Positions 1 to 36,382 of a stretch of DNA of 36,382 nt are shown here, piece after piece. The stretch comes from Acidobacteriaceae bacterium (GTDB lineage: Bacteria > Acidobacteriota > Terriglobia > Terriglobales > Acidobacteriaceae), in NCBI GenBank assembly GCA_025462925.1, contig JAOAPL010000083.1, positions 1 through 36,382 on the forward strand. The letters run 5' to 3'. The position numbers and the translations under genes are program-made. Positions within the stretch are counted from its first letter, which is position 1. Each line of letters begins with the position of its first letter. The notes under the pieces were generated by a model. The model searched no databases. It worked only from the letters and a program-made list of their open reading frames with translations, and was not told the origin of the DNA.

Positions 1-135
1 AAACAGGAGATGGGCGGTGGCGCTGAAAAAGGTGAGCACAAGGAAAAGGCAGGAGAACGTCATTTCAAAGTGGACAAAGTCGATATGGTCTCGGACAACT
101 GCACAGCGACATCGGCAAAAACTAAGATGAAGTAG
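1..135 (+). CDS. 3' end of a CDS truncated by the window edge; hypothetical protein (...HFKVDKVDMVSDNCTATSAKTKMK*)
   Basis: Frame 1 is open from base 1 to TAG at 133-135; the tail is Lys-rich. The gene body lies outside the window. Confidence 0.5.
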   Translation, partial: KQEMGGGAEKGEHKEKAGERHFKVDKVDMVSDNCTATSAKTKMK

Positions 136-171
136 AGATCGTAGTCGTAAGGTCAATCAAATAAAGGAGGT

Positions 172-198
172 CCCACCTGTGGCTTCGCCACAGGTGGG
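172..198. repeat. Perfect palindrome/hairpin CCCACCTGTGGC-TTC-GCCACAGGTGGG between convergent genes (repeat element and/or bidirectional terminator)
   Basis: 12-bp perfect inverted repeat with a 3-nt loop between the upstream + CDS end (135) and the fabF stop (226). Confidence 0.7.
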
Positions 199-225
199 GC
201 ACCCGGTTATTTTTGAAGTCACGAA

Positions 226-1494
226 CTATTCTGTCCAGCGTTTGAAGATCAGCGAACCGTTGGTGCCGCCGAAGCCGAAGCTGTTGGAGAGCGCGATGTC
301 GAGTTTCGCCTTGCGAGCGGTGTTGGGAACGTAATCCAGATCACACTCTGGATCGAGATTCTCGATGTTGACCGTGGGAGGAATCACCTGGTCGCGCAAG
401 GCGAGGATGGTGATGCCGGCTTCGAGGCCACCGGCGCCGCCAAGAAGATGTCCGGTCATCGACTTCGTCGAGCTGACGTGGAGTTTTTTGCTGGTCGCAT
501 GTTCACCGAAAGCGCGCTTGATGGCCTTGGTTTCGAGGACGTCGCCAATGGGAGTCGAAGTGCCGTGGGCGTTAACGTAGTCCACGTCCTCGGGCTTGAT
601 GTTGGCGTCTTTGATGGCGTTCAGCATCACGCGGAATCCGCCTTCGCCATCTTCAGCGGGCTGGGTGATGTGATATGCGTCGGCGCTCATGCCGTAACCG
701 ATGATCTCGGCGAGAATATTGGCGCCCCGTGCCTTCGCGTGCTCCAACTCTTCAAGGATGAGAATGCCCGCGCCTTCGCCGATGACGAAGCCGTCGCGAT
801 CTTTGTCCCAGGGGCGGCTGGCTTTTTCGGGAGCGTCATTGCGGGTAGAGAGCGCGCGCATGGCGGCGAATCCGCCAACGCCCATCGGAGTGATAGCGGC
901 TTCGGTGCCGCCGGCAATCATGACGTCTGCATCATCGCGCTCGATGATCTTGTAGGCATCGCCAATGGCATGCGCGCTGGTAGTGCAGGCGGTACAAGTG
1001 GCTTCATTGGGGCCTTTGGCGTTGTAGCGGATGCTTACGTGTCCGGCGGCGAGATTGACGATGGAAGCGGGAATGAAGAAAGGCGAGATTTTTCGCGGGC
1101 CACCCTGCATGAGATTGGTATGTTCGCGCTCGATGACGTCGAACCCGCCGATCCCGCTGCCGATATGAACGCCCACGCGAGTGGAGTTCTCCTCAGTGAC
1201 TTTCAGGCAGGACATCTTCATGGCTTCATCGCTGGCGGCGAGCGCCAGATGAATGAAGCGGCCCATCTTCTTGATCTCTTTTTTTTCGATGAACTTCAGC
1301 GGATCAAAATTCTTGATCTCAGCGGCGATGGTGCATGCGAAGCCGGTGGCATCGAAATGCGTGATGGTGGCAACGCCACTTTTGCCCGCCTGCAGGTTCT
1401 GCCAGACTTCAGGGGCGGTATGGCCGACGGCGCAAATGAGACCCATGCCAGTAACAACAACACGTCGATTAGGGTTAACGGCGCCTCGGGACAA
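226..1494 (-). CDS. fabF: 3-oxoacyl-[acyl-carrier-protein] synthase II
   Basis: VVVTGMGLICAVG N-terminus, CTACTTSAHA active-site Cys region, VNAHGTSTPIGD, SNSFGFGGTNG; adjacent acpP genes. Confidence 0.95.
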   Translation of the reverse strand: MSRGAVNPNRRVVVTGMGLICAVGHTAPEVWQNLQAGKSGVATITHFDATGFACTIAAEIKNFDPLKFIEKKEIKKMGRFIHLALAASDEAMKMSCLKVTEENSTRVGVHIGSGIGGFDVIEREHTNLMQGGPRKISPFFIPASIVNLAAGHVSIRYNAKGPNEATCTACTTSAHAIGDAYKIIERDDADVMIAGGTEAAITPMGVGGFAAMRALSTRNDAPEKASRPWDKDRDGFVIGEGAGILILEELEHAKARGANILAEIIGYGMSADAYHITQPAEDGEGGFRVMLNAIKDANIKPEDVDYVNAHGTSTPIGDVLETKAIKRAFGEHATSKKLHVSSTKSMTGHLLGGAGGLEAGITILALRDQVIPPTVNIENLDPECDLDYVPNTARKAKLDIALSNSFGFGGTNGSLIFKRWTE

Positions 1495-1496
1495 AA

Positions 1497-1745
1497 CTAC
1501 TTGCCGCCTTTCGAATTCTTTTCGATGTATTCGACGGCATCCTTCACCGTGCGAATCTTCTCGGCGTCTTCGTCGGGGATCTCGATGTCAAAGGACTCTT
1601 CGAAGGCCATGACTAGCTCGACGGTGTCGAGCGAATCTGCCCCGAGGTCATCGACAAAAGAAGCGCTGGACGTGACTTCACCTTCGTCCACACCAAGTTG
1701 TTCCACAATGATCTGTTTTACTTTGTCTTCAACGGCAGTAGCCAT
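1497..1745 (-). CDS. acpP: Acyl carrier protein (copy 1)
   Basis: 82 aa with the [12 protein letters not shown] phosphopantetheine site; directly upstream of fabF. Confidence 0.94.
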
Positions 1746-1807
1746 TTTTGTTGGCCTTTCCTGGTACTTTGCTGGGATGTTTAGATGTTTGCTGATGGCG
1801 ATGAGAA

Positions 1808-2056
1808 CTATTGTTTTACGGTCTTCGAGTTCTTCTCGATGTAGCTGACCGCGTCCTGCACGGTCTTGATGGTTTCTGCCTGCTCGTCCGGGATCTCCAG
1901 GTCGAAGGCCTCTTCGAATGCCATGATGAGCTCGACGCGGTCGAGTGAATCGGCACCGAGGTCGTCAACAAAGGACGCAGTGGGAGTGATCTCGCTCTCC
2001 TCCACGCTCAGCTGGTCAATAATGATCTGCTTAACTTTATCTTCAATTCCGGGCAT
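1808..2056 (-). CDS. Acyl carrier protein (copy 2)
   Basis: [12 protein letters not shown] motif; likely start is the internal Met at 2056 ([10 protein letters not shown]) by alignment to copy 1, not 2122. Confidence 0.92.
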
Positions 2057-2213
2057 GTTGATGTGCGCCTCCTGCGCGCGGCCGATTGACGGCATAGTGT
2101 AATCCAGCCCGCAGTCCTCCACCAGACAGCCAGAATGGGGCAGGACCTATTGGGCAAACTTAAATCCTAAATGCTGGGGCCGAGGTGGTCAATGCGGGGA
2201 CGGCCATTGATAG

Positions 2214-2912
2214 TCATTTGAGTATTGGCGCTTGCAGGGCCGCGTTCGAGATCAGCATGTCCGCATAAACGAATCCATCTCGCTCGACCACCTCGCCGGT
2301 TGTGATCTCGAGAGCTTTCGAAAACATTGGGCCATCGTAGACGCAGGTGTGGAACTCGCCATTCTCGCCGCAGGGATCGGTGCCGGGAGGTAAGTCGCTT
2401 AGGAGCGTAGTGTCGAACTCGCGGCCAGCGAAGCTGTGGGGCAGAGACTTCGGGTCGATGCAGGTGAGTCGGGCGCGAAGTCCGCCAGAGATCATCTCAT
2501 GCGCGAGTTTGTCGGTTGGAATCTCCCAGAGAGGAAAAACCGGAGTGAGGCCTGTGCCTTGCAATTGTTTTTCGCGATAGGCGCGGATGTCGCGCAGGAA
2601 AAGATCGCCGAAAGCGATCACTTCTACTCCTCTTGTAATCGCGTCTGAACATGCGGCCTGCATGACGCATTCGTAAGTCTCGTTCGAACACGGCCAGGGG
2701 AGCGGCAATTCAATCAGCGGGAGACCCGCGGATTCAGCCTGAACGCGCAGCAGTTCTACGCGAGTTCCGTGCATCGCAACGCGATTGAAGGCCTGATTCA
2801 CGGTTGTGAGCAGGCCGACGATCTCGTACTGATTTTGCTGGCGTAGAAGGTGCAGCGTCCATGCGCTGTCTTTGCCGCTGCTCCAAGAGAGCAATAGCTT
2901 TTTCCTGGGCAT
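2214..2912 (-). CDS. PP-loop ATPase of the DUF71 / diphthine--ammonia ligase-like family
   Basis: N-terminal LLLSWSSGKDSAW PP-loop; EVIAFGDLFLRDIRAYRE; GENGEFHTCVYDGPMF typical of the family. Confidence 0.85.
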   Translation of the reverse strand: MPRKKLLLSWSSGKDSAWTLHLLRQQNQYEIVGLLTTVNQAFNRVAMHGTRVELLRVQAESAGLPLIELPLPWPCSNETYECVMQAACSDAITRGVEVIAFGDLFLRDIRAYREKQLQGTGLTPVFPLWEIPTDKLAHEMISGGLRARLTCIDPKSLPHSFAGREFDTTLLSDLPPGTDPCGENGEFHTCVYDGPMFSKALEITTGEVVERDGFVYADMLISNAALQAPILK

Positions 2913-2918
2913 TGAATC

Positions 2919-3641
2919 CTATTCTGCTTTTTGTTTCGTCGAAAATCGCGATTCGGCGTAGGCAGTGACCCGCTCCAGCGCGGCCTGCATCTCTGCGTGC
3001 ACTTTCTCCATGCCCGCGGAATCGAGGTCGGCGGGAACGTTGATCACTTTGCTGAAACGTACGAGAGCCCGTGTGAACGGCTTAGGAATCTTGGTCTGGT
3101 CCCATGAACGCAGAGTCCATTTTTTCTGTAGGGCCAGGTGATAGCAGATGATTGGCACCTGCGTGTTGCGCGCCAGCAGGACTGGCCCGGGTTTTGCGAC
3201 GTGTCGCGGGCCGCGTGGACCGTCGATGGTGAAGGCCACGGTGTAACCGTTCTCGATCTCAGTGTGCATGCCCAGCAGCGCGCGGGCGGCGTCGCGAGAA
3301 CTGGAACCGCGAACGGTACGAAAGCGTAGATTCTGAATGATGCGCGCGATATATTCGCCATCGAAGCTGCGGCTGGTCATCACCGCGATCTGACGGTTGC
3401 GGAAGACCCACGCGGAGGCGAAGACACATTGGTGCCAAAAACAATAAATGGCGGGGACGTGAATTATTTCCGAGGTGCCGCCCTCTTCGATTTCAACTTC
3501 AAGCCTGATAGTAGGGCCAATGAGCCGGATGGCGAGAGTGCCCAGGGTGCTGATGAAGAAAAGTGCAAGTCGCTGACGGAAGGTGAAGGTGCTGGGAAGT
3601 GGCGATTCTATTTTCTCGCCGAGTTGTGGGGTGCCTGCCAC
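2919..3641 (-). CDS. Lysophospholipid acyltransferase-like protein (DUF374 type)
   Basis: FWHQCVFASAWVFRNRQIAVMTSRSFDGEYIARI and FTIDGPRGPRHVAKPG motifs. Confidence 0.85.
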   Translation of the reverse strand: MAGTPQLGEKIESPLPSTFTFRQRLALFFISTLGTLAIRLIGPTIRLEVEIEEGGTSEIIHVPAIYCFWHQCVFASAWVFRNRQIAVMTSRSFDGEYIARIIQNLRFRTVRGSSSRDAARALLGMHTEIENGYTVAFTIDGPRGPRHVAKPGPVLLARNTQVPIICYHLALQKKWTLRSWDQTKIPKPFTRALVRFSKVINVPADLDSAGMEKVHAEMQAALERVTAYAESRFSTKQKAE

Positions 3642-3716
3642 GGAACGATTGTAAATGGAGTGCTGAGCGGGTAGCCCTTAGCCTTTAGCTCTTAGCAGCT
3701 AAGTGAACCGACCTCA

Positions 3717-3775
3717 GCGGCTAAAGCCGGGGTTGTTGTCAGCCGAAAACGCAGGCCTGAAGGCCTGCACCACCC
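3717..3775. repeat. Composite palindromic intergenic repeat, copy 1 (CGGCTAAAGCCG + GCAGGCCTGAAGGCCTGCACCACCC)
   Basis: Two short inverted repeats; the same composite recurs at 3845-3901. Confidence 0.75.
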
Positions 3776-3844
3776 GTTAGAGTGCGTTACCACTTGTCCC
3801 AGCCGATCCTGTGGATAAGGGTGGGGCAACCGCAGGATTTCCTC

Positions 3845-3901
3845 GGGCTAAAGCCCTTTCATCTGGGGCGGAATATGCAGGCCTAAAGGCCTGCGCCACC
3901 C
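3845..3901. repeat. Composite palindromic intergenic repeat, copy 2 (GGGCTAAAGCCC + GCAGGCCTAAAGGCCTGCGCCACCC)
   Basis: Same order and layout as copy 1, about 126 bp downstream. Confidence 0.75.
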
Positions 3902-3916
3902 ATTCGGGTTATTGCC

Positions 3917-5230
3917 TCAGGCGTAGCGAATCCACTTGATGATCTCCGGCAGCGTTGGGCGCTTGCCGTACATGAGAATCCCCACCCGATAAACGCGCGA
4001 CGTGAGTTGCAGGGTCAAGTAGATGGTCAAGATCATGATGCCTATGCACGTGGCGATCTGCCAGAACGGTGGCGTCTGCACGACAATGCGTGCGAACATC
4101 ACCAGCGGCGCGGCGAAGGGAATCATGGAGACGAAGACTACGCGCGGATCATTGGGAACGCGGATGGCCAGGAACATCATAAAAAATGACAGGATGAGCG
4201 GCATCATCACGAACATCTGAATCTGCTGCGCTTCTTGTTCAGAGTTGACCATTGCACCCAATGCTGCGCAGAGTGAGCTGTAGAGGAAGTATCCGAGCAG
4301 GAAGAACGTTGCAAAGTAAATGCCTGTGGATACGGAATAGTTGGCCTGCTTTACCACGTCCGCCATCATGGTGAAGCCGGGTGTGGCCGCGACAGTGCCC
4401 ATCAAGACCCAGATGACGATCTGCGTAAGCCCAACCGCGCCAACACCGAGAATCTTGCCGGCCATGAGGTCAGTTGACGCAACGCAGGACATCATGACTT
4501 CCATGATGCGCGAAGTCTTTTCCTGAAGGACCGAACGCATGACGCTCATCCCAAAGATGAGGACGGTCATGTACATGGCAAAGCCAAGAATGAAGATGCC
4601 GATGAATTGCAGCCCTTCGTTGGATTTCTTTATTTTTCCGTCCTTCCATTGAACGGTATCGATCTTGTAAGTCTTCAGTACATTTTCTACATCGCCCTCG
4701 GACAAGCCGCGGGTGCGGAGATCCTGCTTCATCAAGGCATCGCGAACCGCGGACCGGAGGCCGTTGAGCTCACTGAAGTCGGAGACAGCGGCGGCGGTGT
4801 AAGTCAACGCGTGCTCGTCCAGAGCTTTGCTGTCGAGCCAGATGAAAGCGTCAATCTCCTTGGTATCTATCTTTTTCTGCAGCGCAATACGTTCCTGTTC
4901 AGAAACGTCATTACTGATGGTGACGTTGTACTTTACTTCCTCCAAAGCCTCCTGTCGGCTCTTGCGTCGCACGTCGGGTTCAGTGGCAGAGTCGGGCGGA
5001 TTGGAAAGGCGGTCCTTAATAGCCTGGCCAAACTGCGCGTTAGACGTGACCACAACCAAATTACGGGTGCCACCACTCTTGGCATTGATCATCAGGCCGG
5101 GAATCACGGCCCAAGCAATGGCCAGAGCCGGTGTGAGAAGCGTGAAGATCAAGAACGCCTTGGTGCGCACGCGCTCCAAGTACTCGCGCTTGGAAATAAG
5201 CCAGACGTTTCTCAGGGTCATCTTATGCAT
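3917..5230 (-). CDS. ABC transporter permease (NatB/ABC-2 type)
   Basis: N-terminal TM helix, long extracytoplasmic region, five or so C-terminal TM helices, EKTSRIMEVMMSCVASTDLMAGKILG; overlaps the downstream end of the ATPase gene. Confidence 0.88.
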   Translation of the reverse strand: MHKMTLRNVWLISKREYLERVRTKAFLIFTLLTPALAIAWAVIPGLMINAKSGGTRNLVVVTSNAQFGQAIKDRLSNPPDSATEPDVRRKSRQEALEEVKYNVTISNDVSEQERIALQKKIDTKEIDAFIWLDSKALDEHALTYTAAAVSDFSELNGLRSAVRDALMKQDLRTRGLSEGDVENVLKTYKIDTVQWKDGKIKKSNEGLQFIGIFILGFAMYMTVLIFGMSVMRSVLQEKTSRIMEVMMSCVASTDLMAGKILGVGAVGLTQIVIWVLMGTVAATPGFTMMADVVKQANYSVSTGIYFATFFLLGYFLYSSLCAALGAMVNSEQEAQQIQMFVMMPLILSFFMMFLAIRVPNDPRVVFVSMIPFAAPLVMFARIVVQTPPFWQIATCIGIMILTIYLTLQLTSRVYRVGILMYGKRPTLPEIIKWIRYA

Positions 5231-6131
5231 CGGTTTTGCCCACCACTTCTATGAAAATCTCTTCCAGTGACGGTTCCATCAGCTCAAACTTGTTTACACG
5301 GGAGCGCTCGGTCACGGTCTTCAGAAGCTTTTGCGCGTCGGCGCCGGGAGCGAGCCGCACCAACACGTGTCCTTCATAGCGATCGAGTGAGCGCACCATG
5401 GTGTCATCCTGCAAAAAAGCGCCTTCATTGGATTCTTCGAATGTGATCTCCACCTGGTTCTTGCCATATCGCGCTTTCACCTCGCGCAGCTCGCCTGCGA
5501 GTACGGCCTTGCCCTTGTTCACGAGGCATATCGAGTCACACAACTTTTCCACCTGCTCCATACGGTGCGTGGAGAACAAAATAGTCTTGCCCTGTTTGCG
5601 CAAATCGATGAGCACGTCTTCCAATAGCTTGGAGTTGACGGGATCAAGTCCAGAGAAAGGCTCATCCATGATGATGAAATCGGGATCATGCAATAGGGTG
5701 GCAATGAACTGGATCTTCTGCTGCATCCCTTTGGAGAGTTCATTCGTCTTCTTCTGGAAACTCTCGGCGATCTCCAGGCGCTCGCCCCAGGCAAGTGCGC
5801 GCTTTCTAGCTTCGGCGGCGGAGAGGCCGTGCAGTTCACCGATGAAGACCAGTTGCTCCACAACCTTCATCTTGGGGTAGAGTCCGCGCTCTTCGGGAAG
5901 ATATCCCACACGCTTGAGGAAATCCCGGCGGAAGGGCTCGCCAAACATGCGGACTTCGCCGGAGTCGGGCATAGTAATGCCGATCATCATGCGGATGGTA
6001 CTGGTCTTCCCGGCGCCATTCGGGCCAAGAAGCCCGAACATGGTGCCCGCCGGGATGGAGAAGGACAAGTTGTCGACGGCGACGAACTTGTCGTACGACT
6101 TGCAGACGTTCTTCAATTCAACAGGATGCAT
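5223..6131 (-). CDS. ABC transporter ATP-binding protein (NatA-like)
   Basis: Walker A GLLGPNGAGKTS, ELSKGMQQK signature, Walker B FIIMDEPFSGLDP. Likely start MHPVELKNV at 6131; the listed ORF extends to 6197. Confidence 0.92.
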   Translation of the reverse strand: MHPVELKNVCKSYDKFVAVDNLSFSIPAGTMFGLLGPNGAGKTSTIRMMIGITMPDSGEVRMFGEPFRRDFLKRVGYLPEERGLYPKMKVVEQLVFIGELHGLSAAEARKRALAWGERLEIAESFQKKTNELSKGMQQKIQFIATLLHDPDFIIMDEPFSGLDPVNSKLLEDVLIDLRKQGKTILFSTHRMEQVEKLCDSICLVNKGKAVLAGELREVKARYGKNQVEITFEESNEGAFLQDDTMVRSLDRYEGHVLVRLAPGADAQKLLKTVTERSRVNKFELMEPSLEEIFIEVVGKTDA

Positions 6132-6251
6132 AGATTTGCCAAGTGTAGCTAGCTGTGACGAGAGCAGCATTGTTTCTTGCCGCTCCGGCTGTGACAATGA
6201 GGAAGATTACTGACGATACGCGACCCGGCGGAGCAAAGTTTCAAATTCCGA

Positions 6252-6950
6252 TCAGAATTGCAGGAAGTCGTCCACCCACTTTTGCACCAATTGCCGACTC
6301 TTGTGCTCTGAATCAAAACGGATGCCGATCATGCTGCCGGCCTCGCGACGCCAGCAAATCGAAGCAGTGATATCGACGTCTTGCGCCTCCGGCAAGACAA
6401 ACTTGGCCTGCACCTTGATCTTGCCGTGCATCAGTTCGTGAGCACGCAAGGACATACCGCCGCTGCTGATCTCCTCGCTAAGCGTGGTGACCCGATGTCC
6501 ATCTGTGGACAAGACAACTTCGACAGCAAGCGGGATGCGAACGTATCGCCGATATTCGTGAAGCGCGAGCAGATAAGTGGCACGCACGACTTTAAGCGCG
6601 GCTGACCGCTCCAGCGGATCGGGAAAGATGGCGTTGATGCAATATCGGGAGTAACGCATCGCGATCTTGGGATCGGCGGCGATCCCGTAGATGAGCATCC
6701 GGCGGTTTGAAGGCGAATTGCGCGCGGCTTCGAGGACCGAACCGGCAGAATCGTCAAGGCGGAGCACGCACCCTTCGAGTTTTTCCTTGGCCAGGCGGCT
6801 TTTTTCGTCGCCATGCAAGGTGGTGGTTTTGACGTTGAATTGCTTGAAGCAGTCAGTGAGCAATTTCGCATCTGCCTCGTCCAGATCAAGCAGGGCGACA
6901 CGGGTAGCGGGCTTTGGAACCGGTGATTGGGCTGTTTTTGGTTGTGCCAT
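6252..6950 (-). CDS. PilZ-domain protein with an N-terminal receiver-like region
   Basis: RRYVRIPL (RxxxR) followed by EISSGGMSL (near-consensus D/NxSxxG), then a PilZ-like C-terminus. Confidence 0.75.
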   Translation of the reverse strand: MAQPKTAQSPVPKPATRVALLDLDEADAKLLTDCFKQFNVKTTTLHGDEKSRLAKEKLEGCVLRLDDSAGSVLEAARNSPSNRRMLIYGIAADPKIAMRYSRYCINAIFPDPLERSAALKVVRATYLLALHEYRRYVRIPLAVEVVLSTDGHRVTTLSEEISSGGMSLRAHELMHGKIKVQAKFVLPEAQDVDITASICWRREAGSMIGIRFDSEHKSRQLVQKWVDDFLQF

Positions 6951-6972
6951 GAAAGATAAAGTGAGCAGAAAT

Positions 6973-8457
6973 CTATGCGGGCGCTTGCTTACTGCGCCCG
7001 GCGGTGAAGACGCAATTGCGTCCGGCTTGCTTAGCCTGATAAAGAGCGGAATCGGCGGCGGCGACGATCTCGTCGCGGACTTTGCCGAAGGTGGGAGAGT
7101 CAGCCACTCCGGCGCTGATGGTGACTTTTCGTGGGACGCCGGGGAAATGCCACGCCTCTACGGCACGGCGCAACTTCTCCGCGACCTCAAGCGCGTTCTC
7201 GCCATTGGTTTGCGGGAGTAATAGCGCAAATTCTTCGCCGCCGTATCGGCAGACGACATCACCCTTGCGCAGATGTTGCGTGAACACCTGCGAAGCCTGG
7301 CGGAGGACTTCGTCGCCGAGCAGATGTCCGAATTCGTCATTCAGTTTTTTGAAATGATCGATGTCCATCATGATCACCGACATCGACGAGCCATAACGAT
7401 TGGCGCGTTCTAATTCTTCTGCAATACGCAGCTCGAAAAACCGGCGATTGAAGATGCCCGTAAGGCCGTCGAGATAGGCGAGCTGCTGCGTCTTCTCAAA
7501 ATGGCGCGCGTTCTGGATAGCCGCGGCGCAGATGTCGGCGACAGCCTCCAGAGGTTGAATGTCTGATGCCTCAAATGCGTGCCGCCTAGCACTCTCCAGC
7601 GCCAGACATCCAAGTTTTTCGCCATAGAAGATCAGGGGCACACACATCTCGGAAAGCGTTTCTTCGAAGCCGGGAAGATAGCCGGTGTCATTGGTGACAT
7701 CGTTTTCCAGCACGGTTTTTCCCAGCTCAATGGCGCGCGCGGCTATGCCGAGGCCGGGCGCAAGCAAGTCACCCTTTTCGACACTCGCCGTCAATTTGCC
7801 AAGATGAGCGCGAACCTGAAGTTGTCCCTCTTGCACGAGGAGAACGGCCACGTGATCGACAGCGAAACGCTCCAGGATCAGGCGGCAGACTTTTTCCAGA
7901 AGCTCATCCAGATCCACTACCGCGGTAGTCTGGCGGGCGATGGCGTTAATGGCCTCCAGTTGACGGGCGCGTCGCTGCTCCAGCGAATAGAGCCGGGCAT
8001 TTTCCAATCCTTGGGAGGCCTGAGTGGAAAAGAGTGCGAGCAGATCGATGGTTTCGTTGTCGAAAAATTCCGGAGAATCACTTTGAAAATCGACAACGCC
8101 CACAACTTCGTCGCGCACCATGAGAGGGATGGCGACTTCCGAGCGTGTATTGGAAAGGCGCATGATGTAGCGGGCGTCCTTAGTGACATCACGCACATAG
8201 ACGGGACGTTTGGCGCGCGCGGCCGCTCCTACGATGCCTTCGCTGATCGGTTGCCGCACTTCACCTTCCGATTGCGGACGACCAAACCCGGCGCGCAGAT
8301 AGAGCTCCCTGGTATTCGCGTCGATCAGGAAGATGGCAGCATTCGGCATCTGGAAGTAGTCGCGCATGATGGAGAGGGCGCGATTGAGCACCTCGTCCAG
8401 ATCAAACGTGGACATGACCGCCTGACTCAGGTCATACAAGATGGCGATTTTCTGCAT
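6973..8457 (-). CDS. GAF-GAF-GGDEF diguanylate cyclase
   Basis: Two GAF-like segments, then GGEEF active site with RKGD (RxxD I-site) five residues upstream. Confidence 0.93.
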   Translation of the reverse strand: MQKIAILYDLSQAVMSTFDLDEVLNRALSIMRDYFQMPNAAIFLIDANTRELYLRAGFGRPQSEGEVRQPISEGIVGAAARAKRPVYVRDVTKDARYIMRLSNTRSEVAIPLMVRDEVVGVVDFQSDSPEFFDNETIDLLALFSTQASQGLENARLYSLEQRRARQLEAINAIARQTTAVVDLDELLEKVCRLILERFAVDHVAVLLVQEGQLQVRAHLGKLTASVEKGDLLAPGLGIAARAIELGKTVLENDVTNDTGYLPGFEETLSEMCVPLIFYGEKLGCLALESARRHAFEASDIQPLEAVADICAAAIQNARHFEKTQQLAYLDGLTGIFNRRFFELRIAEELERANRYGSSMSVIMMDIDHFKKLNDEFGHLLGDEVLRQASQVFTQHLRKGDVVCRYGGEEFALLLPQTNGENALEVAEKLRRAVEAWHFPGVPRKVTISAGVADSPTFGKVRDEIVAAADSALYQAKQAGRNCVFTAGRSKQAPA

Positions 8458-8544
8458 TGGGAGTGAATTAGATTTTAGCGCGGAACTCTCAGGGACACCC
8501 GCAAAATCTCAATCTGGCTGAGGGGGCTTTGTTAACATCCACTG

Positions 8545-10776
8545 GTGCTTGAGCTGAACACGCCGGTGATGTACGTGAAGGGCATTGGGCCCCGGCTGGC
8601 CGAAATGCTCGCCGCAAAAGGCATTGAAACCGTCGAAGACCTGCTCTATTATCTTCCGTTCCGATACGAAGATCGTGTGAACCCGCGGACGATTGGCGAA
8701 TTGCAGTCCGGAGAGATGGCCAGCATTATCGCCGAAGTGCGCACGGCCATGCTCTTCCGCACGAAACGAATGCCCATTTTCGAAGTGACCTTTGGACAAG
8801 GCCGCTCTACATTGAAGGGCATCTGGTTCCATGGCACTTACCTGAAAGACAAATTCAAGCCGGGCCAATTGGTTGCGCTTTACGGCAAGGTGGAGAAGAG
8901 CACCCGCGGGCGCGGCAGTCTGCAGGTGATCCAGCCGCAATATGAGATCCTCGCCAACCCGCAGGAAGCCTCTCAAAACGATGGTGATGCCGCTCGATTG
9001 GAGAAGGAAGCCGAGAGGCGGGTGGAAGAGTCGCTGGAGATCGGGCGAATCGTTCCTATTTACGAATCGGCGGCGAATCAGAAGCTGACTTCACGATGGT
9101 TTCGCGGCGCGATATTCCGTGCATTGCAAAATTTGTCGCAACAGATCGGCGACGGCATTCCGCGCACAGTGGCTGAGCGAGTGGGGTTGATGGACCGACG
9201 CGAGGCATTCAATCGTGTTCATTTCCAGCCCCCGGGCGAAAGTTTTGCGCAGCTGCAATCGGCGCGAACGCCTGCACACGTGCGGTTGATATTTGAAGAG
9301 CTCTTCTTCCTGGAAGTGGGGCTGGAACTGAAGCGAAAGCGTTTGCGCGCGCGGCCGGGAATCTCATTCAAGCTGGATGAGCGTGTCCGGGGGGCGATCA
9401 AGAAATTTCTTCCATTCCATCCCACGGCAGCACAGAAGCGTGTGCTGAAAGAGATCGCGGATGACATGCTGCATCCCGCGCCGATGCGTCGCCTGCTGCA
9501 AGGCGACGTGGGCTCAGGAAAAACAATCGTCGCGCTTCAGGCGGCTGTGATCGCGATTGAGAACGGGTATCAGGCTGCGCTGATGGCGCCAACCGAGATT
9601 CTGGCAACGCAACATTATCTGGCTGCGCGTCGCATGCTGGAGCCTTGCGGATACCGGGTTGTCTTGCTTACCGGTTCCCTGGAGCAGGACCGCAAGCGCG
9701 AGATCCGCCGCCATATCGCGCAAGGGAATGCGCATTTGGTGATCGGCACGCATGCGCTGATCGAAGAGAAAGTCGAGTTCGCGAAGATCGGGCTGGTGGT
9801 GGTGGACGAACAACATCGCTTCGGCGTGATGCAGCGTTTCAAGCTGATGAAAAAAGGCGCAGCCGAACCGGATGTGCTGGTCATGACGGCGACGCCGATC
9901 CCGCGCACGCTGGCGCTGACACTTTACGGGGACCTGGACACCAGCATCCTTGACGAGCTTCCGCCAGGACGGACGGCAATCACCACGCGTCGCGTTTCCG
10001 ACGAGCGCGCCGAAGAAGTCTGGGCGTTTGTGCGCAAACAGATCAAGGCGGGACATCAAGCCTATGTGGTCTATCCGGTGATTGAAGCGGTGGAGCAGGA
10101 AAGTGAGTGGCCGGGCATGGAAGCCGATGCGTCGAAAAAAGGCCGCTCGAAGATGGGACTAAAGGCCGCAGTGGCAATGTATGACGAACTGCGCAAGAAG
10201 ATATTTCCCGACCTTCGAATCGGACTGCTGCACGGAAAGCTGGATTCGGACGAGAAGGACGCGATCATGCGCCGTTTCCAGCGCGGCGAGATCGATCTGC
10301 TGGTCTCGACGACGGTGATCGAAGTCGGTGTGGACGTCCCGAACGCGACCATTATGGTGGTGGAACATGCCGAGCGCTTTGGACTGGCGCAACTGCACCA
10401 GCTTCGCGGACGTATTGGACGCGGCGCGGCAAAATCTTTTTGCATCCTGATGACGGATTCGACAGCGAAGATATCGCCCGAGGCGGAGCGTCGGCTGGAC
10501 GAGATGGTGCGCACGCAGAACGGATTCGAAATAGCGGAATTAGACCTCGAGCTGCGCGGGCCGGGTGAGTTCTTCGGCACTCGACAGGCGGGGATGCCGG
10601 AATTGCGCGTCGCCAATCTGTTGCGTGATCGCGAGATTCTGGAGATCGCGAAACGAGAGGCTGCTGGGGTTGTTGCTGGAGGTGATCCGTCGATATCGCA
10701 AGAAGAGAAGGTGGCTTTGATGGACCATCTTAAGCGACATTGGCAACGGCGGTATGGATTGGTGGAGGTGGGATAA
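8545..10776 (+). CDS. recG: ATP-dependent DNA helicase RecG
   Basis: QGDVGSGKT, VVDEQHRFGV, TATPIPRTLALTLYGD, QLRGRIGRG; GTG start at 8545. Confidence 0.96.
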   Translation: MLELNTPVMYVKGIGPRLAEMLAAKGIETVEDLLYYLPFRYEDRVNPRTIGELQSGEMASIIAEVRTAMLFRTKRMPIFEVTFGQGRSTLKGIWFHGTYLKDKFKPGQLVALYGKVEKSTRGRGSLQVIQPQYEILANPQEASQNDGDAARLEKEAERRVEESLEIGRIVPIYESAANQKLTSRWFRGAIFRALQNLSQQIGDGIPRTVAERVGLMDRREAFNRVHFQPPGESFAQLQSARTPAHVRLIFEELFFLEVGLELKRKRLRARPGISFKLDERVRGAIKKFLPFHPTAAQKRVLKEIADDMLHPAPMRRLLQGDVGSGKTIVALQAAVIAIENGYQAALMAPTEILATQHYLAARRMLEPCGYRVVLLTGSLEQDRKREIRRHIAQGNAHLVIGTHALIEEKVEFAKIGLVVVDEQHRFGVMQRFKLMKKGAAEPDVLVMTATPIPRTLALTLYGDLDTSILDELPPGRTAITTRRVSDERAEEVWAFVRKQIKAGHQAYVVYPVIEAVEQESEWPGMEADASKKGRSKMGLKAAVAMYDELRKKIFPDLRIGLLHGKLDSDEKDAIMRRFQRGEIDLLVSTTVIEVGVDVPNATIMVVEHAERFGLAQLHQLRGRIGRGAAKSFCILMTDSTAKISPEAERRLDEMVRTQNGFEIAELDLELRGPGEFFGTRQAGMPELRVANLLRDREILEIAKREAAGVVAGGDPSISQEEKVALMDHLKRHWQRRYGLVEVG

Positions 10777-10783
10777 TACCCAT

Positions 10784-12199
10784 ATGTCTACAACTTCCAA
10801 CACGCTTTTCCGCAAGCTGCCTTCCGTGGATGAAGTCTTGCGACTGCCGGGAATGGCGGAACTCGCAGCCGGCGAGGCGGCTTCTACAAGCGCGATTGCG
10901 GATGCTGCGCGGGCGGTGCTGGAGTGTCTTCGCGAGGAGATTGCCGCAGGCCATTTGAACGCGGCGGCAGTCGACATCGCAGTAAGCGGGATTGCAGTTG
11001 CGGTGGAACAACATCTGCGGCAGTCGCTCACGCCATCGCTGAAGCCGGTAATCAACGCGACCGGTGTGATCCTCCATACGAATCTTGGCCGTGCGCCGCT
11101 GTCGGAAGTGGCAATCAGGCATATCGGCGAGGTCGCTCGCGGATATTCGAATCTTGAGTTTGACATCCAGTCAGGCGAGCGCGGCAAGCGCGATGTCCAT
11201 GTGCAGGGTCTGTTTGCGCGGTTGCTCAATGTGGACAGTCAGTTTGATGTGCAGACGGTTGTCGTCAACAACTGCGCGGCGGCGGTGATGCTGGCGTTGA
11301 ATTCGCTGGCTGAAGGTGGAGAGGTTATCGTTTCGCGCGGGGAATTGGTGGAGATCGGCGGTAGCTTCCGCGTGCCGGAGGTGATGGCAAAATCGCAGGC
11401 GATCTTGCGTGAGGTGGGGACGACCAATCGCACGCGCATCGACGATTATGAACGGGCGATTACGGGAAAGACACGATTACTGTTGCGGGTACATCGGTCG
11501 AATTTTGCCATCGTTGGATTTACGGAGCAGCCGTCAATTGCTGAGTTGGTGGCGCTGGGGCGGAAGCACAATATCCCCGTATTAGAAGATTTGGGCAATG
11601 GGGCGTTGATCGATCTGCGCGCAATGGGCGTGAACGAAAGCGGAGTTGCGGAGAGCATACGCGCGGGCGTGGACGTGATTACGTACAGCGGCGACAAGCT
11701 TCTCGGTGGCCCGCAAGCGGGGATGCTCAGCGGCCGCGCCGACCTGATCGCGAAGATCCGTTCCAATCCCATGTTCCGCGCGCTGCGGGTGGACAAACTC
11801 ACTTATGCGGCGCTTGAGGCCACGCTGATGGACTACTTGCGCGGCAATCATGATGCGATCCCTGTCGTGCGCATGATCCGCTTGAGCGCGGAGGAGATTC
11901 GAGCCAGGGCGGAAGCATTGTCCAAGGTGGTAGGAAAGCCACCCAACTTATTGGCGGGCGTGATAGCCGGCCAGTCGATTATCGGCGGCGGCACCGCACC
12001 GACTGCGGTGTTGCCAACCTTTCTTGTGTCCGTTACCAGCGAAAAATACAGCGCGGATGAATTGCTGGCGCGGCTCCGTGCCAATCACGTGCCCATTGTC
12101 GGACGTGTGGAAGAAGGCTTCGTGCTCCTGGATCTGCGCACGGTTTTTCCGGAGCAGGATCGCATCATCGCCGAAGCACTCATAGCAATTTCAGGATAG
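10784..12199 (+). CDS. selA: L-seryl-tRNA(Sec) selenium transferase
   Basis: NATGVILHTNLGRAPL, YSGDKLLGGPQAG (PLP-lysine region), VPIVGRVEEGFVLLDLRTV. Start MSTTSN at 10784 preferred over 10754. Confidence 0.93.
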   Translation: MSTTSNTLFRKLPSVDEVLRLPGMAELAAGEAASTSAIADAARAVLECLREEIAAGHLNAAAVDIAVSGIAVAVEQHLRQSLTPSLKPVINATGVILHTNLGRAPLSEVAIRHIGEVARGYSNLEFDIQSGERGKRDVHVQGLFARLLNVDSQFDVQTVVVNNCAAAVMLALNSLAEGGEVIVSRGELVEIGGSFRVPEVMAKSQAILREVGTTNRTRIDDYERAITGKTRLLLRVHRSNFAIVGFTEQPSIAELVALGRKHNIPVLEDLGNGALIDLRAMGVNESGVAESIRAGVDVITYSGDKLLGGPQAGMLSGRADLIAKIRSNPMFRALRVDKLTYAALEATLMDYLRGNHDAIPVVRMIRLSAEEIRARAEALSKVVGKPPNLLAGVIAGQSIIGGGTAPTAVLPTFLVSVTSEKYSADELLARLRANHVPIVGRVEEGFVLLDLRTVFPEQDRIIAEALIAISG

Positions 12200-12729
12200 T
12201 GGCAACCATCTACACGCTCGGCCATTCCACCCGCGACCTCGCCGATTTTTCCGCCGTGCTGCAAGCGCATGAGATACAAATATTGGCGGATATCCGCGCA
12301 TTTCCCATGTCGAAGCGGCTGCCGCATTTCAATCGCGAGCGGTTGGAATTGTGGCTGCCAGAGATCGGCATCGAGTATCGCTGGATGAAAGAGCTTGGCG
12401 GGAGGCGGAAGAAAATCCTGACCGAATCGCCGAACATCGCCCTGCGCAATGACTCGTTTCGTAATTACGCCGATTACATGTTGACGGAAGAGTTTCAGTC
12501 GGCAGCGGGCGAAGTCGCGAAACTAGCGGAGTCGCGTCACGTAGCCATCATGTGTGCTGAGCGGATGTATTTCCAGTGTCATCGCATGCTGGTGTCGGAT
12601 TACCTCGCCGCGTCCGGGCATCGCGTGCTACACATCGAGAACGAGAAGCCGCCGCGCGAACACAAGATGATGGATGAGGCGCGGATGGTCGAGGGTAAGC
12701 TGCTTTATCGCGGAGACAGATTGTTTTGA
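12199..12729 (+). CDS. DUF488 domain-containing protein
   Basis: IYTLGHSTRDLADF N-terminus, ILADIRAFPMSKRLPHFN, CAERMYFQCHR; abuts selA; GTG start. Confidence 0.87.
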   Translation: MATIYTLGHSTRDLADFSAVLQAHEIQILADIRAFPMSKRLPHFNRERLELWLPEIGIEYRWMKELGGRRKKILTESPNIALRNDSFRNYADYMLTEEFQSAAGEVAKLAESRHVAIMCAERMYFQCHRMLVSDYLAASGHRVLHIENEKPPREHKMMDEARMVEGKLLYRGDRLF

Positions 12730-12750
12730 ATCGCACTTTGCGTACCTCGG

Positions 12751-12800
12751 CGGCTAAAGCCGGCACAAGACCCGGTTGGCGGCACGGCTGAAGCCGTGCC
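12751..12800. repeat. Palindromic intergenic repeat pair: CGGCTAAAGCCG and GGCACGGC-TGAA-GCCGTGCC
   Basis: Two perfect short inverted repeats; the first is identical to the core at 3718-3729. Confidence 0.75.
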
Positions 12801-12897
12801 CTCTCAAAGCAAGCCTTTCAAAGCAATGCGCCTCCGAAGCAAGCCCAATCATTCCCGCTGGATTGCGGTCGAGCATGGTACGTTTATCATTCTTCGC

Positions 12898-13281
12898 ATG
12901 GCCATCGTCGGCACAGGCATTGATATTACCGAAGTCCCGCGCATCGCGGCTTCGATTGCGCGCTTTGGCGAGCGTTTCCTCAATCGCGTATTCACGGCGA
13001 AGGAGATCGCCTACTGCAACGCAAAGAAGCACGGATCGGCGCAAAGTTTTGCCGCACGATTTGCTGCGAAGGAAGCGGCGATGAAGGCCATCGGCACCGG
13101 GCTGCGGCGCGGAGTGACGTGGCACGATGTGGAAGTGGGACGCGAGCCCGGCGGACGTCCTACCATCATCTTCAGCGGCAAGGCCGCGGAATTCGCCGCG
13201 AAGCTAGGGGCCAAGCGTGTTGCCCTGTCACTCACTCACACTGACCAGCAGGCGATGGCGCAGGTGATATTGGAAGACTGA
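12898..13281 (+). CDS. acpS: Holo-[acyl-carrier-protein] synthase
   Basis: IVGTGIDITEVPRIAASIARFGERFLNRVFTAKE and RFAAKEAAMKAIGTG. ATG at 12898 preferred over the listed 12796. Confidence 0.93.
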   Translation: MAIVGTGIDITEVPRIAASIARFGERFLNRVFTAKEIAYCNAKKHGSAQSFAARFAAKEAAMKAIGTGLRRGVTWHDVEVGREPGGRPTIIFSGKAAEFAAKLGAKRVALSLTHTDQQAMAQVILED

Positions 13282-13324
13282 GTCTCGCGCCACACTCCGG
13301 AGCTGAGGCTGCTTGCTATGATGG

Positions 13325-15835
13325 ATGCGACAACTCATGAACGTATCCACTCTCGACTCTCCGTTACAAGCTGGAACACAATCACCTGCAATCAATCGCA
13401 ACCGCACCATGGTGGCGATTGCGCTGGTCAGCTTTGCCAGTCTGCTGCTGGAACTGGCGCTGACAAGGCTCTTCTCCGTGGTGCTCTTCTATCACTTCGC
13501 TTTTCTTGCGATATCTGTAGCGTTGCTGGGATTGGGCGCGGGCGGAGTGTTTGCACACATTGAACGCGACTGGCTGTCAAAGTGGAACAGCCGGCAACTG
13601 GGCGTTCGGATATGTATTGCCAATGCCGTCCTAACGTTGCTGGTGCTTGAAGACATCCTGCATCTGCCCATCAGTATGGACCTGACGCTGGCGAACTTCG
13701 GCAGGCTGACCGTGCTCTATCTTGCCGCGGCGATCCCATTCTTCTTTACCGGACTATTGTTCTCGATCGTGTTTGCGCGCGAGGCGAAGGGCATTGGCTC
13801 CATCTATGCCTCGGATTTACTAGGAGGCGCGCTGGCCTGTATGGCAGTGGTGCCGCTGTTGAACACGATTGGCGGGCCAAACGCAATTGTTTGTTCCTCC
13901 TTGATGATGGCAATCGCGGCGGCGGTTTGGGCTGAGGAAAAGCGAGGCAGGACGATCAGCATATGTCTGACTGTAGCGTTTGCTCTGCTGATCGCGGCAA
14001 ACCACTCCGGCAAGCTGATCGACATTGTTTACGCCAAGGGCATACGCCGCGATCAGCCGTGGATGCTGTTCGCCAAGTGGAATGCGATCTCCCGCGTTGA
14101 AGTCGACAAGGTGGGCGAATCAAAGTACATCGTCATCGATGCGGACGCTTCGACTGCGATCATGAATGTGGATCCGAAGAACTGGGATGTGAATGGGGAA
14201 CTGCGTCCTAAGGACAACGGAAATCCGCCGACGCTCGGCTACAACTGGAAGAAAGATCTGATGTCCGCGGCGCCAGCTGTGGCCAACGTGTTGCGTCCGC
14301 ATGGTAAGTTCGCCATCATCGGCCCGGGTGGTGGCGTGGACGTTTTGCGCGCCGTTGCCAATGGCAGCAAAGATGTAACGGGCATCGAGATCAATCCGAT
14401 CATCGCTGACACAATCATGCGTGGCAATCACGCCGATTATTCATATCACTTGTACGAGCGTCCTGAAGTGCACATGAACGTCGCCGACGGGCGGAGCTGG
14501 ATCCGCAATTCCAAAGATCAATACGACGTGATTCAGATGACGCTGGTGGATACGTGGGCGTCAACGGCGGCCGGAGCATTTGCGCTGAGTGAAAACAACC
14601 TTTATACCGTCGAGGCGTTCGAGGAATATTTTCAGCACTTGAAACCCGATGGATTTATTGCGATCACTCGATGGGAGTTTAAAGAGCCGCGAGAGGCACT
14701 GAGGGTGGTGAGCCAAGGGATGGAAGCGCTAAAGAAGTTCGGTGTCACAGATTCTGGGAAGAATTTTTTGGTTGTGAGCGATGGAGAATTGGATGTCGAC
14801 GGCCGACCGGTACTTGTCCTCGCAAAGAAAACACCATTTACGGATGAAGAAGTAAACAGGGTTCTCACCCACCTTTCCGATAATAAGAATCTAAAGGTGC
14901 TTTACCTGCCGTGGATGGCTTACACAGGTCCGGGGCCGTCGCTGTATCTAAGATACGGAGACAGCAGACTAGGCGTATGGTCTGCGATGATGCCGTTCCG
15001 TTCCTTAATTGCTCACCCAGCAGATAGTTGGAAATCATATCCCTATAACATCGCGCCCGTTTACGACAAGAATCCTTTCTTTTTCTTCACCCTCAAGACG
15101 AGCAATGTGATGAAGCAGGTTTTTGCAGGCACCGGCAGGGGCATGGATTGGAAAGTCAACCTTGGTATTACTGTGCTGTTCATGGTCTTCGGCATCAGCA
15201 TTGTGGCCGTGCTTGCATTTCTGATCTTGCCTTTGGCTTTACACAATCGAAGCAAGCATCGTCCGGGGCCTTCGTCGCGATTGTTTTATTTTATTGCGGT
15301 GGGCGTGGGCTTTATCCTGGTGGAGATTGCGCTGATCCAGCGCTTCGTACTCTTTCTTGGCCATCCGACTTACGCTCTAACGGTGGTGGTGTTTTTGATG
15401 CTGCTCTCCAGCGGCGCGGGAAGTTTTGTTTCGCGAAGCTGGCTGAAGCGGACGTCGAGCGTTCGCGTCCCGCTGCTGGCGATTGCGGCGGCGATAGTGG
15501 CTTACGTCTTCGTGCTGCCGGTTGCGCTGTCGTCGTTGATCGGAGCGGCTTTTGCGTTGAAGGTGGCGATCAGCGCTGCACTGATCGTGCCGTTGGGATT
15601 CGCGATGGGAATGCCGTTTCCCACGGGCTTGCGCGCACTTTCAGAATTGGATGACAACCGGGTGGAGTGGGCGTGGGCGATGAACGCAGCCGCCAGCGTG
15701 CTCGGATCGGTGTCGGCGATGATCATTGCCATCCATTTTGGATTGAACGTGACATTGGTTTGCGGAGCGATAGCGTATTTATTGGCAATGCTGCTCGTGG
15801 GGAGTTTTAGGCAGCAGTTAGCATCTAGCACTTAG
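13325..15835 (+). CDS. Spermidine-synthase-like methyltransferase domain within a polytopic membrane protein
   Basis: N-terminal TM block, AIIGPGGGVDVLRAVANGSKDVTGIEINPII nucleotide-binding motif, C-terminal TM block. Confidence 0.8.
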   Translation: MRQLMNVSTLDSPLQAGTQSPAINRNRTMVAIALVSFASLLLELALTRLFSVVLFYHFAFLAISVALLGLGAGGVFAHIERDWLSKWNSRQLGVRICIANAVLTLLVLEDILHLPISMDLTLANFGRLTVLYLAAAIPFFFTGLLFSIVFAREAKGIGSIYASDLLGGALACMAVVPLLNTIGGPNAIVCSSLMMAIAAAVWAEEKRGRTISICLTVAFALLIAANHSGKLIDIVYAKGIRRDQPWMLFAKWNAISRVEVDKVGESKYIVIDADASTAIMNVDPKNWDVNGELRPKDNGNPPTLGYNWKKDLMSAAPAVANVLRPHGKFAIIGPGGGVDVLRAVANGSKDVTGIEINPIIADTIMRGNHADYSYHLYERPEVHMNVADGRSWIRNSKDQYDVIQMTLVDTWASTAAGAFALSENNLYTVEAFEEYFQHLKPDGFIAITRWEFKEPREALRVVSQGMEALKKFGVTDSGKNFLVVSDGELDVDGRPVLVLAKKTPFTDEEVNRVLTHLSDNKNLKVLYLPWMAYTGPGPSLYLRYGDSRLGVWSAMMPFRSLIAHPADSWKSYPYNIAPVYDKNPFFFFTLKTSNVMKQVFAGTGRGMDWKVNLGITVLFMVFGISIVAVLAFLILPLALHNRSKHRPGPSSRLFYFIAVGVGFILVEIALIQRFVLFLGHPTYALTVVVFLMLLSSGAGSFVSRSWLKRTSSVRVPLLAIAAAIVAYVFVLPVALSSLIGAAFALKVAISAALIVPLGFAMGMPFPTGLRALSELDDNRVEWAWAMNAAASVLGSVSAMIIAIHFGLNVTLVCGAIAYLLAMLLVGSFRQQLASST

Positions 15836-15842
15836 CATTTAG
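15811..15842. repeat. TTAGCA-type short tandem repeats (TTAGCATCTAGCAC/TTAGCATTTAGTCG)
   Basis: Two roughly 14-bp units overlapping the end and stop of the preceding CDS; a similar tract lies at 3674-3702. Confidence 0.55.
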
Positions 15843-15975
15843 TCGTAAATGGCGTGCATTGGGTGCGGCGAAGGACTGGACAGGCAATTCCTTAGCTGAC
15901 TGTGAATGCCCGGTTCTGCTATGATTCGGCGCTTCCATTCTGTATCTTTACCTGTACGCGTTCGAGTGAGGGGAA

Positions 15976-17049
15976 ATGCCTAGCCAGCAGCAACTCCGAT
16001 GGTCTGAGCTTCGCGTCGGAATAACGGTGGTCTTCGCCAGCATCACTTTGGCGATCCTGATCTTTCTGATGTCGGGCAGCTCTGGCCCGTTCGCGAAGAA
16101 GCTCACGCTGAAATCCTACTTTCAATCCACAGAAGGATTGCGTGTTGGCGCGCCCGTTGCATTGCATGGCGTGACGATCGGCAACGTGAAGTCCATTCAG
16201 GTAGTCCCGGACCATGGGTTGTCGCCGGTTTTAGTCACGATGAAAGTCAGCCGCGACTACGCGTTCAAGATCCACAAAGATTCAATCGCGAACCTGGCAA
16301 CGGCGGGTGTTCTGGGCGAATTGTTCGTGGACATCATCAGCAAGAACGTCAAGGGGCCAGTGGCCGAAGACGGTGATGAGTTGCCGTCGCAAGAGGCCAA
16401 TTCGATCGATGATGTGTTGAAGGCGGGGCAGGGCACGTTACAAAACATGGATGTGCTGCTCAAACGGTTGGACCGGATCACCGCGACGATTGAAAACGGA
16501 GAAGGGTCGATAGGCAAGGTGCTGAACGATCCGGCGCTGTTTGACCGCGCGAACAACCTTCTTGCGCAGATGCAGATGATCGTTAATCAGGTGGGTTCGG
16601 GCAAGGGCAGCATCGGCAAGCTCATCAATAATGACGAGCTTTACGACAAGATGAACAACTCAGTGGACCAACTGAACAAGATCATCAGCGAGATCAATGA
16701 AGGGAAGGGCAGCGCCGGCAAGTTCCTGAAAGACGACAGCCTTTATCGCAACGCCAATGAGACTATTGCAAAAGCCAACAAGCTGATGGATGACATCACT
16801 GCAGGCAAGGGGACTTTGGGTAAGGTAGCCAAGGATGAAGAGTTCGCAAGAAAAATTGACACCATGGTGACCAACCTCTCACGCCTGAGCGAAAAGCTGG
16901 ACAAGGGTGAAGGGAGCGCTGGCAGGCTGTTCAACGATCCGTCTCTGTACACGAATGCCGACCAGATGTTGGTGGAAACACGCAGCCTGGTAAAGTCCAT
17001 TCGAGAACATCCGAAGAGATATCTCACGATCCATTTCAAGCTGTTTTAA
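15976..17049 (+). CDS. MlaD/MCE-family protein with five C-terminal 34-aa repeats
   Basis: N-terminal TM helix then MCE-like SYFQSTEGLRVGAPVALHGVTIGNVKSI; repeats starting at 16498, 16600, 16702, 16804 and 16906. Confidence 0.9.
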   Translation: MPSQQQLRWSELRVGITVVFASITLAILIFLMSGSSGPFAKKLTLKSYFQSTEGLRVGAPVALHGVTIGNVKSIQVVPDHGLSPVLVTMKVSRDYAFKIHKDSIANLATAGVLGELFVDIISKNVKGPVAEDGDELPSQEANSIDDVLKAGQGTLQNMDVLLKRLDRITATIENGEGSIGKVLNDPALFDRANNLLAQMQMIVNQVGSGKGSIGKLINNDELYDKMNNSVDQLNKIISEINEGKGSAGKFLKDDSLYRNANETIAKANKLMDDITAGKGTLGKVAKDEEFARKIDTMVTNLSRLSEKLDKGEGSAGRLFNDPSLYTNADQMLVETRSLVKSIREHPKRYLTIHFKLF

Positions 17050-17069
17050 GCGACAGCATCGCAGATCCG

Positions 17070-17097
17070 GCCCGAGGCTCAATGCTTCGGGCTTTTT
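17070..17097 (+). terminator. Rho-independent terminator after the MCE gene
   Basis: GCCCGAGGC-TCAAT-GCTTCGGGC followed by TTTTTC. Confidence 0.85.
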
Positions 17098-17238
17098 CTT
17101 GCAAAATCTAGTGACTTCTCTGTTGGCATAGGCGCGGAAAAAGCGCATCATTAGACTTCGCCGTCTACAAACCATGTGAAGTAAGCACAGTGCCCCGGTC
17201 GTGCTGTGCATTACTCGCGTGCATCGGAGTGAACCGCG

Positions 17239-19011
17239 TTGGAGTTTGGGCAACAAACAGCCAGAACACTGGCAAAGAGATTCGAGCAAGGGTTCTTCCG
17301 TCCCGCACTTTTCAATTCACTAAGCGATTACAGCATCTCCGAATTACGTAATGATCTCATTGCCGGGGTTACCGTGGGGCTGGTCGCGCTGCCACTAGCG
17401 ATGGCGTTTGCAATCTCCTCGGGGATGTCGCCAGAATCCGGACTGTACACCGCGGTGGTGGCTGGGTTTCTGATCTCCGCGCTGGGGGGATCAAGAACTC
17501 AGATAGGCGGGCCGACGGGCGCATTCGTCGTGATCGTGTACGGGATCGTGCAGAAGTACGACATCACCGGCCTGTTCATGTGCACCCTTATGGCGGGGAT
17601 ATTGTTGCTGCTGTTGGGCGCCACAGGCCTGGGCACTGCAGTCCGTTTCATACCGAGACCCGTCATCGTAGGTTTCACGAATGGTATAGCCGTCCTGATC
17701 GCCAGTACCCAGATCAAGGATTTCTTTGGACTGAAAATCGTGAAAGTGCCGGGCGAGTTCCTTGCCCGCATGGAGGCGATCGGAAGAGCATTCCACACTT
17801 TTTCCAAAGTTGAGACGTCGCTGGGAATATGCGGGCTGATCATCATCATCCTGTGCATGCGATATATCAAGCGTGTGCCCGGGTACATTGTGGCCTTGAT
17901 CTTCGGCACCGCGGCAGTGATGCTGCTTAAGCTGCCGGTGGAGACGATTGGCACGCGGTTCGGAGGTATTCCGAGCGGGTTGCCAAAGATCATCCTTCCT
18001 GAATTCAATTTCAAGTTGATGATCCCGCTGATCTCGCCGGCGATCACGGTGGCGATGCTGGGAGCGATCGAATCATTGATGTCGGCTGTGGTCGCCGACC
18101 GGATGACCCGGGAAAAACACAACCCCAACCAGGAACTGATGGCGCAGGGGATCGCGAATATAGTGTCGCCGCTGTTCGGGGGATTGCCGGCAACGGGAGC
18201 AATCGCGCGGACGGCGACGAGTATCCGCTCAGGAGCAAAGACGCCGATTGCAGGCATCGTGCATGCGGTCACACTTCTGGCCGTGTTGCTGGTGGCCGCG
18301 CCATTGGCAAAGTTCATTCCGCTATCGGTGCTGGCGGCGATTTTGCTCGTTGTCTCCTACAACATGGGAGAGTGGCATGAGATCCCCGAACTGCTCAAGC
18401 TGGGCAAGTCCGACATCTGGATATGGCTGCTGACATTTTCGCTTACAGTATTCGCGGACCTAACAGTTGCGGTCGAGTTCGGAATGATCCTGGCGGCGCT
18501 GGTGTTTATCCGCAATGTGACGGCCACGACGACAGTGTCAGAGATCACGGCCGATGACCTGGCGGAAGGCCGCGCGCACGTCCTACAAGATAAAGAGATT
18601 CCACCCTACGTGAGCATGTTCCGCATACACGGGCCGTTTCTTTTCGGAGCAACGGAGAAAGTGTCTGAGATCGTGCAGCGCCTACCGAAATTGCAATCGG
18701 TGGTCATCCTTCGGCTGCGCAACATGACGGCAATTGATGCCACCGGGCTAAATGCGTTGGAGACGCTGTCAGAACAAGTGCGCGCGAGCGGACGGGCTTT
18801 CATTATGTGTGGAAGCCGTTCTCAGCCGGCAAGGCTACTGCACCAAGCAGGTTTTGAAGAGCGTGTCGGGAAAGAGAACATTTGCGCCAATGTGGCTGAG
18901 GCGCTGGAGCGCGCCAAAGCGGTGTATCCGGAGGTTGCGGCGGTTAAGCCGCAGGTGGGATGGAAGCGCAGGAAGACAGATTCGGCTGAGGCTGCGGCCG
19001 CGAGTGTATGA
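17239..19011 (+). CDS. SulP-family anion transporter with C-terminal STAS domain
   Basis: LRNDLIAGVTVGLVALPLAMAFAISSGMSPESGLYTAVVAGF; C-terminal STAS-like VVILRLRNMTAIDATGLNALE; TTG start. Confidence 0.93.
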   Translation: MEFGQQTARTLAKRFEQGFFRPALFNSLSDYSISELRNDLIAGVTVGLVALPLAMAFAISSGMSPESGLYTAVVAGFLISALGGSRTQIGGPTGAFVVIVYGIVQKYDITGLFMCTLMAGILLLLLGATGLGTAVRFIPRPVIVGFTNGIAVLIASTQIKDFFGLKIVKVPGEFLARMEAIGRAFHTFSKVETSLGICGLIIIILCMRYIKRVPGYIVALIFGTAAVMLLKLPVETIGTRFGGIPSGLPKIILPEFNFKLMIPLISPAITVAMLGAIESLMSAVVADRMTREKHNPNQELMAQGIANIVSPLFGGLPATGAIARTATSIRSGAKTPIAGIVHAVTLLAVLLVAAPLAKFIPLSVLAAILLVVSYNMGEWHEIPELLKLGKSDIWIWLLTFSLTVFADLTVAVEFGMILAALVFIRNVTATTTVSEITADDLAEGRAHVLQDKEIPPYVSMFRIHGPFLFGATEKVSEIVQRLPKLQSVVILRLRNMTAIDATGLNALETLSEQVRASGRAFIMCGSRSQPARLLHQAGFEERVGKENICANVAEALERAKAVYPEVAAVKPQVGWKRRKTDSAEAAAASV

Positions 19012-19137
19012 GTGCAGTCCGAAAAAAGGTGAAACTAAAAAGAAGAGTCATCCGTCTACAAGCTAAAGGTAAGTTCCCGAACTAGAGAGAGAACGAAGTT
19101 CCTGTATTCAGTCCAAATCAAATTCTTGAGGAAATCT

Positions 19138-21255
19138 ATGCGTCGCTTTACGCTCAGTGTCTTTACTGTACTGCTTGGTGCCAGCACGCTTTTGGCCCAA
19201 AGCAAACCGGCAGATAAAGCAGCATCTGCCAAGCCCGCCACGAAAGCTTCAACGGCGGCTGCAGCACCCGCGGCTTCGGCCACAAAATCCACTCCCGGCT
19301 TCGACATCAACGCCCTGGACAAGAGTGTGGAACCTTGCGAAAACTTCTACCAATACGCCTGCGGCGGCTGGCGAAAAAACAATCCTATTCCGGGCGACCA
19401 ATCGCGATGGGGACGCTTTGACGAACTCGCACAGCGGAACCGCGATGTGCTGCATGAGATCCTGGAAAAAGCCACAGATCCCAAAGCAAAGCGCGATGCG
19501 CTAGAGGCTAAAGTAGGCGACTTCTACGCTGCCTGCATGGACGAAAAGACCATCGAACAGAAAGGCATCACGCCCATCAATGAATATCTGAAGCAGGTGG
19601 ACGCGATTCAGAATCGCTCGGACCTATTCAAGACATTCGCTCAGTTCCAGTCGAAGGGCCTGCCGGGAATGTTCGGATTCGGCGCATCGCCTGACATGAA
19701 GGATTCCAAACGAACGATCGCCAACGTCGGCCAGGGCGGCACCACTCTGGGGGACCGCGACGATTATCTGAAAGACGATCCCAAGTCCGTGGAAAAGCGG
19801 GCGAAGTATGTTGAGCACATGCAGAAGCTGCTGGAATTGGCCGGCGAAGCTTCCACCGCAGCCGCAGCAGATGCAAAGACAGTGATGGGGATTGAGACCG
19901 AACTCGCACGAGCTCAGATGGACCGCATTGCCATGCGTGACCCCAAGAACCGCGACAACAAAATGACGCGCGATGAACTTGCGAAACTTGCGCCCAATTT
20001 CGAATTCGTCGCCTTCTTCGACAAGACCGGAGCTCCAGGTTTCACGGAACTGAACAATACCAGTCCGAACTTTTTTAAGCAGGTGAATGCGCTACTTGAA
20101 AGCAAATCGATCGACGACTGGAAGACCTACTTGCGTTGGCGCGTGATCGACGTCGCCGCGCCGGCATTGTCGTCCGCTTTCGTGAAAGAGGACTTTGACT
20201 TCAACAGTGCCTACGTTCGTGGCACGAAGGAGATGGAGCCCCGATGGAAGCGTTGCGTCCGCGCAACCGATGCGGGACTTGGCGATGCTTTGGGCCAACT
20301 GTATGTAGCCAAGACCTTCGGTCCGGATGGAAAAGAGCGGATGCACAAGATGATCGTCGCTCTGACCGATGCGCTTCGCCAGGACATCAAGGACCTGCCG
20401 TGGATGACTGACGAAACCAAACAGAAGGCGCTGCAAAAGCTGGAAGCGTTCAACACCAGCAAAGTAGGCTATCCGGATAAATGGAAAGACTACACGACGG
20501 TGAAAGTCGCCCGGGATGACTATTTCGGAAACCGGCTGCGTACGATCACATTTGAGCGCAACCGCAACCTGCAGAAGATCGGCAAACCCACGGACCGCAC
20601 TGAGTGGGGCATGACGCCGCCGACGGTGAATGCTTACAACAACTCGTCAAACAACGAGATCGTATTCCCGGCAGGAATCCTGCAGCCGCCGTTCTTCGAT
20701 CGGAATGTCGACGACGCCATCAACTTTGGCGCCATCGGTTCGGTGATCGGCCACGAATACACGCACGGCTTCGACGATCAAGGCAGTAAGTACGATTTTG
20801 AAGGTAACTTCAAAAACTGGTGGAGCGAAGCAGATCTCAAGGCGTTCAACGAAAAGACAACTTGCATCGCAGATGAATACTCCGGATTCACCTCAGTCAA
20901 AGACGAGAAGAACGGCGATGTTCATCTGAAAGGCAGACTGACGCTGGGCGAGAACACCGCTGACAATGGCGGAGTCCACGTTTCCTACATGGCATTACAG
21001 AAGTCGCTGGAAGGAAAGCCGCACCGGACGATCGACGGTTTCTCACCGGAACAACGGTTCTTCCTCGGTTATGCACAGGTATGGTGCCAAAACGCTACGG
21101 ACCAATCATTGCGTGAACTTGCTGCGACTGACCCGCACTCTCCGGGAGAATTCCGGACGAACGGTGTAGTCAGCAACTCTCCGGAATTCCAGAAGGCATT
21201 CGGCTGCAAAGCCGGCCAGCCCATGGTCCGCGAGAACGCTTGCCGCGTCTGGTAG
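19138..21255 (+). CDS. M13-family metallopeptidase (secreted, neprilysin-like)
   Basis: Signal peptide, GHEYTHGFDDQGSKYD (HExxH), GENTADNGG, C-terminal CRVW. ATG at 19138 preferred. Confidence 0.95.
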   Translation: MRRFTLSVFTVLLGASTLLAQSKPADKAASAKPATKASTAAAAPAASATKSTPGFDINALDKSVEPCENFYQYACGGWRKNNPIPGDQSRWGRFDELAQRNRDVLHEILEKATDPKAKRDALEAKVGDFYAACMDEKTIEQKGITPINEYLKQVDAIQNRSDLFKTFAQFQSKGLPGMFGFGASPDMKDSKRTIANVGQGGTTLGDRDDYLKDDPKSVEKRAKYVEHMQKLLELAGEASTAAAADAKTVMGIETELARAQMDRIAMRDPKNRDNKMTRDELAKLAPNFEFVAFFDKTGAPGFTELNNTSPNFFKQVNALLESKSIDDWKTYLRWRVIDVAAPALSSAFVKEDFDFNSAYVRGTKEMEPRWKRCVRATDAGLGDALGQLYVAKTFGPDGKERMHKMIVALTDALRQDIKDLPWMTDETKQKALQKLEAFNTSKVGYPDKWKDYTTVKVARDDYFGNRLRTITFERNRNLQKIGKPTDRTEWGMTPPTVNAYNNSSNNEIVFPAGILQPPFFDRNVDDAINFGAIGSVIGHEYTHGFDDQGSKYDFEGNFKNWWSEADLKAFNEKTTCIADEYSGFTSVKDEKNGDVHLKGRLTLGENTADNGGVHVSYMALQKSLEGKPHRTIDGFSPEQRFFLGYAQVWCQNATDQSLRELAATDPHSPGEFRTNGVVSNSPEFQKAFGCKAGQPMVRENACRVW

Positions 21256-21274
21256 TTAGAAAAAGCAGTAAACG

Positions 21275-21307
21275 GCCCGAAGGTCTTTCAGATCTTCGGG
21301 CTTTTTT
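21275..21307 (+). terminator. Rho-independent terminator after the M13 peptidase
   Basis: GCCCGAAGGTCT-TTC-AGATCTTCGGGC then TTTTTT. Confidence 0.9.
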
Positions 21308-21371
21308 AGTATCGAATAGCCCTGTCGCGGCAGATTCTGGACATAACGTTTGATGTTCTTGGAGGTTGTCG

Positions 21372-21989
21372 ATGGTGAGAGTAAGCATTCTGCTTTGTTT
21401 TGTCCTTGGATTCGGAGCAATGAGTCCGGCGCAGTCAAAATGCAATTCATTCGGGGACGGAAGCATTTCCGGACTCAATTATTCGAATAGCAAGCTGGGG
21501 CTTTCGTACACATTCCCTGCAGGGCTGTCACCACAAAACTTGCGGACTGTGCCGCCTCCGGATCAGAAGACAGACAGCATGTATCTACTGCTCCTATGGA
21601 AAACGCCGAAGGAATTTGAAAAGCCCAGCATCATCGTCATGACGGAAGACGCCTCGGCCTATCCTGACCCCACTGCACTTGGGTACGTTCACAGAATCGA
21701 GACAACTGTAGTGAAGTATCACTCAGCGAAGATATTGAAACGCGCTCAGGAGTACGATTTATCAGGGCTGAAATTTTATCGATTGGACTATCAATTTCCC
21801 GGAGACCCGCTTTTCAATACCGCTATTACAGGTCAATTTGCAGGTTGTGAAATCTCCTTTAATCTTACAGCCCGCAAGGAGCAGGAAATCGAAGACTATG
21901 TCCGCTCCCTGGCAACGGTTTCGATGAAACAGGACAAACCAGCCAATGTCTCGAAAAGTCAGACGAAGCCAGTGTCCGCAAAAAAATAG
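21372..21989 (+). CDS. Hypothetical secreted protein
   Basis: Signal-peptide-like MVRVSILLCFVLGFGAMSPAQS; no family recognised. ATG at 21372. Confidence 0.75.
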   Translation: MVRVSILLCFVLGFGAMSPAQSKCNSFGDGSISGLNYSNSKLGLSYTFPAGLSPQNLRTVPPPDQKTDSMYLLLLWKTPKEFEKPSIIVMTEDASAYPDPTALGYVHRIETTVVKYHSAKILKRAQEYDLSGLKFYRLDYQFPGDPLFNTAITGQFAGCEISFNLTARKEQEIEDYVRSLATVSMKQDKPANVSKSQTKPVSAKK

Positions 21990-22060
21990 GCTTTCGGCTG
22001 CAAAGCCGGCCAGCCATGGTGAGAACGCCTGCCCGCGTTTGGTGGTTAAGACAAGCTAAT
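21989..22060 (+). pseudogene. Decayed duplicate of the 3' end of the upstream M13 peptidase
   Basis: GGCTTTCGGCTGCAAAGCCGGCCAG-CCATGGT---GAGAACGCCTGCCCGCGTTTGGTGGTTA aligns to 21195-21258 with small indels that break the frame. Confidence 0.82.
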
Positions 22061-22097
22061 AAAAAACCGAAGGTCGTTCAGATCTTCGGTTTTTTTA
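22061..22097 (+). terminator. Rho-independent terminator, diverged copy of the one at 21275-21307
   Basis: AAAAAACCGAAG-GTCGTTCAGAT-CTTCGGTTTTTTT; shares CCGAAGGTCnTTCAGATCTTCGG with the M13 terminator. Confidence 0.88.
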
Positions 22098-22126
22098 TTC
22101 CAAGAATGAACTAAAGAGGAGAGTTT

Positions 22127-23050
22127 TTATCGCAATCCCGTGGATGCGGCCTGCTCGTGGGCGTGATAGCTGGAGCGCACTAGCGGGCCGGATTCGACGT
22201 GACGGAAGCCCATCGTCAGCGCTTCCTCTTTGAGGAAGCGAAATTCTTCGGGCGAGTAGTAACGCGTCATCGGCAGGTGGTCTTTCGAAGGACGTAGATA
22301 TTGGCCGATGGTGAGAATGTCCACTTTTTGCCGGGCCAAGTCGCGGAAGACATCGATCAGTTCGCTGGTCTCTTCGCCGATGCCGACCATTACTCCGGTC
22401 TTTGAAACCATTCCTGGAGCGAACTTTTTTACGTTGGCCAGCAGGTCCAAGGTGCGCTGATATCGCGCGCCAGAGCGGACTGCGCGATAGAGTCGCGGCA
22501 CCGTTTCGGTGTTGTGGTTGAGTACCTCAGGCTTGGCGTCGATGACGATCTTCAGCGCATCTTCGCGGCCCTGGAAGTCGGGAATCAGGACTTCGACCTG
22601 GCAATCGGGAGTGAGTTCGCGGATGAGGCGAATGGTCTCGGCAAAGACTTCTGCTGCGCCGATGTTGTCATCGTCGCGATTCACGCTGGTGACGACAGCA
22701 TGCTTGAGCTTCAGCGTTGCGACGGCCTCGGCAACGCGGCGTGGCTCGTCCATGTCAATGGGAAGCGGACGGCCTTTGGGCACTGCGCAGAAACCGCAGC
22801 GTCGAGTGCAGAGATTGCCCAGCAGCATGAAGGTGGCGGTGCCGTGGTTCCAGCACTCGCCGATATTTGGGCACTGGGCGGATTCGCAAACGGTGTGCAG
22901 TTCGAGACTGCGGGCCAGCTTCTTGAGCTCGTGATAGTTGTCGCCGACAGGAGCTCGCGCCTTCAGCCACTCGGGCTTCGGCTTGCGAAGCTTGGGCGCA
23001 AGGTCAATTTGTATGAGTTCGGGCTGTACGAGTTCGGGAGCAGTGGCCAT
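22127..23050 (-). CDS. lipA: Lipoyl synthase
   Basis: CESAQCPNIGECW and CTRRCGFCAV (radical SAM CxxxCxxC), GVMVGIGE. Confidence 0.96.
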   Translation of the reverse strand: MATAPELVQPELIQIDLAPKLRKPKPEWLKARAPVGDNYHELKKLARSLELHTVCESAQCPNIGECWNHGTATFMLLGNLCTRRCGFCAVPKGRPLPIDMDEPRRVAEAVATLKLKHAVVTSVNRDDDNIGAAEVFAETIRLIRELTPDCQVEVLIPDFQGREDALKIVIDAKPEVLNHNTETVPRLYRAVRSGARYQRTLDLLANVKKFAPGMVSKTGVMVGIGEETSELIDVFRDLARQKVDILTIGQYLRPSKDHLPMTRYYSPEEFRFLKEEALTMGFRHVESGPLVRSSYHAHEQAASTGLR

Positions 23051-23094
23051 TTTGAATCCAGCTCTATTTTAACAGTCGGCGTCGCAAAGTCGGG

Positions 23095-23463
23095 CTAGAG
23101 CGTCCGCAAGTAGGCTATGATGTCGCGGATTTGTGTGTCGTCGAAAATCTGTCCAAAGCCAGGCATATTGCGGCGGCCCTGGACAATCACTTCATGTACG
23201 CGCTCATCATTGGCAGGTGCGCCGCTAGGAAGAAAGCGGTTTTTGAATATCCCCTGCATGCCCGGGCCATTTAGCGGAGTGGTGGAATCGGCGTGATGAC
23301 AGGAAGCGCACGTCGTCTTATACAGGCGCTCACCGTGCACTTCGCTGGCGGTAAGTGTTTTAGGCTTAGGAGGGGACGGCTCCGGCTGGCAAGCGACAGC
23401 CAGCAAGATAGCGGAAGTCGCCAGAGGCAGCACCCAAAGGCGGTTTTTATCTGCGATACTCAA
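23095..23463 (-). CDS. Monohaem c-type cytochrome, probable lipoprotein
   Basis: Lipobox-like LLAVACQ, CASCHH haem motif, PGMQGIF, NMPGFG distal region. Confidence 0.88.
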   Translation of the reverse strand: MSIADKNRLWVLPLATSAILLAVACQPEPSPPKPKTLTASEVHGERLYKTTCASCHHADSTTPLNGPGMQGIFKNRFLPSGAPANDERVHEVIVQGRRNMPGFGQIFDDTQIRDIIAYLRTL

Positions 23464-23532
23464 GCGATTATTATAACGGCGAGCGGCAAGTCAGATTGGG
23501 ATTCGGTCCGCTGAAATAAGGAACACAAAGCC

Positions 23533-23967
23533 ATGCCCGTACTGGTGAAAAGAGCGTATGACAAACCTTCGCGAAGTGACGGCACTCGTGTGCTGGTTGA
23601 GCGCGCGTGGCCGCGGGGCTTGGGCAAGGAATCCGCGATGCTCGATCTCTGGTTGCCGGAATTAGGCGCGTCGTCAGCGCTGGAAAAGTTATTGAAATCA
23701 AGTCGCGCGTTAGCCGCTGGGATGCAGCGGAAATATTTTGCAGAGCTCAATAGTCCGGAAGCGACCTCCGCATTGGAGAAGCTGCACGCATTCGCTGCGC
23801 GGACGAAGCCAGTCACGCTACTTTATGCGGGCAAAGAAGCCAGCCATACACCGGCTGCAATGCTGAAAGAGTTGCTGGAAGGCGGGCGCAAGCCGCCGAA
23901 CGGCAGTGGACCAGGCAGGGCCGCTGCGGGAACCGCACAAGTGCGGGCAATAAGGAAAGCAAAGTGA
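23533..23967 (+). CDS. DUF488 (YeaO-like) protein
   Basis: VKRAYDKPSRSDGTRVLVERAWPRGL and VTLLYAGKEASHTPA. Confidence 0.88.
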   Translation: MPVLVKRAYDKPSRSDGTRVLVERAWPRGLGKESAMLDLWLPELGASSALEKLLKSSRALAAGMQRKYFAELNSPEATSALEKLHAFAARTKPVTLLYAGKEASHTPAAMLKELLEGGRKPPNGSGPGRAAAGTAQVRAIRKAK

Positions 23968-24767
23968 TCCTGCGCAGCCTGCAAGTCAATCAGAATGTGG
24001 ATTCAGCTGGCCATCGGGTCTCCGCGTGGGAAGCTATTGAGCGTTCGCAGCGGCAGTTGGTGGGAGCCAAGGAATGCTGGCTGATCACACAACCGGCGCA
24101 CGCGGCGTTATCGGCGGAGATCGCTCTGAAACTAAAGCCAGAGATATTCGGCGCGATGGACGACGCCACCATCCGTGCTATTGCTCTGCACGACTCGGGG
24201 TGGAGCGCTTCTGATGCGAATGCGATTCAAGCTTCGCGTTCGATTGGCGGCAAGAAGTCGGCGGGCAAATCGCCGGGCCAGATACTGCCCTTCATCGCCG
24301 TTGAACCTAAGGAAAGCCTGGCGGCCTGCAATACATCGATCGAGATGGCTGAAAAAGTAAGCGCATTGGGCGGTTTTCTGGTCAGCGAACATTTCCGCAA
24401 CATCGCAATAGCAAACCGCGAGAAGGCCCCGGCATTGATTAGCAACTTTGTCGCGAATGAGGAACTGCGGCAGAAGAAGCTGCTTCCGAAGATCGCATTG
24501 TCCGACGCGGAAATCCAACGCCTGGTTGAAGGACTCAGGTTTTGTGACCTGCTCTCCCTCTATCTGTGCTGCGGGGCGTCAGAAAGCATAGAGTTTCCGC
24601 AGAAGGCAGGGGATAAGAACATCGTGCTGGAGCGCACGGGCAACGATCAGTGCTCGATGAGCCCATTTCCTCTTGCTGCAGAAGAAATATTTGGAATCTC
24701 GGCTCTCCGGCATCCGAAATTGAAGGAGCAATCCAGCGCCAGGTTTTTTCTGAAGGTAACTGCGTGA
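23964..24767 (+). CDS. DUF3891-like protein
   Basis: QPAHAALSAEIAL, AIALHDSGW, LCDLLSLYLCC pattern; GTGA overlap with the preceding DUF488 gene. Confidence 0.7.
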   Translation: MILRSLQVNQNVDSAGHRVSAWEAIERSQRQLVGAKECWLITQPAHAALSAEIALKLKPEIFGAMDDATIRAIALHDSGWSASDANAIQASRSIGGKKSAGKSPGQILPFIAVEPKESLAACNTSIEMAEKVSALGGFLVSEHFRNIAIANREKAPALISNFVANEELRQKKLLPKIALSDAEIQRLVEGLRFCDLLSLYLCCGASESIEFPQKAGDKNIVLERTGNDQCSMSPFPLAAEEIFGISALRHPKLKEQSSARFFLKVTA

Positions 24768-24911
24768 ATACCCAGAAAGGGAAAGTAACTACCTTTGGTG
24801 TTACCTTGGGACCATTGCTGAACGTTTATTGTTGCAGGTTGTGACGCACTCGTGTTGGAATGAAGAACCTCTCCTAAACCCGTAGGGTATTTACCGTTAC
24901 CCTCCGAATCA

Positions 24912-25310
24912 ATGCAAGGCATACGACGACAAGTCCCGGCAAAGTTCCTTCAGGAATATCTGGAGACGATGGTCAGCGCGCAATCGTTCCAGGTGTCGAA
25001 CACCAGGCATTGGACGTTGATCCAGTGCTATGCGGAATTGCAGTTCAAGTTGAACGGGGGCGGGAAGTGTCCCATGTGCAGGGCGCACGTCCGCCATGTG
25101 GTGCCCATTCGCGCTGAACGCCCTGATGGAACGGTGCAGGAGTACGAGTGCCTTTGTACCCGATGTTTTGAAGGGGAACGCGCCACCTCGAAAGTGATCA
25201 CGTTACACCTTGGTGAGGCTGCTGTAGATCAATATCCACGCACGTACGGCGCCAAGACGAGCCAGGTGGAGTCGTCATCCTCGCCGACGGCAGGAACTAA
25301 GAAGCCCTAG
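24912..25310 (+). CDS. Small protein with a putative zinc ribbon
   Basis: CPMCRAHVRHVVP...CLCTRCFEGE, two CxxC pairs; ATG start; stop shares CTAG with the convergent dacB-like gene. Confidence 0.7.
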   Translation: MQGIRRQVPAKFLQEYLETMVSAQSFQVSNTRHWTLIQCYAELQFKLNGGGKCPMCRAHVRHVVPIRAERPDGTVQEYECLCTRCFEGERATSKVITLHLGEAAVDQYPRTYGAKTSQVESSSSPTAGTKKP

Positions 25311-27061
25311 TTGCGCGTTGTGTTACGACCCGGGGCCTTACGACCCGGGGCCGCCCGAACAGAATCATCGACAATCGCTTCGACAATCTGGTCCATGATC
25401 TTCACCGCACCCTTGCCGGTGAGCTTGTGGTTGTTGCAGATGATCGAAAATGCCAGAGGCTCACCGCTGGCCGTTTCTGCGTATCCCGATAAGGCGTTGA
25501 CGTGTCCCAGCGTGCCTGTCTTGGCCCAGACATGGCCCTGGGCAAATGAGCCCTTCATGCGATTGGCCAGGGAACCATCCTCACCAGCGACGGGCAAGGT
25601 GCTGCGGAAGGCCTGCCGCCAACTGGCGGCGGTGTTGGGAGAGTCCGCAAATCGGAGCAACTTCACCACCGCGCGAGGCGTAGCAAGGTCCTCTCGGGAA
25701 AGGCCGGAGCCGTCATAGAAGACGTATTCCTCGGGCGCGATTCCCGCCGAAGCAAGCACGCGTTTCAGCACTTCAAGAGAGGCGTCGAGAGTGGGCGCTG
25801 CACCCTTTTCGTGTCCCAAAAGTCGCAAGGTCAGCTCCGCGTGCAGGTTCTGGCTGATCTTGTTGATGACGCGCAAGTCATCAGATAGCGGCCCCGAATC
25901 CCTGCTGGCGAGAACCGTGCGCTGTGGCTCAACCGGCTTTGGCGCAATTGGGAGATCAGGGCCGCCCCCTTTTGAGGCTGGCTCAGCATCCGGTGTACTT
26001 CCTTTGGGCAGAACCGCAGTGACGACAGGGCTCGCAAGGCTGGCAAGATAAAAGTGATTGACGCGTTGTTTGCCGCTGATGGTCACACCGCGTTTTTCCA
26101 GCATGCTGCGGAAGATCTGTGCGGCAAAATCCGCTGGATCGTCGATCGCCAGGGCTTCAGAATTTCCTGGGTCGTCAAGCGGAACGGTGCCCCAAAGCAT
26201 CAGCTTGTGTGACCCCACCTGGCGATCCATTGAAACTTTTCTAGGACCCGAGCCAGCTGCCACGGTAGTGATCCGGTTGTCTACTTCGTAGTAAGTGGAG
26301 TCGGGATCGAACTTGATTAAAGCGCGATCACCGATTGTGCTACCGGGCAAGACGTTGATGAAGATCACATTGTCATTCAGTGTCAATGCTGAGGCAGGCG
26401 CGCCGTCCTCCCACATAAGGTCATCCTGTGACCACCCTTCGCCGTAGCGCTCGAAGGCGTAGAAGGTGTCATCGCCAACGATGTCGCCGTCCACTGTTTT
26501 GAGCCCTTTTTGCACGACCTGGTCTGCGAGGTCTTCGAGCATCTTCAGCGGTGGCGTGGTGCGCGCGGTTTTTTGGAAATAGGGAAGCACACGCCCGGAA
26601 AGATTGGGATCGCCTCGTCCTACGAGGATGAGGTCGCCGGTGAGGCGTCCGTGGTTGTCGAGGGCACCGGAAGTTTCAACCGTGGTGTGATAGCGATAGT
26701 CGGGACCTAGCGTGGCTAGCGCGGCAGCGGTAGTGAACAATTTCACATTCGATGCCGGAGTAAAAAGCTTGTCCGCATTTTGTTCATAGATCGTCTGCCC
26801 GGTTGCGAGCGAGACCACGCTGATTCCCCAGAATCCGCGGGCGGCCTCGGTATCGGACAGGAGTTCGTCGATCTTTTTGCCGACTTTCTGGTAATGCGCT
26901 TTGCGTTGCGCACTAGTAAGCGGCTTGTGCGGGCTTGCTGACGAAGTCGATTTCAGAGTAGCTGGCGGCGAAGCTTGAGACCATGAAGGCGTGCATATGA
27001 GGCAGGAAAGAAGCGAAGCAAGTAGTGAAATCCGAACAAATGCGACCGGTGAACGCGACAT
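25307..27061 (-). CDS. dacB: D-alanyl-D-alanine carboxypeptidase/endopeptidase (PBP4, S13 family)
   Basis: Signal peptide, TPASNVKLFT (SxxK), YDGSGLSRED, AKTGTLGHVNALSGY (KTG). Start MSRSPVAF at 27061 preferred over 27097. Confidence 0.92.
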   Translation of the reverse strand: MSRSPVAFVRISLLASLLSCLICTPSWSQASPPATLKSTSSASPHKPLTSAQRKAHYQKVGKKIDELLSDTEAARGFWGISVVSLATGQTIYEQNADKLFTPASNVKLFTTAAALATLGPDYRYHTTVETSGALDNHGRLTGDLILVGRGDPNLSGRVLPYFQKTARTTPPLKMLEDLADQVVQKGLKTVDGDIVGDDTFYAFERYGEGWSQDDLMWEDGAPASALTLNDNVIFINVLPGSTIGDRALIKFDPDSTYYEVDNRITTVAAGSGPRKVSMDRQVGSHKLMLWGTVPLDDPGNSEALAIDDPADFAAQIFRSMLEKRGVTISGKQRVNHFYLASLASPVVTAVLPKGSTPDAEPASKGGGPDLPIAPKPVEPQRTVLASRDSGPLSDDLRVINKISQNLHAELTLRLLGHEKGAAPTLDASLEVLKRVLASAGIAPEEYVFYDGSGLSREDLATPRAVVKLLRFADSPNTAASWRQAFRSTLPVAGEDGSLANRMKGSFAQGHVWAKTGTLGHVNALSGYAETASGEPLAFSIICNNHKLTGKGAVKIMDQIVEAIVDDSVRAAPGRKAPGRNTTRN

Positions 27062-27154
27062 AATGGAGATGATAATCCAGACACCTGTTTGCGGCAATCG
27101 GGTCTGAAATCTACTGTCGGCGGGTATAGTTGTTCAGGAAAGTCGTTCAAAAAA

Positions 27155-28036
27155 ATGAGGAAAGTACGTCCTACATTCGAATGGCAGCTCCGGACCCGCA
27201 CACTCGCGCTCGGTGAGCGGACGCTGGTAATGGGCATTGTCAACGTGACACCGGATTCGTTTTCCGATGGCGGTGAGTTCCTTTCGCGGGAAATGGCGAG
27301 CGAGCACGTTTTGCGATTGCTTCGCGAGGGAGCGGACATCATCGATATCGGAGGTGAATCGACGCGTCCGGGACAGAAGCAGCCAGTGACCGCGGAGATG
27401 GAGTTGGAGCGTGTGCTGCCTGTGATCGAGACGGTCCTCAAGGAAGCGCCCGGAGCCGTGATCTCCATCGACACCTACAAATCAGAAGTGGCCAGAGCGG
27501 CCGTGTCGGCGGGAGCTGAGATCGTGAACGACGTCTCCGGGCTGCGCTGGAATGCTGCCATGGCCAGCACTATCGCTAGTTTGAAGTGTGGCGTGGTGCT
27601 GATGCACATGAGAGGCCGTCCCGAAGGATGGCGGAACCTGCCGCCGCTTTCCGATGCTGTTGCGCTTGTAAAGAAAGAATTAGGCGAGATCGCTGAATCG
27701 GCGATGACGGCGGGAATTGCCCGAGAGAGCATCATGCTCGACCCCGGGTTCGGGTTCGGCAAGAACTACGACGAGAATTATCCACTGCTGGCGCAGTTCG
27801 ACGAACTGCATGAACTTGGATTCCCGCTGCTTTCGGGAACGTCAAGGAAATCGTTCATCGGGAAGACGATCTCCGGCGACGGGAAGCGCGTTTCACCCGA
27901 CGGGCGTTTGCATGGGAGTCTAGCGACACTCACGGCTTCCATACTGAAGGGCGCGCACGTGGTTCGCGTTCACGACGTTAAGCCTGCGGTTGAGGCGGCG
28001 AGAGTCGCGGACGCAATATTGGCTGCTACTACTTAG
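27155..28036 (+). CDS. folP: Dihydropteroate synthase
   Basis: VMGIVNVTPDSFSDGG, DIIDIGGESTRPG, LDPGFGFGKNYDEN, GTSRKSFIGK. ATG at 27155 preferred. Confidence 0.95.
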   Translation: MRKVRPTFEWQLRTRTLALGERTLVMGIVNVTPDSFSDGGEFLSREMASEHVLRLLREGADIIDIGGESTRPGQKQPVTAEMELERVLPVIETVLKEAPGAVISIDTYKSEVARAAVSAGAEIVNDVSGLRWNAAMASTIASLKCGVVLMHMRGRPEGWRNLPPLSDAVALVKKELGEIAESAMTAGIARESIMLDPGFGFGKNYDENYPLLAQFDELHELGFPLLSGTSRKSFIGKTISGDGKRVSPDGRLHGSLATLTASILKGAHVVRVHDVKPAVEAARVADAILAATT

Positions 28037-28038
28037 AC

Positions 28039-28557
28039 CTATTTGCTGCTGACCGGTCCGCTGATGCAATAGTGCAGCGTTGTGACCTGCGGATTGGCTT
28101 CGCCAAAAAACTGGACAATCGTCAGGCGGTCGTATTCGGAGTCAGACATATTCGGAGCAGGGGCTTGACCCGGTTTTGCATCGCCCGTGAGTGACTGCAC
28201 GATTTGCGGGACGGTGTTGCTGTGCCCAACGACCAGGACGTTTCCCGCCACAGCAGCTTTCTTCGCCAGCGCGGCGGTCTGAGCGACATCAGCAGCGGGG
28301 ACAACTGTCGCCGTCACTCCGGCCTGCTTCAACTCGGGTTCGGCGGTCTGTTGCGTGCGCTTGAACTCAGTGACAAATCCAGACTTGATCTGGGCATCGC
28401 GCAATGTGCGAGCCAGGCACTCTGCGCGTTTGAAACCAGCATCGCTCAAAGCCGTATCGCGCTCGCTGGAAGCCCTTTCTGCATGGCGCACAATGAAAAT
28501 CGACTGTGCATGCGCAGCAATGGCAGACAGCAAGAACACAATCACCAGTCTCTTCAT
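28039..28557 (-). CDS. Histidine phosphatase family protein (SixA-like, secreted)
   Basis: IFIVRHAERA (RHxE), LVVGHSNTVPQI, signal peptide. Confidence 0.87.
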   Translation of the reverse strand: MKRLVIVFLLSAIAAHAQSIFIVRHAERASSERDTALSDAGFKRAECLARTLRDAQIKSGFVTEFKRTQQTAEPELKQAGVTATVVPAADVAQTAALAKKAAVAGNVLVVGHSNTVPQIVQSLTGDAKPGQAPAPNMSDSEYDRLTIVQFFGEANPQVTTLHYCISGPVSSK

Positions 28558-28729
28558 TGTCTGTGGGCCTTTCCGGAGGGCTATGGATTTTCATTCTACT
28601 CTCGGCGCCATCAACTCTGTGGATGCGTGAGGAGGGACGCGCTCGAGGATGCAAAAATATTGAAAACATAGAGTGCAATCTGAAAATCAGGGGTTGAAGC
28701 TATCTAAAAGCGCTTCTGAGAGTGAATCT

Positions 28730-29833
28730 GTGAAATACAAACGCCTACCCGTCCTCGTCTTTTTTCTTTCCACCATTCCGCTGTGGAGCCAAGACCCGCC
28801 GACATTTTCATCGCAGGTGAAGGTGGTGAATGTGCCGGCAACAGTTCAGGAGAAGAAGGGAGAAACCGTTCGCAATCTGACCAAGGACGATTTCGTCCTG
28901 GAAGAGGATGGGCATCCGCAGACTATCCGCTATTTCACGCGGGAGAGCGATCTGCCACTCACGCTGGGGCTGCTTGTGGATACAAGCATGAGCCAACGCA
29001 ATGTTCTTGATCAGGAACGCACTGCCAGCCACAGCTTCCTCAATAACATGATGCGCCCGGAGAAGGACACGGCATTCATCATCCACTTCGATAAGGAAGT
29101 TGAGCTTCTTCAAGACGTCACTTCTTCACGCGACAAATTGGAAACGGCGTTGGAAAAACTTGAGGTGCCGGATCGAGATTCCGGGGGCGGAGGTCGCGGC
29201 GGCCCGGGCGGTGGTATGGGACGTAGAGGTGGTGGGGGCGGTGGCGGGACCATGCTCTACGACTCCGTTTTTCTTGCTGCGGACGAGGTCATGAAAAAAC
29301 AGCAGGGCCGGAAAGCGTTGATCATTCTGACCGACGGCGTTGATGAAGGCAGTAGGCTTTCGCTGGAGAAAGCGGTTGAGGCAGCGCAGCGCGGCGACAC
29401 CGTGGTCTATTCCATCCTGTTTGCGGACAAGGACGCGTACGGAGGTGGCGGCGGGTTTGGCGGACTCGGTGGAGGGATGGGCGGCGGCGGGATGGGCCGA
29501 GGAGGTGGGGGCGGAGGAATGGGCGGCGGCGGAATGGGTCGTCGAGGCGGCGGTGGAGGCGGTGGGCAGCAATCTCCGCGGGAGCCACGCCCCAATGGAA
29601 AGAAAGTGCTGGAACGGATATCGAACGAGACCGGCGGCAGCATGTTCGAAGTCTCAAAGAAGCTGCCGCTCGAGCAGATCTATGCGCGGATCGAGGAAGA
29701 ACTGCGCAGCCAATACAGCCTGGGCTTCACTCCAGACAAAACCGATGCGACAGCTGGATATCACAAGATCCATCTCACGACGAAGCAGAAGGGCCTCACC
29801 GTACGGACGAGAGACGGATACTATGCGGACTAA
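28730..29833 (+). CDS. VWA-domain (VWFA-related) secreted protein with glycine-rich inserts
   Basis: LVDTSMSQRN (MIDAS DxSxS), ALIILTDGVDEGS, FTPDK...TTKQKGLTVRTRDGY tail; Gly/Met/Arg-rich tracts. Start uncertain (GTG 28730 or ATG 28673). Confidence 0.87.
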   Translation: MKYKRLPVLVFFLSTIPLWSQDPPTFSSQVKVVNVPATVQEKKGETVRNLTKDDFVLEEDGHPQTIRYFTRESDLPLTLGLLVDTSMSQRNVLDQERTASHSFLNNMMRPEKDTAFIIHFDKEVELLQDVTSSRDKLETALEKLEVPDRDSGGGGRGGPGGGMGRRGGGGGGGTMLYDSVFLAADEVMKKQQGRKALIILTDGVDEGSRLSLEKAVEAAQRGDTVVYSILFADKDAYGGGGGFGGLGGGMGGGGMGRGGGGGGMGGGGMGRRGGGGGGGQQSPREPRPNGKKVLERISNETGGSMFEVSKKLPLEQIYARIEEELRSQYSLGFTPDKTDATAGYHKIHLTTKQKGLTVRTRDGYYAD

Positions 29834-29836
29834 GAA

Positions 29837-30832
29837 TTACCGGTGCGTCCCCAGCGGAGGTACGTCACTTTCACTTCGGTCCTTTACGACGTGGAGAATA
29901 CTGCTTTGAATGTTGGACATGACAGCATCCGTCCACATTCGAGCATACCAATTGAAATCCGTCGAAAGCCGGTGCCGGCTATACAGGTGTAAGCGGGTGT
30001 CACCGTTGGGAAGCGGTTCAAGATAATATTCGCCACGCAGCACATCAAAGAATGGGCCACCAACCCGAACATGATCGTCCAAAGTGGTCTTAGGTAGTTG
30101 GTCCGTATCCGCTCGGATCGTGAATCCCAGGCGACGTTCAAAGTCCCATACGTCGATTGTCTCAATGAATAGCACGCCGCCAGCAAAAGTTGCATGCCGC
30201 ACGCCACCCACTCCAGGGTAAGACAAAGTCGCCTCTAAAGGATGAGGGAAGCCTATCCTGTAGCTCCATGAAACAGGCAATTCACTGGACGAAATCGCCC
30301 GAACTCTCTCGATGTTCTTCCAAACAACAGCTTTGGGCGCATGAACCTCGACAATGTTCTCAACAGTCCTGATGTCATCAGTCGCAAGCAGCTTCTGTTC
30401 CCAGGGATTCGTGAGCATGGGAAGGAACAGCACGCCCATCAATAACGCATTTTTAGCGCGAGCTGAATGTTGTGATCTCCCAACCAAACCGCCGACAATT
30501 CCCCCTAGGCTGGCCAGTACGAAGCCGACGGGAATGAAAAAGACTGCGCAAATCAATCCTTCCCAAACCACAAGTAAAGTTGCTGCTGTCGCCGCGAGTA
30601 CTGGGATACAAGGCATGAATATCCACACGCTAGTGCGCTGCGGTTCATCGCGTTCGACCAGGAAAATGGATAGGAACCCAATCGCAAAGGGCACTACGAA
30701 AATGAAGCCTATCGACATGATAGGCACTACATCCTTCAGCCAGTGAGTCTGAGTCCCCACGCGCAAGAGCAATCCATAAACAACTCCGGCAGCAATAGAA
30801 GAAAGAAAAGCGCGTGGATCTTGCTCTGTCAT
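29837..30832 (-). CDS. Membrane protein with a C-terminal SRPBCC/polyketide-cyclase-like domain
   Basis: Several N-terminal hydrophobic helices, then VENIVEVHAPKAVVWKNIERV...GEYYLEPLPNGDTRLHLYSRHRL. Confidence 0.65.
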   Translation of the reverse strand: MTEQDPRAFLSSIAAGVVYGLLLRVGTQTHWLKDVVPIMSIGFIFVVPFAIGFLSIFLVERDEPQRTSVWIFMPCIPVLAATAATLLVVWEGLICAVFFIPVGFVLASLGGIVGGLVGRSQHSARAKNALLMGVLFLPMLTNPWEQKLLATDDIRTVENIVEVHAPKAVVWKNIERVRAISSSELPVSWSYRIGFPHPLEATLSYPGVGGVRHATFAGGVLFIETIDVWDFERRLGFTIRADTDQLPKTTLDDHVRVGGPFFDVLRGEYYLEPLPNGDTRLHLYSRHRLSTDFNWYARMWTDAVMSNIQSSILHVVKDRSESDVPPLGTHR

Positions 30833-30876
30833 TGCGACATCCTACGCTGAACGAAGAAAATGACAGAGGAGTTTAA

Positions 30877-31302
30877 TCAGCGGCGTTGCTTGAGCATACC
30901 GAGGATTTCCTGGAGTCCGGCACGGACCTGTTTCAGTCCGTTCGTTCTTGAGGGCACGACAAAGGGAAGCGCGGTCTGAGACTTGGACGGCTTCGATTCC
31001 ATCTTCAGATGTTGGCGAGCGCCGGCAATGGTGAATCCCTCTTCGTGTAAAAGTTTCTTGATGCGCACGAGGTGTTCGACATCGCGCTGCCGATAGAGGC
31101 GTTGTCCCTTGCTGCTCTTCTTGGGACTGAGCTGCGAAAATTCTGTCTCCCAGAAGCGCAGCACATACGCGGGCAAATCGCAAAGCTTCGCGACTTCGCC
31201 GATACGAAAATAGAGCTTGTCAGGAATGACGATGTCATCCGCCCTGCCGTTTTTCGCTGGCTTAATCTTGGTCTTCATCTTTGCTTGTGCGCGCATGGAC
31301 AA
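30877..31302 (-). CDS. MerR-family transcriptional regulator
   Basis: YFRIGEVAKLCDLPAYVLRFWETEFSQLSPKKSSKGQRLYRQRDVEHLVRIKKLLHEEGFTIAGARQHL. Confidence 0.92.
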   Translation of the reverse strand: MSMRAQAKMKTKIKPAKNGRADDIVIPDKLYFRIGEVAKLCDLPAYVLRFWETEFSQLSPKKSSKGQRLYRQRDVEHLVRIKKLLHEEGFTIAGARQHLKMESKPSKSQTALPFVVPSRTNGLKQVRAGLQEILGMLKQRR

Positions 31303-31421
31303 TTTGGATGCAGAAGACGCAGTCGAGTAGCGAGATAGTACGGCGGCGGAGCGGCGTCGGTCAATAGGGGAAGGCGCTCGCAGCTGCCGTCTTTTAGCTT
31401 TAAGTGTTCACAGCAAAATAA

Positions 31422-31449
31422 AAAGGCCTTCGCCTTAGCGAAGACCTTT
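31422..31449 (-). terminator. Rho-independent terminator of the Lys-rich micro-ORF
   Basis: Minus strand: AAAGGTCTTCGC-TAAG-GCGAAGGCCTTT then TTATTTT; the single imperfect position is a U-G wobble only on the minus-strand RNA (C/A mismatch on plus). Confidence 0.88.
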
Positions 31450-31487
31450 GGAACTGAGGGCTCCCTTGAAGAGGCCTCAAACAAGAA

Positions 31488-31538
31488 CTACTTCTTTTTC
31501 TTGGCGGCTTTCTTTGCTGCCTTTTTCTTCGTTGCCAT
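31488..31538 (-). CDS. 16-aa Lys/Ala-rich micropeptide MATKKKAAKKAAKKKK
   Basis: ATG at 31538 to TAG at 31488; GGAGG at 31553-31549, 10 nt upstream of the start; terminator 38 nt past the stop. Too short for the supplied ORF track. Confidence 0.72.
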   Translation of the reverse strand: MATKKKAAKKAAKKKK

Positions 31539-31628
31539 GTGAGTGAATCCTCCAGTTAGATTTAGTTCCCGAGGCCCAAGTTACTCAAGTGCCGCTATAA
31601 GCAGTACTTGAGAGAACTCTAGTACTAG

Positions 31629-31657
31629 ATATTGGGGCCGCTGTAAGGTCATGTCAA
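31629..31657 (-). promoter_or_regulatory. Candidate sigma-70-type promoter for the micro-ORF
   Basis: TTGACA (31657-31652), 17-nt spacer, CAATAT (31634-31629) on the minus strand. The -10 is weak (3/6). Confidence 0.45.
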
Positions 31658-31751
31658 GAAAAATTCACACAATTCTGATTATTTTTTAGGTACACGATTT
31701 CCAGTGCAGTGGAGAGTTGGGAGCTTTGACGTAAACTTCTTCACGACCCAC

Positions 31752-33356
31752 ATGACCAGCGATCCCATCGAACTTGAGATTTTCAAAAACATTTTCCACT
31801 CGATAGCCGAAGAGATGGGAGCGGCGCTGCGCCGCACCGCATTCTCGCCCAACATCAAAGAGCGTCGCGATTATTCTTGCGCCGTCTTCGACTCAGCGGG
31901 CGAAGTGGTGGCGATGGGCGACCACATGCCCGTTCATCTCGGCTCCATGCCGATGTCTGTGCGGGCGGCGATCGACGATCTGCAACTGGGGCCGGGCGAT
32001 GTGGCCATTCTCAACGATCCGTTTCGGGGCGGCACTCACTTGCCGGACATCACACTAGTAGCGCCGGTGTTCGTGGCGAACAAAAAGACCCGCAATTGCG
32101 CTCCAGATTTTTATGTCGCATCGCGGGCACATCATGCAGATGTTGGTGGGACATATCCGGGATCGATGGGCTTGTGCACGGAGATCTATCAAGAGGGCGT
32201 GCGCATCCCGCCAATCAAGCTCGTCGTGAATGGCGAGATAGAGCGCGAGGTGCTCGCGCTGTTGCTGAACAATGTGCGCACACCGCAGGAGCGCGAAGGC
32301 GACCTGGGCGCGCAGATCGCCGCGTGTCATACGGGAGCGACGCGCTTGCAGCAGGTGGCGGCCCGTTATGGAGCAGCGCGGATGGCGGCGGCCATGCGTG
32401 AGCTGCATTCCTATTCGGAGAGAATGATGCGCTCGTTCCTGGCGCAGATCCCGTCAGGCACATACATTGCGGAAGATTTCCTGGACGATGACGGCGTAAG
32501 TGATGAGCCGGTGCGCATTGCGGTGAAGATCACGGTTCACGCCGGGAAGAAAAACTCGGAACAGGTGACGGTAGATTTCACCGGCAGCAGTCCGCAGGTG
32601 CGGGGAAGCATCAATGCCGTGGAAGCCATCACCTACTCGGCGTGCTTTTATGTCTTCCGCTGTCTGCTGGCGGAGGATGTTCCGGCAACGGCGGGACTGA
32701 TGCGTCCGCTGAGGATGGTGTCGCCGGTTGGGAGTGTGGTGAATGCACAGCCTCCTGCGGCGGTTGCGGGCGGAAATGTAGAAACATCCCAGCGCATAGT
32801 CGATGTTTTGTTACGCGCGCTGGCACAGGCGATTCCTGATCGCATCCCGGCTGCGTCTTCGGGGACGATGAACAATTTGACCATCGGCGGAATGGACGAT
32901 CGCAATCCATCTGATGTGCATCCGTTTGCTTATTACGAAACCGTGGCCGGCGGGATGGGTGCGCGACCCGGCAAAGACGGTGTTCCCGCCGTGCACACGC
33001 ACATGACGAACTCGTTGAACACTCCGGCCGAGGCGCTGGAACATGCGTATCCCATTCGCGTGACCGAGTATTCCGTCCGCAAGAACAGTGGCGGCGCGGG
33101 AAAGCATCGCGGCGGTGATGGAACCGTGCGCGAAGTCGAGTTGCTCTCCGATGCGCAGGTCACGCTGCTTGCGGATCGGCGCAAGCGCGGGCCGTATGGA
33201 TTGAACGGCGGCGATGATGGGGCCACGGGCAAGACAGAAGTCCTGCACGCGGATGGAACGCGCCGAGCGCTTCCAGGAAAGTGCAGCGTGCAATTGAAGA
33301 AGGGCGACAAAGTAAGGATATCGACATCAGGAGGTGGGGGATGGGGGAAGAGATGA
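31752..33356 (+). CDS. Hydantoinase B / oxoprolinase family protein (HyuB-like)
   Basis: DPIELEIFKNIFHSIAEEMGAALRRTAFSPNIKERRDYSCAVFD, NDPFRGGTHLPDITLV, GGAGKHRGGDG. ATG at 31752 preferred. Confidence 0.93.
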   Translation: MTSDPIELEIFKNIFHSIAEEMGAALRRTAFSPNIKERRDYSCAVFDSAGEVVAMGDHMPVHLGSMPMSVRAAIDDLQLGPGDVAILNDPFRGGTHLPDITLVAPVFVANKKTRNCAPDFYVASRAHHADVGGTYPGSMGLCTEIYQEGVRIPPIKLVVNGEIEREVLALLLNNVRTPQEREGDLGAQIAACHTGATRLQQVAARYGAARMAAAMRELHSYSERMMRSFLAQIPSGTYIAEDFLDDDGVSDEPVRIAVKITVHAGKKNSEQVTVDFTGSSPQVRGSINAVEAITYSACFYVFRCLLAEDVPATAGLMRPLRMVSPVGSVVNAQPPAAVAGGNVETSQRIVDVLLRALAQAIPDRIPAASSGTMNNLTIGGMDDRNPSDVHPFAYYETVAGGMGARPGKDGVPAVHTHMTNSLNTPAEALEHAYPIRVTEYSVRKNSGGAGKHRGGDGTVREVELLSDAQVTLLADRRKRGPYGLNGGDDGATGKTEVLHADGTRRALPGKCSVQLKKGDKVRISTSGGGGWGKR

Positions 33357-33895
33357 TCGCCAAAAGCTTTCTTGAGGATTCAATCAAGATGTTCCGGCAG
33401 TACAAGAAACTGGCAGAGAAGGCCATTGCGCAATTGCCGGACCCCGACCGGGATCTTTTCTTTACGCCGGACGAGGAATCCAACAGCATCGCAATAACGA
33501 TGAAACACATGGCGGGCAATATGCGCTCGCGATGGAGAGACTTTCTGACATCTGACGGCGAGAAGCCAGACCGCAATCGCGACAGCGAGTTCGAGATTGC
33601 AAGCACGGAAAACCGTGAAGCGATAATGCGAATTTGGGAAGAGGGATGGGCGTGCGTCTTCGAAGCACTCGAGCCGCTGAAGCCCGAAGATCTTTCCCGA
33701 ACTGTGCTGATCCGGCACGAGCCGCATACGGTGCTTCAAGCAATAAACCGGCAACTGGCGCACTATCCCTACCACATTGGACAGATTGTCTATTTGGCGC
33801 GGCATATCACTGAGAAAAATTGGACGTCGCTGAGTGTGCCTCGCGGACAATCAGATGCATTCAACGCAAAGATGGTGGAGAAGTATAAGAAATGA
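33341..33895 (+). CDS. DinB/DUF1572-like protein
   Basis: SIAITMKHMAGNMRSRWRDFLTSDGEKPDRNRDSEFE and LAHYPYHIGQIVYLARH; overlaps the hyuB-like stop. Start 33341 or 33353. Confidence 0.8.
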   Translation: MGEEMIAKSFLEDSIKMFRQYKKLAEKAIAQLPDPDRDLFFTPDEESNSIAITMKHMAGNMRSRWRDFLTSDGEKPDRNRDSEFEIASTENREAIMRIWEEGWACVFEALEPLKPEDLSRTVLIRHEPHTVLQAINRQLAHYPYHIGQIVYLARHITEKNWTSLSVPRGQSDAFNAKMVEKYKK

Positions 33896-34389
33896 ACCGG
33901 GAGACAATGATCAGAATCGTTAAGAAGTTAACATTTATCTGCATTGTCGTTTTTCTCTCGCCTGCTTGCTATGCGCTTGAAAAGGAGGTGATACCGCCGG
34001 GACTTTCGTCAGCGCTGGCGATTTTGCGTTCGGGAGCAGTCCGTAGAATTGAGCTCTATTACACGCCCGAGGACATTCTGACGCGGTCGGCAACTTCGTC
34101 CGAGCGCCTGATCAGTGGCTCTCAATACAAGGTCATATTGCAATATCCCTCTCAACAATTTCTTAACAAGGTCGTGGACGCGCTTCGTTCCGAGAGATTT
34201 GCGACGACGGTTGAAGACAGCGTGGATGTACGACTCGGAGTTCTAATGTTTACTGAGTCCGATAAAACTGCCGTCTCCTTGTACTTTGATCAACTCGGGC
34301 GAAAATGCACATTCGGTGGCGTACCCTATGCGGCAGGTGGCCCTCTTCGAGCATTGTTTCGCGATCGTTTGGTTCAACTGCCGCGTTAG
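33892..34389 (+). CDS. Hypothetical secreted protein
   Basis: Hydrophobic N-terminus LTFICIVVFLSPACYA; ATGA overlap with the upstream gene. Confidence 0.7.
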   Translation: MNRETMIRIVKKLTFICIVVFLSPACYALEKEVIPPGLSSALAILRSGAVRRIELYYTPEDILTRSATSSERLISGSQYKVILQYPSQQFLNKVVDALRSERFATTVEDSVDVRLGVLMFTESDKTAVSLYFDQLGRKCTFGGVPYAAGGPLRALFRDRLVQLPR

Positions 34390-34486
34390 ACTTTGCTGCC
34401 AGTTCTTCTGCGATAGAATAGAAGGTTTTCTGCTGCAATCCTAAGCTCGACATACGCCAGCGGAACCCAAAGGAATCATTCATCCA

Positions 34487-35542
34487 ATGTCATCAAAGAC
34501 CATGCTGGCTGTAGTGAAGCCGGAAGCGAAAAGCGGCGCCGATCTCCGACAGGTGCCTGTCCCCACATACGGCCCCAATGATGTGCTCGTCAAAGTGAAA
34601 GTGGCAGCGGTGTGCGGTACTGACCTGCACATATACGATTGGGACCAGTGGGCGCAGAACCGCATCAAGCCTCCGCTGGTGCCGGGACATGAATTCTGCG
34701 GAAACGTTGCAGCTGTTGGAGAGAACGTTACCTCGGTGAAAGAAGGCGACTTTGTCTCCGCCGAGATGCACGTGGCTTGCGGCAAATGTTTTCAATGCCG
34801 AACGGGCGATGCGCACGTCTGCCAATTCGTGAAGATCATCGGAATTGATTCGGATGGGGCTTTTGCCGAGTATGTGGTGATTCCGGAATCGAACATCTGG
34901 AAGATCGATCCCTCGATTCCTGCTGATTACGCTGCAGTGCTTGACCCTTTGGGCAATGCTGTCCACACGGTGCTTGCGGGGGATATTGTGGGTTGCAGCA
35001 TCGCGATCATCGGATGCGGTCCGATAGGATTATTCGCAATCGCAGTAGCGCGTGCAGTGGGCGCATCGACGGTGTTCGCCATCGAACTGAACGAGCATCG
35101 GCGCAAGTTGGCGAAGGCGATGAAGGCGGATTTCGTTCTTGATCCCACGAAAGACGATGTGAAGAAGATAGTCCAGGAGAACACGAACGGTGGCGGCGTG
35201 GATGTGGTGGCGGAGATGTCGGGAAACGGAAATGCCATCCGCATGGGATTCGATCTGTTGCGATTCGGTGGGCGCGTGTCATTACTGGGAACGCCGACGA
35301 AGCCGGTGGAATTGAACGTGGCTGACGGGATCATCTTTAAAGGCGCAACGGTGCAGGGAATCCACGGACGCCGGATGTACAAGACCTGGTATCAGATGAC
35401 GGAACTGCTCAAGCACGGACGGCTGGAAATTTCGCCGGCGATCACGGACCGCATCGCCATGAAGGATTTTGACAAAGGCATGGAGCGGTTGAAGACCGGT
35501 GAGGCAAGCAAGATTTTGCTGTATCCGAATGGAGTGAAATGA
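34487..35542 (+). CDS. tdh: L-threonine 3-dehydrogenase-like zinc alcohol dehydrogenase
   Basis: AAVCGTDLHIYDWDQWAQ, PLVPGHEFCGNV, AVLDPLGNAVHTVL, GPIGLFAIAVARAVGA. Confidence 0.9.
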   Translation: MSSKTMLAVVKPEAKSGADLRQVPVPTYGPNDVLVKVKVAAVCGTDLHIYDWDQWAQNRIKPPLVPGHEFCGNVAAVGENVTSVKEGDFVSAEMHVACGKCFQCRTGDAHVCQFVKIIGIDSDGAFAEYVVIPESNIWKIDPSIPADYAAVLDPLGNAVHTVLAGDIVGCSIAIIGCGPIGLFAIAVARAVGASTVFAIELNEHRRKLAKAMKADFVLDPTKDDVKKIVQENTNGGGVDVVAEMSGNGNAIRMGFDLLRFGGRVSLLGTPTKPVELNVADGIIFKGATVQGIHGRRMYKTWYQMTELLKHGRLEISPAITDRIAMKDFDKGMERLKTGEASKILLYPNGVK

Positions 35543-36382
35543 AAGCGATGAAGAAAGCCACATTGATATTTCTGGTGATTGCGTTCGCCGCAGCATTGTC
35601 TGCGCAAGTGATGAAAGAAGAGAGCAAAGCTCCCGTTGCCAAGCAAGGTGCCTCACTGCCAGAACTGCAGAAGATGACCTCGCGCTTTGCGCCGATCCAA
35701 TTGCAGGTGGATGTCTCTGGGTTGAGCGATGGCGATCGCAAGGCAATCGCCAAGTTGATTGAGGCTTCGCGACTAGTTGACGACATTCAGTTGGAGCAGC
35801 GTTGGAAAGGCAACGAGGCGCTCTATACGCAGCTGAGCAAAGAGCAGTCCGCATTGGGTAAGGCGCGACTGCATTATTTCTGGATCAACAAAGGGCCGTG
35901 GTCGATCCTGGACGAGAACAAGGCTTTCATTCCCAGCGTGCCGGAGCGCAAACCGCTGGGTGCCAATTTCTATCCTGAGGACGCGACCAAGGAAGAGCTG
36001 GAAGCGTGGATGAAGTCGCTGCCTGAAGATCAGCGAAAAGATGCAGAAAGCTTCTTCACCGTCATCCGTCGAGACACGGCAGGAAAATTCAAAATCGTCC
36101 CCTACAGCACGGAGTACGCGCCGCGATTGGCGAAGATGGCGTCGTCGTTGCGAGAAGCCGCGGCATTGACGTCTAACGAATCGCTAAAGAAATTTCTTAC
36201 GCTACGCGTGGCAGCGTTTACTTCAAACGACTACTTCGATAGCGACGTGGCATGGATGGACTTGGATTCGCCTGTCGATGTCACCATCGGGCCCTACGAG
36301 ACTTACAACGATGAACTGTTTGGCTACAAGGCGGCGTTCGAGGCTTATGTGAATGTTCGCGACGAAAAGGAGTCGCAGAAGC
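35539..36382 (+). CDS. Partial CDS, dipeptidyl-peptidase III / M49-like secreted peptidase (runs off the window)
   Basis: ATGA overlap with the tdh stop; open to the window end; signal peptide MKAMKKATLIFLVIAFAAALSAQ; GPYETYNDELFGYKAAFEAYV resembles M49-type proteins. Absent from the ORF track. Confidence 0.6.
   Translation, partial: MKAMKKATLIFLVIAFAAALSAQVMKEESKAPVAKQGASLPELQKMTSRFAPIQLQVDVSGLSDGDRKAIAKLIEASRLVDDIQLEQRWKGNEALYTQLSKEQSALGKARLHYFWINKGPWSILDENKAFIPSVPERKPLGANFYPEDATKEELEAWMKSLPEDQRKDAESFFTVIRRDTAGKFKIVPYSTEYAPRLAKMASSLREAAALTSNESLKKFLTLRVAAFTSNDYFDSDVAWMDLDSPVDVTIGPYETYNDELFGYKAAFEAYVNVRDEKESQK

Follow-up and report, generated by a model that had tools for sequence, protein, structure and literature searches.

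A lysine- and alanine-rich microprotein gene of Terriglobia, putatively one of two regulated copies in many genomes of its family

Binding to polyanions is a non-specific property common to all polycations. Eukaryotic sperm protamines are short, nearly pure, Arg-based polycations with no folded domain, and the small basic ribosomal proteins bTHX and bL37, which are likewise short and basic, are probably highly expressed. In bacteria, H1-like K/A/P-repeat proteins include AlgP and PhaF of Pseudomonas, Hc1 and Hc2 of Chlamydia, and BpH1 of Bordetella. AlgP, which carries KPAA repeats in its tail, associates with polyphosphate granules, and KPAA-repeat peptides bind DNA in vitro (PMC9239181). The tail of Hc2 varies in length by lysine-rich units (PMC2848022).

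Here we describe a much shorter gene from Acidobacteriaceae bacterium, a soil acidobacterium (GCA_025462925.1, contig JAOAPL010000083.1), lying in a window of 36,382 nt, by which we mean the whole stretch of DNA analysed. Judged by sequence and context, it is almost certainly a genuine, monocistronic gene for a microprotein of Terriglobia, and many genomes of the family carry two regulated copies.

The gene in the window and its signals

The minus-strand ORF reads ATG GCA ACG AAG AAA AAG GCA GCA AAG AAA GCC GCC AAG AAA AAG AAG TAG and encodes MATKKKAAKKAAKKKK. A sequence-only reading of the window had proposed an unlisted gene for a 16-residue peptide made of lysine and alanine only, with 10 Lys and 4 Ala. 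The length holds, and translation bears out the limits of the ORF (Table 1); the count is in fact 9 Lys, 5 Ala and 1 Thr plus Met, and because of the threonine the peptide is not Lys/Ala-only. The proposed signals were recovered as well: the GGAGG lies where it had been placed, and a terminator scan gave a 12-pair stem 38 nt after the stop, whose imperfect position is U.G on the minus-strand RNA versus A.C on the plus strand, as had been claimed. The TTGACA box with its AATATC(T) block, and a second copy of the gene elsewhere in the genome, were absent from that reading.

Similar signals accompany the gene in other members of the family. A GGAG core stands 3-14 nt before the start throughout, a TTGACA-type -35 element is usually recognisable upstream, and a terminator follows the ORF in most other members. 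The -10 block reads AATATCTTG or TATATCTTG in relatives; a generic promoter scan did not return the AATATC(T) block because it is a weak match to the sigma-70 consensus. The leader hairpin is kept in the genus orthologue L004 with a G.U change, as seen in the alignment.

Table 1. Positions of the peptide gene, its signals and its neighbours in the window
Feature	Coordinates	Strand	Remarks
16-codon gene, MATKKKAAKKAAKKKK	31488..31538	-	ATG 31538 to TAG 31488; 1 variable site in 51 among three species; class pN/pS ~0.2
Shine-Dalgarno (SD) site GGAGG	31549..31553	-	10 nt before ATG; invariant in genus orthologues
Rho-independent terminator, AAAGGTCTTCGC-TAAG-GCGAAGGCCTTT then T-run	31422..31449	-	terminator scan; present in genus orthologues
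-35 element TTGACA (within TTCTTGACAT)	31652..31657	-	invariant in three genus orthologues
-10 region AATATC(T)	31628..31633	-	18 nt after -35; block and its distance conserved among type A loci
Leader hairpin CTCAAGT...ACTTGAG in 5' untranslated region	31584..31612	-	predicted transcript fold
MerR-family regulator gene (merR), downstream, syntenic marker	30877..31302	-	Pfam PF13411; TTG start as listed
Hydantoinase-B/oxoprolinase gene (hyuB), divergent, syntenic marker	31704..33356	+	Pfam PF02538

Conservation and selection

Besides the locus itself, a DNA search of the assembly with a 261-bp query spanning the ORF gave two matches, both confined to the peptide region. The same query matched 33 of 61 related genomes, nearly always over the ORF, SD site and stop only, and the loci found through these matches encode K/A-rich peptides of 12-24 aa, each with a good SD site and mostly with its own terminator. 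In relatives, the promoter spacer, leader and 3' flank diverge while the peptide ORF stays. Thus, the outcome that the sequence-only reading had named as damaging to its proposal, a terminator kept without the ATG, SD site and Lys-rich frame, is the opposite of what we found: the ATG, SD site, frame and composition are all retained.

Among three species of the genus, a single ORF column varies (2.0%), compared with 27.2% of columns in hyuB, 32.9% in the promoter region, 21.8% in the leader and 72.2% past the terminator (Fisher p=2e-4, comparing the ORF with promoter, leader and stop-to-terminator stretch). Across the class, pN/pS was 0.18 over 51 disjoint pairs, most codon differences being synonymous. 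Similarly, a class set collected by DNA similarity alone, and hence free of codon-pattern bias, gave 0.20. Low variability of the ORF and low pN/pS together indicate that the peptide is the object of selection. Within the genus, the ORF comparison contains no synonymous change, so conservation there may act partly at the RNA level. Length is 11-24 aa in almost all members, and the frame, the K-rich content and a terminal K, H or R are kept.

Pattern searches extended this distribution. A stricter pattern of SD site plus ORF matched 79 of 150 genomes of the gene's own family, with none for the reversed control, and found few matches in other classes of the phylum. Class-wide patterns of SD site plus start matched 71 and 26 of 299 genomes (reversed controls one and zero), including some unrelated proteins that merely begin MATKK; the class-wide scan also found the 11-mers MAAKKAKKKKR and MAAKKKAKKKR in another family of the class. 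These counts are lower bounds and biased, since the patterns require Ala or Pro as the second residue and also prescribe some of the Lys codons.

Sixteen codons are very few, and the assembly is 79% complete in 408 contigs, which could point to a chance low-complexity ORF or an assembly artefact. The same gene occupies the same place in independent genomes and the pattern controls are at or near zero; we regard this explanation as refuted and its probability as negligible. From conservation, synteny and pN/pS, which strongly support the unlisted gene proposed by the sequence-only reading, we conclude that the peptide gene is almost certainly real, that is, translated and under selection. A gene so widely kept appears unlisted because annotation pipelines usually drop such short ORFs and database filters mask its composition.

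Two copies with different leaders

The window copy, which we call type A, lies between the divergent hyuB and the downstream merR across most of the family: of 41 family loci, 29 have hyuB beside it and 31 have merR, with ~57-74% protein identity outside the genus. The stronger of the two extra matches in the same genome, on contig C10 (92% over 52 bp), encodes MATKKKAAKKSAKKKK and has a promoter and leader different from those of the window copy. By the strict pattern, exactly one type A and one type B copy occur in 48 of 150 family genomes, this one included (control zero). Type B adjoins genes which, from their translations, we take to be thiolase, CPBP-protease-like, rmuC or uvrD genes, and adjacency to rmuC ties the B copies of this family to the 11-mers of the second family. 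Elsewhere, type A lies near what is presumably purE in the order's second family and near a presumed lemA in the 11-mer family; the names purE, lemA and, below, lysA are likewise read off translations, those of hyuB and merR coming from Pfam.

The two peptides of a genome resemble each other. In five genomes they are identical, with 1-7 synonymous differences between the genes, and over the 48 genomes the C-terminal residue is concordant in 45 and the lengths correlate (r=0.83). Peptides A and B of this family mostly end KKH rather than KKK, the C-terminal His agreeing between a genome's two copies. When the hyuB tree is considered, this match reduces to one or two independent changes; we therefore dropped co-evolution of A and B as proof and regard the match as suggestive.

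The surroundings of the two copies also bear on attenuation, in which the peptide would be a lysine-codon leader whose translation controls the terminator and hence the downstream merR. Nine Lys codons, a terminator and then a co-directional merR do follow one another in type A loci. merR is not a lysine gene, though, and is ~0.6-1.6 kb distant at loci L071 and L157; no co-directional biosynthetic gene comes straight after the terminator; and no obvious antiterminator appears among the predicted folds. In most type B loci (31 of 39), rmuC or uvrD, as the closest conserved ORF downstream, converges on the peptide gene, and therefore nothing is there to attenuate. On gene order, we reject a lysine attenuator as very improbable.

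Type B leaders place two hairpins directly before the SD site AAGGGAGAATAG, with a mean z of -3.4 against mononucleotide shuffles in single-sequence folds. Helix 1 shows covariation: 88% of cells are paired, versus 23-52% with the partner slid, and there are 7 double changes against 2.1 expected in shuffles. RNAalifold on a MAFFT alignment of the B leaders recovered only part of helix 1 and not helix 2, because helix 2 is misregistered by one column in the alignment; the single-sequence folds give both hairpins. Type A leaders also fold, with one hairpin kept in the genus. Searching ten loci against Rfam at E up to 0.5 gave no family match, the sole hit being one unrelated, sub-threshold entry. 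We infer that the leaders control expression.

In type A forms of 11-12 aa (L074-L076, L079, L081, L083, L084, L086-L088, L090, L091), the stop is followed by CCTCCTTT, in most cases as part of TTTCCTCCTTTCCCC. This stretch is the complement of the AAGGAGG of the same gene and differs little from the anti-SD tail of 16S rRNA; it may mask the start site or target other mRNAs.

The folded, covarying type B leaders, and a CCUCCUUU stretch after the stop in family f5 that can pair with the SD site, would also suit a functional product that is a small structured RNA with an incidental ORF, or a dual-function sRNA. Length changes that keep the frame and a pN/pS of ~0.2 speak instead for selection on the peptide, the latter disfavouring an RNA-only function; moreover, A and B leaders differ though the peptides are alike, and the ten loci had no Rfam match. 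We consider such an RNA product quite improbable, though the RNA may act alongside the peptide.

A putative polycation and its counterparts

Over the set of A and B peptides, K makes up 56% and A 22% of residues. In 32 genomes, the peptides contain no acidic residue and only one L/I/V/F/W/Y/C. MATKKKAAKKAAKKKK has a positive charge of about +9 to +10, and relatives have 7-10 Lys/Arg. The N-terminus is near-invariant (M-A/P-x-K-K, position 2 being partly set by the search patterns) and the C-terminus is K or H.

These features suggest how the peptide might act. MATKKKAAKKAAKKKK, which has no acidic or bulky hydrophobic residue, would be unstructured; the -35 box, SD site and terminator point to abundant production; and, from its composition, the peptide would bind DNA, RNA or polyphosphate electrostatically, condensing or shielding them. 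Bulk electrostatics is favoured over a folded interface because changes in length and residue order are tolerated. With a separate promoter for each copy, the cell could raise peptide levels in two different conditions. We lean slightly towards polyanion binding (DNA, RNA or polyphosphate) as its role. Taken as a whole, the data are best explained, with moderate confidence, by a microprotein gene present as two regulated copies and encoding an unstructured polyanion-binding polycation.

The conserved N-terminus and C-terminal K/H might reflect a specific partner such as the ribosome, and the strongest rival is a small lysine-rich ribosome-associated protein that fits into rRNA in the manner of bTHX or bL37. 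Those proteins resemble the peptide in shortness and basic character, and abundant expression would be served by the -35 box, SD site and terminator. A defined rRNA site would not ordinarily go with two differently promoted copies in one genome, nor with lengths of 11-24 aa and shuffled K/A/S/G/T. No sequence match was found in PDB, NCBIfam or Pfam, searches that would overlook short sequences of low complexity: a 23-aa member run with phmmer against PDB, including solved ribosomal chains, gave none at E up to 5, a query of this kind having low power, and Pfam and NCBIfam gave none at E up to 10, with Pfam also tried for a 97-aa relative of the class and with very short low-complexity queries being filtered. 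We consider a ribosomal protein unlikely. Literature searches by words and peptide strings found no description of the family.

Returning to the polyanion-binding polycation, longer and more distant counterparts exist. In one genus of another family of the class (L039-L044), the GGGAGAAT ribosome site recurs with genes for K/A/P-repeat proteins of 25-97 aa, which suggests a continuum from micropeptide to H1-like protein. A scan of named genomes found comparable 11-19 aa genes in at least Betaproteobacteria, Reyranella, Chloroflexi, Nitrospiria, Methylomirabilota, Omnitrophota and several archaeal MAGs. One betaproteobacterial family carries the gene in 18 of 60 genomes; in the loci read, it follows a presumed diaminopimelate decarboxylase gene, lysA. 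Because neighbours and leaders differ, we tentatively favour convergence over homology for these genes of just 11-19 residues.

Several of these loci have organisations of their own. The betaproteobacterial gene, of the MAAKKKAKKK type (15-17 aa), has a conserved upstream stretch ttgggagtgcagaaa...aactcgtaaggagat and a terminator (L103, L116, L146, L168, L280-L289). In Methylomirabilota (L107, 4306-4603), three K/A peptide genes stand in tandem, each with its own AGGAGGTGA site. MPAKKKA... genes of 15-17 aa in Actinomycetota/Chloroflexi MAGs (L112, L124) share a promoter block, gtgtctatata...gcaatgcgtggcca...ggaggtgatt, and the L124 genome has two copies. Archaeal MAGs (L105, L135, L155, L170; Diapherotrites, Aenigmatarchaeota, Woesearchaeota, Thermoplasmatota) encode K/A peptides of 13-27 aa with an SD-like site.

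More broadly, and as a tentative idea that we hold with less than even confidence, protamine-like micropeptides of 11-24 aa, as a class so far unannotated, may have arisen repeatedly and be present in many bacteria and some archaea; Terriglobia would have them as a core system of two genes whose structured leaders are regulated separately, and would thereby hold a soluble polycation in tunable supply for condensing nucleic acids or polyphosphate. Should the peptide be abundant, it would shift the balance of charge around DNA, RNA or polyphosphate in a phylum dominant in soil, and it would count among the smallest free-standing bacterial polycations known to be under selection. The idea is a general one, for genes of this kind with an SD site of their own also turn up in other phyla and in archaea.

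Compared with known systems, his/trp-type attenuator leader peptides resemble the gene in being short ORFs rich in one codon family and followed by a terminator; they differ in what lies downstream, here a convergent gene in most type B loci or a non-biosynthetic merR. The proteins bTHX and bL37 are alike in size class and charge, whereas the micropeptide is nearly only K and A, duplicated and variable in length, and matches neither in sequence. Sperm protamines, being Arg-based and eukaryotic, are alike by analogy only. The H1-like proteins share Lys/Ala dominance, disorder, a tail free of acidic residues, length variation by repeat units and presumed polyanion binding. They are ~165-350 aa long (Hc2 165-237, AlgP 352), with tails of tens to >100 residues, against 11-24 aa in almost all members here; Hc1 and AlgP have an extra N-terminal domain that the micropeptide lacks, and the micropeptide has two regulated copies. 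The resemblance to H1/Hc1 basic tails proposed by the earlier reading thus stands for composition, charge and the absence of acidic and hydrophobic residues, and falls short for descent: homology to Hc1, Hc2, AlgP or a curated family cannot be demonstrated, and for this reason and because of its length we do not assign the peptide to the H1-like family. By analogy, it most likely works like a minimal H1-like tail, and would be the free-standing equivalent of that lysine/alanine tail, reduced to a minimum.
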